Of a stretch of DNA of 64,000 nt, positions 1-64,000 are shown in pieces. The notes beneath the pieces are model-generated. The model saw only the letters and a list, made by a program, of their open reading frames with translations, had not been told where the DNA came from and made no database searches. The stretch comes from Chryseobacterium sp. MA9. GTDB taxonomy: Bacteria > Bacteroidota > Bacteroidia > Flavobacteriales > Weeksellaceae. How positions within the stretch are numbered: the first letter of the stretch is position 1; every line of letters begins with the position of its first letter. The position numbers and the translations under genes were made by a program. The stretch spans positions 3,410,001 to 3,474,000 of the forward strand of contig NZ_CP075170.1 in NCBI RefSeq assembly GCF_024399315.1. Reading direction: 5' to 3'.

Positions 1-2246
1 TGAAAACACAAGGACAAAACATACTGTTCCTGATTCTCCTTCTCGCTTCCATCATGGGATATTCCCAGGTAAAAATATCGGGAAAAGTATCCTTTAAAAA
101 TAAAGGCGTAGGCGAAGTAAACGTTACTCTGAAAGATACCTATGACGGTACAACTACAGACGCTCAGGGTAATTTTACATTTGAAACTTCAGAAAAAGGA
201 GCTCACAAAATCATTTTTACCCACCCGAAATATGAAGATGTAGAAAGGGCGGTCTCTATTGAAAACCAGGATCTCTCCTTGAATATTGATCTTAAAGAAC
301 AGATCAGTGAAATTGATGCAGTAGTAGTTTCTGCAGGATCCATTGAAGCGAGTGATAAGAAACGAGCAACAGCATTACTTACTCCCATAGATATTTATAC
401 TACAGCTGGTGCGGACGGACAGATTTCTTCAGCATTGACCTATCTTCCGGGAGTACAAAAAGTAGGTGGAACTGAAGGCCTTTTTATCAGAGGAGGTACA
501 GGAACAGAGTCTAAAATTTTTATGGACGGAAGTCTTATCAACAATTATTTTTCTAATTCTGTACCAGGAATTGCAGGAAGAGATCAGTTCAATACCTCCC
601 TTTTCAAAGGAAATATATTTTCAAGCGGTGGATATTCTGCGTTATACGGTCAGGCTCTTTCAGGTGCTTTGATGCTGGAAAGTGTTGATCTTCCGGATGA
701 GAGTTCTTACAGTTTAGGTGTTTCGCCTATTTTCCTTAGTGCCGGATTTCAAAAGTTGGGAGATAATAAAAACTATTCTTACGGTGCTACAGCAGGATAT
801 TCTATTTTAAGTCTGATGCAGAAAGTCTTTAATTTTAATACAGATTTTGTTGAAGCACCACAGGGTCTTAATGGAGATCTGAATTTCAGATTTAAAACAA
901 AATCAGGTGGCTTTTTCAAATATTATGGGATGTTCAACTCCAATAAAATGGGAGTCAGGTCAGAAAGTCTTGAGCCTAAATATGATTTCAGTCTGGTAAA
1001 ACTTAACGGTAAAAATACTTTTCATAATCTTTCTTTTAAACAGAAATTTGGAAAATACCTTCTGAATGTAGGCGGATCTTACTCTTACAACAGATCTGAT
1101 CTTCATTTTTCTACAGAAACCAATGATGTTGAATCCAATAGAAGTCAACTTCTCACGGATGGAAATTATTTGAATTTCAAAGCGGTTCTTGAAAGAAAGA
1201 TCAACAGAATCAGTGCTGTAAGAGGAGGGTTTGAGTTGAATAATACTGATGAAAACCTGAATTTTGAAGCAGTGCAGAAGCATTATAAAGATTTGATTTC
1301 TTCCGCTTTTCTTGAAACAGATTTGGGGTTCAGTAATGCACTGTCAGCGAAAATAGGAGTAAGGGCAGAACATTCTTCTTTTTTAGGAAAGAATAATATT
1401 GCTCCGCGTTTTGCCATTGCTTACCGTCTGGCAAAAGACTGGACAACTTCCTTAGCTTACGGTCTTTTTTATCAGAATCCGGAAAGTAAATACATCAATG
1501 GTCCTGCAGATCTTGGTTTCCAGCAGTCTCAGCATTATATTTTTCAGGTTCAGAGAGCATCGGAAGGAAGGACGTTGCGTTTTGAAGCATTTTACAAAAA
1601 ATATGACCAATTGATTAAAACATTTAATGTTACACCGGATAAGGAACAGAATCAGCAGACTCAAACCGCATTAAGCAACAGTGGATACGGATATGCAAAA
1701 GGAGTGGAGTTTTTCTGGAGAGACAATAAAAAAACGTTTGAAAATATTGATTATTGGATCAGCTACTCATACCTGGATTCCAAAAGAGATTTTCTTAATT
1801 ATCCGGTCAGCCTGCAGCCAAGTTTTGCCGCTGAACACACCCTTTCTGCAGTAGCAAAAAGATTTATTCCGGAATGGAAACTTGGGGTAAACTTATCTTA
1901 TACGTATGCAAAAGGACGACCTTATTATGATATTGCCTCTACATTTAAAGATGGAAAAGCTGTAAATTTTATCCGGAATGAAGGACGGTTAAAAGATTAC
2001 AACGCATTGAATTTCAGTGTTAACTATCTTCCGAATATTGGTAAAAAAGATGCGAAAGCTTTTCCGGTATTTGTATTGAGTGTCAGCAATATTTTAGGAT
2101 CAAAAAATGTATATGGCTATAATTTCTCAGCGGATGGTTCCAGAAGTTCTGCAATCGTTCCACCAGTCAATACTTTTGTTTTTATAGGAGCGTTTATAAG
2201 TTTTGGAGTAGACAAAACAGACGATGCCATCAATAATAATTTATAA
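1..2246 (+). CDS. TonB-dependent outer-membrane receptor (5' end one base outside window)
   Basis: Outer-membrane active transporter of the TonB-dependent receptor family, which imports a ligand using energy from TonB-ExbB-ExbD. The window opens with TGAAAACACAA in the same frame as the ATG at 54, so the real start is very probably an ATG whose A lies one base before the window. That adds a signal peptide (MKTQGQNILFLILLLAS..GYSQ) and gives about 748 residues. A carboxypeptidase-regulatory-like beta-sandwich follows (about residues 25-110), then a plug domain with the LPGV and FIRGG motifs, then a long beta-barrel ending in an aromatic-rich strand. The substrate cannot be read from the sequence and no SusD partner is adjacent. 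The next gene is 51 bp downstream and may be cotranscribed. Confidence 0.9.
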   Translation, partial: KTQGQNILFLILLLASIMGYSQVKISGKVSFKNKGVGEVNVTLKDTYDGTTTDAQGNFTFETSEKGAHKIIFTHPKYEDVERAVSIENQDLSLNIDLKEQISEIDAVVVSAGSIEASDKKRATALLTPIDIYTTAGADGQISSALTYLPGVQKVGGTEGLFIRGGTGTESKIFMDGSLINNYFSNSVPGIAGRDQFNTSLFKGNIFSSGGYSALYGQALSGALMLESVDLPDESSYSLGVSPIFLSAGFQKLGDNKNYSYGATAGYSILSLMQKVFNFNTDFVEAPQGLNGDLNFRFKTKSGGFFKYYGMFNSNKMGVRSESLEPKYDFSLVKLNGKNTFHNLSFKQKFGKYLLNVGGSYSYNRSDLHFSTETNDVESNRSQLLTDGNYLNFKAVLERKINRISAVRGGFELNNTDENLNFEAVQKHYKDLISSAFLETDLGFSNALSAKIGVRAEHSSFLGKNNIAPRFAIAYRLAKDWTTSLAYGLFYQNPESKYINGPADLGFQQSQHYIFQVQRASEGRTLRFEAFYKKYDQLIKTFNVTPDKEQNQQTQTALSNSGYGYAKGVEFFWRDNKKTFENIDYWISYSYLDSKRDFLNYPVSLQPSFAAEHTLSAVAKRFIPEWKLGVNLSYTYAKGRPYYDIASTFKDGKAVNFIRNEGRLKDYNALNFSVNYLPNIGKKDAKAFPVFVLSVSNILGSKNVYGYNFSADGSRSSAIVPPVNTFVFIGAFISFGVDKTDDAINNNL

Positions 2247-2297
2247 AAAACATACCTTAGGGCAAACAAACATAACTAACTTTTAAAATTTGATATT

Positions 2298-2957
2298 ATG
2301 AAAAAATACCTTTTAAGCTTTGCTTTAGCTTTTGTGAGCTTAACAGCTTTTGCACAGGCAGATTATGACAAAATAATGGCTGAAAAAATCGGAAGAATAG
2401 AAGTCTGTAAAACAGCGGAAGATTTTCAGACTCTGGCCAATGATTTTCAGAGAATAGGAAGTAAGGAAAGCACAAAATGGCTTCCGGCATATTATTCGGC
2501 ATTTTCTTATATCCAAAAAGGAAGAACATTGATGAGAGACGGAAAAATGCAGGAATTGGATGCTATTGCAGATCAGGCCGAGAAGCAGCTGTCAATGGCG
2601 CAGAATCTTGCCGGAGCAGATAATGCAGAAATTCATCTGTTAAGAAAAATGTCTTATTCCCTGAGAATGATGGTAAATCCGGCACAGCGTTATATGACGG
2701 ACGGTGCCAGAGCTGCTGAAGAACTTAATATTGCAGAAAAATTGGAACCCGCGAATCCAAGAATTGCCCTGATTAAGGCAGAAGACATTTACTTTACTCC
2801 TGAACAGTACGGCGGAAGCAAAACCAAAGGATTGGAAATGTTCAAAGATGCACAGGCAAAATTTAAAACCTATAAACCTAAGACTGGTTTAGATCCTAAC
2901 TGGGGAAGAGGAGAAGCCGATTATTTTCTAAGTCTTCCGGCAGAAAAAGCGAAATAG
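2298..2957 (+). CDS. Secreted helical-repeat-like protein of unknown function
   Basis: A 219-residue protein with a clear signal peptide (MKKYLLSFALAFVSLTAFAQ), so probably periplasmic. The mature part is mostly helical, with Ala-rich stretches (ADQAEKQLSMAQNLAGADNAE, AAEELNIAEKLEPANPRI) reminiscent of degenerate tetratricopeptide repeats. No catalytic motif is visible. It follows the TonB-dependent receptor by 51 bp on the same strand and is closed by a strong terminator, so the two probably form one transcription unit. The function is unknown; a role with the receptor is inference from position only. Confidence 0.85.
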   Translation: MKKYLLSFALAFVSLTAFAQADYDKIMAEKIGRIEVCKTAEDFQTLANDFQRIGSKESTKWLPAYYSAFSYIQKGRTLMRDGKMQELDAIADQAEKQLSMAQNLAGADNAEIHLLRKMSYSLRMMVNPAQRYMTDGARAAEELNIAEKLEPANPRIALIKAEDIYFTPEQYGGSKTKGLEMFKDAQAKFKTYKPKTGLDPNWGRGEADYFLSLPAEKAK

Positions 2958-2983
2958 TACATTCTCTGCTTTACATATCAATC

Positions 2984-3008
2984 AACCTTCATTCGTGAAG
3001 GTTTTTTT
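2984..3008 (+). terminator. Rho-independent terminator with TTCG loop
   Basis: An 8-bp perfect stem (AACCTTCA / TGAAGGTT) closed by a TTCG tetraloop and followed by a T run. It ends the TonB-dependent receptor / secreted protein unit. Confidence 0.9.
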
Positions 3009-3009
3009 A

Positions 3010-3040
3010 TACCGTTCAGAGAAGAAAATCAGCCCTTCGG
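3010..3040 (+). promoter_or_regulatory. Putative LytTR-regulator operator (imperfect direct repeat)
   Basis: TACCGTTCAG at 3010-3019 and AGCCCTTCGG at 3031-3040 have a start-to-start spacing of 21 bp. Both resemble the perfect repeat TACGATTCGG at 5360 and 5381. The distance from the second repeat to the TAnnTTTG box is 33 bp here and 34 bp at the other site. LytTR-type regulators are known to bind paired ~9-bp direct repeats about two helical turns apart. Binding by the regulator at 6136 is inference. Confidence 0.5.
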
Positions 3041-3053
3041 TAAGAATTAATTT

Positions 3054-3081
3054 TTGATACCTTTAATAAAAACTAATTTTG
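3054..3081 (+). promoter_or_regulatory. Bacteroidota-type promoter for the LytS-like kinase
   Basis: TTG (3054-3056), 17 bp, then TAATTTTG (3074-3081), a full match to TAnnTTTG. Transcription would begin near 3088. This excludes the upstream in-frame TTG and supports translation from the ATG at 3099. Confidence 0.7.
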
Positions 3082-3098
3082 AGTCAAGAAAACAGATC

Positions 3099-4412
3099 AT
3101 GAAACGGAAATACTTTACAATATTACTCTGGACATCATTAGGAACCACATTGTTTTTCTTTTTGTTTTTTAATGATGAAAAGACTTTGCAGACCTTTTTG
3201 ATCACACTGCTTCTTTCAACAATGTATTCTTTTGTATTGGGATTTGGAAACGGATTTATCAATGAATTTCTCAACAGGAAATTTCCGTGGTCGGAAGCTA
3301 CCCGAACGAGAGCTGTTTTAAGTATTATTTCTATCATTATCGGCAACTTTATTCTGGTCTATTTCTGCAATTATATGAACTATGTGGTTATCCAAAAAAC
3401 GGCAACTACAGAAGAGTTTTTTTCATCAAAATATGGAGTCACCAATTGGTTTATGATCAATATTGCTCTTCTTATTTCAGCTTTCCTTCATGCTAAGAGT
3501 TTTATGGAAGAGCTGAAGAAGACTTCCAGAAAAGAAGTAGTAGAGCAGAAGCTTATCGCCAAATCGGCAAATGCTCAGTTTGAGAGCTTAAAGAACCAGC
3601 TGGACCCTCACTTCCTTTTCAATTCTCTGAATGTTTTAAGCTCACTGATTGATGAAAATCCACAACAGGCCCAGAAGTTTACAGCTTCAATGTCAAAGAT
3701 TTACCGTTACGTACTTGAACAGAAAGATAAAGAGCTTGTAACGGTGGAAGATGAGATAGAATTTGCAAAAACCTATTGCGATCTTTTGAAAACAAGGTTT
3801 GAAGACAGTGTAGATTTTACTTTTGATGTTGCCGAGGAAGACTATCAGAAATATGTTGTTCCATTGGCTCTGCAGCTGCTGTTGGAGAACTGCATCAAGC
3901 ATAATTTTGCTACGTCATCAAAACCTTTGGTGATAAGAATTTTTTCAGCCGGAAATATCCTCTGTATTGAAAATAATCTTCAGGTAAGAGAACAGATCAA
4001 AGAAAGCTCTGGGATTGGTCTTGCTAATATTGTACAGCGCTATTCTCTGCTTACCGATCGAAATGTCTTCATAGAAAAGTCAGAAGATCATTTTAAAGTA
4101 AAACTTCCGATGCTTTTGACTAAGCCGCATATTTCCAATGCAAAACCTGAAGATGATTCTGTAGCTTACAATCGCGCACAAAAGAGAGTAAAAGAGATTA
4201 AAAGCTTTTATATGAACCTTATTTCTTATTGTACCGTAAGCGCCTTTTTAATCTTCATTAATCTTTTTACAAGCAGCAGAAACCACTGGTTTTGGTTTCC
4301 TGTACTGGGATGGGGAATTGGGGTTGCTTCCCATGCTTTTCAGGTGTTTGGAGTAGGAGAATCATGGCAGGAAAAGAAGATTCGTGAAATTATGAACAAA
4401 CAAAAAAAATAA
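3099..4412 (+). CDS. LytS/YpdA-type sensor histidine kinase with C-terminal 2TM domain
   Basis: A 437-residue membrane sensor kinase. Several N-terminal transmembrane segments are followed by a short coiled linker and a His_kinase domain. The phospho-acceptor motif is LDPHFLFNSLN with His at about residue 171, followed by an ATPase domain with an N box (LLLENCIKHN) and a G box (SSGIGLANI). Unusually, the last ~90 residues form a 2TM domain (AYNRAQKRVKEIKSFY ... GWGIG ... SWQEKKIREIM), closely similar to the separate protein at 5474. A longer frame from a TTG at 3054 is rejected because that TTG is the -33 element. Its partner is probably the LytTR regulator at 6136. The next gene starts 4 bp after the stop, so translation is probably coupled. 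Confidence 0.9.
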   Translation: MKRKYFTILLWTSLGTTLFFFLFFNDEKTLQTFLITLLLSTMYSFVLGFGNGFINEFLNRKFPWSEATRTRAVLSIISIIIGNFILVYFCNYMNYVVIQKTATTEEFFSSKYGVTNWFMINIALLISAFLHAKSFMEELKKTSRKEVVEQKLIAKSANAQFESLKNQLDPHFLFNSLNVLSSLIDENPQQAQKFTASMSKIYRYVLEQKDKELVTVEDEIEFAKTYCDLLKTRFEDSVDFTFDVAEEDYQKYVVPLALQLLLENCIKHNFATSSKPLVIRIFSAGNILCIENNLQVREQIKESSGIGLANIVQRYSLLTDRNVFIEKSEDHFKVKLPMLLTKPHISNAKPEDDSVAYNRAQKRVKEIKSFYMNLISYCTVSAFLIFINLFTSSRNHWFWFPVLGWGIGVASHAFQVFGVGESWQEKKIREIMNKQKK

Positions 4413-4416
4413 AGCG

Positions 4417-4722
4417 ATGGAAAGATTTGACGAAAATGATATTGAATATCAACGTGCCAGAAGACAGGTAGAAAGGTTACGGGGATTTTACGGACATTTA
4501 TTCGCTTATATCGCAGTGAATGCTATGATTGTTGTGTATAACTGTATGAACCTGAAACCCGGTGAAAGTTATTTTCAGTTTAAAAATTTTTTTACCGCCA
4601 CTTTCTGGGGGATAGGGCTTGCAGCACACGCTGTTACGGTTTTTTTGCCCGGGGTTAATTTTATCAGAAAATGGGAAGATAAGAAGATAAAAGAACTTAT
4701 GGATAAGCAAAAAGATCATTAA
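4417..4722 (+). CDS. 2TM domain-containing small membrane protein
   Basis: 101 residues with the same plan as the kinase C-terminus: an amphipathic N-terminal helix (YQRARRQVERLRGFYGHL), two transmembrane helices, and a charged C-terminal helix (WEDKKIKELMDKQK). It matches the 2TM family, whose molecular role is not established. It lies 4 bp after the kinase gene. An accessory or signal-modulating subunit of the kinase is plausible but unproven. Confidence 0.85.
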   Translation: MERFDENDIEYQRARRQVERLRGFYGHLFAYIAVNAMIVVYNCMNLKPGESYFQFKNFFTATFWGIGLAAHAVTVFLPGVNFIRKWEDKKIKELMDKQKDH

Positions 4723-4778
4723 GGAAATACCTTTTTATTTTTAGCTAAAAACACTTTTAACTTTAAAACTCATTAAAC

Positions 4779-5348
4779 ATGAATACTTTATCAATTCTGT
4801 TCTACATTTCAATGGTCGCCTGGTTTCTTACAGAATTCCTTTACAAAAATATATTGAAATCAGGTAAAGAAGATCAAAAAAACAAGGATAAATCTACTCT
4901 GAATATTTTATGGCTAGCCATTCCTTTTTCTATAATGAGTTCGATATTCATATCTTATAATACCCATTTCACGATTGTTGATGAAACCTGGATTTTTTAT
5001 CTGGGGGAACTCCTTATTGTTATCGGGATTCTCTTCAGATATATGATTATCAGATCTCTGGGGAAATATTTTACGGTAGATGTTACCATCAGACAGGATC
5101 ATAAAATCAAAAAAGAGGGGTTTTATAAATACCTGAGACATCCTTCTTATGCCTTTTCTCTGCTGACCTCTCTTGGCCTTGGTTTGTATTTAAATAACTG
5201 GCTGTCATTAATCTTTGCTTTTGTACCTCCGTTTTTAGCTTTTGCCTACAGGATTAAGATTGAAGAACAGGCTTTGGTAGAACGGTTCGGTGATGAATAT
5301 CTTGAATACAGAAAAAGTACAAAGAAACTGATCCCGTTTATCTATTAA
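4779..5348 (+). CDS. Isoprenylcysteine carboxyl methyltransferase (ICMT)-like membrane methyltransferase
   Basis: A 189-residue integral membrane protein with about five transmembrane segments. The C-terminal half carries the ICMT/phospholipid methyltransferase signature: LGKYFTVDV, the G-x-Y-x-x-x-R-H-P-x-Y motif (GFYKYLRHPSY), and the terminal EEQALVERFGDEYLEYRKST. Members use S-adenosylmethionine; the bacterial substrate is generally unknown. The gene sits between 2TM genes in the LytS/LytTR locus, 56 bp after the preceding gene. Family assignment is firm; substrate is not assignable. Confidence 0.85.
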   Translation: MNTLSILFYISMVAWFLTEFLYKNILKSGKEDQKNKDKSTLNILWLAIPFSIMSSIFISYNTHFTIVDETWIFYLGELLIVIGILFRYMIIRSLGKYFTVDVTIRQDHKIKKEGFYKYLRHPSYAFSLLTSLGLGLYLNNWLSLIFAFVPPFLAFAYRIKIEEQALVERFGDEYLEYRKSTKKLIPFIY

Positions 5349-5359
5349 TTACACGTTTT

Positions 5360-5390
5360 TACGATTCGGACATCATAATCTACGATTCGG
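5360..5390 (+). promoter_or_regulatory. Putative LytTR-regulator operator (perfect direct repeat)
   Basis: The decamer TACGATTCGG occurs at 5360-5369 and again at 5381-5390, so the copies are in phase on one face of the helix (21 bp). It lies just upstream of the promoter for the 2TM gene at 5474. The layout matches the imperfect pair before the kinase gene, and the regulator encoded at 6136 is the natural candidate protein. Confidence 0.6.
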
Positions 5391-5400
5391 TAATATAAAA

Positions 5401-5432
5401 TTGATTTGAGCCCTCTTCCTGACCTACCTTTG
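5401..5432 (+). promoter_or_regulatory. Promoter of the 2TM gene pair and LytTR regulator
   Basis: TTG at 5401-5403 (or TTTG at 5405-5408) and TACCTTTG at 5425-5432 fit the Bacteroidota consensus with a 21- or 16-bp spacer. The start would be about 35 bp before the ATG at 5474. Confidence 0.65.
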
Positions 5433-5473
5433 ACTCAAGAAAAAACAAATTAACCTTTTAAAAACAAAACATT

Positions 5474-5770
5474 ATGGAAATTTTACCAAATAAAGAAACG
5501 ATCGCTTACAGAAAGGCATCCAGAAGAGTAAAAGAATTAAAAGAGTTTTACGGAAATCTTACTTCTTACTGTATTGTTATTCCATTTCTGGCAATCCTGA
5601 ACCTTATAACAGCTCCGGGATACTTATGGTTTTTATGGCCAATGCTGGGCTGGGGAATAGGAATTACGTTTCATGCAATAAACGTATTCGGAATTGGAAA
5701 AAGCTGGGAAGAAAAAAAGATAAAAGAGCTGATGGAGAAAGAGGAAAAAAGTAAAATAAAATCATTCTAA
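5474..5770 (+). CDS. 2TM domain-containing small membrane protein
   Basis: 98 residues. The N-terminal helix AYRKASRRVKELKEFYGNL, the MLGWGIGITFHA segment and the SWEEKKIKELM tail align closely with the C-terminal domain of the kinase at 3099, so this is a stand-alone paralogue of that fused domain. It is preceded by its own promoter and the strongest operator-like repeat in the locus. It is followed after 30 bp by another 2TM gene and then by the LytTR regulator. Function unknown. Confidence 0.85.
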   Translation: MEILPNKETIAYRKASRRVKELKEFYGNLTSYCIVIPFLAILNLITAPGYLWFLWPMLGWGIGITFHAINVFGIGKSWEEKKIKELMEKEEKSKIKSF

Positions 5771-5800
5771 TAATCATCATAATTAAAAACTTACACGATC

Positions 5801-6067
5801 ATGGATTACGAAACTGCAACCGAAAGAACAAAGAACATCAGAAAATTCTATAAAAGCATTTTTATATTTGCCATTTTTGCTGTTCTTATCATTCCTGATG
5901 ATATTTTTGGCGAAAAGATGATTAATTTTCGATTATTTGACAGGTATACCATCCTTGGGATCTGGGGATTTATTATCCTTATCAAGGCCGTAAAACTGTT
6001 TCTTTTTGATTCCGAGTGGGAAAGAAATATGATTGAAAAAGAGCTTCAGAAGGAGAAAAGTCGGTAA
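5801..6067 (+). CDS. Divergent 2TM domain-like small membrane protein
   Basis: 88 residues with the same overall plan as its neighbours: a basic N-terminal helix (YETATERTKNIRKFYKSI), two hydrophobic segments and a charged tail (WERNMIEKELQKEK). It lacks the GWGIG core motif, so it is the most divergent member of the group. It lies between a 2TM gene (30 bp gap) and the LytTR regulator (68 bp gap), probably in the same operon. Confidence 0.75.
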   Translation: MDYETATERTKNIRKFYKSIFIFAIFAVLIIPDDIFGEKMINFRLFDRYTILGIWGFIILIKAVKLFLFDSEWERNMIEKELQKEKSR

Positions 6068-6135
6068 AATATTAAAATATGCCCGCTTTTATTTACCTTT
6101 ATTTCCTAAAATCTGAAAACCAAAATTAAAGCTCA

Positions 6136-6879
6136 ATGATCAAAACTGTCATTATAGAAGATGAAAAACCTGCTTCAAGGAAGTTAGAACGTATGTTGAA
6201 TAATTTCCCTGAAATTGAGATCGTTGCGAAAATAGAATCAGTAGAAGAAGGAGTAGCCTGGTTCTCTGAAAATGAACATCCGCAACTGATATTTTCTGAT
6301 ATTGTTTTAGGTGACGGATTGTCTTTCGACATCTTTGAAAAAATTCCGACAAAAGGGTTCATCATCTATACCACGGCTTTTGATCAGTATACACTGAAAG
6401 CATTTAAGCTGAACAGCATCGATTATCTTTTAAAACCCATTCTTGATGAAGATCTGGAAGGGGCAGTGGAGAAGTTTAAATCCTTTATTCCTGCCAACAA
6501 CACCAATGGCTCTCAGGATATCAAACAGTTGATCAGAAAAGAAAAATCTACGCTTTCCAGAATTCTGGTAAAAATAGGGTACAACCTGAAAATTATCCAG
6601 ACTCAGGAAATAAGCTGTTTTTTCAGTGAGAACAAAATCGTTTATCTTCAGACAGAAGACCGTACATATCCGTCAGATTTTACGCTTGATGAACTGGAAG
6701 ACGTTCTGGATGAGAAAAAGTTTTTCAGAGTAAACAGACAGTTCATTGTAAGTTCAGATTACATTAAAAATATCCATACTTCACCTTACTATAAAGTGGA
6801 TATGGAGTTTCAGCCTGAAGAAGAAATTACGGTGAGCAGAGACCGTGTTAAAGACTTCAAAGACTGGCTGGTCAGTTGA
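6136..6879 (+). CDS. LytTR-family response regulator
   Basis: A 247-residue two-domain regulator. The receiver domain (about 1-115) has the acidic pair in IIEDE, the phospho-acceptor Asp55 in FSDIVLGD, the conserved TTAF threonine and Lys in LLKP. The C-terminal LytTR DNA-binding domain (about 140-245) includes FFSENKIVYL, FFRVNRQFIV and the basic terminal segment. It closes the locus opened by the LytS-like kinase. Paired direct repeats before the kinase and the 2TM promoter suggest it controls its own locus. Confidence 0.9.
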   Translation: MIKTVIIEDEKPASRKLERMLNNFPEIEIVAKIESVEEGVAWFSENEHPQLIFSDIVLGDGLSFDIFEKIPTKGFIIYTTAFDQYTLKAFKLNSIDYLLKPILDEDLEGAVEKFKSFIPANNTNGSQDIKQLIRKEKSTLSRILVKIGYNLKIIQTQEISCFFSENKIVYLQTEDRTYPSDFTLDELEDVLDEKKFFRVNRQFIVSSDYIKNIHTSPYYKVDMEFQPEEEITVSRDRVKDFKDWLVS

Positions 6880-7002
6880 TAAAGAAGAAACTTGATCATA
6901 AATTGACTTCCTCATAATACTATAAAGCAAACACCATGGATCTTATATTATTGATTTTTAAATTATTCCTTTCACTATTTTATACCTGAAAAACAGAAAT
7001 AA

Positions 7003-8229
7003 TCAGGAGTTGTAAAAGTCACTGGCAGACTGTACAAACTGGTGAAAAGCTTCCGTAACTTCTTTTTTATTCTTGTGAGCAAGAGGAAACGGAACCATAT
7101 GGGAATATTCATACGGGAAATCTTTGATTTCTATATCTACATTGATATTCCTGTAGCCTCCTTGTAAGGTATTTAAGGCTTCCATTGGAGGGGCAACACT
7201 ATCTTTTTCCAATACATAAGCTTTTATCTGAGACTGAATTTCATGAATTCTTTCTTCCCTTTCCTTTTGAAAATAATTGTAACGGAGCATTTTTTTGAAC
7301 CAGCTTTCCTGTGGATGCAGGTCATCATTCTGATAATGTTTCAAACGGGTATCTGATTTAAAATCTGAACTCAAAAGCTCTGTGAAGACAGACTGCATTT
7401 TAATAGTTGCCTGGGTATCCATTATGTATTTGGATATCGGAAACATCCGGTCAATAGTCATTCCTCCACAAAAACAGAAAACTTTAGACCGGGTAAAATG
7501 ATGGTTAGGATCTGCCATTTTAATAATCATTGAAAGAAAAGCACCTATGGAATATCCAAATAAATCCAGGTCTGCTTCAGGGGAAATTCCTTTTACTTTA
7601 TTGTTTTTAATGTCTTTCACTACTTCAGTAATATCAGAATAAGTCTGCAGGCCGGACCAGAAAATTCTTTGAGGGTGAGCTTCCAATCTTGAGCTTATCG
7701 CAGCATTTACATAGGAGAAATTCATATTTTCAGGATATTTTTTCTTCCTGAAACGAACTACCTCCATCATGTGATGGCGGTCACTCCAGATTGGCTCTGC
7801 ACGATCCATATGAAAGGCAATAGGAAACAGAATAATGGCTTTTTGTGTTCTCTGGGTAAGTTCATACGCCCATGGCAGATATTTGTCCCATTTCTTTTCA
7901 TTCAGGCCATGGAAGAGAAAAATACATCCTTTGGCAGTCTCTATATCTGCTCTTTTCAGGATATAATATACAAACTTTTTATTACATTCAATATCAAAAT
8001 CCTTGATGTCTACGGCTGGCTGGCCGTAAAAATGATACCCTTTTTCGTTGATTTCCAGTGATTTCTGATGTTTGCTGCAATGTTGATGTTCCGAACCATA
8101 AAGCAGATCAGAAACCTTTGATTCAAAAGGAAAAGATTCAATGGTTACATTCAGTTCTTTGAGTTCAACCCTGTCTTTTCCGGAATCAAAATTATTTTTT
8201 AAAACTTCATACAATTCATAATATTCCAT
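7003..8229 (-). CDS. Alpha/beta-hydrolase-fold protein, function unknown
   Basis: A 408-residue protein without a signal peptide. It shows an oxyanion-hole-like segment (CIFLFHGLNEKKW, about 102-114) and a nucleophile elbow G-Y-S-I-G with Ser at about 227, so a serine-hydrolase fold is likely. A C-terminal His candidate lies in YEYSHMVPF. The N-terminal ~90 residues are not part of the core fold. The gene is alone on this strand. Upstream of it, at 8349-8379, is a 31-bp promoter-like element that also precedes the small gene at 10670. The substrate cannot be inferred. Confidence 0.75.
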   Translation of the reverse strand: MEYYELYEVLKNNFDSGKDRVELKELNVTIESFPFESKVSDLLYGSEHQHCSKHQKSLEINEKGYHFYGQPAVDIKDFDIECNKKFVYYILKRADIETAKGCIFLFHGLNEKKWDKYLPWAYELTQRTQKAIILFPIAFHMDRAEPIWSDRHHMMEVVRFRKKKYPENMNFSYVNAAISSRLEAHPQRIFWSGLQTYSDITEVVKDIKNNKVKGISPEADLDLFGYSIGAFLSMIIKMADPNHHFTRSKVFCFCGGMTIDRMFPISKYIMDTQATIKMQSVFTELLSSDFKSDTRLKHYQNDDLHPQESWFKKMLRYNYFQKEREERIHEIQSQIKAYVLEKDSVAPPMEALNTLQGGYRNINVDIEIKDFPYEYSHMVPFPLAHKNKKEVTEAFHQFVQSASDFYNS

Positions 8230-8348
8230 AGTAAGACAATTGAAGATTCATATTTATGAACTATCAATTTAGAGAATTATTATTGTAATCTATTGATTTT
8301 TAATAGTTAAATGTATTCTAGGCATAGGAGAAAAAGTAAACACCGGAA

Positions 8349-8379
8349 CAGTAAGTATGACAATTCAAAATGCGTTACG
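8349..8379 (-). promoter_or_regulatory. Alternative-sigma (ECF-like) promoter candidate, copy 1
   Basis: Read on the minus strand: CGTAACG, 11 bp, then a 13-bp block GTCATACTTACTG. The same arrangement and spacing occurs at 10875-10905; the two copies agree at 25 of 31 positions. The GTAAC hexamer resembles -35 elements of ECF sigma factors. The putative start would give the hydrolase-like gene a leader of roughly 110 nt. Confidence 0.45.
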
Positions 8380-8443
8380 GCAATTTAAAAAAATAATCAG
8401 CCATTCCCAGGCATTAGAGATTTTCAGCTTTTTAATTCAATAA

Positions 8444-9340
8444 CTATCTGTAATCAATCCTGTTAGATTCAGTGTCTTCAAGCTGTTTAAGGATAGATTC
8501 TGGAATTTCATCACTGTCAATTGGAAAGCTGATGGAGTCTGAAATAAAGTTTTTTCTTTCTGCTTTCCTGAAGATTTCAAACAAAGCAATCGGCTCCTGA
8601 TTGAAACTGATGCAGGTACTTATAAAATGGATTTCGTGGAGTTTATAGTCCGGATTCTTAAGCTTTTCTTTAATGTCTTTTATTCTTGAAATAAAATGCC
8701 GCTGGCGGATAAAAGTATTGCTGTTCATGATGATAAAAACATAATCTGAATACGCTGTAACCTTACCAAAATATTTATGGTGGTCACCGCCGCTTCTTTC
8801 AATAAAATATTCTCCGGTTGTCTCCGACTTATAAATTTCCATCGCAGAGCGCCATATACGGTCTTCCTTTGCCATTAAAGGATTATCAGGAAGGTTTCTG
8901 TTATAAGAATACCAGCAGCCTACCAGGCGGTCTAAAAGAGCTGTATTCAGATTTACATTATTGAGATCAATCTTCAGGTCATTAAAATTGAATGAATCTG
9001 TAGTGGAATTAATGAAATCTATATAATTGGAGTAACCCAGAACTTTAACAATGAGGCTCAGTTTTGCAAGGTTCGGTCTGCTCAGAACAGCATTTTCATT
9101 CTGCCTGAATTTTTTCAGTTTATTGATAATCAGGTGTTCATACAGGTAATTGGTCCCCAGAAGATCAGGTTCTTTTTTTATCTCTTTCTCTGAATGGTCA
9201 TTGATAATAAGCTCATTCAGTTCTGCACTGATGTAGGACCATTCGGTTTTGGTAACGTCTTCCCAATGGTTTTTCTTCAAAAAGTGGTGGCTTAAGAAAT
9301 TCATCAGTTTTTCAAGATGCAGTATATCTTCCTTTTTCAT
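8444..9340 (-). CDS. Hypothetical cytoplasmic protein
   Basis: 298 residues, not recognised. It has no signal peptide or membrane segment, is rich in charged residues, and is mostly helical in the first ~110 residues (LEKLMNFLSHHFLKKNHWEDV). The middle region (DRLVGCWYSYNRN ... EYFIERSGGDHHKYFGKV) looks beta-rich. It is divergent from the glycine-rich gene at 9479, with which it shares a 138-bp intergenic region. It is probably a lineage-specific protein. Confidence 0.75.
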   Translation of the reverse strand: MKKEDILHLEKLMNFLSHHFLKKNHWEDVTKTEWSYISAELNELIINDHSEKEIKKEPDLLGTNYLYEHLIINKLKKFRQNENAVLSRPNLAKLSLIVKVLGYSNYIDFINSTTDSFNFNDLKIDLNNVNLNTALLDRLVGCWYSYNRNLPDNPLMAKEDRIWRSAMEIYKSETTGEYFIERSGGDHHKYFGKVTAYSDYVFIIMNSNTFIRQRHFISRIKDIKEKLKNPDYKLHEIHFISTCISFNQEPIALFEIFRKAERKNFISDSISFPIDSDEIPESILKQLEDTESNRIDYR

Positions 9341-9478
9341 CTGTTTATTTTTTAGAGTCAGATTAATCTTAGTTTTATAAGACTAATTTAAGATTTTTAT
9401 CAAACCAAAAAAGACTTTTGAGGGATTTTTATATTTTAAAATCCATTGATATTTGAATAGGAAACAAAATTTAAAACA

Positions 9479-10216
9479 ATGGAAACAAGAATGTTATTAA
9501 AAGATGAATCCCTTTGGAACCGAATACAGGGATTTTCTCTGGATGTTCCGGGTGTTGATTTCCCTTTTTCAAAAAAACTGGCAAAAGAAGAAAGCTGGAG
9601 CCTTGATTTTGCAAAAAAAGCGATTGAAGAATATAAAAAGTTTGTTTATCTCTGCTGTATTCTTCCCAATGGAGCTTCTCCCAGTGAAATAGTGGATAAA
9701 GTATGGCATCTGCACCTGATCTATACCCAGAATTATTGGGAAGAATTCTGCCCGAATATTTTAAAAAGACCGCTTCACCATCACCCTTCTAAAGGAGGAA
9801 ATGCAGAAAGAGTGAAGCATGAGAATTGGTTTGCAGACACAATGTCAGGTTACAGGAACATATTTCAGCAGGAAGCGCCTGAAGACATCTGGAAAGGGAT
9901 GAGGAAAAAATCTAAAGTAAGACTATGGATGAAAAAAATGGGCTTCTTTGCTCCGGTTTTTATTTTACTGATGTTGTTCTCCTGTACAGAAGGAACAAAT
10001 TTCACTGGATTACTGGTCACAGCAGTGGTTTTTGCCATTATTTTTATTTTGGGAATAATAACCTCATTTATGGGAGATAATGAAGTCTCCGATCCCAATA
10101 GGAAAGATAAGCAAAGCAGTGATGGAGGAGGAGGAGGAAGCTGCGGAGGATCAAGCTGCAGTGGAGGAGGTGGCTGTGGCGGAGGCTGCGGCGGTTGCGG
10201 GGGATGTGGTGGATAA
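9479..10216 (+). CDS. Glycine-rich domain (GRDP-like) membrane protein with Cys/Gly tail
   Basis: 245 residues. The first ~130 resemble the GRDP/DUF1399 family, whose hallmark is a W-H-x-H-L-x-x-T-x-x-Y-W-x-x-F-C motif, seen here as VWHLHLIYTQNYWEEFC. Two hydrophobic segments (about 157-198) follow, then a low-complexity C-terminus built from Gly, Ser and Cys. The Gly/Cys tail creates local GC-rich DNA near 10120-10210. A related 116-residue membrane protein gene begins 11 bp downstream. The biological role is not known. Confidence 0.8.
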   Translation: METRMLLKDESLWNRIQGFSLDVPGVDFPFSKKLAKEESWSLDFAKKAIEEYKKFVYLCCILPNGASPSEIVDKVWHLHLIYTQNYWEEFCPNILKRPLHHHPSKGGNAERVKHENWFADTMSGYRNIFQQEAPEDIWKGMRKKSKVRLWMKKMGFFAPVFILLMLFSCTEGTNFTGLLVTAVVFAIIFILGIITSFMGDNEVSDPNRKDKQSSDGGGGGSCGGSSCSGGGGCGGGCGGCGGCGG

Positions 10217-10227
10217 AAATAATCTAT

Positions 10228-10578
10228 ATGAAAAAACTAATCATTCATTCAGCTTCGGCTGTAGTAAGCTTTATATGGCTTATAACAGTATGTCAGACTT
10301 TGAATCCAATTATTCTAAAAGGTCCGGATTTTCTGAAATTTTATCTCATTCTGGTTCTCGGATTCTATGTTTCGGTTTTTATTTTAAACTCCATGGGAGA
10401 AGCCATTTCGAAAACTGCATTTTATTTCATAGGCTTCATTTTTTTACTGGGAATGATAAAACTGATAAGAGGAATAATGTTGGGAAAACCCGTTGGATTT
10501 CTGGTTATGATTTTAATCCTGGAATGTATTGTGGCAGTGTTTCTTATCATGAGCCATATCAACAGAAAAATGAAGTAA
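10228..10578 (+). CDS. Small four-helix membrane protein, unknown
   Basis: 116 residues counted from the ATG at 10228 (MKKLIIHSASAVVSFIW). An in-frame ATG at 10195 would overlap the previous gene, and its extra 11 residues look non-coding. It has four predicted transmembrane helices, no conserved polar motif, and a basic C-terminus (MSHINRKMK). It lies 11 bp after the glycine-rich gene, so the two are probably cotranscribed. Confidence 0.75.
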   Translation: MKKLIIHSASAVVSFIWLITVCQTLNPIILKGPDFLKFYLILVLGFYVSVFILNSMGEAISKTAFYFIGFIFLLGMIKLIRGIMLGKPVGFLVMILILECIVAVFLIMSHINRKMK

Positions 10579-10596
10579 TTGTTTCATAAAAACAAA

Positions 10597-10618
10597 CCCG
10601 AAACAAAACTGTTCCGGG
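10597..10618. terminator. Bidirectional terminator hairpin
   Basis: CCCGAAACA / TGTTCCGGG with an AAAC loop and one mismatch. It separates the plus-strand gene ending at 10578 from the minus-strand gene ending at 10670; the minus-strand reading is followed by a T-rich tract. Confidence 0.7.
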
Positions 10619-10669
10619 CTTTATAATAAGGTGTTGAGATCAAATCTCTCACTTTTTTTCTTTTATGGG

Positions 10670-10849
10670 CTAGTAACCATATTTTCTAACCATAACGGAA
10701 GTGATAATCACTAAAATAAGGCTGATAGCAATATTCGAGTTTTCCGGATGAACAATTGACTGATAGAAATTATAACCGAAAATTGCGGATACAATAGCGA
10801 TCAGGATGTTGTTTACATAAGCATAGCGGTTTCTTGCAGTTGTTTTCAT
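10670..10849 (-). CDS. 59-residue membrane protein (small ORF)
   Basis: A complete small gene: ATG at 10849-10847, TAG at 10672-10670. It encodes 59 residues beginning MKTTARNRYAYVNNILIAIV and ending MVRKYGY. Two hydrophobic stretches (about 14-31 and 39-54) separated by a polar turn (VHPENSN) suggest a two-helix inner-membrane protein. Support comes from the coding character, a terminator immediately downstream at 10597-10618, and the promoter-like element at 10875-10905. Function unknown. Confidence 0.7.
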   Translation of the reverse strand: MKTTARNRYAYVNNILIAIVSAIFGYNFYQSIVHPENSNIAISLILVIITSVMVRKYGY

Positions 10850-10874
10850 AGTTGTTTTTTTATTGTTATTTACT

Positions 10875-10905
10875 CAGTAAGTATGACAACTTCAAAAACG
10901 TTACA
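10875..10905 (-). promoter_or_regulatory. Alternative-sigma (ECF-like) promoter candidate, copy 2
   Basis: On the minus strand: TGTAACG, 11 bp, GTCATACTTACTG, with the same spacing as the element at 8349. The expected start is about 20-25 nt before the ATG of the 59-residue gene. Confidence 0.5.
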
Positions 10906-10986
10906 GAAAAATTTAAAATTATTTCTTCAAAAACAATCCCACCATATTCTCAATCCTCAGATTTCAAAACCCAAATCTCATATCCC

Positions 10987-12174
10987 TTACGCAATCACAC
11001 CGCTTCCTATAAGTTCCTCATCAATATACCATGAAGCAAACTGTCCTTCTGCAATAGCAGACTGAAGCTCATTGAACTCAATATATAATGCATTTTCAAA
11101 CTGATACAATGTTGCTTTCTGCAAAGACTGTCTGTATCTGAATCTTGACATTACTTCCATGGATTCACCGTTCTGAAGTTTCATATCTTCACGTACCCAA
11201 TGCAGTTCAGCATTATCAATTTTCAGTGCTTTTTTGTGAAGTCCCGGGAAGTGACTTCCTTCTCCCACGAAAATGATATTGTTTTCCATCTCTCTGGAGA
11301 CAATAAAACAGCTTTCTTTGTGTCCTCCTATTCCAAGACCTTTACTTTGTCCGATCGTAAAAAACTGGGCTCCCTGATGTTTCCCGATTACTTTTCCGTC
11401 AGATTTTTTATAGTTGATTTTTCTGGATAAAAACTCAAGTTCTTCTTCTTTAGAGGCGAATTCCGGTTTTTCTTCCGAAAATAAAGGTGAATCTTTGAAA
11501 ATTTCTACGATTTCCCCTTCATTAGGTTTTAATTGCTGCTGTAAAAATTGTGGCAGGCTCACTTTTCCGATAAAACACAATCCCTGGGAATCTTTTTTAT
11601 CTGCAGTTACCAATCCGATTTCTTTTGCGATTTCTCTTACCTGAGGCTTTGTAAGTTCTCCGATAGGGAATAGCGCTTTTGAAAGTTGATCCTGGCTCAG
11701 CTGGCAAAGGAAATAAGACTGGTCTTTATTGTTGTCTTTTCCGGCAAGAAGATGGAAAATTTCTTTTCCGTTTTCGTCAAAAGTAGAATTTACCCTTGCA
11801 TAATGTCCTGTTGCCACCTTATCTGCTCCCAATGACATTGCAGTCTTCATGAAAACATCGAACTTTACTTCTCTGTTACACAATACATCCGGGTTGGGAG
11901 TTCTTCCTTTTTCATATTCTGCAAACATATAGTCAACAATACGTTCCTTGTAAAGTTCACTCATATCTATCACCTGGAAAGGAATTCCAAGCTTCTGTGC
12001 CACCATAAGGGCATCATTACTGTCCTCAATCCAGGGACATTCATCTTCCAGGGTTACGGAAGCATCGTTCCAGTTTCTCATAAACAAAGCCACCACTTCA
12101 TGGCCTTGCTGTTGCAGCAAATACGCTGCAACACTAGAATCTACACCTCCGGAGAGGCCTACTACTATTTTCAT
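10987..12174 (-). CDS. mnmA: tRNA-specific 2-thiouridylase MnmA
   Basis: Catalyses 2-thiolation of U34 in the tRNAs for Lys, Glu and Gln, using ATP and a persulfide sulfur donor. The 395-residue protein has the PP-loop SGGVDSS (8-14), the catalytic Cys99 ([11 protein letters not shown]) and the second catalytic Cys200 (DSQGLCFIG). It also has GHYARV and the C-terminal beta-barrel domain typical of the family. It is a single gene, divergent from the outer-membrane protein at 12369. A TATTTTTG box at 12225-12232 (minus strand) fits its promoter. Confidence 0.95.
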
Positions 12175-12224
12175 TGTATTTCAATTTTACGAAACTCTTA
12201 ACGGGAGTTCTTAGTTTGATGCGG

Positions 12225-12232
12225 CAAAAATA
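12225..12232 (-). promoter_or_regulatory. -7 box of the mnmA promoter
   Basis: TATTTTTG on the minus strand matches TAnnTTTG, about 50 nt before the mnmA start. No clear TTG partner is seen, only a T-rich stretch at the right distance. Confidence 0.4.
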
Positions 12233-12368
12233 CAACTAAATAAATTCGTAAAAAAACCATAATTTTAAACATTGATAAAAACGATATTAATTGTAAACCC
12301 CATCATAAGGCACTAATAGCGGGTGATGTAAGGATACAATACCATCAAAAAACAAAATATATCTACAT

Positions 12369-12896
12369 ATGAAAAAGTTTATTATTTCTATGATGCTGAT
12401 AAGCTCAGTATCAGCTTTTTCCCAGGTTTCAGTGGGTACCCAGGCAGAAGAAAGCAGCAAATGGACGTTTGGAGGAGGAATCGGACTCGGATTTGGGAGC
12501 AACAGTGCTTTTAATCTGTCTGCTTCACCAAGAGTAGGCTACAGACTTACGGATGATCTCGAAGCGGGAGTCGTGGGAAGTGTATCCTGGCAGACGTCCA
12601 ATTATTATAAATCTACGATGTTTGGAGTAGGACCATTTGTGAATTACTATTTTGCCAGATCATTTTATGTGGGAGCAAACTATCAACATTATTTTGTAGA
12701 TTATAAGGATAAATATTATGATTATAAATACAATACAGAAGAAAATGCTTTATACCTTGGAGGTGGATATATGCAGAGAATCGGAAATAACTCTTTTATG
12801 CAGCTTGGATTAATGTATAATGTGCTTTGGAAGGAAAATTCAAGTGTGTTTTCAAGCGGTCTGATCCCGAATATCGGTTTCGTAGTGGGGCTTTAA
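12369..12896 (+). CDS. Outer-membrane beta-barrel protein
   Basis: A 175-residue secreted protein with a signal peptide (MKKFIISMMLISSVSAFSQ). Alternating hydrophobic/aromatic strands follow (GGGIGLGFGS, PRVGYRLTDDLEAGVVGS, FGVGPFVNYYF, SFYVGANYQHYF), ending in an FVVGL strand. This pattern is typical of small eight-stranded OmpA/OmpW-like barrels of Bacteroidota. No enzyme motif is seen. It is monocistronic and ends at a perfect palindromic terminator. Confidence 0.85.
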   Translation: MKKFIISMMLISSVSAFSQVSVGTQAEESSKWTFGGGIGLGFGSNSAFNLSASPRVGYRLTDDLEAGVVGSVSWQTSNYYKSTMFGVGPFVNYYFARSFYVGANYQHYFVDYKDKYYDYKYNTEENALYLGGGYMQRIGNNSFMQLGLMYNVLWKENSSVFSSGLIPNIGFVVGL

Positions 12897-13003
12897 TTTG
12901 ATTTTGTATCGTTTATAATTGAATAATCTTTCGCAGATTTTAGAGATTAAGCAGGCTTGTCTTGAATAATCAGGAATTAGCTTTAGGCAAAACGTATAAT
13001 AAC

Positions 13004-13033
13004 AAAAGCCCCGGGAAATTTCCCGGGGCTTTT
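13004..13033. terminator. Perfect 30-bp palindromic bidirectional terminator
   Basis: AAAAGCCCCGGGAAA and its exact complement make a 15-bp perfect inverted repeat, GC-rich inside and A/T at the ends. It serves both the outer-membrane protein gene and the convergent clpC gene. Confidence 0.9.
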
Positions 13034-13059
13034 CTATTAAAATTAAATTATTTATTCAA

Positions 13060-15597
13060 TTATGATTGAGAAGACTTTTCAGCAGCTGATTTTTTAGCTT
13101 TCTGCGTTTTTCCAATCAGTCCGTCTTTAGCATCATTAAGGTCAAGAACCACGGTTTCTCCTTCATTCAATTGTTTGTTTACCAGCATTTCTGCCAATAA
13201 GTCTTCAATATATTTCTGGATTGCTCGTTTCAATGGTCTTGCACCGAAATCTTTATCCCATCCTTTTTCAGAAATGAAATTTTTAGCATCTTCAGTCAAG
13301 TCAACTTTATATCCTAATTTTTCAATTCTGCCATACAATTTGTTCAATTCAATATCAATAATTTTCTTGATATCATCCTGAACGAGAGAGTTGAAGATCA
13401 CAATGTCATCTATTCTGTTTAAGAATTCAGGAGCAAATGCTTTCTTAAGAGCACTTTCAATGGTGCTTCTCGCTCTTGTATCTGAGCTTGTCTTTTTAGC
13501 TGAAGTTCCGAATCCTACACCATCTCCAAAGTCTTTAAGATCTCTGGTTCCGATATTGGAAGTAAGGATAATAATCGTATTTCTGAAATCGATTTTTCTG
13601 CCTAAGCTGTCTGTAACATGACCTTCATCAAGGATCTGTAACAGAATATTGAATACATCCGGGTGAGCTTTTTCAATCTCATCCAAAAGAACCACGGCAT
13701 AAGGTTTTCTTCTTACTGCTTCAGTCAGCTGACCACCTTCTTCGTATCCTACGTATCCCGGAGGCGCACCCACTAATCTTGAAACGGCGAATTTCTCCAT
13801 GTATTCACTCATGTCAATTCTGATCAAAGATTCGTCAGATTCAAATAGCTCTCTTGCCATTACTTTAGCCAGCTCGGTTTTACCAACCCCAGTTGTTCCA
13901 AGGAAAATAAATGTACCGATAGGACGGTTCGGATCTTTAAGACCTGCTCTGTTTCTTTGAATTGCTTTCACAACTTTTTTCACTGCATCTTCCTGACCGA
14001 TTACTTTTCCGTTCAGTTTTTCATCCATCTGCGCAAGTTTGTCAAGCTCATTTTTGCCAACTTTCGTTACAGGAACACCGCTCATCATAGAAACCACTTC
14101 CGCTACATTTTCTTCCGTTACGGTTTCTTTTTTCTCTTTTACATCTTTATCCCATTTTTCCTGGGCTGCATTCAGTTCCATCTGAAGACGTTCTTCTTCA
14201 TCTTTCAGCTTTCTTGCCTCAAGATAGTCCTGAGCTTTTACAGCTTTCTGCTTCAGTTCTTTGATATCTTCGATTTTCTTTTCAAAATCAATGATTTCGG
14301 TAGGAACTTTCATGTTTTTGATATAAACTCGTGATCCCGCCTCGTCCATTGCATCAATAGCTTTGTCCGGTAAGAAACGGTCTGTAATATATCTCGATGT
14401 CAGATTCACACACGCCGTGATGGCTTCAGGAGTATAAATTACATTGTGGTGCTCTTCATACTTATCTTTGATCTGGTTCAGAATCTGAATGGTTTCATCA
14501 ATAGAAGTAGGTTCCACCATTACTTTCTGGAATCTTCTTTCTAAAGCACCGTCTTTTTCAATATACTGACGGTATTCATCCAGAGTTGTAGCCCCGATGC
14601 ATTGAATTTCGCCTCTTGCCAAAGCAGGTTTGAACATATTGGATGCATCTAAACTTCCTGTAGAACTTCCCGCTCCTACAATAGTATGAAGCTCATCAAT
14701 AAATAGGATGACATCTCTGTTTTTTTCCAGTTCCGTCATGATGGCCTTCATTCTTTCTTCAAACTGACCACGGTATTTAGTTCCGGCAACTAAACTTGCC
14801 AGGTCTAAAGTGATCACACGTTTCCCGTAAAGAACTCTTGACACTTTTTTCTGTTGAATTCTTAATGCTAAACCTTCAGCAATAGCAGATTTACCAACCC
14901 CTGGCTCTCCAATAAGAAGAGGGTTGTTTTTCTTTCTGCGGGATAAGATCTGAGAAACTCTCTCAATTTCTTTTTCACGCCCGATTACTGGGTCCAGTTT
15001 TCCATCTCTAGCCAAAGAAGTAAGGTCTCTACCAAAGTTATCCAATGTAGGTGTTTTACTTTTTGCAGAACCTAGATTTCCTGTAGGCTTTCTCATTTGC
15101 TCAAATTCTTCTCTCTCATCATCATCATCGTAAGCACTCATCTGTGGTGACTGCCCTGAATTTTTAAGCATAGTCTGGTATTCTCTTGAAACTCCTTCAT
15201 AGTCGATGTCATAAGCTCCCAGAATATTTGAAGTAGGATCCTCATATTTATAAAGAATACCTAAAAGCAGGTGAACGGTATTAATTTCATTGCTTTTATA
15301 TTGACGGCATTCTAACTCTGCACGTTTAATGGCATGATCTGCCATCTTAGTGAAAGAAATATTGGTAACCTCTTCAGAAATGGGATTAAGACTTGCTGTA
15401 TTTAAAGTTTCAATTTTTCTTCTGATTTGTGTTAAATCCGCATTAAGGTTTTGAAGGATTTCTTTTGCAGAGTTTTCCGTTTTTATAATACCTAAAAGTA
15501 GATGTTCTGTATTAAGAAATTCACTTTTCAGCCTTTTAGCTTCGCTTTTGCTTTGTTTGAACACCTGGCTCAAACCTTGTGAAAACTTATAATCCAT
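13060..15597 (-). CDS. clpC: ATP-dependent Clp protease ATP-binding subunit ClpC
   Basis: An 845-residue AAA+ unfoldase that delivers substrates to ClpP. Order: two N-terminal Clp repeats (about 1-140), AAA-1 with Walker A GEPGVGKSA and Walker B VILFIDELHT, a UVR-type linker (DYLEARKLKDEEERLQ), AAA-2 with GTTGVGKTE and VVLLDEIEKAHPDV, and the D2-small domain. The short UVR-containing middle region separates ClpC from ClpB. An in-frame ATG exists four codons upstream at 15609, but the probable -7 box ends only six bases before it, so the start at 15597 (MDYKFSQGL) is preferred. The C-terminal tail is Lys/Ser-rich. Confidence 0.93.
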   Translation of the reverse strand: MDYKFSQGLSQVFKQSKSEAKRLKSEFLNTEHLLLGIIKTENSAKEILQNLNADLTQIRRKIETLNTASLNPISEEVTNISFTKMADHAIKRAELECRQYKSNEINTVHLLLGILYKYEDPTSNILGAYDIDYEGVSREYQTMLKNSGQSPQMSAYDDDDEREEFEQMRKPTGNLGSAKSKTPTLDNFGRDLTSLARDGKLDPVIGREKEIERVSQILSRRKKNNPLLIGEPGVGKSAIAEGLALRIQQKKVSRVLYGKRVITLDLASLVAGTKYRGQFEERMKAIMTELEKNRDVILFIDELHTIVGAGSSTGSLDASNMFKPALARGEIQCIGATTLDEYRQYIEKDGALERRFQKVMVEPTSIDETIQILNQIKDKYEEHHNVIYTPEAITACVNLTSRYITDRFLPDKAIDAMDEAGSRVYIKNMKVPTEIIDFEKKIEDIKELKQKAVKAQDYLEARKLKDEEERLQMELNAAQEKWDKDVKEKKETVTEENVAEVVSMMSGVPVTKVGKNELDKLAQMDEKLNGKVIGQEDAVKKVVKAIQRNRAGLKDPNRPIGTFIFLGTTGVGKTELAKVMARELFESDESLIRIDMSEYMEKFAVSRLVGAPPGYVGYEEGGQLTEAVRRKPYAVVLLDEIEKAHPDVFNILLQILDEGHVTDSLGRKIDFRNTIIILTSNIGTRDLKDFGDGVGFGTSAKKTSSDTRARSTIESALKKAFAPEFLNRIDDIVIFNSLVQDDIKKIIDIELNKLYGRIEKLGYKVDLTEDAKNFISEKGWDKDFGARPLKRAIQKYIEDLLAEMLVNKQLNEGETVVLDLNDAKDGLIGKTQKAKKSAAEKSSQS

Positions 15598-15614
15598 AAT
15601 ATATCTCATTAGAA

Positions 15615-15622
15615 CAAAGGCA
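15615..15622 (-). promoter_or_regulatory. Possible -7 box of the clpC promoter
   Basis: TGCCTTTG on the minus strand is one mismatch from TAnnTTTG. It predicts a start near 15608, leaving about 10 nt before the ATG at 15597. Confidence 0.35.
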
Positions 15623-15748
15623 ACATTACCTTTTATTCATTATCTAAATTACAAATATTTTACCAAAAATCAATTAATGACTTTATGGCAGAAAAAATTT
15701 TATTATCTTATTGAAAATGATTAAGTTTGTTATCCTTAAATTTTCCCC

Positions 15749-15973
15749 ATGAATACTGAAATTACAACCTACATCGGCTATTCTGCTTCTCTTTTTATTG
15801 TATTGAGTTTCATACTGAAAGATGTAAGAAAAATCAGAGTAGTCAACATGATCGGCTGTATTTGTTTTGTCATTTATGGTATCTTCAATGGAATGCTTTG
15901 GCCGGTTATCATTCCAAACGGGCTCATTTGTTTCATTCAGATCTATTATTTAATACTAGACAGGAAAAACTAA
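15749..15973 (+). CDS. YgjV-like small membrane protein
   Basis: 74 residues with three hydrophobic helices. The pattern GYSASLFIVLSFILKDVRKIRVVNMIG followed by a YGIFNG turn matches small YgjV-family inner-membrane proteins (PQ-loop-like half proteins). Such proteins in Bacteroidota are sometimes mislabelled uroporphyrinogen decarboxylase; nothing here supports that enzyme. Its stop overlaps the next start (TAATG at 15971-15975), so translation is coupled with the glycosyltransferase. Confidence 0.7.
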   Translation: MNTEITTYIGYSASLFIVLSFILKDVRKIRVVNMIGCICFVIYGIFNGMLWPVIIPNGLICFIQIYYLILDRKN

Positions 15974-17067
15974 TGAAGAAAAAAATACTAGTATCTGCCT
16001 TTAGCAGTTTGTATACCGATCAGCGAATAGAAAAGGTATGCAAAACCCTTTTTGACAACGGATATCCCATTGAACTGATTGGAAACAATTGGGAAGGAAA
16101 TGAGGCAATGGAACGGCCTTATCCTTTTTCTAGAATAGGATTGAGATCAAAAAGCCTAAAGACAGCTTACTTTGAGTTCAATTGGAAATTATACCATGAA
16201 CTTAAGAAAAAAGCGGACAAAGATACTATCCTTCATGCCAATGACATTGATGCACTTCTGCCAAATTATCTCATTGCCAAAAAAATGAACATTCCATTGG
16301 TCTTTGACAGTCATGAAATTTTTACGGAAATGCCATCGGTTCAAAAGAGGTTTTCCCAGAAATTCTGGCGAGTGCTTGAAAGAAAGCTGGTTCCTCATAT
16401 GAAACTGATGATGACAGAAAGCGAAAGCTATGCAGAATGGTTTCATGAAAAATATAATGTGAACCCGGTAGTTGTCAGAAATATTCCGAGAAAAATTCTT
16501 TCTGCCCCCGAAATTCCACAGAATCATCCTAAGATTATTTTGTATCAGGGAGCGATTAATCAATCCAGAGGAATAGAAAAAATGATTGTGGCAATGCATC
16601 ACATTAAAGATGCTGTTCTGAAAATCGCCGGTGACGGACCAAAGAAAAAAGAATATGAAGATCTTGTCATTCAGGAGAAACTTCAGGATAAAGTATTTTT
16701 CCTGGGTAAACTGAAACCGGAAAATCTCAGGGAAATAACCAAAACTGCCGATGCAGGGTTCAGTCTTGAAGAAAACAACGGAGTAAGCTATTATTACTCA
16801 CTCCCCAATAAGGTTTGTGATTATATCCAGTCCAGAGTGCCGCTTGTTATGATTAATTTTCCGGAAATGCAGCGTATAAAAAATCAGTTTAATGTAGGCG
16901 AAATCATTACAGATCATCAGCCTGAAACGATTGAAAAAGCCATTAATTTGGTTCTTGAAAGAGGAAGACTGTATTATCAGAGCGAACTTAACAAAGCTGC
17001 AGATGTATTTTGCTGGGAGAACGAAGAAACAAAAATCCTTGAGCTTTTTGAAAAAGCATCCCACTAA
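15973..17067 (+). CDS. Glycosyltransferase family 4 (GT-B) protein
   Basis: 364 residues from ATG 15973 (MKKKILVSAFSS). An earlier in-frame ATG at 15862 lies wholly inside the preceding gene and is rejected. It is a GT-B fold enzyme: the N-terminal half binds the acceptor (LHANDIDALLPNYLIAKK, FDSHEIFTEMP). The C-terminal half has the nucleotide-sugar-binding features ILYQGAINQSRGIEKMI, KIAGDGPKK and a late acidic region before YYSLPNKVCDYIQ. It is probably involved in surface polysaccharide or LPS synthesis along with the two other glycosyltransferases within 4 kb. Donor and acceptor are unknown. Confidence 0.85.
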   Translation: MKKKILVSAFSSLYTDQRIEKVCKTLFDNGYPIELIGNNWEGNEAMERPYPFSRIGLRSKSLKTAYFEFNWKLYHELKKKADKDTILHANDIDALLPNYLIAKKMNIPLVFDSHEIFTEMPSVQKRFSQKFWRVLERKLVPHMKLMMTESESYAEWFHEKYNVNPVVVRNIPRKILSAPEIPQNHPKIILYQGAINQSRGIEKMIVAMHHIKDAVLKIAGDGPKKKEYEDLVIQEKLQDKVFFLGKLKPENLREITKTADAGFSLEENNGVSYYYSLPNKVCDYIQSRVPLVMINFPEMQRIKNQFNVGEIITDHQPETIEKAINLVLERGRLYYQSELNKAADVFCWENEETKILELFEKASH

Positions 17068-17086
17068 TAACTTTTACAAAATTGGT

Positions 17087-17094
17087 TATCTTTG
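17087..17094 (+). promoter_or_regulatory. -7 box upstream of sufE
   Basis: TATCTTTG matches TAnnTTTG, 20 bp before the sufE ATG. No clear TTG is seen at the expected distance. Confidence 0.4.
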
Positions 17095-17114
17095 CAAAAG
17101 AAATTTGATTAAAA

Positions 17115-17534
17115 ATGACCATTAAAGAAAAACAGCAGGAAATAATTGACGAATTTGCTTTTCTTGACGATTGGGAGCAAAAGTACGAGTACATCATTGA
17201 TCTTGGAAAAGAACTGAAAGGCCTGCCGGAAGAAAGAAAAACAGAAGAAAATCTGATAAAAGGCTGCCAGAGTAAAGTTTGGATTGATGCTGAATTTAAA
17301 GATGGGAAACTTTTCTTTAATGCAGATTCTGACGGTATTTTACCCAAAGGAATTGTTTCTCTTTTAGTAAGTATTTATAGCGGGCATTCCACTCAGGAAA
17401 TTCTGGATTCTGATTTTGATTTTATTGCTGAAATAGGGTTACAGGAATTTCTTTCGCCATCCAGAGCTAACGGATTGATGGCAATGACCAAGCAGATCAA
17501 GTTTTATGCAGTTGCCTATCAACTGAAATCATAG
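17115..17534 (+). CDS. sufE: SufE family Fe-S assembly sulfur-transfer protein
   Basis: 139 residues. SufE accepts sulfur from the cysteine desulfurase SufS as a persulfide on a single conserved Cys; here it is Cys51 in LIKGCQSKVW, the family signature. The size and the C-terminal FLSPSRANGLMAM helix match the family. It stands apart from other suf genes. The following glycosyltransferase begins 2 bp after its stop, so the two are probably cotranscribed although functionally unrelated. Confidence 0.92.
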   Translation: MTIKEKQQEIIDEFAFLDDWEQKYEYIIDLGKELKGLPEERKTEENLIKGCQSKVWIDAEFKDGKLFFNADSDGILPKGIVSLLVSIYSGHSTQEILDSDFDFIAEIGLQEFLSPSRANGLMAMTKQIKFYAVAYQLKS

Positions 17535-17536
17535 CC

Positions 17537-18508
17537 GTGACAAAAATTTTAGCATATCGTTTTTCCGCATTCGGAGATGTTGCGATGACTGTGCCTGTTT
17601 TCAGAGAATTTCTGGAGCAGAACCCCGGTGTGGAAATTATTATGGTGTCCAGAAAAAATTTTGAAGCCCTGTTTGCAGGAGTCCCTAATGTGACCTTTAA
17701 AGGCATTGATCTGGATGATTATAAAGGTCTCTTTGGACTGAGGAGACTGAGCAATGAACTGATCAGGGAGTTTAATCCGGATTGTATTGCCAATCTTCAC
17801 GATGTGATCCGGACCAAGGTTTTAGACCGGATATATAGAAGAAAGGGGCTTAAAGTTTTCAAAATAGATAAGGGTAAAGAGGAAAAAGAGCACCTTACGG
17901 ATGTTTGGAATCTCGAGAAAGTACAGCTGAAAAAAACAGTGGAGCGCTATGCTGATGTATTCCGGAAAATGGGATTCAAAGTTGAGCTTTCACATCAACT
18001 CAGACCAACTTCGGAGCATCAATCAGGGATTGGTTTTGCCCCTTTTGCCCAACACAAAGGAAAAATGCTTCCTCTGGAAAAATCCTATGAACTGGTCAGA
18101 ATTCTGGCTCAGAAACATACTGTATATTTCTTTGGTGGAGGTAAAAAAGAAACAGAGACCCTTGAAAGATGGGAAAGTGAGATTCCTAATACCAAAAATC
18201 TTTCCGGAAAATTAAACCTTACTGAAGAACTCAATCATATTGCCGGGCTGGAACTGATGATTTCCATGGATTCTGCGAATATGCATCTTGCCAGTCTTGT
18301 AGGAACGAGATGTGTTTCTATTTGGGGAGCTACCCATCCATATGCCGGGTTTTTAGGATTCGGACAGAGTGAAGAAGATGTTGTTCAGGTAAAAGATCTT
18401 ACCTGCAGGCCGTGTTCTGTTTTTGGAGATAAAGAATGTTACAGAGGAGACTGGGCTTGTCTTGAGGAATTTAATATCCAGAAAGTGATAGATAGGGTTA
18501 ATTTTTAA
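17537..18508 (+). CDS. Glycosyltransferase family 9 (heptosyltransferase-like)
   Basis: 323 residues from a GTG at 17537. It is a GT-B enzyme of the ADP-heptose:LPS heptosyltransferase family: the N-terminus RFSAFGDVAMTVPVFREF is the classic phosphate-loop start. The C-terminal half contains GFAPFAQHKGKMLP, YFFGGGKKE, MISMDSANMHLASLVGT and SIWGATHP, the D-x-x-x-x-H-L-A region that binds the donor. The role is probably in LPS core or O-antigen assembly. It ends 10 bp into the convergent glycosyltransferase gene. Confidence 0.88.
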   Translation: MTKILAYRFSAFGDVAMTVPVFREFLEQNPGVEIIMVSRKNFEALFAGVPNVTFKGIDLDDYKGLFGLRRLSNELIREFNPDCIANLHDVIRTKVLDRIYRRKGLKVFKIDKGKEEKEHLTDVWNLEKVQLKKTVERYADVFRKMGFKVELSHQLRPTSEHQSGIGFAPFAQHKGKMLPLEKSYELVRILAQKHTVYFFGGGKKETETLERWESEIPNTKNLSGKLNLTEELNHIAGLELMISMDSANMHLASLVGTRCVSIWGATHPYAGFLGFGQSEEDVVQVKDLTCRPCSVFGDKECYRGDWACLEEFNIQKVIDRVNF

Positions 18509-19619
18509 AAATAATCTTTACAATCTCTTCGGCTTTAGCATGATCCGAGTGTGTGTTTTCTAAGATTTGCTTTCTTTTTTCAGTATCATTATAGTCTTTT
18601 TCAGCAGAGGCAATAATCTGTTGGCGAATTTCGGCCATATCAGCTCCATAAAGGCATAAATCCTTCAAAGCAGGATCATCTGTAATACTTCCATTAATAA
18701 TCACAAAACGACTGTTGTAAAGGGTGTTGAAAAGCTTCACCTTTGTTCCTGAATTCTGATAAGAAATCAGAATATTTGCATGAGCATTTTCCAGAAGATG
18801 ATGAAGATTTTCTGTAGTACGAATAGGAACGAGGGTGATATTTTCAACTGCAGATATTTTCCTTTTAATGTCTTCACTGGCACGATCGGAGGCAACAACA
18901 AGTTTATACTGTGGAAGAGTTTTGAATAAATCAAGAGTTTCAATAAGTGCCTTTTTGTTATCAGCTGTGGTGAGATCTCCATGAAAAAGAAAGTAATTCC
19001 CTTTTCTATCCAGTTGCCTTACTGATGGATTGCCATGGAAAATATGGACCAACCGGGCATTTCCCGAATAAGCCTCCACTTCATTATATTCCTTTTCAGA
19101 CAGGCAGAACACAGTTTCAAACTTCTTTAAAAGCTTTTTCTGATATCCTTTATATTTTAAAGATTCAATTCTGTAAACAATCTTTTTGAAAATATTTTTT
19201 TCTGATAATGAAAGACCTTTGTAATACTCTGTTTCGTTGTTGTGATGGCGGAGATATAGTTTGTGTCTGCTGTATTTCAGAAACCTGATGATGGATGTTG
19301 TCTGCAGGCCTTCAAACAATATTGGAGCCTGAATGCTTTCCAGATTTTTAAGAAGCAGATCAGAATCTCTTATTACAGCAGCGAAAGGAATTTTTGAGAA
19401 ATAAAGAAGGAGATTTTTTTTCTTTTCATAAAAAAACACATTTTCTGTACTTTCCTCAACTTCCGGATCAATCTTTACAGGAATTTTGTCTACAAAACAA
19501 TGAAGGTGGATTCTTATTCCCAGATCAGATAAGGCCTTGATCTTATAATACACGTCAATAATTCCACCATAAGAAGGAGGGTAGGGATAGTTGAATGATA
19601 TGATATGGAGTTCCTTCAC
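18498..19619 (-). CDS. Glycosyltransferase-like protein, GT-B fold
   Basis: 373 residues if started at the GTG at 19619 (MKELHIISFNYPYPPSYGG). The open frame runs on to 19952 only by reading through two tRNA genes, so the longer version is rejected. The N-terminal segment (YPPSYGGIIDVYYKIKALSDLG) and the later YFLFHGDLTTADNKKALIE, GTKVKLFNTLYNSRFVI segments fit a GT-B sugar transferase with diverged motifs. It overlaps the 3' end of the GT9 gene by 11 bp. A TTG or CTG start a few codons upstream is possible. Confidence 0.75.
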   Translation of the reverse strand: MKELHIISFNYPYPPSYGGIIDVYYKIKALSDLGIRIHLHCFVDKIPVKIDPEVEESTENVFFYEKKKNLLLYFSKIPFAAVIRDSDLLLKNLESIQAPILFEGLQTTSIIRFLKYSRHKLYLRHHNNETEYYKGLSLSEKNIFKKIVYRIESLKYKGYQKKLLKKFETVFCLSEKEYNEVEAYSGNARLVHIFHGNPSVRQLDRKGNYFLFHGDLTTADNKKALIETLDLFKTLPQYKLVVASDRASEDIKRKISAVENITLVPIRTTENLHHLLENAHANILISYQNSGTKVKLFNTLYNSRFVIINGSITDDPALKDLCLYGADMAEIRQQIIASAEKDYNDTEKRKQILENTHSDHAKAEEIVKIIFKN

Positions 19620-19703
19620 GTCAAGCAGATTCAAATGCAGACAAAGGTAAATAAATATAAGGAAAAGTGGTAAGGGAACTCTTAAATAGCCTAGGAATAA
19701 AAC

Positions 19704-19733
19704 AAAAAAATCTCCCAATTTCTTGAGAGATTT
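19704..19733 (-). terminator. Terminator of the tRNA-Val pair
   Basis: Minus strand: AAATCTC stem, 12-nt loop, GAGATTT, then a T run. It lies just downstream of the second tRNA. Confidence 0.75.
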
Positions 19734-19736
19734 CTG

Positions 19737-19811
19737 TGGGTCCTGAGGGATTCGAACCCCCGACCCTCTGGGTGTAAACCAGATGCTCTGAACCAACTGA
19801 GCTAAGAACCC
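19737..19811 (-). tRNA. tRNA-Val (UAC), downstream copy
   Basis: 75 nt with a full cloverleaf. The acceptor stem is GGGTTCT / AGGACCC with discriminator A, the anticodon loop is TTTACAC (anticodon TAC), and the T arm includes GGTTCGAATCC. The 3' CCA is not encoded. It is identical in sequence to the copy at 19845-19919 and separated from it by 33 bp. Confidence 0.95.
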
Positions 19812-19844
19812 GAATTTTTTTGAAAGGTTTCGTTTCCTTTTCTG

Positions 19845-19919
19845 TGGGTCCTGAGGGATTCGAACCCCCGACCCTCTGGGTGTAAACCAGATGCTCTGAA
19901 CCAACTGAGCTAAGAACCC
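19845..19919 (-). tRNA. tRNA-Val (UAC), upstream copy
   Basis: 75 nt, identical to the copy at 19737-19811. It is transcribed first from the promoter at 19950-19980. The anticodon TAC reads valine codons. CCA is not encoded. Confidence 0.95.
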
Positions 19920-19949
19920 TCTAGACTTGTTCTCTTGTTTAGAGTGGTG

Positions 19950-19980
19950 CAAATATACGACTTATTCTTTAATCTCCAAA
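19950..19980 (-). promoter_or_regulatory. Consensus promoter of the tRNA-Val pair
   Basis: Minus strand TTTG (19980-19977), 19 bp, TATATTTG (19957-19950): a perfect Bacteroidota promoter. It overlaps the last codons of folC and predicts a start about 25 nt before the first tRNA. Confidence 0.8.
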
Positions 19981-21206
19981 TTTTTTTCTAAAAAATCTCC
20001 CACTACAAAGTTGCTTCCGCCGATGAAAATCATTTCCTCGTTTGTACATCGTTCTTTTGCAGCAAGATACGCTTCCTGTACAGAATCAAAAATTTTATAA
20101 AAAATTTTCGCCTCCTGAAGTAGATTTTCATAGTCTTCCGGGTGTCTTCCCCTGTTGACAGATGGTTTTGCAAAATAAAACTCAGAATTTTCAGGAAGTA
20201 AATTCATCACATCATCTATTTTTTTGTCATTCACAAACCCCAAAATGACATGCTTGTGGCGGCCAATTGAATTTAATTGTGAAAAAACATACTCCAAACC
20301 TGCCTGATTGTGTCCCGTATCACAAATCGTAAGCGGATTTTTTGAAAATTCAAACCATCGGCCAATGAATCCGGTATTCTGATGAACATGGAGTAGCCCG
20401 GTTTCAAGATCTTTTTCAGAAATATGTACCCCCAGTTTTCTTAATTCTTCTACCGCAGCCAATACCACTCTGATATTCTTCTTTTGATAATTTCCTTTCA
20501 GATCAGAGGTAAGGGCTGTCTCAATAAAAGTTGCATCTATAAATGGAGCATTTTCTTTTATTGCTTGCTCTCTGATGATGTTTTTGACTACTTCATTTTC
20601 ATCACCGGAGATAACTGGGATTTTGCTTTTAATAATTCCTGCTTTCTCTGCTGCAATTTCTTCAATGGTATCTCCCAAAATATTCTGATGATCCAGTTGA
20701 ACATTTGTAATCGCAGAAATCAGAGGTTTAATAATGTTTGTTGAATCCAGTCTTCCTCCCAATCCAACTTCAATAATGGCAAAATCCACCTGCTGCTGAT
20801 AGAAATATTCAAAGGCCATTATGGTAGTAAACTCAAAAAATGAAGGCCGGATATCTTCAGGAAGTTTTCTTAATTTCTGAATAAAATCAAAGACAAATTC
20901 CTTATTACAGTTTTTTCCGTTAACCTTAATACGCTCCGTAAAGTCTATCAAATGCGGGGAGTTGTATAATCCAGTTTTATAACCAGCCTCCTGAAGAACC
21001 GATGCCAGCATATTGCTTGAAGAACCTTTTCCATTGGTTCCGCCAATGTGGATACACTTTATTTTATCCTGGGGATTTCCAAAGAAAGCACAAAGCTTGA
21101 TGATATTGTCAAGTCCAGGTTTATAAGCCTTCTGTCCATCTATCTGATAGTTGGGCATCTGTACGAAAAGCCAGTCAATAGCTTCCTGATATTGTTCATT
21201 TGTCAT
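19962..21206 (-). CDS. folC: Bifunctional folylpolyglutamate / dihydrofolate synthase
   Basis: A 414-residue Mur-ligase-family enzyme that adds glutamate to dihydropteroate and to folates using ATP. It has the P-loop HIGGTNGKGSSSNML (about 53-67), the folate-loop region LYNSPHLIDFTERIKVNG, and VGLGGRLDSTN. It also has TNVQLDHQNILGDT with the metal-binding His, and the C-terminal domain opening at WFEFSKNPLTICDTGHNQ. Its length matches the family. Its 3' end carries the tRNA promoter. Confidence 0.93.
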   Translation of the reverse strand: MTNEQYQEAIDWLFVQMPNYQIDGQKAYKPGLDNIIKLCAFFGNPQDKIKCIHIGGTNGKGSSSNMLASVLQEAGYKTGLYNSPHLIDFTERIKVNGKNCNKEFVFDFIQKLRKLPEDIRPSFFEFTTIMAFEYFYQQQVDFAIIEVGLGGRLDSTNIIKPLISAITNVQLDHQNILGDTIEEIAAEKAGIIKSKIPVISGDENEVVKNIIREQAIKENAPFIDATFIETALTSDLKGNYQKKNIRVVLAAVEELRKLGVHISEKDLETGLLHVHQNTGFIGRWFEFSKNPLTICDTGHNQAGLEYVFSQLNSIGRHKHVILGFVNDKKIDDVMNLLPENSEFYFAKPSVNRGRHPEDYENLLQEAKIFYKIFDSVQEAYLAAKERCTNEEMIFIGGSNFVVGDFLEKNLEIKE

Positions 21207-21256
21207 GATACAAAATTCTCAAAAGTTTTATTAAAATGAAACTATTTTTTTCAATC

Positions 21257-21290
21257 TGTAACTTTTTTATATTTACTTCGTCTAATAGGG
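21257..21290 (+). promoter_or_regulatory. ECF-sigma-like promoter before the TolC-family gene
   Basis: TGTAAC (21257-21262), 16 bp, CGTCTAATAGG. The -35 hexamer resembles those at 8349 and 10875, but the -10 region differs. The predicted leader is about 100 nt. Confidence 0.4.
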
Positions 21291-21392
21291 AAAAATCTTA
21301 ATATAAAATCGCTGTGATTTGTAGGTACAGATACTGAATGAAGATGACGCGATTCTATATGACCATTAAAAACAAATAAACATCTACATAAT

Positions 21393-22715
21393 ATGAAAAA
21401 AGTTTGGATTATCGTTTTTGGACTAAGCTGTCTGGGTTTAAGTGCTCAGAAGAAATGGTCCTTAAAAGAATGTGTAAGCTATGCAGTGGAGCATAATCTT
21501 CAGGTTATCCAAAATCAATATACCAAGCAAAACCAGGAATACAACCTTAAAGCAGCTAAAAGAGATTATTTACCTTCTGTATCAGGGAGTATTACGAATG
21601 GGGTGAGTTTTGGACAAGGATCATTGGGAGCAGGAAGCTATAGAAACGATAGATTCAATAACAGTATTGGTGTAGGTGCCGATGTTTTGGTCTATAATAA
21701 TGGGAGATTAGAGAAGAATGTAAGAAAAATCCAGTTTGATGTAGAAGCTAGCCAGTATGATATTGAAGCAATCAAAAATGATATCTCGGTACAAATTGCA
21801 CAACAATATTTAACAGCTTTATTGAACAAAGAAATTGTTAAGATTTCTCAAAGCGCTGTAGAAAATGCTAAAAAGCAGTATGACAGAGCAAGGATAACCA
21901 CACAGGTTGGAACTACCGCTCAGACCGTTTTAGCGGAAGCAGAAGCAGCTTTGGCGAGAGAAAAGCAGAATCTTAAAACAGCAGAGGTTAATGTAGGAAG
22001 AGCTCTTTTTGCAATCGCTCAGCTTTTACAGCTTTCAGATTATAAGGATTTTGATGTGGAAAATGTAGAAATTCCTGAAGCATTGGATTCACAGCTGGTA
22101 ACTGCTGACGAGGTTCTTACAAAAGCTTATGATGGACAACCCCAGATAAAAGCAGCCGAAAGCAGGATAAGATCTGCCGAAGCACAAACTGAAGTAAGTA
22201 AAACAGCATTCTGGCCTACATTAACGGCTAGTGCCGGTCTTAATACGTTCTACAATAAATCATTTAATGTTCCTCCTGGTGTTGTGCAGGGAACTTTTTT
22301 TGAGCAATATAAAGATCAGTTTGGACAAAATGTAGGATTGTCACTTAATATTCCTATCTTCAATAAAGGGAAAACAAAACTACAGGTTGAGCAGTCTAAG
22401 TTAAATGAAAGTGTTAGCAAAATTTCCCTTGAACAGCAGAAACAAACGGTAAGACAAAATGTACAGAAGGCTCAGTTTGATGCTGATGCCAACTATGAAA
22501 CATATCTTGCTGCAGTAGAAGCAGAAAAAAGCTCGAAACTGGCTCTTGATTTTGCGGATAAAAGCTATGCTGCCGGAAGAACAACAATCTATGACGTAAA
22601 TGTGGCGAGAAATAATTATGCAAATGCACAGGGATCAGTAGCGCAGGCAAAATATAATTATCTTTTTAGTCTTAAACTATTGAATTTCTATGCGGGAATT
22701 CCATTAAGTTTGTAA
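21393..22715 (+). CDS. TolC-family outer-membrane efflux/secretion channel
   Basis: 440 residues with a signal peptide (MKKVWIIVFGLSCLGLSAQ). It has two outer-membrane-efflux-protein repeats, each a long coiled-coil hairpin (NLKAAKRDYLPSVSGSI; AESRIRSAEAQTEVSKTAFWPTLTAS) and a beta-strand pair, as in TolC. The family forms trimeric channels across the periplasm for RND, ABC or MFS pumps. No pump or membrane-fusion gene is adjacent, so its partner is elsewhere. The next gene starts 1 bp after the stop. Confidence 0.9.
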   Translation: MKKVWIIVFGLSCLGLSAQKKWSLKECVSYAVEHNLQVIQNQYTKQNQEYNLKAAKRDYLPSVSGSITNGVSFGQGSLGAGSYRNDRFNNSIGVGADVLVYNNGRLEKNVRKIQFDVEASQYDIEAIKNDISVQIAQQYLTALLNKEIVKISQSAVENAKKQYDRARITTQVGTTAQTVLAEAEAALAREKQNLKTAEVNVGRALFAIAQLLQLSDYKDFDVENVEIPEALDSQLVTADEVLTKAYDGQPQIKAAESRIRSAEAQTEVSKTAFWPTLTASAGLNTFYNKSFNVPPGVVQGTFFEQYKDQFGQNVGLSLNIPIFNKGKTKLQVEQSKLNESVSKISLEQQKQTVRQNVQKAQFDADANYETYLAAVEAEKSSKLALDFADKSYAAGRTTIYDVNVARNNYANAQGSVAQAKYNYLFSLKLLNFYAGIPLSL

Positions 22716-22716
22716 A

Positions 22717-23310
22717 ATGTCTATCCAATCATTAGAAAAATATTTACCTCAAAACAATACTCTTAAATATTTAAGAATCTGGTTTTCAGATTACTATATA
22801 CATATAAAAGTTACAAGAAACAGGAATTCAAAACTGGGAGATTACAGAAGACTTCCGGACAATTCCCATGAAATAACGGTAAACTCTACGCTTACCCCGC
22901 AGCTTTTTTTCTTTGTGCTGACTCATGAGCTCGCGCACCTGATTGCGTTTGAAAAATATGGACGAAAAATCTCTCCTCACGGTAACGAATGGAAAGAAAC
23001 TTTCAGAAATATGCTCCTGGAAAGTCTTGAAATTTATGATGAAGAGCTGAAACCTATCATTATAAAATTTTCAAAATCACCCAAAGCGAACTTCATGGCC
23101 AGCCCTGATCTGGTAAGGTATTTTCATACTGAGAAACAAGATGATACTCTTCATTTTATTGAGGAACTTCAGAAGGGTGAGTTTTTTATATACCGCAACG
23201 AAAAGTATTTATTAGAAGGTCTAGTTAAAAAAAACTATCTTTGTAAGAACCTGGCTACTGGAAGGAAGTATTCTTTCAAGCCATTAGCCAGGGTAGAAAA
23301 ATGTAGCTAA
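22717..23310 (+). CDS. SprT-like zinc metalloprotease-fold protein
   Basis: A 197-residue cytoplasmic protein with the zincin motif HELAH at residues 70-74 and a third likely ligand His in SPHGNEW (about 88). This arrangement is typical of SprT/Spartan-like domains, some of which act on DNA-protein crosslinks. A C-terminal zinc-ribbon-like part has few cysteines (YLCKNL, EKCS). It sits between tolC (1 bp gap) and manC (2 bp gap), so the three genes are probably cotranscribed. Confidence 0.82.
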   Translation: MSIQSLEKYLPQNNTLKYLRIWFSDYYIHIKVTRNRNSKLGDYRRLPDNSHEITVNSTLTPQLFFFVLTHELAHLIAFEKYGRKISPHGNEWKETFRNMLLESLEIYDEELKPIIIKFSKSPKANFMASPDLVRYFHTEKQDDTLHFIEELQKGEFFIYRNEKYLLEGLVKKNYLCKNLATGRKYSFKPLARVEKCS

Positions 23311-23312
23311 TA

Positions 23313-24395
23313 ATGTTAAAATCAGATAGATACTGCGTTATAATGGCGGGAGGAATCGGGAGCCGATTCTGGCCGATGAGCACGCAGAAATTTCCAAAAC
23401 AGTTTCAGGATATTTTAGGTACCGGGCGTACTATGATTCAGCAGACCTATGACAGAATCAGCAAGGCAATTCCTAAAGAACAAATATTCGTGATTACGAA
23501 TAAAGAGTATGTGGCTCTTTCCCATCAGCAGCTTCCGGAGATTCCTGAAGAAAATATTGTGGGTGAACCGCTTATGAAGAATACAGCTGCATGTAACCTG
23601 TATATGGCCAACAAGATTGCTGAGATCAATCCGGATGCAACAATGATTGTGCTTCCTGCGGATCACCTGATCCTTAAAGAAGATGTATTTTTGGAAAAAG
23701 TGGAGCTGGCATTTGAGGTGGCTTCTAAACATGATTATCTGGTAACATTAGGGATTACCCCAACAAGGCCTGATACAGGTTACGGCTACATTCAGTTTGT
23801 AGAAAAGAAGGGTTCAGATTATTTTAAAGTCAAAACATTCACAGAAAAACCGATCCTTGAAATTGCCCAAAGCTTCTTAGAGAGCGGTGATTTCCTTTGG
23901 AATGCGGGTATTTTTATATGGAACGTAAAAAGTATTCACCACGCTTTTGACCTTTATCTTCCGGAGATGATGCAGCATTTTATGGCTTGTGAATACAATT
24001 CAGAAAAGGAAAACAGCTGTATTGAAACCATTTATCCAAAAGTTCAGAAAATTTCAATTGATAACGGAATTTTAGAAAAAGCAAAGAATGTATATGTGAT
24101 TCCATCGGATTTAGGATGGAGTGATCTGGGAACATGGACTTCTGTTTACGAAAATACAGAAAAAGACAAAGACGGAAATGCTGTGAAATTAAAGCATTTG
24201 CTTTCCTATAATTCAAAAGGAAACATAATCCGTCTGAGAAATAATAACAAGGCGGTAATCATTGACGGTCTTGAAAACTACATTGTTGTAGATACCGATA
24301 AAGCACTTCTTATCTGCCCGCGCGATAATGACCAGCTTATAAAGGATTATGTCCTTGACTTAAAAAACTTCAAGAAAGGAGATAAGTTTATGTAA
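23313..24395 (+). CDS. manC: Mannose-1-phosphate guanylyltransferase
   Basis: A 360-residue nucleotidyltransferase making GDP-mannose from GTP and mannose-1-phosphate, a precursor for surface glycans. Motifs: GGIGSRFWPMSTQKFPKQF (about 12-30), PADHLI, RPDTGYGYIQF, FTEKP and WNAGIFIW, ending with the DLGWSDLGTW segment. It lacks the C-terminal phosphomannose isomerase half found in longer AlgA-type proteins. It is consistent with the nearby glycosyltransferase genes. Confidence 0.93.
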   Translation: MLKSDRYCVIMAGGIGSRFWPMSTQKFPKQFQDILGTGRTMIQQTYDRISKAIPKEQIFVITNKEYVALSHQQLPEIPEENIVGEPLMKNTAACNLYMANKIAEINPDATMIVLPADHLILKEDVFLEKVELAFEVASKHDYLVTLGITPTRPDTGYGYIQFVEKKGSDYFKVKTFTEKPILEIAQSFLESGDFLWNAGIFIWNVKSIHHAFDLYLPEMMQHFMACEYNSEKENSCIETIYPKVQKISIDNGILEKAKNVYVIPSDLGWSDLGTWTSVYENTEKDKDGNAVKLKHLLSYNSKGNIIRLRNNNKAVIIDGLENYIVVDTDKALLICPRDNDQLIKDYVLDLKNFKKGDKFM

Positions 24396-24427
24396 TATTT
24401 GGTATATTTTCTGCTGATTCTTAAATT

Positions 24428-25090
24428 ATGATTAAAGCTGCAACCCAATTTATAATTCTTACATTTTTACTTTTGGGAGTCATAGGATATTCTCAGGAGA
24501 AGAAAAAATTTTCAAGCATTCCAAATATTTTACAGCAGGTGAACCCAAGCAATAAGGTAGACTCATGGATATTGGTATACAACAGCTATGGAAAAGGTGA
24601 AGAAATAAAGATTTCGGGTAAGGTGAATTATACCCCTCAGTTCTCAGGGTTTAATCTTTTTCCCAGTGAAGACAGCTTTTATTATATTGCTTATTCAGAA
24701 GGAGGTAAAGTAAATTATGTTACCGATGTTGAGGGACTTAAGAAGTTCATAGACAAGGTTGATAATGCTCAGGAAGCTGCTGTAATGCTGGCTGCGGAAG
24801 GATATATGGTAGATGAGGAATTCAAAGACCTTGCGGGTAACTATCATGAAGACAAATCGAATTATTATCTGGACCTTGGAAAACTGACCTCAAAGGAGTG
24901 TCCTTATCAGAAAACGCATTATACAGTGACTGTAAACAAATCAACAGGCGCTGTAAGCAATGTAAAGGACAATGGAACCTATATTGAGCTTTACAATAAA
25001 AAATGTGCTAATAACCCGAGACTTTTAAAAATCGAAAAAAAAGAAGAACCAAAGAAAGATGAGCCTAAAAAAACACCCAAACGCAGATAA
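24428..25090 (+). CDS. Secreted protein of unknown function with Lys-rich tail
   Basis: 220 residues, signal peptide (MIKAATQFIILTFLLLGVIGYSQ), not recognised. The middle part is mixed alpha/beta. Two cysteines (KECPYQ and KKCANN) could form a disulfide, and the C-terminus is highly charged (KKEEPKKDEPKKTPKRR). It is 32 bp after manC. Its last 32 bp overlap the start of the GNAT gene in another frame. Confidence 0.75.
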   Translation: MIKAATQFIILTFLLLGVIGYSQEKKKFSSIPNILQQVNPSNKVDSWILVYNSYGKGEEIKISGKVNYTPQFSGFNLFPSEDSFYYIAYSEGGKVNYVTDVEGLKKFIDKVDNAQEAAVMLAAEGYMVDEEFKDLAGNYHEDKSNYYLDLGKLTSKECPYQKTHYTVTVNKSTGAVSNVKDNGTYIELYNKKCANNPRLLKIEKKEEPKKDEPKKTPKRR

Positions 25091-25592
25091 TACCTATGAG
25101 ACTGAACGATTAATACTTCGTCCGATGTCTCGTGATGACAGAGATTTTGTCTTTGAACTTTATAACAGACCAAAATTTATCCAACATATCGGCAATCGTA
25201 ATGTTAATAGTATTGAAGATGCCGAAAACTATATCCTGAACAGATTTGCTCCACAGATTGAAAGGCTGGGATTCGGAAACTATCTTTTATTAACTAAAGA
25301 CAGAAACGAAAAAGTAGGAGCAGTAGGAATCTTCGAAAGAGAAGGTCTTGATATTGTGGATATCGGGTATTCTCTACTGGAAGAATTTGAAGGTAAAGGA
25401 TATGCTTTTGAGGCTGCTCAGAAAGTCAAATCTATTGGTATGGATGAGTTTGGATTATCAAAAATATCTGCTATCATTTCAAAAGATAACGTTTCTTCTC
25501 AAAAGCTGATCGAAAAGTTGGGATTAAGGTTTAAAAAACATGTAACTCTTCCCGGAGAAACCGAAGAATTGAATTATTACGAAACAGAATAA
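25059..25592 (+). CDS. GNAT-family N-acetyltransferase (RimJ/RimL type)
   Basis: 177 residues. The opening YETERLILRPMSRDDRDF is the classic start of RimJ/RimL-like acetyltransferases. The acetyl-CoA loop region is around LLEEFEGKGYAFEAA, followed by SAIISKDNVSSQKLIEKLGL. It probably acetylates an amino group of a protein, peptide or small molecule; the substrate is unknown. The only suitable start overlaps the upstream gene by 32 bp. Confidence 0.85.
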   Translation: MSLKKHPNADNTYETERLILRPMSRDDRDFVFELYNRPKFIQHIGNRNVNSIEDAENYILNRFAPQIERLGFGNYLLLTKDRNEKVGAVGIFEREGLDIVDIGYSLLEEFEGKGYAFEAAQKVKSIGMDEFGLSKISAIISKDNVSSQKLIEKLGLRFKKHVTLPGETEELNYYETE

Positions 25593-25610
25593 TATAAATT
25601 CTAAAAAAAT

Positions 25611-25648
25611 CCACCAATAACACTTTTATATTCCTGTGCTATTGGTGG
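25611..25648. terminator. Hairpin between convergent GNAT and bcp genes
   Basis: CCACCAATA / TATTGGTGG, a 9-bp perfect stem extended by CAC/GTG across one mismatch. Confidence 0.75.
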
Positions 25649-25671
25649 AAATATTTGTTTTAAAGAGAAAA

Positions 25672-26121
25672 TTATCCTTCCAGAATCTGTTCAGCGGCAG
25701 TCTTAGAAGTCACTTTTTCAATTACTCTTGTACAAACGCCATTTTCATCAAAAATAAAAGTGGTTCTTACAATTCCCATATAGGTTTTTCCAAATGTTTT
25801 TTTCTCCTGCCATACCCCGAATTTTTCAATAATATTACGGTTTTCGTCTGCAATAAGATCATAAGGAAAAGCAAATTTGCTGTGGAAATTCTTCTGCTTT
25901 TTTACAGAATCACCACTTATTCCCAATAATTGAAATCCTGCTTTTTTAAGCTTAGCATAGTTATCGCTCAGGTTGCAGGCTTCCACAGTGCAGGTTGGCG
26001 TATTCGCTTGTGGATAAAAGAAAACCACTAGTTTTTTTCCAATTAATTTTGATGAGGTTACTGTTTCTCCATCTTGATTGAGTTCTTCAAATTCAGGTAA
26101 TTTATCTCCAACTTTCAGCAT
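25672..26121 (-). CDS. bcp: Thiol peroxidase, peroxiredoxin Bcp/PrxQ family
   Basis: A 149-residue thioredoxin-fold enzyme that reduces hydroperoxides with electrons from thioredoxin. The peroxidatic Cys44 lies in the P-x-x-x-T-x-x-C motif (YPQANTPTC) and the resolving Cys49 is five residues later, as in alpha2-type Bcp/PrxQ. The last ~15 residues (VTSKTAAEQILEG) fit the family. It is divergent from nth and shares a short promoter region with it. Confidence 0.93.
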   Translation of the reverse strand: MLKVGDKLPEFEELNQDGETVTSSKLIGKKLVVFFYPQANTPTCTVEACNLSDNYAKLKKAGFQLLGISGDSVKKQKNFHSKFAFPYDLIADENRNIIEKFGVWQEKKTFGKTYMGIVRTTFIFDENGVCTRVIEKVTSKTAAEQILEG

Positions 26122-26128
26122 AATGATT

Positions 26129-26136
26129 TAATTTTG
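26129..26136 (+). promoter_or_regulatory. -7 box of the endonuclease III gene
   Basis: TAATTTTG matches TAnnTTTG. It lies just before the ATG at 26155 and excludes the in-frame TTG at 26134 as a start. Confidence 0.5.
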
Positions 26137-26154
26137 TTCAAATTTAAGCGTTAC

Positions 26155-26775
26155 ATGACAAAAAAACAAAGAGCTGAGCTCGTTCAGATAGAACTGGATA
26201 AATTATATCCTACAACGCCTATTCCGTTAGATCACACTGATCCGTATACATTGATGGTTGCAGTAGCACTTTCTGCACAGACCACAGATAAAAAAGTAAA
26301 CCAGGTTACCCCTGACCTTTTTGCGGTAGCAGGAACGCCACAAAGAATGGCTAAGCTGGAAGAATTTGAAATCAAAGAACTGATCAAAGAAATAGGACTG
26401 TCCAATACAAAGGCCAAAAACCTGAAAAGAATGGCTGAACTTCTGTTAGAAAGACACAACGGTATTGTTCCTCAGACTTATGAGGAATTGGAGGCGCTTC
26501 CGGGAGTAGGGCACAAAACTGCATCGGTAGTAATGAGTCAGGGATTTGGGTTTCCTGCTTTCCCTGTGGATACCCATATCCATCGTCTGATGACACAGTG
26601 GAAGCTTACTTCAGGGAAAAATGTGGTGGAAACCGAGCGTGATGCAAAGAGCTTATTTCCAGAAGAAGTATGGAATAAACTTCACCTTCAGATCATTTTC
26701 TATGGAAGAGAATATTCTCCGGCAAGAGGGAAAGGAGAGAAGGACTTTATTACGAAAATGATGTTTGAGAAATAA
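26155..26775 (+). CDS. nth: Endonuclease III lacking the [4Fe-4S] cluster
   Basis: A 206-residue HhH-GPD DNA glycosylase / AP lyase for oxidised pyrimidines. The helix-hairpin-helix LPGVGHKTAS carries catalytic Lys121, and catalytic Asp139 is in FPVDTHIHR; both match the canonical spacing. Typical members end with four cysteines (C-x6-C-x2-C-x5-C) binding a [4Fe-4S] cluster. Here the region reads FYGREYSPARGKGEKDF, and the whole protein has no cysteine at all. The start at 26155 is chosen over a TTG at 26134. The enzyme is probably active, as cluster-free relatives are known in the wider HhH-GPD superfamily. Confidence 0.9.
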   Translation: MTKKQRAELVQIELDKLYPTTPIPLDHTDPYTLMVAVALSAQTTDKKVNQVTPDLFAVAGTPQRMAKLEEFEIKELIKEIGLSNTKAKNLKRMAELLLERHNGIVPQTYEELEALPGVGHKTASVVMSQGFGFPAFPVDTHIHRLMTQWKLTSGKNVVETERDAKSLFPEEVWNKLHLQIIFYGREYSPARGKGEKDFITKMMFEK

Positions 26776-26918
26776 TTTTCTCATTGAGACGCAATAAATT
26801 TCCTTCTGAAAATAAGAGGAAATTTCAATAGAGTTATTTCAAGTAATATAAAATGTTTGTAGACAGGGTCTTTGTGTCCTTTAGTTAAATTTAGAAAGAT
26901 TAAGAATTTTTGAATTTT

Positions 26919-26953
26919 ACACTATGTCAAGATTCAAAACCTTGACATGGTGT
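26919..26953. terminator. Hairpin between convergent nth and DinB-like genes
   Basis: ACACTATGTCAAG / CTTGACATGGTGT, 13 bp with one G-T pair and a 9-nt loop. T tracts are weak, so this is a probable terminator or processing hairpin. The remaining part of 26776-26966 shows nothing recognisable. Confidence 0.6.
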
Positions 26954-26966
26954 GATAAAAAGGTAA

Positions 26967-27413
26967 TTAATAATCCAACAACCTTCTGTGGTAATTGATC
27001 TGTCCCAAATGGTAATCCAGGTGAGCAATCAGGTGAATCAGAAAGTAATCTGTAGTCATTTTATTTTCAAAAACAACCAGAGGGTATTCTTTTTTCAGAT
27101 CTTCTTCAGATAATTTAGAAAGAGTAGACTCTATCATTGTTATAGTTGCCTCTATTTTTTCAATAAGTTCGGATCTTGGAACATCTTTTAAGTAAAACTC
27201 CAGGTCACGTTGTCTTACGTATCCTGTGTTTCCAAGATGCGTTCCTATAAAATGGTTGAGGTTTCCAACCAAATGAAGAACCAGGTTACCTGCAGAATTG
27301 GCTATGTTTTTATCAATTTTCCATAGATTTTCTTCATTTTGATAGGCTTCTATCTCTGTTTTTAATTTGTTCAAATCTCTATTATAGAGAGATCTAAGGC
27401 TTTCTGTGATCAT
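26967..27413 (-). CDS. DinB superfamily protein (DUF1572-like)
   Basis: A 148-residue four-helix-bundle protein. The histidines in VLHLVGNLNHF, in IHLIAHLDYHLGQINYHRR and near the middle match the metal-binding triad positions of DinB/YfiT-like proteins, which include bacillithiol- or other thiol-dependent transferases. The exact reaction is unknown. It is the last gene of a three-gene minus-strand run with 6-bp gaps. Confidence 0.82.
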   Translation of the reverse strand: MITESLRSLYNRDLNKLKTEIEAYQNEENLWKIDKNIANSAGNLVLHLVGNLNHFIGTHLGNTGYVRQRDLEFYLKDVPRSELIEKIEATITMIESTLSKLSEEDLKKEYPLVVFENKMTTDYFLIHLIAHLDYHLGQINYHRRLLDY

Positions 27414-27419
27414 ATCAAT

Positions 27420-27977
27420 TTATTGTATTGTAGTTTTAAAATATCCTCTGAAGTGTTTATAAACCAAGCTGTCAATCTTGCATTTATAATCTATGAATCC
27501 ATAAATACTGTCATTTTTGTTGAATCTGTTGGTGTTTAGAATCAGTTTTTGTTCTGAAACTTTAGATTTTATGAATTTTTTTTCACCTTTTAAGGTTTTA
27601 GGATCAATATCTTTTATATAAAACTGATTATTGAAGACTTTTACTAAAACGCCATTTCCAAAATATCCATTATCATTGTTTAGCAAGATATTTAAAGTGT
27701 CATTCTGATATTGGGCTTTACATTTATAATCTTCAAACAGAAATGATCCTTTAAGAAGGCCATCATAATAAAATGCTTTCTGAACAATGTAGGCTGTTCT
27801 TGTTTTACTTTCAATAATTTCACTGTTATACAGCTTCAGCTCTGGATATTTGGAAAGCTGCCGAATTGTATCTTGGGTGGGTAAGTTTTGATCAACAGTA
27901 ATTTTTTCAAAATTTTGATCCTTTTGACAGCTTAAGGCAGTCAATAAAATAACTGCGAAAAACAAAAATAGTTTCAT
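27420..27977 (-). CDS. Lipoprotein of unknown function
   Basis: 185 residues with a lipoprotein signal peptide (FAVILLTALSC, lipid-modified Cys at about 17). The mature part is polar and mostly beta-like (YYDGLLKGSFLFEDYKCKAQYQNDTL), with no known motif. It lies between the DUF885 gene and the DinB-like gene with 6-bp gaps on each side, indicating one operon. Confidence 0.78.
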   Translation of the reverse strand: MKLFLFFAVILLTALSCQKDQNFEKITVDQNLPTQDTIRQLSKYPELKLYNSEIIESKTRTAYIVQKAFYYDGLLKGSFLFEDYKCKAQYQNDTLNILLNNDNGYFGNGVLVKVFNNQFYIKDIDPKTLKGEKKFIKSKVSEQKLILNTNRFNKNDSIYGFIDYKCKIDSLVYKHFRGYFKTTIQ

Positions 27978-27983
27978 AAGAAA

Positions 27984-29780
27984 CTATTTTTGTTTTTGAG
28001 CCCAAAGCTCCATTTTTCTGTTCAGAACATCCAAAGGAAGACATCCCTGGCTTAATACTTCATCATGGAAACTTGCCAGATTGAATTTGTTTCCAAGTTC
28101 TTTCTGATACTTTTCTCTCAGTTCACGGATTCTTAAAGAACCTATTTTGTAGCCTAAAGCCTGTCCGGGCATTGCCATATATCTTTCTACTTCAGCTGTG
28201 GCAGATCCCTCATCGTAAGAAATATTGCTTAAGAAATATTTAATGGCTTCTTCTCTTGACATTTTTCCGGTGTGAAGTCCTGTGTCTACTACCAATCTTA
28301 CAGCTCTCAGCATCTGATCGCTCAGGTATCCCATTTTCTGATAAGGATCTGTATACAAACCGAATTCAGGGCCTAAAGTTTCACAATAATGTGCCCAGCC
28401 TTCTCCATAAGCTCCAAACCATCCGAATCTCATGAATTTAGGAAGTTTAGTATTCTCCTGTTGTAAAGAAACCTGGTAATGATGCCCTGGAATGGCTTCA
28501 TGAAGGAAAAGAGACTCCATTCCTGAAGTAACATTGAACTTGGTAGGATCGGGAAGCGGAACATAAAATATACCCGCTCTTTTTCCATCGGGAGTTCCCG
28601 GGATGTATTCTGCACTGGCGCTTGCCTCTCTGAATTTCTCTGTCTGTCGGATTTCAAACTTTGTTTTTGGAGTTACGTTAAACATCGTTTTCAGTTTCGG
28701 AGTAATCTTCGTCAGAATACCATTGAAGGCATTTAAAACTTCCTTTGAGGTTTTATAAGGCATTGCTTTTGGATCCGTTTTTACAAAAGTGATGAACTCT
28801 TCCAGACTTCCGGTAAAACCAACCTGCTGTTTTACTTTTTCCATTTCTGCACGAAGCATAGCCACCTGCTGCTGCCCGATTTTATTGATCTCATCAGGTG
28901 ATTTCTTGGTAGTTGTCCAGCTTTTTACATAATAGCTGTAGATTTCATTTCCATTAGGAAGGCTGTTGTATCCGTCTGTATCTCTTGCTTTTGGAAGATA
29001 GTCTTTTTCAAGAAAAGCTCCCATTTTAGCATATGCTGGAATAATTTTTTGGGTAATAGCATCCTTGTAAAGTGCTGAGAATTTGTCTTTTTGATCCTGA
29101 GTGAAGCTTTTCGGGAAATTTCTGATCGGGCCGTAGAAAATATTTTTTTCCATATCAGATGTTGTGATTTCCTCTGCTTTCATCTGAGGAATCATTTTAA
29201 TCACCAGTTTTTTAGGAAGTACAACTTTATTATTGATTCCTTCACGGAAGTTATCTGCTGCTGCATTCATCCATTCCGGGAATTTTTCCATTCTTTTCAG
29301 CCAGTCGCTGTAATCTTTTTCGGTTTTGAAAGGCTGGCTGCCCTGTCCGCTTCCATACAGCGGAAAAGTAAGTGGAAGGCCCCCGAATTGGGTAAAAGGA
29401 ATATATTCCGGATGATAGGCATAGGCCTCGATTTTATCTTTTAAAGTATAATCCAGTACATCATACACCACTTTATCCTCATCAGAAAGAGTTTTGTAAT
29501 CTACATGCTCCAGCTGCTTCTGCACAGAATTGTAGAAAGCGATTTCTCCTGAGATAAAATCTTTATCTATATTGATCGGAAGCTGGTCGTTATACCTTGT
29601 ATCTCCCTGAGAAGTAGCATCTAAGGGGTAGAGCTTAAGATACTGCTCATAATAGTTGGAAGCAATAGAATCCAGGTTGCTGGGCGTCACTTTCGTAAGG
29701 GGAGAATCCGATTTTTTGCATGAAGCAAGACCGATTATCAATCCCATTCCTAGAATACTCTTCAATATAATGTTTTTCAT
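27984..29780 (-). CDS. DUF885-family lipoprotein, predicted metallopeptidase-like
   Basis: 598 residues. The signal peptide ends in GLASC, a lipobox, so it is probably anchored in the periplasm or outer membrane. The C-terminal half contains HEAIPGHH, an H-E-x-x-x-H-H-type zinc-site motif typical of DUF885 proteins, followed by GAYGEGWAHYCE. These are the features that suggest gluzincin-like peptidase activity. The substrate is unknown. It is the first gene of a three-gene operon. Confidence 0.88.
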   Translation of the reverse strand: MKNIILKSILGMGLIIGLASCKKSDSPLTKVTPSNLDSIASNYYEQYLKLYPLDATSQGDTRYNDQLPINIDKDFISGEIAFYNSVQKQLEHVDYKTLSDEDKVVYDVLDYTLKDKIEAYAYHPEYIPFTQFGGLPLTFPLYGSGQGSQPFKTEKDYSDWLKRMEKFPEWMNAAADNFREGINNKVVLPKKLVIKMIPQMKAEEITTSDMEKNIFYGPIRNFPKSFTQDQKDKFSALYKDAITQKIIPAYAKMGAFLEKDYLPKARDTDGYNSLPNGNEIYSYYVKSWTTTKKSPDEINKIGQQQVAMLRAEMEKVKQQVGFTGSLEEFITFVKTDPKAMPYKTSKEVLNAFNGILTKITPKLKTMFNVTPKTKFEIRQTEKFREASASAEYIPGTPDGKRAGIFYVPLPDPTKFNVTSGMESLFLHEAIPGHHYQVSLQQENTKLPKFMRFGWFGAYGEGWAHYCETLGPEFGLYTDPYQKMGYLSDQMLRAVRLVVDTGLHTGKMSREEAIKYFLSNISYDEGSATAEVERYMAMPGQALGYKIGSLRIRELREKYQKELGNKFNLASFHDEVLSQGCLPLDVLNRKMELWAQKQK

Positions 29781-29893
29781 TTTCAGAATCTTTATGAAAA
29801 CAAAAGTAAGTATTATTGGGATATTCAGACTTATGGTATGAGTTGATTTTAAAAAATTATTTTCAAAATCCTTTCAACTTTGAATCAATTTTT

Positions 29894-29901
29894 TATCTTT
29901 G
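29894..29901 (+). promoter_or_regulatory. -7 box upstream of the acidic protein gene
   Basis: TATCTTTG matches TAnnTTTG; a TTTC 18 bp upstream is a possible weak -33. The ATG is 49 bp downstream. Confidence 0.4.
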
Positions 29902-29949
29902 TCTAAAACGTTTAACAATCATATTATTACAGTTCTTTTTTAAGAAAAA

Positions 29950-30411
29950 ATGAAAGGGATTTTAAAAATTTACCATCCGGAGGAGACGCTAAAATACAAT
30001 ATCAGAAATACTTATTGTAAGGCAGTTTACAGCAACCAACAACATTTTTTAGAGGTTGAAGTTATTACGGATGACAGTTTGGATCACGTAGACGATGATT
30101 CATTACAGTACAACTTTCCGCAGCTTTCACTTGAAGTTTTTGATTTTCCTATCGAATCAGCGGAAATAGAAGGAAAAACTATCACAATCAATGACTCTGA
30201 TGAAGAAACCTACACAGAAGTAGATCTTTTCGATGACGAAGATGCCTATATCTATGACAATGAGCTTCTTTTTGATAAAAATGAAGAAGGAGAGCTTCAG
30301 GTCATCTGGAAAGGTACCATTGATGATTTCTATACCGGATCAGATACACCAATTCCTTTTAGATTAAAATGCGAATTCAGGCAGGATGATATTGAGGTAG
30401 ACGAAGACTAA
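29950..30411 (+). CDS. Acidic protein of unknown function
   Basis: 153 residues, strongly acidic (for example DDSLDHVDDDSLQYNF and DLFDDEDAYIYDNELLFDKNEEGE). No signal peptide or membrane segment is present. Beta-strand-like alternation suggests a small beta-sandwich. It lies upstream of the ExbB operon but with its own 174-bp spacer. Not recognised. Confidence 0.75.
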   Translation: MKGILKIYHPEETLKYNIRNTYCKAVYSNQQHFLEVEVITDDSLDHVDDDSLQYNFPQLSLEVFDFPIESAEIEGKTITINDSDEETYTEVDLFDDEDAYIYDNELLFDKNEEGELQVIWKGTIDDFYTGSDTPIPFRLKCEFRQDDIEVDED

Positions 30412-30526
30412 CAAAAGTTTCTATCTTTTTTAATACCGAGTTTCTTTTCAAAATTATTTTTGGAGAGAAATTTGCTATTGATAGAATTGTAACAAATTTT
30501 AAGTTGTTTTTAAGCAATTTTTAAGA

Positions 30527-30555
30527 GTTCAATTCATAATATTCTACTACATTTG
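30527..30555 (+). promoter_or_regulatory. Promoter of the ExbB-ExbD-TonB-like operon
   Basis: TACATTTG at 30548-30555 is a full -7 match; the -33 is a weak GTTC at 30527-30530 with a 17-bp spacer. Confidence 0.5.
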
Positions 30556-30585
30556 TCGTTGAAAATTTAATAAAATTCACATTTA

Positions 30586-31290
30586 ATGCTGTTAACGGAA
30601 CTTTCTCAGATTTTATTTGCACAAATCGCCACACCTGCAGTTGCTGCAGACAACTTAGAGTTCTCATTCTGGAAAATTATGTTCCATGGAGGAGCGTTCG
30701 CTAAAATAGTGATGGTCACGGTATTGCTGTTGGGAATATTTTCTCTGTACCTGTTTTTTGAAAGATTCTTCTTTATCAAAAGACTGACTTCAAAAACGGA
30801 TTCCAACTTCATGAACAATATTGAAGACTTTATCAAAGCAGGAAAAATAGAGGCTGCGACAGATTATTGTAAAACACAAAACTCTCCGGAAGGAAGAATT
30901 TTAGAAAAAGGAATTTCAAGATTAGGACGTCCTGTTTCTGATATTGTAAGTGCTATGGAAGCACAGGCCCAGGTAGAGGTTGCCAATATGGAGAAAAACC
31001 TTAACCTTTTGGCTGTAGTACCGAGTATTGCGCCAATGTTGGGACTTTTGGGTACGGTAATCGGGATGATTATTGCTTTCTTTAATTTATCCCACGCTAC
31101 AGGATCTTTCTCTCCGAAAACACTTTCAGAAGGTATTTATACCGCTTTGGGACAAACCGCTGTAGGTTTAGCAGTAGCAATTCCTGCTAATTTCTGTTAC
31201 AATATCCTTTTGACAAGGATTGATAAATTTGTACTGAAGGCTCAGAATATGTCAGGAGAATTTTTAGACCTTATCAACAAACCTTTATAA
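30586..31290 (+). CDS. exbB: MotA/TolQ/ExbB proton-channel family protein
   Basis: 234 residues, three transmembrane helices: one near the N-terminus after a short periplasmic lead (IVMVTVLLLGIFSLYLFFERFFF) and two in the C-terminal half. VPSIAPMLGLLGTVIGMI and ALGQTAVGLAVAIPANFCYN are the diagnostic segments. With ExbD it forms the proton-driven motor that energises TonB or Tol systems. It is first in a three-gene operon with ExbD-like and TonB-like proteins. Confidence 0.9.
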   Translation: MLLTELSQILFAQIATPAVAADNLEFSFWKIMFHGGAFAKIVMVTVLLLGIFSLYLFFERFFFIKRLTSKTDSNFMNNIEDFIKAGKIEAATDYCKTQNSPEGRILEKGISRLGRPVSDIVSAMEAQAQVEVANMEKNLNLLAVVPSIAPMLGLLGTVIGMIIAFFNLSHATGSFSPKTLSEGIYTALGQTAVGLAVAIPANFCYNILLTRIDKFVLKAQNMSGEFLDLINKPL

Positions 31291-31302
31291 ATCTTTCTTA
31301 AG

Positions 31303-31701
31303 ATGAAAATTCAGAGAAGAAATAAAGCAAACCCGGAATTTAGTTTAGCAGCGATGACAGACGTTATCCTGTTGATGCTGATTTTCTTTATGATCACATC
31401 TTCTGCAGCCAATCAAAGTGCGATTGATGTGAATCTGCCGAAAGCCGGAGCTGTTGATGATAATATACCAAATCCTGTGACGGTAAGCATCAAGCCGGAC
31501 GGTTCATTCTTTGTAGATGATAATCCTGTCAATAAAGGGGAACTGGAGAAGACTATTGTAGATAAATTGGCTGGTCAGACCAATCAATCATTCACAATCA
31601 GAGCAGACGAAAACACATTGCATAAAGATGTTGTTTTTGTAATGGAAATTGCTGAAAAACATAAATTTAACATTGCAATTGCAACTGTTAAAGATAAATA
31701 A
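31303..31701 (+). CDS. exbD: ExbD/TolR biopolymer transport protein
   Basis: 132 residues with a single N-terminal transmembrane helix carrying the essential Asp (AAMTDVILLMLIFFMITSS), then a periplasmic domain ending in MEIAEKHKFNIAIATVK. It is the stator partner of the ExbB-type protein 12 bp upstream. Confidence 0.92.
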   Translation: MKIQRRNKANPEFSLAAMTDVILLMLIFFMITSSAANQSAIDVNLPKAGAVDDNIPNPVTVSIKPDGSFFVDDNPVNKGELEKTIVDKLAGQTNQSFTIRADENTLHKDVVFVMEIAEKHKFNIAIATVKDK

Positions 31702-31736
31702 CAAATCCGGGTTTCCGGAAAGAATTACTTTTTAAG

Positions 31737-32621
31737 ATGAGAAGCTATACAGCAAACAGAAACGAAGAAAACAAAGATAGGATAAAGAGCGCTCTGCTTT
31801 CTGTCCTTATCTGGGCTGCTATTCTGCTTTTTGTTTTTTTGTATAAATTAAAACCAGAGCTGGACAAAGACCCAGAAGTGGTTACTACCATGCTGGTCAA
31901 CTTCGGAGATAACAGAAACGGAAAAGGGATTGAAGAACCTGCTGAACAGCCGGGAAGTCTTGCAGCAGCAACAGAAGAAGTGACACCTGAACCCGCAGAA
32001 ACACCTGTTCCGGAAACAAAAACCATTGTAAAACCAGAACCAGCACCTGAACCAAAGAAAGTAGAGACAAAGGAGAAGGTTATCACAGGAAATAATTCAA
32101 AAGCAACAGTTCCTAAGAAAGAGGAATCAAAAAAAGCTGTAAAAAAAGAAGCAACAAGTACCAGCACTTCTAAAAATACTAAGAAATCTGGAGCCACCAC
32201 AGCGAATTCAAAAACAGGAAATGGAGATGGAAAAGGAAATGCCGCTATTGGAAACCTGATCAAAGGAAGAGGAACAAAAGCCGGCAGCCAGGGAACAGGA
32301 GAAGGTATAGGGAATGCAGGAGATCCTTTAGGAGGTGACGGAAATGGAGACAGTAAAGTAGGAATCGACAGAAAACTGGTTGGATATATTCCTGGAACAA
32401 TGGGAAGAGGAGGCGCTCAGCCATCTCACAGCTGTACGGCAAGCGGATCAATTACCATTGCCTATACTGTAGATAAAGCGGGAAATGTGGTGTCTGCAAG
32501 AAGATTAGGAGGTGTTTCAGATCCTTGTGTATCATCTACATCAGTAGCCTGGGTGAAGAAATATGTAAAGGCAGAGAAAGCCAGCACTTCTTCCACTGGA
32601 ACTTATAAAATTACATTCTAA
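31737..32621 (+). CDS. TonB/TolA-like energy transducer
   Basis: 294 residues. An N-terminal anchor helix (ALLSVLIWAAILLFVFLY) is followed by a long Pro/Glu/Lys and Ser/Thr/Gly-rich periplasm-spanning region (about 55-210). A compact C-terminal domain (SGSITIAYTVDKAGNVVSARRL) follows, with a Cys pair SHSC / SDPC that may form a disulfide. The layout is that of TonB/TolA proteins, and it directly follows ExbB and ExbD. Whether it serves TonB-dependent import or envelope (Tol-like) functions is not decidable here. Confidence 0.85.
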   Translation: MRSYTANRNEENKDRIKSALLSVLIWAAILLFVFLYKLKPELDKDPEVVTTMLVNFGDNRNGKGIEEPAEQPGSLAAATEEVTPEPAETPVPETKTIVKPEPAPEPKKVETKEKVITGNNSKATVPKKEESKKAVKKEATSTSTSKNTKKSGATTANSKTGNGDGKGNAAIGNLIKGRGTKAGSQGTGEGIGNAGDPLGGDGNGDSKVGIDRKLVGYIPGTMGRGGAQPSHSCTASGSITIAYTVDKAGNVVSARRLGGVSDPCVSSTSVAWVKKYVKAEKASTSSTGTYKITF

Positions 32622-32627
32622 AATACA

Positions 32628-32654
32628 AAAGCACTTTATTCAAGTGCTTTTTTT
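32628..32654 (+). terminator. Terminator of the ExbB-ExbD-TonB-like operon
   Basis: AAAGCACTT / AAGTGCTTT with a 5-nt loop and a following T run. It overlaps the last codons of the convergent gene at 32636. Confidence 0.9.
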
Positions 32655-33028
32655 AATTCATTTATTCTGTTGATAATGGGAAGTGCAAAAATACCACTGG
32701 TCTGCAGATACAGTTCGTAGAATGTCTTTGCTTTATCCTGAAAATCTTTGTTATGATCATGTCTGCTGTTGAAGTAGAAAAGGTTTCCCAGCATTTCATA
32801 ATAATCTTTGTGATCTCTTTCCTGTCTTTCATTCACAATAGCAATCATTTCTTCCTTGGTTTTAGAAGAAATTTCTGTGAAACTCATTTTGAAAATGTCT
32901 CTCATCAGCGTATCAAAATCCAGTTCTTTCTGCATTAAACTTTCTTCAGGTTTGTCCAGAATCAGTTTTTCTAATGCTTGAGTCAATTGGCGGATGAGCC
33001 TTAGGGTAAATTCTTTATCTGTGATCAT
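32636..33028 (-). CDS. Hypothetical helical cytoplasmic protein
   Basis: A 130-residue all-helical protein. The N-terminus DKEFTLRLIRQLTQALEKLIL resembles small proteins found near metabolic genes (DUF6483-like, tentative). No catalytic residues are evident. Its stop codon is inside the terminator of the convergent TonB-like operon. A TTTAAAGTT direct repeat lies immediately upstream of its start (33034-33056). Confidence 0.65.
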   Translation of the reverse strand: MITDKEFTLRLIRQLTQALEKLILDKPEESLMQKELDFDTLMRDIFKMSFTEISSKTKEEMIAIVNERQERDHKDYYEMLGNLFYFNSRHDHNKDFQDKAKTFYELYLQTSGIFALPIINRINELKKALE

Positions 33029-33064
33029 ATGATAGTTTAAAGTTTAGGGTTTAAAGTTGGTAAA

Positions 33065-34468
33065 TTAAGCAAAGAACAGATAGGCCAATGCAATTGCAGT
33101 TATAACACCCACCAGATCGGCCAGGAGCATGGCAATTACTGTGTATCTTGTATTCTTAACGGCTACGGCGCCAAAATAGACCGCGATCACGTAAAACGTG
33201 GTGTCTGAGCTGCCCTGAAGTACCGCGGCTAATTTCCCCTGGAAACTGTCAGCTCCGAATGTTGCCATTGTATCTACCATCATTCCTCTGGCTCCTGATC
33301 CTGATAAAGGTTTAATTAAAGCTGTTGGAAGTCCGTCCACGAATCTAGGATCCATATTGGCTATGTTGGCTACCCATTTCATTCCGTCAATAATCACATC
33401 AAAAACACCGGAAGTTCTTAATAATGAAATAGCAATCAGCATCCCAACCAGATAAGGAATAATCTTAACACAGGTCGTGAATCCTTCTTTTGCTCCTTCA
33501 ATAAAGGCGTCAAAAACGTTGATTTTCTTATAAACGGCTCCAAGCACAATAGCAAGGAATATGAACAGGATTAAACCATTGCTTAGGATTTTACTAAAGT
33601 CATCCAATTGATCTTTACTCAGCTGTACAAGGTATACTACTAATAAAGCGATAATTGCTGAAATTCCTCCTACATAAGCAATAACTACAGGGCGAAGTAG
33701 ATTGATCTTCTGATAGAGAGAAACGATAATCATTGCTGCCAAAGTAGCCGCAAAAGTAGCAATCATGCATGGCAGAAAGATATCAGTAGGTGTCTTTGAT
33801 CCCATAGATGCTCTGATAGCAATAATGGATACGGGAATCAAGGTCATTCCTCCGGCGTGGAGACACAGGAACATAATCTGTGAATTACTGGCTGTATCTT
33901 TATTAGGATTTAAAGTCTGGAGGCTTTCCATGGCTTTTAACCCAAAAGGAGTCGCTGCATTATCCAGTCCCAGAAGATTGGCACTGAAATTCATCAGCAT
34001 ATGCCCAAATGCGGGATGGTTTTTAGGAATTTCGGGAAATAACTTAGAGAAAAATGGTTGAATCAGACGGCTTAAAAGATTGATACCTCCTGCTTTTTCA
34101 GCAATACTCATGAATCCCATGAATAAGGTCATGATCCCGATAAGACCAAGGCAGATCTTTACCGCCGTTTCAGACGTTCCGATGACTCCATCAGCTTCCT
34201 GAACACGATAAACATTTACATTTTGCTTTAAAGAATCTGTTTTATAGTGAATTCTGCTGTCTGCAAAATCATTCTTTTTCATCAGACTGTCTCTTACAAC
34301 GGGGGAGAGGCTGTTCATTGGCTGTGATGCAATCTTCACCGTATCACCTCCTTTTCCTACTACCATATCATTGAAAATGGTTTTGTAATGACCTGACGAA
34401 ACGTATTTTATACTGGCAATGGCAATGGCAATGATAATAAAAGCCGACCAAATTCTGCTGAGAACCAT
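33065..34468 (-). CDS. SpmA/SpmB-like nucleoside-recognition domain membrane protein (fused)
   Basis: 467 residues, about ten transmembrane segments. Two Gate/nucleoside-recognition domains are fused: the first half contains NLLGLDNAATPFGLKAM (SpmA-like). The second contains LPTALIKPLSGSGARGMMVDTM and GSSDTTFYVIAVYFGAV (SpmB-like). Bacilli have these as two genes. Flavobacteria do not sporulate, so the old sporulation label is misleading; a transport role is likely but the substrate is unknown. Confidence 0.88.
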   Translation of the reverse strand: MVLSRIWSAFIIIAIAIASIKYVSSGHYKTIFNDMVVGKGGDTVKIASQPMNSLSPVVRDSLMKKNDFADSRIHYKTDSLKQNVNVYRVQEADGVIGTSETAVKICLGLIGIMTLFMGFMSIAEKAGGINLLSRLIQPFFSKLFPEIPKNHPAFGHMLMNFSANLLGLDNAATPFGLKAMESLQTLNPNKDTASNSQIMFLCLHAGGMTLIPVSIIAIRASMGSKTPTDIFLPCMIATFAATLAAMIIVSLYQKINLLRPVVIAYVGGISAIIALLVVYLVQLSKDQLDDFSKILSNGLILFIFLAIVLGAVYKKINVFDAFIEGAKEGFTTCVKIIPYLVGMLIAISLLRTSGVFDVIIDGMKWVANIANMDPRFVDGLPTALIKPLSGSGARGMMVDTMATFGADSFQGKLAAVLQGSSDTTFYVIAVYFGAVAVKNTRYTVIAMLLADLVGVITAIALAYLFFA

Positions 34469-34580
34469 CTGATTGATTTAATTGTTTAAACTTATCAAAA
34501 ATACTTTAAACTACAAAAGTCATAAAAGAATTAAACACTTAAATATTCAAATAAAACTTTGTGGCTGAATAAAAATAGAT

Positions 34581-35090
34581 CTACTCTTCTAAATATACAA
34601 GATATCCCTCAAAATTGTCATCCAGGTTTTTAAGAACTTTAGCATCATCCATTTTTTTGACTAATGACTCTACAAAAAAGCTTTTTTCAAAAAACTGGCG
34701 GTGAATGCCTGGCAGAAGTTCCATAAAATAATCCATTCCGATTTTGTTATTATGGAGATCCATTTTTGTTTCCAAAGGCTCATTCGGGAATAGTTCTTCA
34801 TGCATATCTGTTATTCTTTTGCAGAAATCAAGCGCTTTTTTAGGAGAAGAGATCTTACAGCAGTACATCATAATGAAGGAGCACCAGAGAGCGTGTCTGA
34901 AAGCGTTTCCAATTCCATTATTGGAGGCTGTTTGTGGGAATTTTTTCTGTGCTATGGTAAATGCTTTTACGGTAGCATGAAAGCTCAACAGGGCAAAAAG
35001 AGGATGGGGAAGGATAAGTGATAAAAGACGTATAATCTTTTTAAAACTCATACTTCTGATGGTATTGAAAAATATCTTAAAAGTCCTCAT
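34581..35090 (-). CDS. Hypothetical protein with NAFRHALW motif
   Basis: 169 residues. The segment GIGNAFRHALWCSFIMMYC with the later DLHNNKIGMDYF suggests a conserved helical domain of the kind seen in DUF6973-type proteins; this resemblance is tentative. It lies downstream of accD, behind a terminator. Confidence 0.65.
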   Translation of the reverse strand: MRTFKIFFNTIRSMSFKKIIRLLSLILPHPLFALLSFHATVKAFTIAQKKFPQTASNNGIGNAFRHALWCSFIMMYCCKISSPKKALDFCKRITDMHEELFPNEPLETKMDLHNNKIGMDYFMELLPGIHRQFFEKSFFVESLVKKMDDAKVLKNLDDNFEGYLVYLEE

Positions 35091-35123
35091 AAATAAAAAT
35101 CTCTCCCTAATTAGAGAGAGATT
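35090..35123 (-). terminator. Terminator of accD
   Basis: Minus strand AATCTCTC / GAGAGATT with a 10-nt loop, then T-rich sequence. It lies between accD and the downstream gene on the same strand. Confidence 0.75.
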
Positions 35124-35144
35124 GTATTGTTTTTGTTACAGATA

Positions 35145-35999
35145 CTATGCTTTTACAGCTAATAAATTAACTGTTTTAGCCACAGTGTCTTGAATTTCAG
35201 TTCTTTTTACGATAAAATCTACAAATCCTTTTTCCTGTAAGAATTCTGATGTCTGGAATCCTTCCGGTAAATCTCTACCGATTGTTTCACGGATTACTCT
35301 TGGTCCTGCGAAACCGATCAATGCTCCCGGTTCTGCCATGATGATATCAGCGGTCATTGCAAAAGAAGCTGTGATTCCTCCAAATGTAGGGTCACAAAGA
35401 TAAGCGATGTATAAAAGTCCTGCTTCAGAAAGCTGAGCTAATTTAGCCTGAACTTTTGCCAGCTGCATCAAAGAGTAGGTTGCTTCCTGCATTCTTGCTC
35501 CTCCGGACTGACAGATAATCATATACGGAAGTTTATTAGCAATACAGTAGTCTACTGCTCTTCTGATCTTTTCTCCCATTACAGAACCTAAAGATCCACC
35601 AATAAAAGCAAAATCCATACAAGAAACTACCATTTCAGTTCCTTTTACAGTTCCTACAGCATTTCTGATAGAATCAGTAAGCTTGGTCTTAGCTTTTACT
35701 TCTTTCAGACGGTCTTTATAAGGCTTTGTATCTTTGAAGTTTAAGATATCAATACTTTCAACATTGGCATCCAGTTCGGTAAATTTACCACCATCAAAAA
35801 GGATGTCAAAAAATTCCGCACTTCCTATTCTTACATGAAATCCGTCTTCAGGAGAAACATAGTTATTTCTCTTTAGTTCATCATGTTCCACAACTTTTCC
35901 GGATGGAGTCTGATGCCATAGGCCCTTGGGAACGTCCTTTTTTTCATCAGTAGAAGTGGTTATGTTTTTTGCTTTTCTTTTAAACCAGTCGAATGCCAT
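35145..35999 (-). CDS. accD: Acetyl-CoA carboxylase carboxyltransferase subunit beta, zinc-ribbon cysteines missing
   Basis: 284 residues. With AccA it transfers the carboxyl group from biotin to acetyl-CoA to give malonyl-CoA. The carboxyltransferase core is intact: [43 protein letters not shown] and [10 protein letters not shown]. The N-terminal region (27-60), normally a C4 zinc ribbon, reads [15 protein letters not shown] and [15 protein letters not shown]. The four cysteines are replaced although the surrounding residues are conserved. Confidence 0.93.
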
Positions 36000-36010
36000 T
36001 TTTGCGTGTA

Positions 36011-36075
36011 TTAATGTATAAATGTAAAATGTACCAATGTAAATGCATTCCTATGAATACTTTTTACATTGATAC
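36011..36075. repeat. AATGTA-rich intergenic repeat with inverted arms
   Basis: The motif AATGTA recurs four times in 36011-36043 with 8-9 bp spacing. GTACCAATGTAAA (36031-36043) is the left arm of an inverted repeat with TTTACATTGATAC (36063-36075), one mismatch. It may act as a terminator for the aldolase gene or be a remnant of a dispersed element. Confidence 0.5.
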
Positions 36076-36088
36076 AAATGTACAGTTC

Positions 36089-37159
36089 TTATTTTAAAGT
36101 ATCTACGTTATTTAAATCTTCAAATGCTTTCACTAATCTTGTAGAGAATGTATCTTCACCTTTTCTTACCCAAACTCTTGGATCATAGAATTTTTTGTTA
36201 GGCTTTTCTTCTCCTTCAGGGTTTCCGATTTGAGTTCTTAAATAATCAATATTGTTTACCATGTAATCTCTAACGCCTTCTGTATAAGCAAACTGAAGGT
36301 CAGTGTCGATATTCATTTTGATAACTCCGTAGTCGATAGCTTCTCTGATTTCTTCTAAAGTAGATCCAGAACCTCCGTGGAATACAAAGTTAACAGGTTT
36401 AGCAGCTGTTCCGAATTTCTCCTGAACATATTTCTGAGAATTGTCAAGGATTTTCGGAGTAAGAACTACGTTTCCTGGCTTGTAAACTCCATGTACGTTA
36501 CCGAAAGCAGCAGCAATGGTAAAGTTGTCAGAAATAGCTTTTAGCTTTTCATAAGTGTAAGCTATATCTTCAGGCTGAGTATATAATTTAGAGTTATCAA
36601 CGTCTGAGTTGTCAACACCGTCTTCCTCACCTCCTGTTACTCCGATTTCTACTTCAAGAGTCATCTGAAGCTTAGCCATTCTTTCGAAATACTGAGCTGA
36701 AATCTCAAGGTTTTCTTCTAAAGACTCTTCAGAAAGGTCTAACATGTGAGAAGAGTAAAGAGATTTCCCTGTCTGCTTGAAGAATTCTTCGTTAGCATCC
36801 ATCAATCCGTCGATCCAAGGAAGTAATTTTTTTGCACAGTGGTCTGTGTGTAAAATTACGGTTGCTCCGTAAGCTTCTGCAAGAGTGTGAATATGTTTTG
36901 CTCCAGCGATAGATCCTAAGATGGCAGCCTTTTGTCCGTCATTGCTTAATCCTTTCCCTGCGTTAAAAGCAGCTCCACCATTTGAAAACTGAATAATTAC
37001 AGGAGAGTTCAATTTCGCTGCAGTTTCCATCACAGCATTGATGTTGCTTGATCCAATTACGTTTACTGCAGGTAATGCAAATTTGTTTTCTTTAGCATAC
37101 TGAAAGATATCAGTAACTAACTGACCTGTGGCAACTCCTGCCGGAAAAATTCTGCTCAT
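36089..37159 (-). CDS. fbaA: Class II fructose-bisphosphate aldolase
   Basis: A 356-residue zinc-dependent aldolase of glycolysis and gluconeogenesis, interconverting fructose-1,6-bisphosphate with dihydroxyacetone phosphate and glyceraldehyde-3-phosphate. The zinc/active-site segment VILHTDHCAKK, EVEIGVTGGEEDGVDNS, FGNVHGVYKPGNV and FVFHGGSGST (phosphate binding) identify it as the FbaA type of the family. It is upstream of accD on the same strand with an 89-bp repeat-containing gap. Confidence 0.95.
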   Translation of the reverse strand: MSRIFPAGVATGQLVTDIFQYAKENKFALPAVNVIGSSNINAVMETAAKLNSPVIIQFSNGGAAFNAGKGLSNDGQKAAILGSIAGAKHIHTLAEAYGATVILHTDHCAKKLLPWIDGLMDANEEFFKQTGKSLYSSHMLDLSEESLEENLEISAQYFERMAKLQMTLEVEIGVTGGEEDGVDNSDVDNSKLYTQPEDIAYTYEKLKAISDNFTIAAAFGNVHGVYKPGNVVLTPKILDNSQKYVQEKFGTAAKPVNFVFHGGSGSTLEEIREAIDYGVIKMNIDTDLQFAYTEGVRDYMVNNIDYLRTQIGNPEGEEKPNKKFYDPRVWVRKGEDTFSTRLVKAFEDLNNVDTLK

Positions 37160-37229
37160 GTTTTACTTTTTATTATAAATTTATTAGGTGTTTTAATTTC
37201 GTGTAAAGGTAATCATTTTTAAGAAATGA

Positions 37230-38096
37230 CTAATTTCTTTTATCTCTTCCCCAAAGTAGCTTCTGGCGGATCGTTTCATAGAAACTTAAACTGTTGGGTT
37301 GTACCAGAAGAAGCTGGAATGCTGCCTTTTTGATGATAATTTCCTTATCCGTTTCTATGTGTATCAGTCGGGAGTCTAAGGAAAGAGAGTATTGAGGTAC
37401 ACGGCTTTCTACCCTGAATTTTATTTCTACTTTGTCATTTACTACTAAGGGTCTCACATTCAGATTGTGAGGAGCAATTGGAGTGATGACAAAATTTTCG
37501 TTGTTTGGAGAAATGATGGGCCCTCCGCAGCTCAAAGAGTAGGCGGTAGAACCGGTGGGAGTGGAAATAATAACACCATCACCCCAGAATACATTCAAAA
37601 ACTCATCATTGATGTAGGAATCTACCGTAATCATGGATGTAGTTTCTTTTCTGGAAACGGTAACGTCGTTCAGTGCATAAGGAAAAGATCCTTCAAGTTT
37701 CGGAGAAACGACTTCAATGACCGAACGGCGGCTCGTCTTTACATTTCCTTTTAAAATGGAATCAAGTTCTTTAAAAGCTTCTTCTTTAGTGAAAAAGGCC
37801 AAAAAACCAAGTCTTCCGGTATTCACTCCTACAACAGGAATCTCAAGATCTTCAATGAATGTTAAAGAATTTACAATGGTTCCGTCTCCACCGAAAGTGA
37901 AAAACAGATCAACTTCCTTATCGAGAAGATCCTGCTTACAGTTGAAAGTTTCAAAAATTTTTGAGAACTGAAGTGCTTCAGCCATTTCATCATACAGAAC
38001 AGATTTTACATCTCTGGCTTCAAGTTCAGAGATAAACTTGCTTAAATATAAAAAAGTATCAAGATCTTTTTTCTGAGAATATATGGCTGCCTTCAT
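37230..38096 (-). CDS. nadK: NAD kinase
   Basis: 288 residues; phosphorylates NAD to NADP with ATP. The GGDGT motif (69-73) and the NTGRLGFLAF segment are diagnostic; the catalytic domain also has STPTGSTAYSLSCGGP and the C-terminal SLDSRLI region. It is translated right after the CBS protein (1-bp gap), so the pair forms an operon. Confidence 0.95.
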   Translation of the reverse strand: MKAAIYSQKKDLDTFLYLSKFISELEARDVKSVLYDEMAEALQFSKIFETFNCKQDLLDKEVDLFFTFGGDGTIVNSLTFIEDLEIPVVGVNTGRLGFLAFFTKEEAFKELDSILKGNVKTSRRSVIEVVSPKLEGSFPYALNDVTVSRKETTSMITVDSYINDEFLNVFWGDGVIISTPTGSTAYSLSCGGPIISPNNENFVITPIAPHNLNVRPLVVNDKVEIKFRVESRVPQYSLSLDSRLIHIETDKEIIIKKAAFQLLLVQPNSLSFYETIRQKLLWGRDKRN

Positions 38097-38097
38097 G

Positions 38098-38751
38098 TTA
38101 TATTTCTATGAATTTTTGTAAAAACCCAAATCGGTCTTTAAACAGATCGGATTTCTCATCAGAATAATATTTTTCAACAATTCTGTAGTCGTACCGGTCA
38201 AATGTAGAGTCTATCGAGGCCAGGTTTTCATTGCTGATCTTTATTGTGATTTGGACCACTTCTTCAGACATAAAGCTTATAAACCCCCCATAAAACTTCG
38301 AGTTGTTGCTCTCTACGATATTGGTAATTTCCGTCATAGAATATTTTCTGGCAGGAGTTTCTACAGTAAGAATAGCTCCTGTTTCTGAAAATAAAGGATA
38401 ACGGGAAAGGTCCTGAAAAACATCTTCACAGGTAATATACCCAAGATACTTTTCATTTTTATTAATCACCGGGATCACATTGCTGCTGAAGGTATAAAAC
38501 AGACGGATACTGTCCATAATATTGCTGTCCTCCAGAATAGCGAACCGTTCAATCTGGTGTTCAAGATCCTTCAAAGTTCCCCCATCTTCTTCATACAGAA
38601 AGTCCATTGCAAGAGCTCCGTAGAAATGGTGGGATTTTTTGATAAAAACATGGGAATATCCAAAATCCTCCAACATATTTCTGGCTGACTCTATGGAGTC
38701 AGACAGGCTAAAACATGGAAAGTCTTTTGAGATATAGTCCTTGATAAACAT
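38098..38751 (-). CDS. CBS-domain protein
   Basis: 217 residues with two cystathionine-beta-synthase domains in the first ~130 residues (SARNMLEDFGYSHVFI; NVIPVINKNEKYLGYITCEDVF), which usually bind adenine nucleotides. An ACT-like C-terminal part follows (TVETPARKYSMTEITNIVESN). Directly upstream of nadK, it could sense an adenylate or NAD-related ligand; that link is inference. Confidence 0.85.
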   Translation of the reverse strand: MFIKDYISKDFPCFSLSDSIESARNMLEDFGYSHVFIKKSHHFYGALAMDFLYEEDGGTLKDLEHQIERFAILEDSNIMDSIRLFYTFSSNVIPVINKNEKYLGYITCEDVFQDLSRYPLFSETGAILTVETPARKYSMTEITNIVESNNSKFYGGFISFMSEEVVQITIKISNENLASIDSTFDRYDYRIVEKYYSDEKSDLFKDRFGFLQKFIEI

Positions 38752-38835
38752 TGTGCTAATTTATAAAAAATTAAATGAAACTTTTTCTGAAAACCCGATT
38801 TTTTTTAAGCTGAAACAAAAAAAAAGCCATCAAAA

Positions 38836-38866
38836 TTTGTTTGTAAAGAAAAATAAAGTACCTTTG
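38836..38866 (+). promoter_or_regulatory. Orphan consensus promoter (plus strand)
   Basis: TTTG (38836-38839), 19 bp, TACCTTTG (38859-38866). It points into an intergenic region with no plus-strand protein gene; the only downstream feature before the convergent trmH gene is a terminator at 38903. Confidence 0.65.
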
Positions 38867-38872
38867 TCGCCT

Positions 38873-38941
38873 TTCATTTTTACTTTTTATTAGATTTATT
38901 TCAAACTGCACTGTCTACTAACGACATATGCAGTTTTTTTA
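38873..38941 (+). ncRNA. Candidate small RNA of about 70 nt
   Basis: Starts after the promoter at 38836-38866 and ends in a strong rho-independent terminator. The terminator is AACTGCA / TGCAGTT (38904-38910 / 38929-38935) with an upper stem TGTC / GACA and loop TACTAAC, followed by eight T residues. The 5' ~30 nt are U-rich and unstructured. The terminator polarity fits the plus strand only. There is no reading frame of note. The last bases overlap the stop codon of the convergent methylase gene. Confidence 0.5.
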
Positions 38942-39469
38942 TTTTAATGCTTTCGCAAATTCCCACATCACAATTCCGGCGCACACACTTACATTAAGAG
39001 AATGCTTAGTTCCAAGCTGCGGAATTTCTAAAAATACATCAACATTTGGAAGTACTTCATCACTGATTCCTTCTACTTCATTTCCTAAAATCAAGGCATA
39101 TTTTTTCGATCTGTCAATCGTAAATTCAGTGATAAGCTGGCTGCCGGTAGTCTGCTCAATTCCGATGATTTCGTATCCTTTGCTTTTCAGATCAGAAATC
39201 GCTGTATTGGTTTCTGATTCATGAGACCAGTCTACACTTTCCGTTGCTCCCAATGCCGCTTTATGAATCTCACGGTGAGGTGGCTGCGGTGTAATTCCGC
39301 AAAGAACGATTTTTTCAATTAAAAAAGCATCTGCTGTTCTGAAGGCTGCACCTACATTATGCATACTTCTTATATTATCTAAAATGATGACCAACGGAAT
39401 TTTTTCAACCTTCTTAAATGTTTCTACATCTATTCTGTTAAGTTCTTCCAGTTTTAGTTTATGTACCAA
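38939..39469 (-). CDS. SpoU/TrmH-family RNA 2'-O-methyltransferase
   Basis: A 176-residue SPOUT enzyme using S-adenosylmethionine to methylate a ribose in tRNA or rRNA. The three motifs are present: NIRSMHNVGAAFRTADAF, LILGNEVEGISDEVL and IPQLGTKHSLNVSVCAGIVMWE. The target nucleotide is not deducible. It is 5 bp downstream of the MORN-like gene on the same strand. Confidence 0.92.
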   Translation of the reverse strand: MVHKLKLEELNRIDVETFKKVEKIPLVIILDNIRSMHNVGAAFRTADAFLIEKIVLCGITPQPPHREIHKAALGATESVDWSHESETNTAISDLKSKGYEIIGIEQTTGSQLITEFTIDRSKKYALILGNEVEGISDEVLPNVDVFLEIPQLGTKHSLNVSVCAGIVMWEFAKALK

Positions 39470-39474
39470 TTGTA

Positions 39475-40095
39475 TTATTTTGTTGAGATTAATTTTCCGT
39501 CTTTATAGACCTCTGTTTTTTCTATGCTTCCGTCTTCACGGTAATGAACTCTGTTGCCGTTTCTCTTATCGTTGGCAAGCTCAGTTTCGCGCTGTAACTT
39601 TCCTGATGGATAAAACACTTTCCATTTTCCGGTAGCAAGGCCGTTGTCATACTGGCCGATGTCTTTCACTGATTTTCCATCTTCATGGAAGGTTTTGCTT
39701 TCACCCTGTAATTTATTGAATTTATAATTCGAAATTTCAGTTATTTTTCCGGCTGGAGAATAAAAAGTAGCTGTAAGACTGTTATCATAAATATTCTTTT
39801 CTCCGTTTCTGAAAGCCTCTTTGGAAGTAAGTACTCCATTCTTATCAAAATAAGACCATTCTTTTACTTTGAATCCTTTCTTGTATTCTCCTTTAGACTG
39901 TACTTTTCCGTTATCATAATAAAAAACAGCATCTCCGTCCAGCTTTCCTTTTTCCCATTCTACTGTATTTTTTACCTGTCCGTTGTCATAGAATTCTTTG
40001 CAGGAACCTTCCTGCAATCCGTTTTTATATCCACAAGGTTTCTGTGCCGTAATCATGACAGAAGTGGAAAAAAACAATAGAAACATGTACTTCAT
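39475..40095 (-). CDS. Secreted MORN-variant repeat protein (YwqK-like)
   Basis: 206 residues with a signal peptide (MKYMFLLFFSTSVMITAQ). At least six repeats of the MORN-variant type follow (EFYDNGQVKNTVEWEKGKLDG, FYYDNGKVQSKGEYKKG, VFYPSGKLQRETEL, HYREDGSIEKTEVYKDGK). Such proteins are often named 'YwqK-family antitoxin', but a secreted repeat protein with no toxin gene nearby gives no support for that role here. Confidence 0.82.
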   Translation of the reverse strand: MKYMFLLFFSTSVMITAQKPCGYKNGLQEGSCKEFYDNGQVKNTVEWEKGKLDGDAVFYYDNGKVQSKGEYKKGFKVKEWSYFDKNGVLTSKEAFRNGEKNIYDNSLTATFYSPAGKITEISNYKFNKLQGESKTFHEDGKSVKDIGQYDNGLATGKWKVFYPSGKLQRETELANDKRNGNRVHYREDGSIEKTEVYKDGKLISTK

Positions 40096-40106
40096 AGCTA
40101 TTTTTA

Positions 40107-40135
40107 TTTCAAAAATAGTAAAATACTTATATTTG
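40107..40135 (+). promoter_or_regulatory. Promoter of the carboxypeptidase-regulatory-like gene
   Basis: TATATTTG at 40128-40135 is a perfect -7 box; the -33 is a weak TTTC. The ATG is at 40151. Confidence 0.5.
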
Positions 40136-40150
40136 ACTCAAAAATATACT

Positions 40151-40750
40151 ATGAAAAAATTATTCACATTATTCATGTTGATGTGGGGATTTATGTATCT
40201 GGAAGCACAAAATACGTATTATCCTCAAGCATTTTTCGATAAAAAATTAGCCAGAGACATGCTGGGATTCGGAAATTCCACGATTGAAGGCGTTGCTTCC
40301 ACAAAACAAAAAAACAATTGGGGTATCAAACCTTTGCTTGGAGAAAAACATTATGCACCCAAAGGAACTGTTGTCATGCTTTTTCCTGTAACTCCTTATT
40401 TTGAGGAATTTTATGACATGAGAAAGAAATATGAAAATAAAAAAACAACGGTATATATGTCTGAAGAAGCTTTTAAATACAGAGTAGAGGCTTTAACAGA
40501 TGATCACGGCAGATTTAAATTCGAAAAACTTAAACCTGGGAAATATTATCTTGAAACGATCGTAAATTTTACGGCGACGGCAAGTTACCAGCAACAGACC
40601 GGGACTTCAAATGCTTATAACGGATATGGAGCCTATTTATATTCTACTCCTATATACAGCACGTTTTTCTACGGATATTCTGCTGCCAACAGAGAGAGTA
40701 AATTTGTAGAGATAAAACAGGACGGAGAACTCAAAGAAATCAAGCTTTAA
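40151..40750 (+). CDS. Secreted protein with carboxypeptidase-regulatory-like beta-sandwich
   Basis: 199 residues from the ATG at 40151 (MKKLFTLFMLMWGFMYLEAQ, a signal peptide). A longer frame back to 39998 is rejected because the promoter lies inside it. The middle part (VEALTDDHGRFKFEKLKPGKYYLETI) is a carboxypeptidase-regulatory-like fold. A Tyr/Gly-rich region (SNAYNGYGAYLYSTPIYSTF) follows. Function unknown. Confidence 0.8.
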   Translation: MKKLFTLFMLMWGFMYLEAQNTYYPQAFFDKKLARDMLGFGNSTIEGVASTKQKNNWGIKPLLGEKHYAPKGTVVMLFPVTPYFEEFYDMRKKYENKKTTVYMSEEAFKYRVEALTDDHGRFKFEKLKPGKYYLETIVNFTATASYQQQTGTSNAYNGYGAYLYSTPIYSTFFYGYSAANRESKFVEIKQDGELKEIKL

Positions 40751-40765
40751 AAGCTTGATTTTTTA
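40737..40765. terminator. Bidirectional terminator
   Basis: ATCAAGC / GCTTGAT hairpin (longer with AT pairs) with a T run on the plus side. It overlaps the stop codon of the gene ending at 40750 and faces the convergent bestrophin gene. Confidence 0.8.
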
Positions 40766-41659
40766 TTTTCTGATCATAATCTGATGCACATTTTTTTCAA
40801 TATTCTGCGCTAATGTTTCCATAGGAATATCATTTTCGTCATTGTTGAAAGGATCTTCAATTTCTTCTGCAATAAGCTCAAGACTCATTAAAACATAGTA
40901 TACAAAAACCGTAAGCGGAATCATGAAAAGACCAATGGTGATCACATAAGCAATAGGCAGGGCAAAAACATACAGGATAATAAATTTCTTGATGAAAGAA
41001 GAATAAGAATAAGGAATCGGAGTATTTTTGATTCTTTCACAGCCTCCGCATACATCCAGAAATCCTGAAAGTTGGGTATCTAGATACAGCATTTCAATTT
41101 CTGAGATTTTTCCTTCTTTTTTTAGCTGGTTCAATTTATGAGTGAGAAGGATAACCATTTCACTGGGGCCGTGATTTTTTAAAGAATTTTCAATTTCAGA
41201 ATAATCCCCATCCAAAGCAAGCCTTGTAGATTCCTTTGAAAGATGTTTGGCTAAAAAGTGAGGAAAATACTTTAAATATCTTGCTATCTGCTCGGCATCC
41301 TGGCGGTTGTCTCCAAGAATAGTATTAATTTTTATAGCAAAATTTCTGGTGTCATTTACCAATTTTCCCCAAAGCTTTCGGCCCTCCCACCATCTGTCAT
41401 AGGCCGTATTGGTCCTAAAAACCAATAAAAGCGAAAGCACGAACCCCAAAAGAGAGTGAATCATTCCCACGTTACTGATTCCGGATTTTGAGGTAAGATG
41501 CAGATATTCAACTTCCAGATACTGAATTCCCCATGAGTACAGTCCTATAAGAAGCATACTTGGAAAAAGAATTTTCAGTGTATCACTTTTGTGCAAACTG
41601 AAAAGAATTTTCAGGAAATGTTTGGTATTATAGACTCTCATAAATTCACTTATTACCAC
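40763..41659 (-). CDS. Bestrophin-family membrane channel
   Basis: A 298-residue membrane protein of the bestrophin/UPF0187 family, pentameric anion (or cation) channels. The N-terminal helix plus LLVFRTNTAYDRWWEGRKLWGKLVNDTRN is the family's hallmark, and EEIEDPFNNDENDIP near the C-terminus matches the conserved acidic cluster. A start at 41641 (MRVYNTKHF) is also possible. Confidence 0.9.
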   Translation of the reverse strand: MVISEFMRVYNTKHFLKILFSLHKSDTLKILFPSMLLIGLYSWGIQYLEVEYLHLTSKSGISNVGMIHSLLGFVLSLLLVFRTNTAYDRWWEGRKLWGKLVNDTRNFAIKINTILGDNRQDAEQIARYLKYFPHFLAKHLSKESTRLALDGDYSEIENSLKNHGPSEMVILLTHKLNQLKKEGKISEIEMLYLDTQLSGFLDVCGGCERIKNTPIPYSYSSFIKKFIILYVFALPIAYVITIGLFMIPLTVFVYYVLMSLELIAEEIEDPFNNDENDIPMETLAQNIEKNVHQIMIRK

Positions 41660-41699
41660 AAATATAAATTTTTCATCTGAGCTCTGCTAATAAAGTAAG

Positions 41700-41840
41700 G
41701 AAGGCTGAAGCTGGAAACTGGAAGTTATTGCAGCCGAAGAAGTGGTCTAAGGTTTTCATAAAAATCTTTTTATGGAATGATGTATAGACGTTTACAGACA
41801 AATCTTAACTTCCAGCATCCCTCTTCCAACTTCCAGCCCT
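41700..41840. repeat. CTGGAAG-type dispersed intergenic repeat
   Basis: The left arm, GGCTGAAGCTGGAA ... TGGAAGTTA (41703-41727), is repeated in inverted orientation at about 41806-41838, where TAACTTCCAGC ... AACTTCCAGCC reads as the same motif on the other strand. Related sequences occur at 42785-42900 and 59555-59645. It separates the divergent bestrophin and cupin genes. Confidence 0.55.
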
Positions 41841-41905
41841 TTTGATCTTAATTTTCTCAGGTTTCAAAAAAACACTATTTTTATTTCGCATTAAATACAA
41901 AGTAC

Positions 41906-42784
41906 ATGATCCTCGAAAACGTAGATACTGTAAATGATATCAGTAAAGAAGATTTTCAGAAGAATTATTTTAAAAAGCAAAAACCTCTTTTAATCAAGAA
42001 TTTTGCCAGTCGATGGGATGCCTTTGACAAATGGAACCTGGCTTACATCCGGGAAAAAGCGGGAGATCAGGAAGTTCCGCTGTATGACAATAAGCCTGCG
42101 GATGCTGCCAAAAGCTCCGATGCTCCGGTAGCCCAAATGAAAATGAAGGAATATATTGATACCATAAAAAGTAAACCTTCAGATCTGCGTATCTTTTTCT
42201 ATATCATTACAGACAGGCTTCCTGAACTGCTGAAAAATTTCACATATCCGGACCTTGGAATAAAGTTTTTTAAAAGACTTCCAACGTTATTCTTCGGGGG
42301 AAGTGAAGCCCATGTTTTAATGCATTATGATGTGGATTTGGGTGATTTTATGCATATCCATTTCGAAGGAAAGAAAAGAATTCTTTTGTTTGATCAGAAA
42401 CAGTCTCCATTTTTATATAAAGTTCCTTTATCTGTTCATACAGTTTATGAGCTGGATTATGAAAACCCTGATTATGAAAAGTTTCCGGCCTTACAATATG
42501 CCAAAGGATATGAAATTTTTATGGAGCATGGTGATGCTCTTTTTATTCCGGGAGCTTTCTGGCACTTCAACAGGTATCTGGAACCGGGTTTTTCTCTTTC
42601 ACTGAGAGCGCTTCCCAATAAACCGAATGTATTTGCCAATATGCTGTATCACGTTTTTATTATGAGATATACAGATAAACTCATGCGTAAACTTTTTAAA
42701 GCTAAATGGGTGAATTACAAACAGAAATGGGCTTACAAGAAAAGCTCAGAAGCATTGGAAAAACATCTGAAAGCAGAAAGATAA
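41906..42784 (+). CDS. JmjC-like (cupin) 2-oxoglutarate/Fe(II) oxygenase-like protein
   Basis: 292 residues. The cupin-like fold carries the Fe(II) ligands His140 and Asp142 (MHYDVD) and His220 (FIPGAFWHF), spaced as in JmjC-type hydroxylases. The C-terminal helical tail (KLFKAKWVNYKQKWAYKK) is basic. The family includes protein and ribosomal hydroxylases, but its substrate here is unknown. Confidence 0.82.
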   Translation: MILENVDTVNDISKEDFQKNYFKKQKPLLIKNFASRWDAFDKWNLAYIREKAGDQEVPLYDNKPADAAKSSDAPVAQMKMKEYIDTIKSKPSDLRIFFYIITDRLPELLKNFTYPDLGIKFFKRLPTLFFGGSEAHVLMHYDVDLGDFMHIHFEGKKRILLFDQKQSPFLYKVPLSVHTVYELDYENPDYEKFPALQYAKGYEIFMEHGDALFIPGAFWHFNRYLEPGFSLSLRALPNKPNVFANMLYHVFIMRYTDKLMRKLFKAKWVNYKQKWAYKKSSEALEKHLKAER

Positions 42785-42898
42785 AAGGGAAAGAGAGAAG
42801 GAAGCCCCTTTACAGCTTAGTATTGCTGGATTTCATTTTAATTTAAAGGATAACCATTACTTAAACGACCAATAGAAACTTCCATCTCCCATCTTCGT
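42785..42898. repeat. Degenerate copy of the CTGGAAG-type intergenic repeat
   Basis: GAGAGAAGGAAGCCCC on the left, and on the right AACTTCCATCTCCCATCTTC (42878-42897), whose complement GAAGATGGGAGATGGAAGTT resembles the arms at 41806-41838. It lies between the convergent cupin and GNAT genes. Confidence 0.4.
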
Positions 42899-42900
42899 GC

Positions 42901-43431
42901 TTATTTATTAATCAATCCGAAGATTGTGGCATCTACGAATTTTCCCTTTTCAAAAAAATAATCTTTCAAAGTTCCTTCTTTGCTGAAATTTAATGAAGAC
43001 AACAGTTTTTCAGAAGAAATATTGGATGGGTCAATGAACGCATCTACACGGTGAAGTCTCATGGTTTCAAATCCATAAGTCAGAATGGGGAGAATGGCTT
43101 CTTTCATATAGGATTGCTGCCAGAATATTGGGTTGAGCTCATAGCCAATCTCTGCTCTAAAGTGTTCTCTGTACCAGTTGTGGTAGCCACAGGTTCCAAT
43201 GACTTTACCACTGGATTTAAGTTCCAGCGCCCATCGGAATCCTTTTCCTTTTTCAAATTCACTGTTAAAGTGCTGAATAATACGCCGGGAGTCTTCTTCT
43301 GTTTTGAAGGTTTCCAAATCATAATATTCCATGACTTCATCCAGAGAAAAATACTCGAACAGGTCTTGGGTATCATTGAAAGTAAGCTGACGTAAAATAA
43401 GCCTTTCAGTCTCTAAAACAGGAAATTCCAT
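42901..43431 (-). CDS. GNAT-family N-acetyltransferase
   Basis: 176 residues from the ATG at 43431 (MEFPVLETERLILRQL). The frame is open ten codons further upstream, but the GNAT start is standard here. Motifs: RLILRQLTFNDTQDLFEYF, VIGTCGYHNWYREHFRAEIGYELNP and VDAFIDPSNISSEKLLSSL, typical of RimJ/RimL-type acetyltransferases. Substrate unknown. Confidence 0.87.
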   Translation of the reverse strand: MEFPVLETERLILRQLTFNDTQDLFEYFSLDEVMEYYDLETFKTEEDSRRIIQHFNSEFEKGKGFRWALELKSSGKVIGTCGYHNWYREHFRAEIGYELNPIFWQQSYMKEAILPILTYGFETMRLHRVDAFIDPSNISSEKLLSSLNFSKEGTLKDYFFEKGKFVDATIFGLINK

Positions 43432-43531
43432 GAATGATGTGATTTGATGGTGAAAATACAATTAATTACTGATAAAGAAAAGTATAGAAGATTAATCCCC
43501 AAACAATTCTCTTACCCTGAATTTATTTTTC

Positions 43532-43539
43532 TAAATTTG
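43532..43539 (+). promoter_or_regulatory. -7 box of the mutS promoter
   Basis: TAAATTTG matches TAnnTTTG, 16 bp before the ATG at 43556. Confidence 0.5.
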
Positions 43540-43555
43540 GGGCTCATTTTTTACT

Positions 43556-46147
43556 ATGGCTAAATCGAAGAAGGAAACCCCATTAATGACACAGTACAAT
43601 ACCATCAAGGGTAAATACCCGGATGCACTTTTGCTTTTCAGGGTAGGGGACTTTTATGAAACTTTTGGGCAGGATGCCGTGAAAACATCCCAGATCCTTG
43701 GTATTGTTCTTACCAAAAGAAACAATGGGGAAGGAAGTGTGGAACTGGCAGGGTTTCCGCATCATTCAATAGATTCTTATCTTCCGAAACTGGTAAGAGC
43801 GGGAATGAGAGTGGCAATTTGTGATCAGCTGGAAGACCCTAAAATGGTGAAAGGAATTGTAAAAAGAGGGGTCACCGAATTGGTTACACCGGGAGTTACC
43901 TTCAATGATCAGGTCTTAAATTCAAAAAAGAATAATTTCCTGCTTTCTTTACACAAAGAAAAAGAGAAATATGGAATTGCTTTGGTAGATATTTCTACAG
44001 GAGAATTTCTGGTAAGTGAAGGAAACCTGGAAAAGCTGCTCCATATTGTCAATACTTTTGATCCCAGTGAGATTATTTATCAGAGAAGTGTACAGATTCC
44101 GGAGCAGATTAAGAATAAGAGTGCCTTTAAACTGGAAGACTGGGCTTTCCAGTATAATTTTGCCTACGAGAAGTTAACGAATCATTTTAAAACCAATTCT
44201 TTAAAAGGATTTGGCGTAGAAAACCTTCCGTTGGCTATTACTGCAGCAGGAGCTATTTTTGCGTATCTGGTAGAAGATACTCACCATAATCTGCTGGCTC
44301 ATATTACAAAACTGCAGATCATTCCACAGGAAGATTATCTGATGATGGATAATTTTACCCTGAGAAACCTGGAAATTGTTTATCCAAGTAATCCACAAGG
44401 GAAATCACTGTTAGATATCATTGATAAAACCTCTACACCAATGGGGGGAAGATTATTGAGAAGAAGAATCATTCTTCCTTTAAAATCAGTGGATGAGATT
44501 ATGAGAAGACTTTCCCTGATTGATTTCTTAAATGTAAATGACCATCTTAAATATGAGATCTGCCAGCTTCTGAAGTCGATTTCTGATCTTGACCGATTAA
44601 TGGGAAAACTGGCTGCAGAGAAAATTTCGCCTAAAGAACTGGGATATCTTCGCCAAAGTTTAATCAATATCCATAAAATCAAAGCATTATTGCATCCTCA
44701 TGCGGATGTACTGGCTTGGCTTGAACCTTTGTTTGATCTTGAAGAATTGATTAAGTTCCTGCAGAATCATCTTAATGAAGAACTTCCGGTAAGCATTGCC
44801 AAAGGAAATATTATTAAAGAAGGTGTTTCTGAAGAATTGGACAGACTGAGAAACCTTCAGAGCAAAGGACGCGGTTTTCTGGATGAAATGTGCCAGAGAG
44901 AAATTGAAAGAACAGGTATTACCAGTCTTAAAATTGATTTTAATAACGTTTTCGGATACTATATTGAAGTTCGAAATACTCATAAAGATAAAGTTCCGGA
45001 TGATTGGTTGAGAAAACAAACCTTAGTGAATGCTGAAAGATATATTACCGAAGAATTAAAGGAATATGAAAGCCAGATCCTGGGTGCCGAAGAAAAAATA
45101 GGCGTTCTGGAAACTTCGCTATACAGAAATTTATGTGCGGAAACAATGGTTTATATTGATCAGATCCAAGGGAACTCCAATATCATTGCTCAGCTTGATG
45201 TGGCAGCCGGACTATCTGAACTGGCGGTTTCTGAGAGTTATACAAAACCCATTTTAAATGACGGGTATGCTGTCGATTTAAAGGAAGCCAGACATCCGAT
45301 CATTGAGAATGCACTTCCACTGGGTGAAAAGTATATTCCGAATGATATCTTCCTGGATAAAGACTCCCAACAGATCATTATGGTAACGGGGCCGAACATG
45401 GCCGGTAAATCGGCAATTCTGCGCCAGACGGCTATTGTTTGTCTTTTGGCTCAGATAGGAAGTTTTGTGCCTGCAAAACATGCTGAAATCGGAATGTTGG
45501 ATAAGATCTTCACAAGGGTGGGGGCTACAGACAATATCTCTGCAGGCGAATCTACTTTCATGGTAGAAATGAACGAGGCCGCCAATATTCTGAATAATAT
45601 TTCAGAGCGAAGCCTGATTTTGCTGGATGAAATCGGTCGTGGAACTTCCACTTATGACGGAGTTTCTATTGCATGGGCGATTGCAGAATATCTTCATCAG
45701 CATCCAACGCAAGCTAAGACTTTGTTTGCAACGCATTATCATGAACTGAATGAAATGACAGTCAATTTTGAAAGGGTGAAAAATTTTCACGTTTCTATTC
45801 AGGAAAATAAGGGAAATATCATTTTCCTGAGAAAACTGATTCCGGGTGGAAGCGAGCACAGTTTTGGTATCCATGTGGCAAAACTGGCCGGAATGCCTGC
45901 TAAAGTGGTCAACAGAGCAAACGAAATTCTTAAAACACTTGAAGCGAGCAGAACGCAAGGAAGCGGAGGCACTTCAGAAAGTATCAAGAGAGTGACTGAG
46001 GAAAATATGCAGCTCTCCTTCTTCCAGCTGGATGATCCTGTTCTGGAAAACATCCGCGAGGAGCTGACAAAAATAGATATCAATACGCTGACGCCTATTG
46101 AAGCTTTAATGAAGCTTAATTCGATAAAAAAAATGATTGGAGGGTAA
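43556..46147 (+). CDS. mutS: DNA mismatch repair protein MutS
   Basis: An 863-residue mismatch-recognition ATPase. The mismatch-wedge motif F-Y-E is at 33-35 (VGDFYETFG). It is followed by the connector, lever/clamp domains and the ATPase with Walker A VTGPNMAGKSAILRQT (about residue 612), TRVGATDNISAGESTFMVEM and FATHYHEL. The C-terminal helix-turn-helix dimerisation region follows. Its last codons are part of the terminator shared with the peptide cluster. No mutL is adjacent. Confidence 0.96.
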   Translation: MAKSKKETPLMTQYNTIKGKYPDALLLFRVGDFYETFGQDAVKTSQILGIVLTKRNNGEGSVELAGFPHHSIDSYLPKLVRAGMRVAICDQLEDPKMVKGIVKRGVTELVTPGVTFNDQVLNSKKNNFLLSLHKEKEKYGIALVDISTGEFLVSEGNLEKLLHIVNTFDPSEIIYQRSVQIPEQIKNKSAFKLEDWAFQYNFAYEKLTNHFKTNSLKGFGVENLPLAITAAGAIFAYLVEDTHHNLLAHITKLQIIPQEDYLMMDNFTLRNLEIVYPSNPQGKSLLDIIDKTSTPMGGRLLRRRIILPLKSVDEIMRRLSLIDFLNVNDHLKYEICQLLKSISDLDRLMGKLAAEKISPKELGYLRQSLINIHKIKALLHPHADVLAWLEPLFDLEELIKFLQNHLNEELPVSIAKGNIIKEGVSEELDRLRNLQSKGRGFLDEMCQREIERTGITSLKIDFNNVFGYYIEVRNTHKDKVPDDWLRKQTLVNAERYITEELKEYESQILGAEEKIGVLETSLYRNLCAETMVYIDQIQGNSNIIAQLDVAAGLSELAVSESYTKPILNDGYAVDLKEARHPIIENALPLGEKYIPNDIFLDKDSQQIIMVTGPNMAGKSAILRQTAIVCLLAQIGSFVPAKHAEIGMLDKIFTRVGATDNISAGESTFMVEMNEAANILNNISERSLILLDEIGRGTSTYDGVSIAWAIAEYLHQHPTQAKTLFATHYHELNEMTVNFERVKNFHVSIQENKGNIIFLRKLIPGGSEHSFGIHVAKLAGMPAKVVNRANEILKTLEASRTQGSGGTSESIKRVTEENMQLSFFQLDDPVLENIREELTKIDINTLTPIEALMKLNSIKKMIGG

Positions 46148-46160
46148 TCCAATCATTTTT
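46127..46160. terminator. Bidirectional terminator over the mutS stop codon
   Basis: AAATGATTGGA / TCCAATCATTT, an 11-bp perfect stem with a 6-nt loop that contains part of the mutS TAA, flanked by A and T runs. It ends mutS on the plus strand and the D-E peptide unit on the minus strand. Confidence 0.9.
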
Positions 46161-46179
46161 TATTGTGTTAAAGTTTTAA

Positions 46180-46338
46180 TTAGCAGCAATAGCCGTCTTT
46201 ACCTCTCGGTCCAATAATAAGGAAATGGCTTACTCCTCTTAGTTTGCATAAACCTTCTGCGCATGCGGCAGCGCTTCCGTTGATTTCTTTAAGCTCAGTT
46301 TTGGTGAGTCTTCTTGTTGTAAGGATTGAATTTTTCAT
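46180..46338 (-). CDS. Bacteriocin-like precursor peptide E
   Basis: A 52-residue small gene with ATG at 46338 and TAA at 46182-46180. The leader MKNSILTTRRLTKTELKEIN is followed by GS in place of GG. The core has C-A-E-G-L-C and ends GPRGKDGYCC. The leader fits the double-glycine consensus (L-x-x-x-E-L-x-x-I-x-G-[GS]) recognised by C39-type ABC transporter peptidases. It is 30 bp downstream of D and was probably transcribed with it, ending at the mutS terminator. It is a paralogue of four neighbours. Its maturation and target are unknown. Confidence 0.8.
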   Translation of the reverse strand: MKNSILTTRRLTKTELKEINGSAAACAEGLCKLRGVSHFLIIGPRGKDGYCC

Positions 46339-46368
46339 TTTCGTCCTGTTTAAGTATTCTCAACTTGG

Positions 46369-46533
46369 TTAACAGCAAAATCCGTCCTGCATGCCAGGCA
46401 CTCCTGAGCGTTCTTCTCCGGTGTGCGGATCTGTACAGCTTATGACTCTTGGGCAGATAGGTCTCAATCCACCGCTGATTTCTTTAAGCTCATTTTTACT
46501 AAGCTTTCTTTTTTGATTTTTTAAATTTTTCAT
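46369..46533 (-). CDS. Bacteriocin-like precursor peptide D
   Basis: 54 residues: ATG at 46533, TAA at 46371-46369. The leader contains QKRKLSKNELKEISGG, an excellent match to the canonical L-S-x-x-E-L-x-x-I-x-G-G double-glycine leader. The core has C-P-R-V-I-S-C (one residue longer between cysteines than its relatives) and ends GMQDGFCC. It is first gene of the D-E unit. Confidence 0.82.
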   Translation of the reverse strand: MKNLKNQKRKLSKNELKEISGGLRPICPRVISCTDPHTGEERSGVPGMQDGFCC

Positions 46534-46555
46534 AATAATTTGAATTTGGTAAAAG

Positions 46556-46586
46556 CTAATTTACACTTTATTTTTATTGATTCAAA
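46556..46586 (-). promoter_or_regulatory. Probable promoter of the D-E peptide unit
   Basis: Minus strand TTTG (46586-46583), 19 bp, TAAATTAG (46563-46556), one mismatch to TAnnTTTG. The start codon of D is 23 bp downstream. Confidence 0.45.
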
Positions 46587-46635
46587 ATATTGCTATTCAA
46601 ATTGTTATATTTTTTTTGGCTATCAATTATAAGTT

Positions 46636-46669
46636 CAAAAAAAGATTGAGGGGGTTGCCCTCAATCTTT
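46636..46669 (-). terminator. Terminator of the A-B-C peptide unit
   Basis: Minus strand AAAGATTGAGGG / CCCTCAATCTTT, a 12-bp perfect stem with a 5-nt loop and seven T residues. It lies 25 bp after the stop of peptide C. Confidence 0.9.
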
Positions 46670-46693
46670 ATATCTAACAAAGCTTTTTTGATA

Positions 46694-46852
46694 TTAACAG
46701 CAATATCCGTCTCTTCCTACAGGTCCGATTACAAACTCGCCGTCACCTCTATCACAAAGTCCTTCCGGGCATACAATAGGTCCGTTGCCTCCGTTAATTT
46801 CTTTCAATTCGCTTTTGCTAAGCTTTCTTTTCTGAATATTTGATTTTTTCAT
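46694..46852 (-). CDS. Bacteriocin-like precursor peptide C
   Basis: 52 residues: ATG at 46852, TAA at 46696-46694. Leader: QKRKLSKSELKEINGG. The core contains C-P-E-G-L-C and ends GPVGRDGYCC. It is the last gene of the A-B-C unit, 29 bp after B and just before a strong terminator. Sequence identity in leader and last ten residues contrasts with a variable core, as in multi-gene peptide families. Confidence 0.82.
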   Translation of the reverse strand: MKKSNIQKRKLSKSELKEINGGNGPIVCPEGLCDRGDGEFVIGPVGRDGYCC

Positions 46853-46881
46853 AGTAATTTGATTATTAAAGTTTTAATTGA

Positions 46882-47037
46882 TTAGCAGCAAAATCCATTT
46901 TTGTCACCAGCACCAAGCTGCCATTCTTCAAATTCTCCCATACGACAGAACCCATCAAAGCATAATCTTCCGCTTCCTTTAATATCTTTCAATTCACTTT
47001 TTGTCAATTTTCTTTTTTGAATGTTTGATTTTTTCAT
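46882..47037 (-). CDS. Bacteriocin-like precursor peptide B
   Basis: 51 residues: ATG at 47037, TAA at 46884-46882. The leader QKRKLTKSELKDIKGS has GS instead of GG. The core has C-F-D-G-F-C and ends GDKNGFCC. Its core is acidic (MGEFEEWQ). It lies 42 bp after A and 29 bp before C on the same strand. Confidence 0.8.
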   Translation of the reverse strand: MKKSNIQKRKLTKSELKDIKGSGRLCFDGFCRMGEFEEWQLGAGDKNGFCC

Positions 47038-47079
47038 GGTAATTTTAGTTTTGATTTGATTTTTCTTGAAATTTTTTGA

Positions 47080-47241
47080 TTAGCAGCAGAATCCGTCTTT
47101 TCCTACAAGGCCTGGTACCATCTCTCCTGAATCAGGCTGCATACAGAACCCGCGAAGACATCTTGGAGGAAGTGCCCCTCCGTTAATTTCTTTCAATTCG
47201 CTTTTTACAAGCTTTCTCTTTTGAGTGTTTGAATTTTTCAT
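47080..47241 (-). CDS. Bacteriocin-like precursor peptide A
   Basis: 53 residues: ATG at 47241, TAA at 47082-47080. The leader MKNSNTQKRKLVKSELKEIN is followed by GG. The core has C-L-R-G-F-C and ends GLVGKDGFCC. It is the first gene of the A-B-C unit, with a TATATTTG promoter box 23 bp before its start. No transporter, protease, lanthionine or radical-SAM enzyme gene occurs in the window next to it. Confidence 0.82.
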   Translation of the reverse strand: MKNSNTQKRKLVKSELKEINGGALPPRCLRGFCMQPDSGEMVPGLVGKDGFCC

Positions 47242-47264
47242 GGTATTTTTAGTTTGATTGAATT

Positions 47265-47272
47265 CAAATATA
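47265..47272 (-). promoter_or_regulatory. -7 box of the A-B-C peptide unit
   Basis: TATATTTG on the minus strand is a full TAnnTTTG match. No TTG is visible at the usual distance, so activation by a regulator is possible. Confidence 0.5.
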
Positions 47273-47322
47273 TAAAAATGATTTATATAATTCTATTAGT
47301 TGTGAAAAAATTAACATATCTG

Positions 47323-47349
47323 CAAAAAAAAAAGAGCCTTAGAGGCTCT
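47323..47349 (-). terminator. Terminator of the broken lipoprotein gene
   Basis: Minus strand AGAGCCT / AGGCTCT with a 3-nt loop and ten T residues. Confidence 0.85.
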
Positions 47350-47355
47350 CTTGTA

Positions 47356-48184
47356 TTATAAATGATTGTATTCGTAAGTATTAATGTCTGTGGAACCTGT
47401 AGCTGTGGTTCCTGTTTTATCATAATAGCTTCGGGTTTCTTTTGTAGGATAACCACTGGTATTATATTCAAAAATAGATTTAAATATTGTCCATTCAGTT
47501 CCGGTTCCATTATTGTAACTGATGATATGATTGTAGCTTAGCGTGTTATGTGCAGATCCGCTTTCATCTTCATTGTCAATGATTTTTAGGTATCCGGTAA
47601 TGTTTTTCAAAGGAGCATTTTTTGTATCATATACCACGGTCTTTAAGGTAGAAGTTGCTGTTTCAGTAGTATTATTTTGAGTTCTTGAAAGAGTGCCGTT
47701 CCAGCTGCTCATCGAGCCATCAGCATTCAGCACAGCATTTCTTGTTTCAGTTCTTATTGATGCTGAAGTAGATGCAGTATATACTATTTTTACATTGTTA
47801 TTCGCTTGCTAAGTATAGTTAGATTCGGAACTCCATAGTCCACCGAAATCAGTCCCGCTAGTTGTTTTTTTGATATCTGCCATTTCCGTCGTAAGTATAT
47901 TTAGTAGTAAGAGAGGTATTTGAACCATTGACTACAGATTGTGAGATAAGATCACCAGAATAGGTAAATGTAGTTACACTTCCTCCAGTAAGATTTTTGA
48001 TCTGAGCAATTTTTGAACCGTTATAAGAAAACGTTAAAACATCTCCGTCCATCGTTATTTTCGTTACCAGAACCGGATTGTTATCATTGTTGTTTCCATT
48101 GTTATTAGATGAATTAATATTATCGTTGCTGCTTGAGCATGATGCCTAAAAGAAAATTGGCAGAAGCAAATAAGTTTTTTTCAT
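47356..48184 (-). pseudogene. Lipoprotein gene broken by two TAG codons and a frameshift
   Basis: From ATG 48184 the product would start MKKTYLLLPIFF, then a TAG interrupts the lipobox just before ASCSSS. The frame then runs through an Asn-rich linker and YD-like strands (DGDVLTFSYNGSKIAQI, FTYSGDLISQS, KYTYDGNGR). Near 47870, at a run of A residues, a one-base shift is needed to continue into TTSGTDFGGLWSSESNYT. A second TAG follows, then an open frame ends at 47356 with DINTYEYNHL. The intact ancestor was probably a ~275-residue lipoprotein with beta-rich repeats. Three lesions make loss of function near certain unless read errors explain them. Confidence 0.8.
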
Positions 48185-48315
48185 GGTTTTAAGTTTAAGG
48201 CTGTAAAAATATTTAATGTTTTGCTGATGAAAATAAGTTGTTCATTTGTCAATTTATGAGATAGGTAAATTTCATTTTTGTATATTGTTGAATTGTAATA
48301 GCTTATGTTTTTAAT

Positions 48316-48804
48316 ATGAGAGACTTAATAAAAATATTCACTATACTTCTGTTTGGTATGGTTTGTAAAGCCCAGCAGACTGAAGTTTCTGTGATAAAAT
48401 ATGAAGATCTGGAGAAGAGAATTCAACAGGAAAAAGATAAGTTGCTGGTTGTCAACTTCTGGTCTACAACCTGTGGGCCATGTGTAAAGGAGCTTCCTCA
48501 CTTTATGGAAGTGAATGCTGAGTTTACAGATAATCAGAAATTTAAAATGATTTTGGTTTCACTGGACAGGCTGGCAGATAAAGAAAGAGTATTAAAATTC
48601 ATTAAAAATAAAAATCTTACTGCTGAGGTCCTCTTACTGGATGATATTAAAAGAATGAATACCTGGATTCCCAAGTTTGAAAAAGACTGGGATGGGAATA
48701 TTCCCGTAACGCTGTTCTATAAAAACGGGATGAAATTTCATTTCAATGATGGTGAAATGAGCAAAGAAGATCTTGAAAAAACAATCAAAGAAAATCTACA
48801 ATAA
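48316..48804 (+). CDS. TlpA/ResA-type thioredoxin-like protein
   Basis: 162 residues with a signal peptide (MRDLIKIFTILLFGMVCKAQ). A thioredoxin fold carries the redox pair C53-G-P-C56 in NFWSTTCGPCVKELP. Such periplasmic proteins usually reduce disulfides, for example in cytochrome c maturation. It lies 10 bp before another thioredoxin-fold gene; the two are an operon. Confidence 0.88.
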   Translation: MRDLIKIFTILLFGMVCKAQQTEVSVIKYEDLEKRIQQEKDKLLVVNFWSTTCGPCVKELPHFMEVNAEFTDNQKFKMILVSLDRLADKERVLKFIKNKNLTAEVLLLDDIKRMNTWIPKFEKDWDGNIPVTLFYKNGMKFHFNDGEMSKEDLEKTIKENLQ

Positions 48805-48814
48805 ATAATCTATT

Positions 48815-49468
48815 ATGAAAAACCTGAAAATTTTAGTAACTGCACTGATCGTTGGGCTTGGATTACTGAGCTTTACAACAACAGATCATGATAAAAACAA
48901 AACTCAGAAAGAGAATATTTCTGCAAAAGGCTATGAAGTAGGAGATGAAGCGGCGGATTTTAAGCTTAAAAATATTGACGGCAAAATGGTTTCTTTAAGC
49001 GATTTTAAGAGTGCAAAAGGATTTATTGTTGTATTTACCTGCAATCATTGCCCATACGCCAAGAAATATGAAGACAGAATTATTGAGCTGGATAAAAAAT
49101 ATAAAGATCAGGGATATCCGGTAATAGCCATTAACCCGAATGATCCTAATGTACAGCCTGAAGACGGTTACCAGCAGATGATTGAAAGAGCAAAGCAGAA
49201 AGGATTTACTTTTCCGTATCTGATAGATGAGGGACAGAAAATTTATCCGCAGTACGGAGCTACAAAGACACCTCATGTTTTTGTACTGAAGAAAGAAAAC
49301 GGAAAGAATATCGTGAAATATATTGGTGCTATCGACAATAATTATGATAACCCGAATGATGTATCCGAATATTATGCTCAGGATGCCGTAAATGCTCTGA
49401 TAAAAGGAGATCCTGTAAAAATGACAAAAACAGTAGCTATCGGATGTACAATTAAAGTAAAGAAATAA
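48815..49468 (+). CDS. Thioredoxin-fold redoxin with CNHC motif
   Basis: 217 residues with an N-terminal hydrophobic signal (ILVTALIVGLGLLSF). The peroxiredoxin/redoxin-like fold is recognised from GDEAADFKLKNIDGK, FTCNHCPYAKKYEDRI (Cys76-x-x-Cys79) and TPHVFVLKKENGK. Similar proteins are named 'thioredoxin family protein' in Bacteroidota; electron partners are unknown. It follows the TlpA-like gene and ends at a strong terminator. Confidence 0.87.
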   Translation: MKNLKILVTALIVGLGLLSFTTTDHDKNKTQKENISAKGYEVGDEAADFKLKNIDGKMVSLSDFKSAKGFIVVFTCNHCPYAKKYEDRIIELDKKYKDQGYPVIAINPNDPNVQPEDGYQQMIERAKQKGFTFPYLIDEGQKIYPQYGATKTPHVFVLKKENGKNIVKYIGAIDNNYDNPNDVSEYYAQDAVNALIKGDPVKMTKTVAIGCTIKVKK

Positions 49469-49493
49469 TATATTTGTTTTCCTAAAGATAAAC

Positions 49494-49519
49494 CGGTGTT
49501 CAAAGAACACCGATTTTTT
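49494..49519 (+). terminator. Terminator of the thioredoxin-like pair
   Basis: CGGTGTTC / GAACACCG with an AAA loop and a T run. Confidence 0.92.
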
Positions 49520-49538
49520 ATGCCTAATCCATTTTGAA

Positions 49539-49940
49539 ATGAAATTCCAATTCAGCCTGAAGTATCTTCTTTTGACCGTATTTATTTTTCTGGTAGAAGT
49601 ATTGATTGCCACCAAATTAAGTGGTATTTTCTTCGTAAGAGCGTATCTCGGAGATGTTATTGTGGTGATGCTTCTTTATACCTTTGTGAAAAGTTTTGTA
49701 AAAGTAAATGATCAGAAACTCATTCTTGGAATTCTGATTTTTTCATTTCTGATAGAATTTGGACAGTTTTTCCATATTGCAGAAAAATTAGGCTTCCGTC
49801 CTGGAAGCCTGATGTATATTGTTATCGGAAATTCTTTCTCCTGGATTGATAATCTATGCTACGCCGCAGGCTGTTTGTTGCTCTATCTTATCATAAAGAT
49901 GACAAACAATGATGGCTTAACCTCAACCCCTAATCCCTAA
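49539..49940 (+). CDS. DUF2809 membrane protein
   Basis: 133 residues with four transmembrane helices. The FFVRAYLGDVIVVMLLYTFVK and FLIEFGQFF segments match the DUF2809 family of small integral membrane proteins. The function is unknown. The last codons (LTSTPNP) read through sequence resembling dispersed repeats (CCCCTAATCCCTAATTCCTG), so the C-terminus may be recently acquired. Confidence 0.82.
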   Translation: MKFQFSLKYLLLTVFIFLVEVLIATKLSGIFFVRAYLGDVIVVMLLYTFVKSFVKVNDQKLILGILIFSFLIEFGQFFHIAEKLGFRPGSLMYIVIGNSFSWIDNLCYAAGCLLLYLIIKMTNNDGLTSTPNP

Positions 49941-49957
49941 TTCCTGCAACCTGACAC

Positions 49958-50878
49958 TTATCTCCCAAAACTGTCATATTTATCCTCTGCATATTTGGTA
50001 AAGCGATTCAGTAAAGCCACATTTTCCTTTTCCATAGGTGAAAGATCATTGTCTACATTGCTTGAAACCGGAATATACCAGTCTGTTTGCTCAAAGAAAT
50101 TTCTGTATGTTTCTTTTTTGAAAGAATAGCCATGTCTTGCAAATACAGAGTTTTTGATGATCTCAAGATCCAGCTTTCTTAAGTTTTTAAGATCTTTTTC
50201 CGTCAGCTTCTGTTTAGATGCATTCAGTTTGAATATCGCTTCTGAAGCAATACGGTTTTTAGACGTTTTATAGCTTTCTGTCTTTCCGGTTTCTTCATCT
50301 TTGTACTTTTCTGTAAACTCTTTAGGATTGGACCAGTCTACCAGATCAGAATCTTTATCCAGCATAAAATTGGGGTTATAAACAAACTCTTTTTTAGTCA
50401 GTTTAAGGGTTTTTGAAGGAGCTTTAACTGTTGTTTTATCAAAGGCATTCCATTTTCCGGTTAAGCTGTCACCTTTCAATTTTACTTCAAATCTTCCATC
50501 TGTTTTGTCATTTCCTGGTTCATCCAGTACAAAAGATGCTGATGCTTCATTGAAAACTCCCCTGAACGGGCGCTGATTGCCATTAACGATACTTTGTCCG
50601 TAAACGCTGTCCCTGGTGATTCTGTTGATCTTTAAAGAAATTCTTTTATAATTGTTAACATCATATTCCGAACCATCTGTCTCGTCAACTACTTTTTCCA
50701 TTCCGGCAAACTCACCGGTATAAATTCCGTAATATTCTTTGTGAACCTCAGGAACAACAACAGAATCCTTTTTTGCGGTCAGGGAATCTTTCCCTGATTC
50801 ATTGGTCTTCCCCTCTTTTTTGCAGCTTGCCAAAGAAACTGCCAGTAAAGAAATAAGAGTGTAATTTACAAATTTCAT
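49958..50878 (-). CDS. YARHG-domain lipoprotein
   Basis: 306 residues with a lipoprotein signal peptide (LISLLAVSLASC). The C-terminal YARHG domain is identified by NSVFARHGYSFKKETYRNFF and TDWYIP. It is an extracytoplasmic domain widespread in Bacteroidota, probably peptidoglycan- or envelope-associated. Its start overlaps the end of the DUF2306 gene by 4 bp (ATGA), so the two genes are translationally coupled. Confidence 0.87.
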   Translation of the reverse strand: MKFVNYTLISLLAVSLASCKKEGKTNESGKDSLTAKKDSVVVPEVHKEYYGIYTGEFAGMEKVVDETDGSEYDVNNYKRISLKINRITRDSVYGQSIVNGNQRPFRGVFNEASASFVLDEPGNDKTDGRFEVKLKGDSLTGKWNAFDKTTVKAPSKTLKLTKKEFVYNPNFMLDKDSDLVDWSNPKEFTEKYKDEETGKTESYKTSKNRIASEAIFKLNASKQKLTEKDLKNLRKLDLEIIKNSVFARHGYSFKKETYRNFFEQTDWYIPVSSNVDNDLSPMEKENVALLNRFTKYAEDKYDSFGR

Positions 50879-51513
50879 ATATGTTTTTTTGTGATTAAAT
50901 ATTCAATAATAAGGATGTTGGGAATCCAGCCCAGCCATGCGATGATCTGATACACATCCATAGGATTGGGATGAAATAAATATACAATAATAACTTTCCA
51001 CATTCTCAGGGTAATAGCAGATAATGTAAAAGCAAAACTTCGCCACATCCATTGCTTGTGTTCCTTAAACTTCTTCTGTCTTGCCAGCTGATACGCTTTA
51101 TATGTTGAAAACCACCATAAAAAGCCTAAAATAACAAATGAAACCTTTGAGAAAAGACCTCCATTGGCAAAGATTCCCATATAAATTCCTGAAGGCGCAG
51201 CGAAGATCAGAATGAGAAAAATATATACTTTTCCTATATTCCGATGGAAGTTTTTAATTGTAAAATCTTTTCTGAGAATAGCCAGAAATCCAGAAAGAAG
51301 TACAAAGATACTCGTATAAACATGAGTATAGAAAAACGTAAGATATTCCGGTCTTTCCGCCACTTCAGTCTGTTTAATCATCAGAAAACTGATTTCAGGA
51401 TTAAAAGGAATATATTCCAAAGTGATCTTCAGCATCAGCCAAAAGAAATACCCAAATCCTATAATGAGAAGGATTTTAAAGAAAGATGAAATATTTCTTT
51501 TAGCCGAGAGCAT
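50875..51513 (-). CDS. DUF2306 membrane protein
   Basis: 212 residues, about six transmembrane helices. The histidine- and Trp-containing segments FYTHVYTSIFVLLSG, HRNIGKVYIF, EHKQWMWRSFAFTLSA fit DUF2306, a family resembling cytochrome-like or NnrU-like membrane proteins. Function unknown. It overlaps the following YARHG gene by 4 bp and follows a secreted TonB-C gene by 5 bp. Confidence 0.84.
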   Translation of the reverse strand: MLSAKRNISSFFKILLIIGFGYFFWLMLKITLEYIPFNPEISFLMIKQTEVAERPEYLTFFYTHVYTSIFVLLSGFLAILRKDFTIKNFHRNIGKVYIFLILIFAAPSGIYMGIFANGGLFSKVSFVILGFLWWFSTYKAYQLARQKKFKEHKQWMWRSFAFTLSAITLRMWKVIIVYLFHPNPMDVYQIIAWLGWIPNILIIEYLITKKHI

Positions 51514-51518
51514 CCTGA

Positions 51519-51932
51519 TTATTCAAAATTGACAGTGAAAGGAAGATTAAACCAAATGAGTACAGGGTTTCCTTTGTATTTTCCTGGTTTCCATTTGGTT
51601 GTCATAGATTTCATCACTCTTTCCACTTCATTATTAAGGGATTCATTGCCTCCGGTTACCTGAATCGTTTCTATATCACCTTTGGCATTGACGGAGAACT
51701 TTGCATTGGAACGGGATTTACCTTTTGGTCCTTTTATTCGGTTAGAATCAATTTTTTGAGTTACCTCCCGCATAAATGCTGAAAGCCCGCCGGGATATTC
51801 TGCCTGTTTACTTTGTTCAGGCATATATTTATCTCTGGAATGATTTTCTGCAGGTTGTGTTTTGGTTTCCTGTGTCTGGGCAAAGGCGAGCCCAAACCCA
51901 AGACATAAAATGAATACTGATATCTTTTTCAT
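51519..51932 (-). CDS. Secreted TonB C-terminal-domain protein
   Basis: 137 residues with a signal peptide (MKKISVFILCLGFGLAFAQ). The rest is a TonB-C-like domain (FSVNAKGDIETIQVTGGNESLNNEVERVM, WKPGKYKGNPVLIWFNLPFTVNF). It lacks an anchor helix and a Pro-rich linker, so it is unlikely to be a classical transducer. It is 5 bp upstream of the DUF2306 gene. Confidence 0.82.
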   Translation of the reverse strand: MKKISVFILCLGFGLAFAQTQETKTQPAENHSRDKYMPEQSKQAEYPGGLSAFMREVTQKIDSNRIKGPKGKSRSNAKFSVNAKGDIETIQVTGGNESLNNEVERVMKSMTTKWKPGKYKGNPVLIWFNLPFTVNFE

Positions 51933-51951
51933 GCTTTACTTTGTATTCTGG

Positions 51952-53253
51952 TTATTTATTTTCAAAGAAATCGATGACTAGTTCATTGAACAATTCCGGT
52001 TTTTCTTCAGGAACATAATGGCTTGCATTCGGAATAATAGCCAGCTGCCCTCGCGGAATAGATTCAGCTATTTTTACCGTATGTTCTGTTTTTATAAGGT
52101 CTTTATCACCGGCAATGATTAATGATGGGCATTGAATTTTATTCAGATCTTCATACTTCCAGTTCGGATATTTCAAGTCCAGATTTAAAAGATCTATCAT
52201 GACATCATTTTTATGGTCTTTATTTTCTTTTGTAAGGTTAACAAGCATTTCTTTCATAGATTTTAACTCATCATCTTTGGTTCCCTCCGGAAAAATATTG
52301 GCTCCTGAGCAGGCAATTTTATCCACCATCTGAGGGTACTTCATGGCCATAGACAGGGCAAGAATTCCGCCGTCACTCCAGCCCAGAATCTTTGTTTTTT
52401 TAATGTTGAGTTTCTCTAAAAACTGCTTAAGATCCTCTGTCTGAATATCAAAAGTAAGTTCCTTCGTCTTGTCGTAAGTAGATTTTCCTCGTTCACGGCA
52501 ATCTACGATTATAACTTTGTATTTTTTTGCAAACGTATCTTTCTGGTTCATAAAGGCGCTGATGGATTGGCCATTACCGTGAAGCATAAGTACAGGTTCT
52601 CCTTCTCCATAAACTTCGTAATATAGTTTGATACCATTAACTTCCATAAATTTTCCATCTGGCATTGTGCCGATAATGTCACGTCCTTTGATCAGCAATG
52701 ACTTATTACCATTAAATGACTTATAATCTGAAGTTCCAATCGTAAAGTATTTTACGTGCGTTACTTTCTGAGAACGGATTCCTTCAAACCAACCGTTAGA
52801 TGCTGTAATATCTTTCTCAAAACCTGAGTTTTCCAAAGGGATTTCAATCCATTTTTTAGATTTTCCGTCATTGATTTCCAGCTTAAAATCGTCAAAATAA
52901 AAATCTCCGTTGTTTTGTGCAAACGCGCCGATATTCATGGTCTGCGCAGAGGAGTTGATGATGCCTTTTATTTCATACGTTTTCCATTCATTGGTTACTT
53001 TGATTCCGTAATATTGATTTTCAAAAAAGCCGACAGACTGATCTTTATTGTCTATTCTGCACCATAGTCCGCAATTGGAACCATTATCCTGATTGTCTTT
53101 CCTGATTTTTGCAGTGACGCGGAAGTTCCAGTTTTGTTTATTCTCTATATTGACAGCTTGTGTAAATGAAGTCCAGTCAGAAACAATCGTTTTTTCCTGG
53201 CTATATCCTAAAAAGAACCAGAATAAAAGAAAGAAACCGAAATTTTTTTTCAT
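51952..53253 (-). CDS. Secreted alpha/beta hydrolase with N-terminal beta-sandwich domain
   Basis: 433 residues from the ATG at 53253 (MKKNFGFFLLFWFFLGYSQE, a signal peptide). The open frame continues upstream to 53325, but that part has no signal-like start. Residues ~25-195 resemble a carbohydrate-binding-like beta-sandwich (NIGAFAQNNGDFYFDDFKLEI). An alpha/beta hydrolase follows, with HGNGQS, nucleophile Ser293 (GWSDGG), acid in AGDKD (383/385) and His412 (NASHYVPEEKP). The substrate is unknown; a peptidase or esterase is possible. Confidence 0.85.
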   Translation of the reverse strand: MKKNFGFFLLFWFFLGYSQEKTIVSDWTSFTQAVNIENKQNWNFRVTAKIRKDNQDNGSNCGLWCRIDNKDQSVGFFENQYYGIKVTNEWKTYEIKGIINSSAQTMNIGAFAQNNGDFYFDDFKLEINDGKSKKWIEIPLENSGFEKDITASNGWFEGIRSQKVTHVKYFTIGTSDYKSFNGNKSLLIKGRDIIGTMPDGKFMEVNGIKLYYEVYGEGEPVLMLHGNGQSISAFMNQKDTFAKKYKVIIVDCRERGKSTYDKTKELTFDIQTEDLKQFLEKLNIKKTKILGWSDGGILALSMAMKYPQMVDKIACSGANIFPEGTKDDELKSMKEMLVNLTKENKDHKNDVMIDLLNLDLKYPNWKYEDLNKIQCPSLIIAGDKDLIKTEHTVKIAESIPRGQLAIIPNASHYVPEEKPELFNELVIDFFENK

Positions 53254-53284
53254 GTTTATAGTTTTTAGTAAAAATAATACTTTT

Positions 53285-54487
53285 TTATAAGGCATTGAGA
53301 TCCTGTGCGATAAGCCATCCTTCACTCCAGCATGCCTGAAAATTGAAACCGCCAGTCACAGCGTCTATATTTAAAACTTCACCGGCAATATAGAAATTAG
53401 GAAGTAGTTTTGAAGACATGTTTTTAAAGTTAATTTCTTTTAAATCAACACCTCCGGCCGTTACGAATTCATCTTTAAAAGTTGATTTTCCAGTCACCTG
53501 AAACTTTTTTTGACAAAGATTTTCCAGAACTTTTTGCATTTCTTTTCCGGAAATATTCGCAACCTGTTTATTAAGGTCAACCTTTGAAATCTCTAAAATT
53601 TTCTGCCAGAATCTGTTAGTAATATCGAAGATCTTTGACTGGCCGATGTTTTTTTTAGGATTGCTTTGTTTGAAATTATTAAAAATTTCTTCCGCCTCAT
53701 CCATTTCTATCGAAATAAAATTAACTTCAATTTCAAAGTTATATTTGAGTTTTGCCAGACTTATGGCCTCCCATGCGGAAATTTTTAAAACAGCAGGTCC
53801 GGAAAGTCCCCAGTGGGTAATAAGCAGCGGCCCGCTCTCCTCGGTTTTCAGCTTCGGAATTGAAATTCCTGCGTTTTCAAAGCTTGTTCCCGGAAGATCT
53901 TTCAGCAATTCATCTTTAATATTAAAAGTAAAAAGGGAAGGGACAAGGTCTACAATCTTATGGCCCAGATTTTCAACCATTTTTAAAGATTTTGGAGAGC
54001 TTCCGGTAGTATAAACAATATAATCTGCCTCAAAATCCCCTGAATTGGTTTTTACAATATATTTTTCATCCTGCTTTTCAATCTCTTTTACCGTACATTT
54101 TGTTTTTACAGATACATTTTTCTTTTGGGTTTCATTCAGAAAAGCATTAATGATAGTCTGAGAAGAGTTGCTTTCAGGAAAAGTTCTGTTGTCATTTTCA
54201 ATTTTCAGCGGAACATTACGCTGATCAAACCATTCCATTGTATCCCCAGGCTGAAATTTGCTGAAAACACTTAACAGCTCCTTGTTTCCACGAGGATAAA
54301 ACTGAACAAGTTCTCTGGGGTCAAAGCATGCGTGGGTGACATTACAACGTCCGCCTCCGGAAATTTTAACTTTCTGAAGGACATCCGAGTTCTGTTCTAA
54401 AATCGTAATTGTATATTTCTTTTCGTCAAGATTGGATGCGCAGAAAAAGCCTGCAGCACCGCCTCCGATAATAATGATCTGTTTCAT
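53285..54487 (-). CDS. FAD-dependent oxidoreductase, HI0933/YhiN family
   Basis: A 400-residue flavoprotein. The N-terminal dinucleotide-binding fold is IIIGGGAAGFFCASNL. Later motifs are SGGGRCNVTHACFD, YTTGSSPKSLKMVENLGH, LLITHWGLSGPAVL and the C-terminal TAGGVDLKEINFKNMSSKLLPNFYIAGEVLNIDAVTGG, split here by family-typical positions. The family is of uncertain substrate (some relatives are named BaiN). It is a single gene, divergent from the thioesterase. Confidence 0.88.
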   Translation of the reverse strand: MKQIIIIGGGAAGFFCASNLDEKKYTITILEQNSDVLQKVKISGGGRCNVTHACFDPRELVQFYPRGNKELLSVFSKFQPGDTMEWFDQRNVPLKIENDNRTFPESNSSQTIINAFLNETQKKNVSVKTKCTVKEIEKQDEKYIVKTNSGDFEADYIVYTTGSSPKSLKMVENLGHKIVDLVPSLFTFNIKDELLKDLPGTSFENAGISIPKLKTEESGPLLITHWGLSGPAVLKISAWEAISLAKLKYNFEIEVNFISIEMDEAEEIFNNFKQSNPKKNIGQSKIFDITNRFWQKILEISKVDLNKQVANISGKEMQKVLENLCQKKFQVTGKSTFKDEFVTAGGVDLKEINFKNMSSKLLPNFYIAGEVLNIDAVTGGFNFQACWSEGWLIAQDLNAL

Positions 54488-54555
54488 GTATATGTAATCC
54501 TATGCGGAAGATTATTTTTTCAAAAGTACAATTTTTATAAACCATCTTATTTGAG

Positions 54556-54563
54556 TATTTTTG
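54556..54563 (+). promoter_or_regulatory. -7 box of the thioesterase gene
   Basis: TATTTTTG matches TAnnTTTG. It lies inside the longer in-frame region that begins with a TTG at 54551 and supports the ATG at 54602 as the start. Confidence 0.5.
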
Positions 54564-54601
54564 AAGATTATTATTTTATAATACCCAAAAACGATTTTCA
54601 A

Positions 54602-55096
54602 ATGATTTTCTACCATAAATTTGAAGTGCGATGGAGCGATCTTGATGCTAATAAGCACTTAGCCAATTCATCATATGTACAGTATTGTGCGCAAGCCAGA
54701 ATGGCTTTTATGACTAAAGAGAAAATGGGAGTAACCCAGCTAAGCAGATGGGGAATTGGTCCTGTAATTCTGCACGAAAGATATTCTTTCTTTAAAGAGA
54801 TCTATGCAGATCAAACCGTAATCGTAAGTGTGGAAATAGACGGATGCTCGGAAGATTCTTCCATTTACCGTTTCCTGCACAAATTCTATACACCTGATGG
54901 AGTGCACTGTGCCACTTCAGAAGCTACAGGAGTATGGATTGATATGATGCTTAGAAAAATGACCACTCCGCCGGATGATGTAGTGGAAGCAATGAATAAG
55001 TATAAGAGCCCGGAAACTGTTGTACTGTCGAAAGAAGACTTTAAAAAACTTCCTTTCCATCCAAGCAATATTGACCCGGCAGAATTTATTAAATAA
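54602..55096 (+). CDS. Acyl-CoA thioesterase, hotdog fold (4HBT-like)
   Basis: 164 residues from the ATG at 54602 (MIFYHKFEVRWSDLDANKHL). The catalytic Asp and the W-x-D-x-D-x-x-x-H motif (RWSDLDANKHLANSSYVQY) identify a hotdog-fold thioesterase. A longer frame starting at a TTG (54551) is rejected because the promoter is inside it. Physiological acyl-CoA unknown. Confidence 0.87.
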   Translation: MIFYHKFEVRWSDLDANKHLANSSYVQYCAQARMAFMTKEKMGVTQLSRWGIGPVILHERYSFFKEIYADQTVIVSVEIDGCSEDSSIYRFLHKFYTPDGVHCATSEATGVWIDMMLRKMTTPPDDVVEAMNKYKSPETVVLSKEDFKKLPFHPSNIDPAEFIK

Positions 55097-55122
55097 TTCA
55101 AAGTTTTAGGTTGAATGTGATG

Positions 55123-55164
55123 ATGATTTTAAAATCATTAATGCATTTTACATTAGACATTAAT
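55123..55164. repeat. Palindromes in the gap before thiL
   Basis: ATGATTTTAAAATCAT (55123-55138) is a perfect 16-bp palindrome. ATTAATG / CATTAAT (55137-55143 / 55158-55164) forms an adjacent inverted repeat. Its role is unclear; a terminator for the upstream gene or a protein-binding site is possible. Confidence 0.4.
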
Positions 55165-55174
55165 ACAAAAAATC

Positions 55175-56227
55175 ATGTTTGAAGATAAATCACAGGAGCT
55201 GACGCCCATTTCAAAATTAGGAGAATTCGGTCTTATTAAGCATTTGACAGAACATTTTCCGCTATCCAATGAATCTTCGGAACTTGGAGTAGGAGATGAT
55301 GCGGCAGTGATCAATCCTGATAATAAAAAAGTTGTTCTTACAACAGATGTACTGGCGGAAGGAGTGCACTTCAATCTGGGGTATGTGCCGTTGAAGCACT
55401 TAGGATATAAAGCTGTAGTAGTAAACCTTAGTGATATTGCAGCTATGAATGCAACTCCTACGCAGATATTGGTATCCCTTGCGGTTTCCAACCGTTTTCC
55501 GGTGGAAGCTTTAGAAGAAATCTATTCCGGAATTCAGGCTGCTTGTGGAAGATACAAGGTTGATCTGATCGGAGGAGATACTACAAGTTCCAATTCAGGG
55601 CTGGTAATGAGTATTACCGCTGTAGGGATTGAAAATGAAGAAAATATCGTAAAAAGAAGCGGAGCAAAACCGAATGATCTTCTTGTGGTAACCGGAGATT
55701 TAGGTGGAGCATACATGGGATTACAGATTCTGGAAAGAGAACATGCGGTGTACCTTGCAGACCCGAATATGCAGCCGGAAATGGAAGGCTACGACTATAT
55801 CCTGGAAAGACAGCTGAAACCTGAAGCACGAACAGACGTTAAAACGATTTTAGAAGAACTGGATATAAAGCCGACCTCTATGATCGATATTTCAGATGGT
55901 CTGGCTTCTGAAATTCTTCATCTTTCAGATCAGTCAAACGTAGGGTTCAGATTGTACGAGGAAAAAATTCCGTTAGACAATCTTACGATCTCTACCGCAG
56001 ATGAAATGAATTTGAATCCGGTAATGACTGCTTTAAGTGGTGGTGAAGATTATGAACTTTTGTTCACCATTTCAGCAAACGATTTTGATAAAATTAAAAA
56101 TCACCCGGACTTTACCATTATAGGGCATGCTGTAGAAAAAGAAGAAGGAAACTTTATGGTAGCAAGAGGATCTAACCAGCTGGTAGCACTTACTGCTCAG
56201 GGTTGGGATGCTTTTTTAAATCAATAA
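55175..56227 (+). CDS. thiL: Thiamine-monophosphate kinase
   Basis: 350 residues, AIR-synthase-like fold. ThiL phosphorylates thiamine monophosphate to the active cofactor. Diagnostic motifs: GVGDDAAVI, LTTDVLAEGVHF, NLSDIAAMNATP, GGDTTSSNS and SGGEDYELLFTI. The 350-residue size is usual. It is a single gene, ending at a strong terminator; no other thiamine genes are near. Confidence 0.93.
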   Translation: MFEDKSQELTPISKLGEFGLIKHLTEHFPLSNESSELGVGDDAAVINPDNKKVVLTTDVLAEGVHFNLGYVPLKHLGYKAVVVNLSDIAAMNATPTQILVSLAVSNRFPVEALEEIYSGIQAACGRYKVDLIGGDTTSSNSGLVMSITAVGIENEENIVKRSGAKPNDLLVVTGDLGGAYMGLQILEREHAVYLADPNMQPEMEGYDYILERQLKPEARTDVKTILEELDIKPTSMIDISDGLASEILHLSDQSNVGFRLYEEKIPLDNLTISTADEMNLNPVMTALSGGEDYELLFTISANDFDKIKNHPDFTIIGHAVEKEEGNFMVARGSNQLVALTAQGWDAFLNQ

Positions 56228-56266
56228 AACCGAAAAATTATATTTAATTTTAAATATTGTAAGAGA

Positions 56267-56300
56267 ACCGCAGCACTTTTTTTGCTGTGGTTTTTGTTTA
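56267..56300 (+). terminator. Terminator of thiL
   Basis: ACCGCAGCA / TGCTGTGGT with one G-T pair, T-rich loop and T run. Confidence 0.88.
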
Positions 56301-56325
56301 TAGTTAATTACTTTATCATACAGTA

Positions 56326-57147
56326 ATGATTACACCAGAAAAAGAAATCCCGGTTCATCATCTGACTTCTGAAAAATTTCAGATGAGTACTCTGAGTGCG
56401 GCAGGCCCTGAAAATTTTCATGATGTTCACCGGCATAATTTTTTTGAAATTATCTGGTTCAGAGAGGTGTATGAAAACAGCCGTTTAGAGCTGGACTTTG
56501 AAAGCTACAAACTTGAGAACAATCAAATCTGTATTATTGCACCAGGACAGGCATTCAATATGAAACTGGAAGGAGAGGAAGGATATGCAATGGCAATAAG
56601 CAGGGAAATTTTCAACGAAGCATGTGATATAGAATCGGTACTCACAGGAGGAGAACTCCCCTTTTTTTTAAATCCGAAAAATGAAAAAACCTGCAGTACA
56701 ATTATATCACTGATTGAGCAGGAATATAAAACATCATCAAGAACGGAGCTCTTAAAGGCATATCTGAAAGCATTTTGTATCATCATCGGAGAGCAAATCA
56801 ACCCTCAGGAACCTTTATTGAATGACCGCCAACGCATTCAGGAACTGGTGGGGCTTATTGAGAAGCATTATATAGTGCATAAAGAAACAGTTTTCTACGC
56901 AGATCAATTAAAGATAAGTACCCATCATCTTAATGATATTGTGCGCCTTTTGAGAGGAACAACAGTAAAAAAAATGATTTCCCAGCGTCTTATCCTGGAA
57001 GCCAAAAGAGAGCTTAGCTTTGGAGCTCTCACGGTAAAGGAAATTGCTTTTAAACTAGGTTTTAATGATGCTTCATATTTTTCAAGGTTTTTTAAGAAAC
57101 AGACCAGCCAAAATCCCGACAGTTTTAAGAATAATGAAAAAAAATAA
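56326..57147 (+). CDS. AraC-family transcriptional regulator
   Basis: 273 residues. The N-terminal cupin-like sensing domain (about 1-150) has HDVHRHNFFEIIWF, and two C-terminal helix-turn-helix motifs (about 165-270) include TVKEIAFKLGFNDASYFSRFFKKQT, read here in two parts. A paired direct repeat upstream of the Bcr/CflA pump gene (57212-57240) is the likely operator. The ligand is unknown. Confidence 0.88.
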   Translation: MITPEKEIPVHHLTSEKFQMSTLSAAGPENFHDVHRHNFFEIIWFREVYENSRLELDFESYKLENNQICIIAPGQAFNMKLEGEEGYAMAISREIFNEACDIESVLTGGELPFFLNPKNEKTCSTIISLIEQEYKTSSRTELLKAYLKAFCIIIGEQINPQEPLLNDRQRIQELVGLIEKHYIVHKETVFYADQLKISTHHLNDIVRLLRGTTVKKMISQRLILEAKRELSFGALTVKEIAFKLGFNDASYFSRFFKKQTSQNPDSFKNNEKK

Positions 57148-57211
57148 TCCTCAATATTTACCGTAATGATGGGGCTAAAGTAACAGTTTTCATTTATTGT
57201 TGTATTTAAAT

Positions 57212-57240
57212 CTTCAGTTTGTCCTATACTTCCTTCAGTT
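57212..57240 (+). promoter_or_regulatory. Direct-repeat operator, probably for the AraC regulator
   Basis: CTTCAGTT at 57212-57219 and again at 57233-57240, 21 bp apart, immediately upstream of the -33 element of the pump gene. This spacing and position fit activation by an AraC-type protein such as the one encoded next door. Confidence 0.55.
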
Positions 57241-57246
57241 CTTTTA

Positions 57247-57277
57247 TTGAAATATGATGCTTTTTACAGCAACTTTG
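57247..57277 (+). promoter_or_regulatory. Promoter of the Bcr/CflA-type pump gene
   Basis: TTG at 57247-57249, 20 bp, CAACTTTG at 57270-57277 (one mismatch to TAnnTTTG). The imperfect box fits an activator-dependent promoter. Translation then starts at the ATG at 57313, not the TTG at 57247. Confidence 0.55.
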
Positions 57278-57312
57278 CAGCTGAAAAACCGCCTGTGAAG
57301 GCTTATGTATTT

Positions 57313-58548
57313 ATGAAGAAGAATTTGAATATTGTAGTGTTTATTTTAGCACTGCTCAACACATTGGAGTCGCTAAGTATAGATCTTTATCTTCCCGCTT
57401 TCCCAAGTATGGCTAAAATCTTTAATACCGATATCGGCCATATCCAGATATCCATTTCGGTGTTCTTTGCCGGATTTGCTTTCGGGCAATTATTATGGGG
57501 CCCTTTATCAGACAAAAAAGGAAGAAAACCTATGCTGTATTGCGGGCTTTTACTTTTTATTATAGGTGCTACAGCCATCTATTTTACCTCAGATATTTAT
57601 GTTTTATGGGCAATGCGTTTCTTGCAGGCGTTCGGAGGAAGTGCCGGAATTGTTATCGGTAGGGCAATCATTATTGATCTCTACGATAAACAGAAATCGG
57701 TAACAATCTTTTCCCAGCAGTCTCAGATCAGTGGCATCGCTCCCATTGTAGCTCCATTATTGGGAAGTGTTTTTCTTAAATTCTGGGGCTGGAACAGTTC
57801 TTTTGCCTTTTTATGCATTATGGGGCTGATAACGCTTTTCATGGTATACAAATATGTACCGGAAACCAATAACAGAATCAATCTTCCGGATGAGGAACTG
57901 ATGAATGAAAAAGGATTAAAAGATCAGTTGAAAATGATTATTTCCAACAGAGATTTTATCAACAGTACGATGGTAGGAAGTATTGCGTTTGCTTCCCTTA
58001 TTATCTACATCTCGAATGCCCCGTTTTTATTCATGGAAATCCATGGTTTCTCAAGCAGCGTGTTCAGTTTTATATTTGCTTTTAACTCCCTGGCATTAAT
58101 AACGGCAGCTTATATCACGCCTAAACTGATCAAAAGGATAAGCAATTCAGCACTTTTATTTATGGCTACCATTGTATTACTGGTTGTATGTTCCCTTCAT
58201 ATTCTGATTGCTGCTGAAAATGTTTCTGTAGCCTTGGAAATTGCAATGCTTTATCTTTCATTACTGGCTATTGGTATCTTGTTTCCTATTACATCCGCCC
58301 ATGCGCTGTCTCCGTTTAAAGAAGGAAGAGGAACAGCAGCGGCTTTATTGGGTTTTATGCAGTTGATGGTTACATTTTTAATGTCGGCATTACTGGGGTT
58401 TTTAGAAGCAGATTCTATAATTCCAATGGTGGTAACACGGTCTGCAATGGCGTTGATTGCCGTATGGTTCGGGTATCGTATTTTTAAAACTCAAAAAAAA
58501 GAAAGTTTAAATACCAGTTCTAATCCGGAAACTCATCCTCTTATTTGA
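57313..58548 (+). CDS. Major facilitator drug/sugar efflux pump, Bcr/CflA type
   Basis: 411 residues, twelve transmembrane helices. The family signature is at LYLPAFPSMAKIFN and in the loop 2-3 motif GPLSDKKGRKPML; the MFS motif C-like region follows (SGIAPIVAPLLGSVFL). The known family exports drugs such as bicyclomycin or chloramphenicol. The start at ATG 57313 is chosen because the upstream TTG is the -33 box. Its expression is likely controlled by the AraC regulator upstream. Confidence 0.88.
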   Translation: MKKNLNIVVFILALLNTLESLSIDLYLPAFPSMAKIFNTDIGHIQISISVFFAGFAFGQLLWGPLSDKKGRKPMLYCGLLLFIIGATAIYFTSDIYVLWAMRFLQAFGGSAGIVIGRAIIIDLYDKQKSVTIFSQQSQISGIAPIVAPLLGSVFLKFWGWNSSFAFLCIMGLITLFMVYKYVPETNNRINLPDEELMNEKGLKDQLKMIISNRDFINSTMVGSIAFASLIIYISNAPFLFMEIHGFSSSVFSFIFAFNSLALITAAYITPKLIKRISNSALLFMATIVLLVVCSLHILIAAENVSVALEIAMLYLSLLAIGILFPITSAHALSPFKEGRGTAAALLGFMQLMVTFLMSALLGFLEADSIIPMVVTRSAMALIAVWFGYRIFKTQKKESLNTSSNPETHPLI

Positions 58549-58603
58549 TCCTGTTGTCATACAATCCGGGCACTTAATCAAGTAATTTTTGAAAAAAATA
58601 GCC

Positions 58604-58649
58604 AAAGGGTTCTCTTTGCATAAAATTTAAAATATGAAAAGAACCCTTT
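58604..58649. repeat. Inverted repeat across a start codon
   Basis: AAAGGGTTC (58604-58612) and GAACCCTTT (58641-58649) are exact complements; the ATG of the next gene (58634) is inside the 28-bp spacer. The left arm lies over the probable promoter, so it may be a DNA-binding site rather than an RNA hairpin. Confidence 0.5.
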
Positions 58650-59542
58650 CGACGGTTTTATGCTGTTTATTGCCATTAGGATATTGGGTAAGTGCACAAT
58701 CCGGAATCTCTGCAGAACTGAAAACAGAATATATTCCGGGCTCAAACTATATTCGCCCTGAAGACAGTACAAAGACGAATTCCAAAAGTGATTTTAAAAG
58801 AATAGATCTTAACCTGAGTATTCCGTTATCCGTAAAAAAAGATACTGACGGGAAAGTAAGGTCGTGGTCTATGCTGTTGAGCGGATCTTACGCAAAGATG
58901 ACACACAAAAATTACGAAACCCAGTTATTTCCGGATCAGATGCTGAACGCGCAGGTCGGGATACAGCATCTGAGACCTTTAGGCAAAAAGTGGAGTATGA
59001 TGATGACTGCATCTGTGGGAGTGTATACAGACCTTGAAAGAGTAAGTTTTGATGATGTACTGGGGCAGGGAGGACTTTTATTTATCAGACATTTTAATCC
59101 TAATCTTTCGTTAGGTGGAGGACCTGTCCTTACCACTGCTTTTGGAGTTCCTATGATTTTACCATGGATTTATTTTGACTGGAAGACGAACGGAAAAATT
59201 AAATTCAACATCAATTTCCCACAGGGGATGGAAGCCGGTTATCTGTTTTCAGACAAATTTGCTTTAAAAGCCGTTGTAGATCTCAATGGGATGACGGTAG
59301 AGAGAAATGTAGGCGGAAAATCTATGCTGCTTGGCTACCAGCAGATTACTGCGGGACTCAGGCCAGAATTGAAAATCAATGACAGGCTTACGTTACGTCT
59401 CACAGGTGGAACGGCAATACTGAGAAGCTTCAACGAAAATGACCGTAAGATCAAAAGTATTTTCAGAGATAAAAAAATAGCGGATCCAAGATTTGCAAGT
59501 ACATTCTACGCTGCAGTATCATTACGCTGGAATCTGCCATAA
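58634..59542 (+). CDS. Outer-membrane beta-barrel protein (DUF6268-like)
   Basis: 302 residues with a signal peptide (MKRTLSTVLCCLLPLGYWVSAQ). Alternating amphipathic beta-strands follow throughout (IDLNLSIPLSV, SWSMLLSGSYAKM, WSMMMTASVGVYTD, LGYQQITAGLRPEL), ending in ALRW/FYAAVSLRWNLP-like aromatic strand. It resembles the DUF6268 outer-membrane proteins; that name is tentative. An inverted repeat overlaps its start. Confidence 0.8.
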   Translation: MKRTLSTVLCCLLPLGYWVSAQSGISAELKTEYIPGSNYIRPEDSTKTNSKSDFKRIDLNLSIPLSVKKDTDGKVRSWSMLLSGSYAKMTHKNYETQLFPDQMLNAQVGIQHLRPLGKKWSMMMTASVGVYTDLERVSFDDVLGQGGLLFIRHFNPNLSLGGGPVLTTAFGVPMILPWIYFDWKTNGKIKFNINFPQGMEAGYLFSDKFALKAVVDLNGMTVERNVGGKSMLLGYQQITAGLRPELKINDRLTLRLTGGTAILRSFNENDRKIKSIFRDKKIADPRFASTFYAAVSLRWNLP

Positions 59543-59554
59543 GAAAAAAATAAG

Positions 59555-59642
59555 CTGGAGGCTGAGAACGTAAAATATTGAATATAATGAGTTAATTATT
59601 CATTGTACTTTATAACTCCCAGCTTCCTGCTTCTTTCTCCCA
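59555..59642. repeat. CTGGAAG-type dispersed intergenic repeat, third copy
   Basis: AAGCTGGAGGCTGAGAACGT on the left and, on the opposite strand, AGCTGGGAG...GGAAGCTGGGAGTTA on the right (59607-59635). The arms resemble those at 41700 and 42785. It lies between convergent genes. Confidence 0.5.
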
Positions 59643-59643
59643 G

Positions 59644-60378
59644 CTACTTACTTATTAATTTCTTATACACCACCTGATTAAGCAATTCTTCTTTTCGGGT
59701 ACGGGAAATCGGAAGCTCAATTTTATTAATGAAAAGACGCCCTCCCGAGATCATATCAATATGGGTGATATTGATGAGGTAAGACTTGTGAATCCTGAAA
59801 AAATGATCTGAAGGAAGAGATTCCTCAATGGCTTTCATCGTCTGATGAATAGTCAGAGATCTGTCCTTAAAATGAAGCCTGGTGTAATTCTGCATACTTT
59901 CAATGTATAAAATATCTACCCACGAAACCTTAATAAAAGAATCGGACTGTCTTACATACAAGAAAGGGTCGTCCAGAGAAGTATTCTTTTTCAATTTCTC
60001 ACTGATGATAAACTGTTGCTGTGCCTTATTTACTGCCTGATAAAAACGGTTAAAAGCAATGGGTTTTAAAAGATAATCCACTACCTGCAAACGAAATCCC
60101 TCCAGGGCATATTCAGAATAAGCTGTGGTAAGAATGCACAAAGGTGGATTTTCCAGCTGTTCCAGAAATTCCAGACCGGTAAGATAAGGCATATTGATAT
60201 CAAGGAAAAGAAGATCTATTTCGCTCTCTTTTACTTTGGTATCTGCTTCCAGTGCTGTAGCACACGTTCCTTCAACAGATAAAAAATCAATTTGACCGGC
60301 CAGTTCCTTAAGATGGAATCTTGCCAGAGGTTCATCATCTATAATCAGGCATTTCATTTTAGGAATATTAGAGCTCAT
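59644..60378 (-). CDS. LytTR-family response regulator (second system)
   Basis: 244 residues. The receiver has the acidic pair in LIIDDEP, Asp60 in LFLDINMPYL, and LLKPIAF; the LytTR DNA-binding domain includes ILYIESMQNYTRLHF, HFFRIHKSYLINI and LPISRTRKEEL. An alternative start (MKCLIIDDEP) exists at 60357, seven codons in. It is translated with the kinase upstream: the first start overlaps the kinase stop by 11 bp. No operator-like direct repeat resembling the first system was seen. Confidence 0.9.
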   Translation of the reverse strand: MSSNIPKMKCLIIDDEPLARFHLKELAGQIDFLSVEGTCATALEADTKVKESEIDLLFLDINMPYLTGLEFLEQLENPPLCILTTAYSEYALEGFRLQVVDYLLKPIAFNRFYQAVNKAQQQFIISEKLKKNTSLDDPFLYVRQSDSFIKVSWVDILYIESMQNYTRLHFKDRSLTIHQTMKAIEESLPSDHFFRIHKSYLINITHIDMISGGRLFINKIELPISRTRKEELLNQVVYKKLISK

Positions 60379-61429
60379 GATGGTCAGATAAAGTTAAAAT
60401 TAAAGTTATTTTGAAGGTATGATGATCTGATTCAATTTTTAGATCATGAAATTCAGGATATTGCAGCTTTAAACGTTTTTTTACATTTTGAAGACCAATT
60501 CCGCCCGCTCCGTCTTTCTTTTTATAGGTTGCCATATCAGAATAGGAATTTTCAACATAAAAATAAAGATTATTGTCTTTTTCTTTACAGGAGATTTTTA
60601 CATACCCTTTATGCCCGGGGAGCCTGCAGACATACTTAAAGGCATTTTCAATAAAAGGGACCAGCAGTAACGGAGCAATAAAAGCTTTCCTGTTATCAAT
60701 TTCCCAGGAAGCCCTTACATCCAGTTCATTTCCCCACCTCAGTTTTTCTACCTCAACAAGATTCTGAAGATACTCAATCTCTTTATCCAAAGGTACCAGG
60801 GGCTGGTTGCAATGATACAGCTGATATCTTAGAATATCCGAAAACTTCATCAGTAAAAAGTCTGCAAGCTGTGTGTCCGTTTTCATCAGAATATGAATAT
60901 GGTTCAGGATATTGAATACAACATGAGGATTGATCTGATCCTGTAAAAGTTTAAGCTGGTTTTCCAGATGCGCCTGCTGGAGAAGAATGTGATCACGCTC
61001 TATCCTTCCATGTTCCTTATAAAATTTTATACCACACGCTACTCCGGTGATAAGAAATGAGGCTGGTAAAGACATGTAGAAGCCTTGCCATAAAATAGGC
61101 AGCTGATCCGAAAAACTCAGTGGAAGATGATTTTTTGGAGTGACTTCAAGATAAGTAAAAATAACAGCGAAGATCAGTCCCAATATGAGAATAACAATTA
61201 CTACCTGCATCAAAAACTGTTTCATCTTTTTTTCCCGCAGGGCTTTCGGAAGAAACTTATTGGTTAAAGAATGGGTGAATGTAAAAGAAGAAGCTGCAAT
61301 TATAACAGCTTGAATCATAGCAAGGTATTTATCTGTAGTGATCTGGAGGTTACACCATAATACGATAGCAAGAGCAAGCCAGAAAATAAAAGTAAATATG
61401 TATTCTTTGAAAACAAAAGATTTCGTCAT
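60368..61429 (-). CDS. LytS/YpdA-type sensor histidine kinase (second system)
   Basis: 353 residues, four N-terminal transmembrane helices (about 10-135). A coiled linker follows, then the His_kinase domain with His169 in DQINPHVVFNILNHIHIL and an ATPase domain (LLLVPFIENAFKYV; GGIGLQNVKKRLKL). It lacks the C-terminal 2TM domain of the first kinase. It pairs with the regulator at 59644. Confidence 0.9.
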   Translation of the reverse strand: MTKSFVFKEYIFTFIFWLALAIVLWCNLQITTDKYLAMIQAVIIAASSFTFTHSLTNKFLPKALREKKMKQFLMQVVIVILILGLIFAVIFTYLEVTPKNHLPLSFSDQLPILWQGFYMSLPASFLITGVACGIKFYKEHGRIERDHILLQQAHLENQLKLLQDQINPHVVFNILNHIHILMKTDTQLADFLLMKFSDILRYQLYHCNQPLVPLDKEIEYLQNLVEVEKLRWGNELDVRASWEIDNRKAFIAPLLLVPFIENAFKYVCRLPGHKGYVKISCKEKDNNLYFYVENSYSDMATYKKKDGAGGIGLQNVKKRLKLQYPEFHDLKIESDHHTFKITLILTLSDHHEL

Positions 61430-61448
61430 GGAAATGGAAATAGGTTGA

Positions 61449-61485
61449 TAAAAAATTAGAAACTGCAGGGAAAACAGTTTCTAAT
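61449..61485 (-). terminator. Terminator between the porin-like gene and the kinase gene
   Basis: Minus strand ATTAGAAACTG / CAGTTTCTAAT, an 11-bp perfect stem, followed by T residues. It ends the porin-like gene; the kinase gene starts only 20 bp further on, so its promoter is unclear. Confidence 0.85.
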
Positions 61486-61507
61486 AGGTAAAGATAATTT
61501 AAGTTTT

Positions 61508-62101
61508 TTAGAACAGGAAATAACCTATTCCGAGGGAAAAACTGTGGGGTTTGGACTTAAATTCTTTACTGATGCTTGAAAGACCAGTTTCATACCTAAG
61601 ATCTGCCGTGAAGTTTTTATAATCTACACCAACACCTCCCGTAATGCCAATATTGGATTTGTCAAAATTTTTAAATCCCTCCTGAAAAGCCTGAGAAGCA
61701 GAAACTTTATTGTTAAAGGCGTAGCTGTAAACACCTCCGGCAAATACTCTTACATTAAAATCATCTGCTTTAATCAGTTTATATCCTACCACCACAGGAA
61801 TATCAATAGCGTTCCATGAAAGTTTTGAAGAACTTCCGTCTTGGGATGTGTATGATGTCTTTCTTTTGTTGAACAGAGCTTCTCCTTGTACATATAACTT
61901 TCCGAGATCCACTCTTGTCATTACTCCTGCCTGATAGCCGAGTCCATATTTCCCTTCCAAAGAAGATTCCGTTGAGGTTTTTGTAAAGTTTGCCCCTCCC
62001 TTGACCCCAATGTGAAAAGCCGGAGCCTGTTGTGCTTTCGTTTCTATACTGCAAAAAATACATAATAACAATGTACTTAGGGCGAAAAATTGCTGCTTCA
62101 T
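61508..62101 (-). CDS. Porin-family outer-membrane beta-barrel protein
   Basis: 197 residues with a signal peptide (ALSTLLLCIFCSIETKAQ). The opening strands FHIGVKGGANFTKTS, LGYQAGVMTRVDLGKLYVQGEALF, IPVVVGYKLI and the C-terminal SFSLGIGYFLF match small eight-stranded 'porT/OmpA-like' barrels of Bacteroidota. Function unknown. It may be connected to the kinase/regulator pair downstream only by proximity. Confidence 0.85.
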   Translation of the reverse strand: MKQQFFALSTLLLCIFCSIETKAQQAPAFHIGVKGGANFTKTSTESSLEGKYGLGYQAGVMTRVDLGKLYVQGEALFNKRKTSYTSQDGSSSKLSWNAIDIPVVVGYKLIKADDFNVRVFAGGVYSYAFNNKVSASQAFQEGFKNFDKSNIGITGGVGVDYKNFTADLRYETGLSSISKEFKSKPHSFSLGIGYFLF

Positions 62102-62211
62102 AAATTAATTATTGTTAAAAATCTGATACAAAACAACAACTATGAAAGAGGGAATGAAATTTTATTTGATGAACGGCAAAGATACTTTGACAAGTACCTG
62201 TTTTAGGGTGA

Positions 62212-62247
62212 AAAATAAAAAACCGGGAGTAGTGATACTCCCGGTTT
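62212..62247 (-). terminator. Terminator of the cysteine-rich peptide gene
   Basis: Minus strand AAACCGGGAGTA / TACTCCCGGTTT, a 12-bp perfect stem, GTGA-type loop, followed by a T-rich tract. Confidence 0.92.
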
Positions 62248-62254
62248 GCTATTA

Positions 62255-62503
62255 CTAATACGGTTGTTCTTCACAAATAGAAGGAGGATTGCATCCTCCG
62301 CCACCTCCGCCAGGGTTTCCACCACCTCCTACAGCGATGCATTGTCCCGGATTTCCGTCTTCATACATTTCACATGCATATCCCCAGGCACACTGGCAGT
62401 CGTCCTGACAATTATAAGAGTTGCCTCCCATATGGCATCCGTCTATTCCACTGCCCAGAATTACAGATAAGTCCTTTCTCAAAAGTTTTTTCATTGTTTT
62501 CAT
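62255..62503 (-). CDS. Cysteine- and glycine-rich bacteriocin-like peptide
   Basis: 82 residues (79 if started at the ATG at 62494, MKKLLRKDL). The N-terminus MKKLLRKDLSVILGSG resembles the double-glycine-type leaders of Chryseobacterium bacteriocin-like proteins. The core has eight Cys, including CQDDCQCAWGYAC, and a Gly-rich stretch (VGGGGNPGGGGGGC). It is of a different family from the peptides at 46180-47241. No maturation genes are adjacent. A TATATTTA box about 40 bp upstream is a possible promoter. Confidence 0.8.
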   Translation of the reverse strand: MKTMKKLLRKDLSVILGSGIDGCHMGGNSYNCQDDCQCAWGYACEMYEDGNPGQCIAVGGGGNPGGGGGGCNPPSICEEQPY

Positions 62504-62609
62504 GATTAATTTGGTGTTAAATGTTATTGTTTAAAATTGTACATCCTTGTAAATATAATAAAATTGTCTTAATGGATTGTAAATGAATTGCATGCAGATA
62601 CATTATACG

Positions 62610-62638
62610 AAGAAAGCCACTACAAGAGCGGCTTTCTT
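62610..62638 (-). terminator. Hairpin downstream of the large lipoprotein gene
   Basis: AAGAAAGCC / GGCTTTCTT, 9-bp perfect stem with an 11-nt loop. The T tract is short, so the terminator is only probable. Confidence 0.6.
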
Positions 62639-62660
62639 ATGATAGATATAAAGTTTTGTT

Positions 62661-63968
62661 TTAGAAACTGAAATCCTTTTGATACAGCATATATTCTTTT
62701 TTGAAAAGAGGAATGGTCCCTTCATATCTGAGAGGAGATATTCCAAAACCATAAAACATATCAGCCTGAATTTTGCCTTTTACAGAGATCACGCCTTTTC
62801 TTTCAGGAATGAATGTTAACCCTAAAGAAGAAAGGGCAGAAGCTCTTCCTCTCAATCCGGAATTAGCAATAGGAATAGAAATAAACATCAGTCCTACAGC
62901 TCCTTTTGCCTCTAAGCCTGCTTCAGCAGATAAGTTTCCCTCTGCTCCTGTGATGGCAGGATCTGATTTCTTTTGAAGATTGATATTAATCGCTGGAGTT
63001 TTGCTTACCAAAAAGTTGGCATTTCCTTCAAGATCCAAAAGCTGTCCCTGTACTTTTCCTGTAGCCTGTACTCCCAGAAATGGCCCGGCAGAAAGAGTAG
63101 GGCTTAAAATCAACCCTGTAGGCCCCAAAACAATAGGAACAATAGGAATATTCAGGTAATCTGTAGTGCTTGCTGTGTAACCCAGGCTTCCTACAATACT
63201 TGCAGAGCTTTTAAGCTGGATATCATCCATGATAAGATTGACATAAAAATCAGCTAAATGTCCCCATGAGAATGTAATATTGTAATCAATTTTTGGAGTG
63301 AACCCACCTTTTACATTCACGCTGGAAGTTCCTGCCGAAGATAAAGGAAAGGAAAAAGTTTTATCAAAATTAAAACGGTTGAAGGCAACTATTTTTTGAT
63401 TTTGAATGTTTTTGGCTTCAATAGAAAGTATTTTACGATTGATTTCTTCTGAAACCATACCTTCTACAGGTACGTAATTTACCATTCTTCCATCAATATT
63501 AACTGGAGCTTTACCTGATGGATCATAAACTCCACTCAGTGTTCCACTATAGATAAATTCTTCAAGTTTTGCACTGGAAGTTTGTACTTTAAACTGGTTA
63601 TTCAATTTAGAAACAGAACTTACTTTTGAAAGGATGGTACTCACCTGATCACCTTCAATCTTAGTTCCTACAATAACGGTTCCTACCGAAATGCTGTCTG
63701 TTTGCGGAGTCGTTCGGCCAAATGTAATTTCTCCGTCATTATGAGTGGAAATTGCATTTACCGATTCATCATTCAGAATAATAACATTCTTCTGTAAGGT
63801 CAGATTTCCCAAAGTCTTCATATGTACAGACTCTGCAGGTTTTTCAACAGGATCATCCGCGGGATCATCCTGAGAACAAGACGTTATAAGAAACAAACAG
63901 AAAATAGATAAAAGAAAGGGAAAGTAAAATTTTCTGTTGATTTTGAAGTGGTTAGATTTCATTTTCAT
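62661..63968 (-). CDS. Large lipoprotein of unknown function
   Basis: 435 residues with a lipoprotein signal peptide (FCLFLITSC, then SQDDPADDPVEKP). The mature protein is rich in beta-strand-like, Ser/Thr/Gly-rich sequence with several long hydrophobic but non-helical stretches (IPIVPIVLGPTGLILSP). It is therefore probably a surface or periplasmic adhesin-like protein. No motif recognised. An ATG at 63962 (MKSNHFK) is an alternative start. The gene is complete in the window. Confidence 0.78.
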   Translation of the reverse strand: MKMKSNHFKINRKFYFPFLLSIFCLFLITSCSQDDPADDPVEKPAESVHMKTLGNLTLQKNVIILNDESVNAISTHNDGEITFGRTTPQTDSISVGTVIVGTKIEGDQVSTILSKVSSVSKLNNQFKVQTSSAKLEEFIYSGTLSGVYDPSGKAPVNIDGRMVNYVPVEGMVSEEINRKILSIEAKNIQNQKIVAFNRFNFDKTFSFPLSSAGTSSVNVKGGFTPKIDYNITFSWGHLADFYVNLIMDDIQLKSSASIVGSLGYTASTTDYLNIPIVPIVLGPTGLILSPTLSAGPFLGVQATGKVQGQLLDLEGNANFLVSKTPAININLQKKSDPAITGAEGNLSAEAGLEAKGAVGLMFISIPIANSGLRGRASALSSLGLTFIPERKGVISVKGKIQADMFYGFGISPLRYEGTIPLFKKEYMLYQKDFSF

Positions 63969-64000
63969 ATACAGTGATTTTAAGATTTCTCTAAATTAGG

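Follow-up and report, generated by a model that had tools for sequence, protein, structure and literature searches.

On the minus strand of the window (the whole 64,000-nucleotide stretch of Chryseobacterium sp. MA9 DNA that was analysed), five paralogous genes of 51-54 codons each occupy positions 46180-47241 and belong to a genuine subfamily, apparently not described before, of a peptide class that is catalogued but functionally unstudied. The best explanation of the cluster as a whole, which we hold with moderate confidence, is that it encodes bacteroidetocin-like antibacterial peptides that are exported in trans by a C39 ABC transporter and its HlyD partner and carry two disulfides. Each of the five genes would specify a precursor from which a peptide of about 30 residues is secreted. 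The first 21-22 residues of the precursor would form the export leader, to be read by an ABC exporter with a C39 peptidase domain, whose gene lies about 0.6 Mb from the cluster together with that of an HlyD-type adaptor. Cleavage by the exporter after GG or GS would release the core, whose four cysteines would be oxidised to two disulfides by the VKOR-DsbA fusion of the exporter locus; the resulting staple would hold a hairpin and involve the C-terminal Cys-Cys. Once mature, the peptides would work extracellularly, most likely as a small mixture of antibacterials made without immunity proteins.

Five genes and their family in Chryseobacterium

In the direction of transcription, gene 1 (47080-47241, 53 residues, core ALPPRCLRGFCMQPDSGEMVPGLVGKDGFCC) is followed by gene 2 (46882-47037, 51 residues, GS at the leader end, core GRLCFDGFCRMGEFEEWQLGAGDKNGFCC), gene 3 (46694-46852, 52 residues, core NGPIVCPEGLCDRGDGEFVIGPVGRDGYCC), gene 4 (46369-46533, 54 residues, core LRPICPRVISCTDPHTGEERSGVPGMQDGFCC) and gene 5 (46180-46338, 52 residues, GS at the leader end, core AAACAEGLCKLRGVSHFLIIGPRGKDGYCC), all on the minus strand. 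The list of open reading frames and an alignment of the translations uphold what an earlier note had read from this DNA—five short paralogs with a leader of the double-glycine type, a Cx4C pair (Cx5C in one) and a conserved end. The leader follows L-x-K-x-E-L-K-x-I-x-G-[GSA] ahead of a short core, as in the general class of double-glycine leaders exported by C39 transporters, and 16 columns are invariant among the five peptides, including R9, L11, K13, E15, L16, K17, I19 and G21 as well as two core cysteines and the final Cys-Cys. The core cysteines are spaced as Cx4C in four of the five and as Cx5C in gene 4, while the C-terminus reads [DN]G[FY]CC in all of them. AlphaFold2 models of two paralogs place a leader helix at residues 13-19, before the GG site, in both, and predict a hairpin in the core, with strands at residues 30-34 and 40-45 in gene 3 and at 32-34 and 41-43 in the second paralog; the core pLDDT is about 84-88 in one and 74-79 in the other, the pTM values are low (0.36 and 0.32), and the disulfide pairing is not readable from the models. 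A known fold for the core was ruled out among solved structures, the best PDB match having an E-value of 2.8.

Searches of public genomes found the CC-ended family throughout a single genus, Chryseobacterium. Beyond it there were only weak, mostly leader-driven matches; they came from five genomes belonging to two further genera, and those that could be read had no CC end. The 131 members that were checked come from the window and from 41 orthologous, syntenic Chryseobacterium loci of 10-20 kb each, in which the peptide genes adjoin mutS (without full-match detection of mutS in one of the 41) and the neighbourhood is largely that of the window. Each locus holds one to six family members. Four cysteines are present in 117 of the 131 and six in the remaining 14, and a CC end with at most three residues after it is found in 130, the exception ending in CCSSPE; the terminal CC, whose strict conservation the earlier note had noticed in five peptides, is essentially invariant in the family.

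The family is not a product of chance, since synonymous differences (pS about 0.5-0.7) exceed non-synonymous ones (pN 0.08-0.35) across the checked members. The core dN/dS values by ortholog group, approximate because synonymous differences are near saturation, are 0.05 for the CAEGLC type, 0.15 for the CPRVISC type, 0.15 for the C[FW]DGFC type and 0.19 for the six-cysteine type, with 0.39 for a mixed remainder that is not one ortholog group; the core type of gene 5 is the most conserved in the genus (0.05). The five reading frames are genuine genes, and their ortholog groups are under purifying selection. The earlier note had counted absence from related genomes and a Ka/Ks near 1 as evidence against its reading; the family is present at the 41 syntenic loci, and the ortholog cores lie at 0.05-0.19. 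Its description of the core as hypervariable holds between paralogs and fails among orthologs, where the cores are on average 88% identical within the CAEGLC type and 82% identical within the C[FW]DGFC type; with the ortholog cores under purifying selection, the term thus fits the paralogs only.

In the family libraries, all five leaders match NF047798 of NCBIfam (leader_Chryseo, 'bacteriocin-like protein') below its cut-off, at 13.3, 19.8, 21.2, 15.4 and 16.0 bits against 23.5, so that the peptides are near relatives of this leader rather than formal members. Leader kind and genus are the same, but the leaders of the CC cluster are longer (MKKSNIQKRKL against MKNLKKL) and its cores end in CC. 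The bacteriocin models TIGR01847 (bacteriocin_sig) and TIGR03949 (cerein 7B/lactobin family) match the leaders weakly, one peptide lying just over the TIGR01847 cut-off; the likeness to these class II bacteriocins with double-glycine leaders is confined to the leader region, and the CC peptides differ from them in having neither core similarity nor an immunity gene nor the YGNGV motif of class IIa, which is absent from all five sequences. Membership of a Pfam family was ruled out, there being no match for the peptides. Across the family, leaders of 21-22 residues precede cores of 29-33.

A distant candidate exporter and its oxidase

Within the cluster there is no exporter, oxidase or immunity gene, and what connects cluster and exporter is therefore the common leader type together with co-occurrence. 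A local exporter or maturase was ruled out by scans of the window and its neighbours, no C39 gene being found in the window or among the neighbours at 36-58 kb. The earlier note had advised looking for C39 transporters elsewhere in the genome, and three C39 ABC transporters are indeed present there. One lies in a class I lanthipeptide-type locus (L119:4523-12402) with LanB-like, LanC-like and HlyD-like genes. Another C39 ABC/HlyD pair adjoins its own GG-type precursor of 224 residues with a DUF6973 domain (L118:4239-4913), which by its sequence looks like a protein, larger than these peptides, that is exported by means of a leader of the peptide type. The third, about 0.6 Mb from the CC cluster, is accompanied by an HlyD gene, a GG peptide and a 504-residue fusion of VKOR with a DsbA-like thioredoxin domain (L117:7523-9037).

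A C39 exporter is found in 169 of 173 genomes of the genus, over which orthologs of the VKOR-DsbA fusion are likewise spread. Of 13 related genomes examined, 12 have the fusion, with its CRVC/CRIC and CGFC motifs, in one locus with the C39 transporter, which has DCGPTCL; GG peptides are usually encoded next to these two genes or in the space separating them. The stretch fetched for the thirteenth contains no C39 gene. The N-terminal 110 or so residues of the fusion resemble a C39 domain by eye only, hhalign returning an E-value of 0.17 and a probability of 0.4% from shallow alignments, and Pfam nothing; the resemblance is suggestive, by eye, of a C39-like pseudopeptidase, which would bind leaders.

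Scattered round the chromosome of the source genome are 57 matches to leader_Chryseo at E≤1, of which 37 exceed the cut-off. Disulfide pairing predicts even numbers of cysteines, and an even core count is found in 41 of 42 GG-leader peptides of the genome (binomial p 2e-11), a set that was picked by a cysteine-blind leader pattern and includes the five cluster peptides; in one of them (L123) the pattern misplaces the boundary between leader and core, which leaves the cysteine count unaffected. Among the 173 genomes the fusion is present in 162 and missing in 11. The CC family occurs in 144 of the 162 genomes with the fusion and in none of the 11 without it (Fisher p 5e-10, genomes treated as independent), at a threshold of E≤0.01 that lets in some distant leader-only matches, and for leader_Chryseo peptides the corresponding counts are 159 of 162 and 1 of 11 (Fisher p 6e-13, shared ancestry ignored). 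Three genomes hold the fusion and lack leader_Chryseo peptides, and one counterexample (G069, loci L180-L183) has four leader_Chryseo matches and neither C39 nor fusion. The co-occurrence of peptides and fusion is phylogenetically confounded.

Candidate roles of the peptides

The closest characterised system is that of the bacteroidetocins, proposed class IIf bacteriocins of Bacteroidetes (PMC6671954, PMC8546649), which are double-glycine leader peptides with four cysteines, whose genes come with those of a C39 transporter and a thiol oxidoreductase but of no immunity protein (PMC6671954). The proposed CC system has in common with them the double-glycine leader, the four cysteines, the C39 exporter, the thiol oxidoreductase, the lack of an immunity protein and the phylum. 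The two are set apart by description, a bacteroidetocin having a leader of 15 and a mature peptide of 42 residues (PMC6671954) against 21-22 and 29-33 in the CC family, and by arrangement, since the bacteroidetocin exporter genes (transmembrane protein, thiol oxidoreductase and C39 ABC transporter) adjoin the peptide gene whereas the counterparts of the CC cluster lie far off on the chromosome. The CC family also has, unlike bacteroidetocins, one to six paralogs per locus and a near-invariant C-terminal CC. Class criteria for bacteroidetocins include killing of Bacteroidales and BamA as target. By length and gene arrangement the CC family is not a bacteroidetocin, but by analogy it may work like one. 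The intergenic gaps are 15-87 nt in 63 of 89 neighbouring peptide-gene pairs and so leave no room for immunity genes between those peptide genes. The statement of the earlier note that no described system has this combination stands for the CC-ended subfamily, for which no entry was found in the family libraries or literature searched; it does not stand for the leader class, which is held by NF047798, or for the system as a whole, of which bacteroidetocins are a characterised analogue (PMC6671954).

By this analogy antibacterial action is plausible, and it is the most likely of several candidate roles. Bacteriocins caught in an arms race less usually show ortholog conservation this strong, with core dN/dS as low as 0.05. 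A signal or a housekeeping function would fit it as well, so that signalling or another conserved role stays a candidate. Peptides exported and disulfide-bonded in the same way might act as extracellular signals or in some other conserved capacity (inter-species communication, surface or biofilm functions, protease inhibition) and not in killing, an explanation that we regard as rather unlikely, although it draws on nearly identical ortholog cores across many species at one syntenic locus, on a conserved dedicated promoter element and on the lack of immunity genes. Five distinct cores side by side and the turnover of copy number between species would be unusual for a signal, and no sensor gene was recognised within about 10 kb of the cluster, though an AraC-type regulator is encoded at 56326-57147.

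It is improbable that the peptides are substrates of RiPP enzymes (for example MNIO/DUF692, radical SAM, lanthionine or ATP-grasp enzymes), with the CC end as the modification site. Such pathways do exist in Chryseobacterium, among them that of the DUF692 enzyme ChrH (PMC10214503), the source genome has the LanB/LanC locus, and the precursors of ChrA/ChrH-type RiPPs and graspetides (PMC8939145) are likewise small ribosomal products of the same genus; moreover, TIGR04149 (rSAM-modified RiPP) matches one of the five leaders weakly. That match reaches 13.5 bits against a cut-off of 25, however, and the CC cluster differs from the known cases in that Pfam scans found no modifying enzyme among the neighbours at 36-58 kb, a neighbourhood common to the 41 loci, while even cysteine counts favour pairing of cysteine with cysteine.

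Binding of copper or zinc by the four conserved cysteines with their vicinal pair, which the earlier note had entertained, is very improbable: the even cysteine counts in all checked members and the coupling of the genus-wide exporter to a VKOR-DsbA oxidase that would form disulfides point to disulfides and leave metal binding unsupported, no metal-linked genes were recognised nearby, no histidine is conserved family-wide, and the six-cysteine subtype and other GG peptides with four or six cysteines have no common spacing.

A wider extension of the preferred antibacterial reading is offered tentatively, as possible though doubtful. Chryseobacterium might possess a venom-like repertoire of dozens of orphan disulfide-rich peptides secreted through a single exporter-oxidase system (C39 ABC, HlyD and VKOR-DsbA), of which the mutS-linked CC cluster would be one conserved core set that does without immunity genes and works broadly against bacteria or between species. 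Were this so, some 160 sequenced Chryseobacterium species would each produce small disulfide-stapled secreted peptides, a few in some species and some dozens in others, through a shared exporter and oxidase. A common environmental genus would then harbour a large, essentially unstudied peptide repertoire with the CC cluster as one conserved subfamily, the VKOR-DsbA fusion would gain a concrete role in Bacteroidota, and a genetically simple system (one exporter, one oxidase) would be available for probing the roles of orphan peptides.

Transcription units and neighbouring genes

The five genes probably form two transcription units, genes 1-3 and genes 4-5, because a strong intrinsic terminator (46638-46668, minus strand; -15.2 kcal/mol, z -5.4) follows the third gene. 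A second terminator 3' of gene 5 (46128-46165, minus strand; -14.5 kcal/mol, z -6.2) overlaps the end of mutS, which is encoded on the opposite strand. Ahead of gene 1 stands a promoter-like element that is conserved across loci, TCAC-N6-TAGA-N19-TATATTTG (47265-47305, minus strand), which we take to be the Bacteroidota -33/-7 promoter type plus an extra TCAC box. The pattern TCAC-N5..14-T[TA]GA-N17..19-TAnnTTnG occurs at 39 of 68 transcription-unit heads, related loci that are not independent, against 0.03 in mononucleotide shuffles, and 38 of these 39 copies have 6 nt as their first gap. At the head of genes 4-5 the -33/-7 part is present and TCAC absent. A genome-wide search found the promoter pattern at two places, neither in the window, and gave no sign of a regulon; the spacers it allowed would have had to be one base longer to admit the copy before gene 1.

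Two thioredoxin-like (thioredoxin/AhpC-like) genes at 48316-49468 adjoin the cluster, as they do in 32 of the 41 loci, and a redox link to the peptides is possible. Beyond mutS, a gene for a Cupin_8 protein (41906-42784) is present in 41 of 41 loci and is probably a housekeeping neighbour. Just upstream of the cluster, fragmented reading frames at 47356-48052 resemble a repeat-rich protein and are possibly a broken gene; a homologous stretch occurs in 17 of the 41 loci. Many other GG-leader peptide genes of the genome are preceded, about 20-25 nt ahead of the ATG, by the Rfam DUF805b RNA (RF02914, listed as cis-regulatory; loci L006, L009, L084, L085, L086, L087, L102, L127 and L117, with pattern copies at L197-L210). 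The RNA is absent before the CC-family genes and stands before the GG peptide of the exporter locus too, and it may co-regulate GG peptides and exporter.
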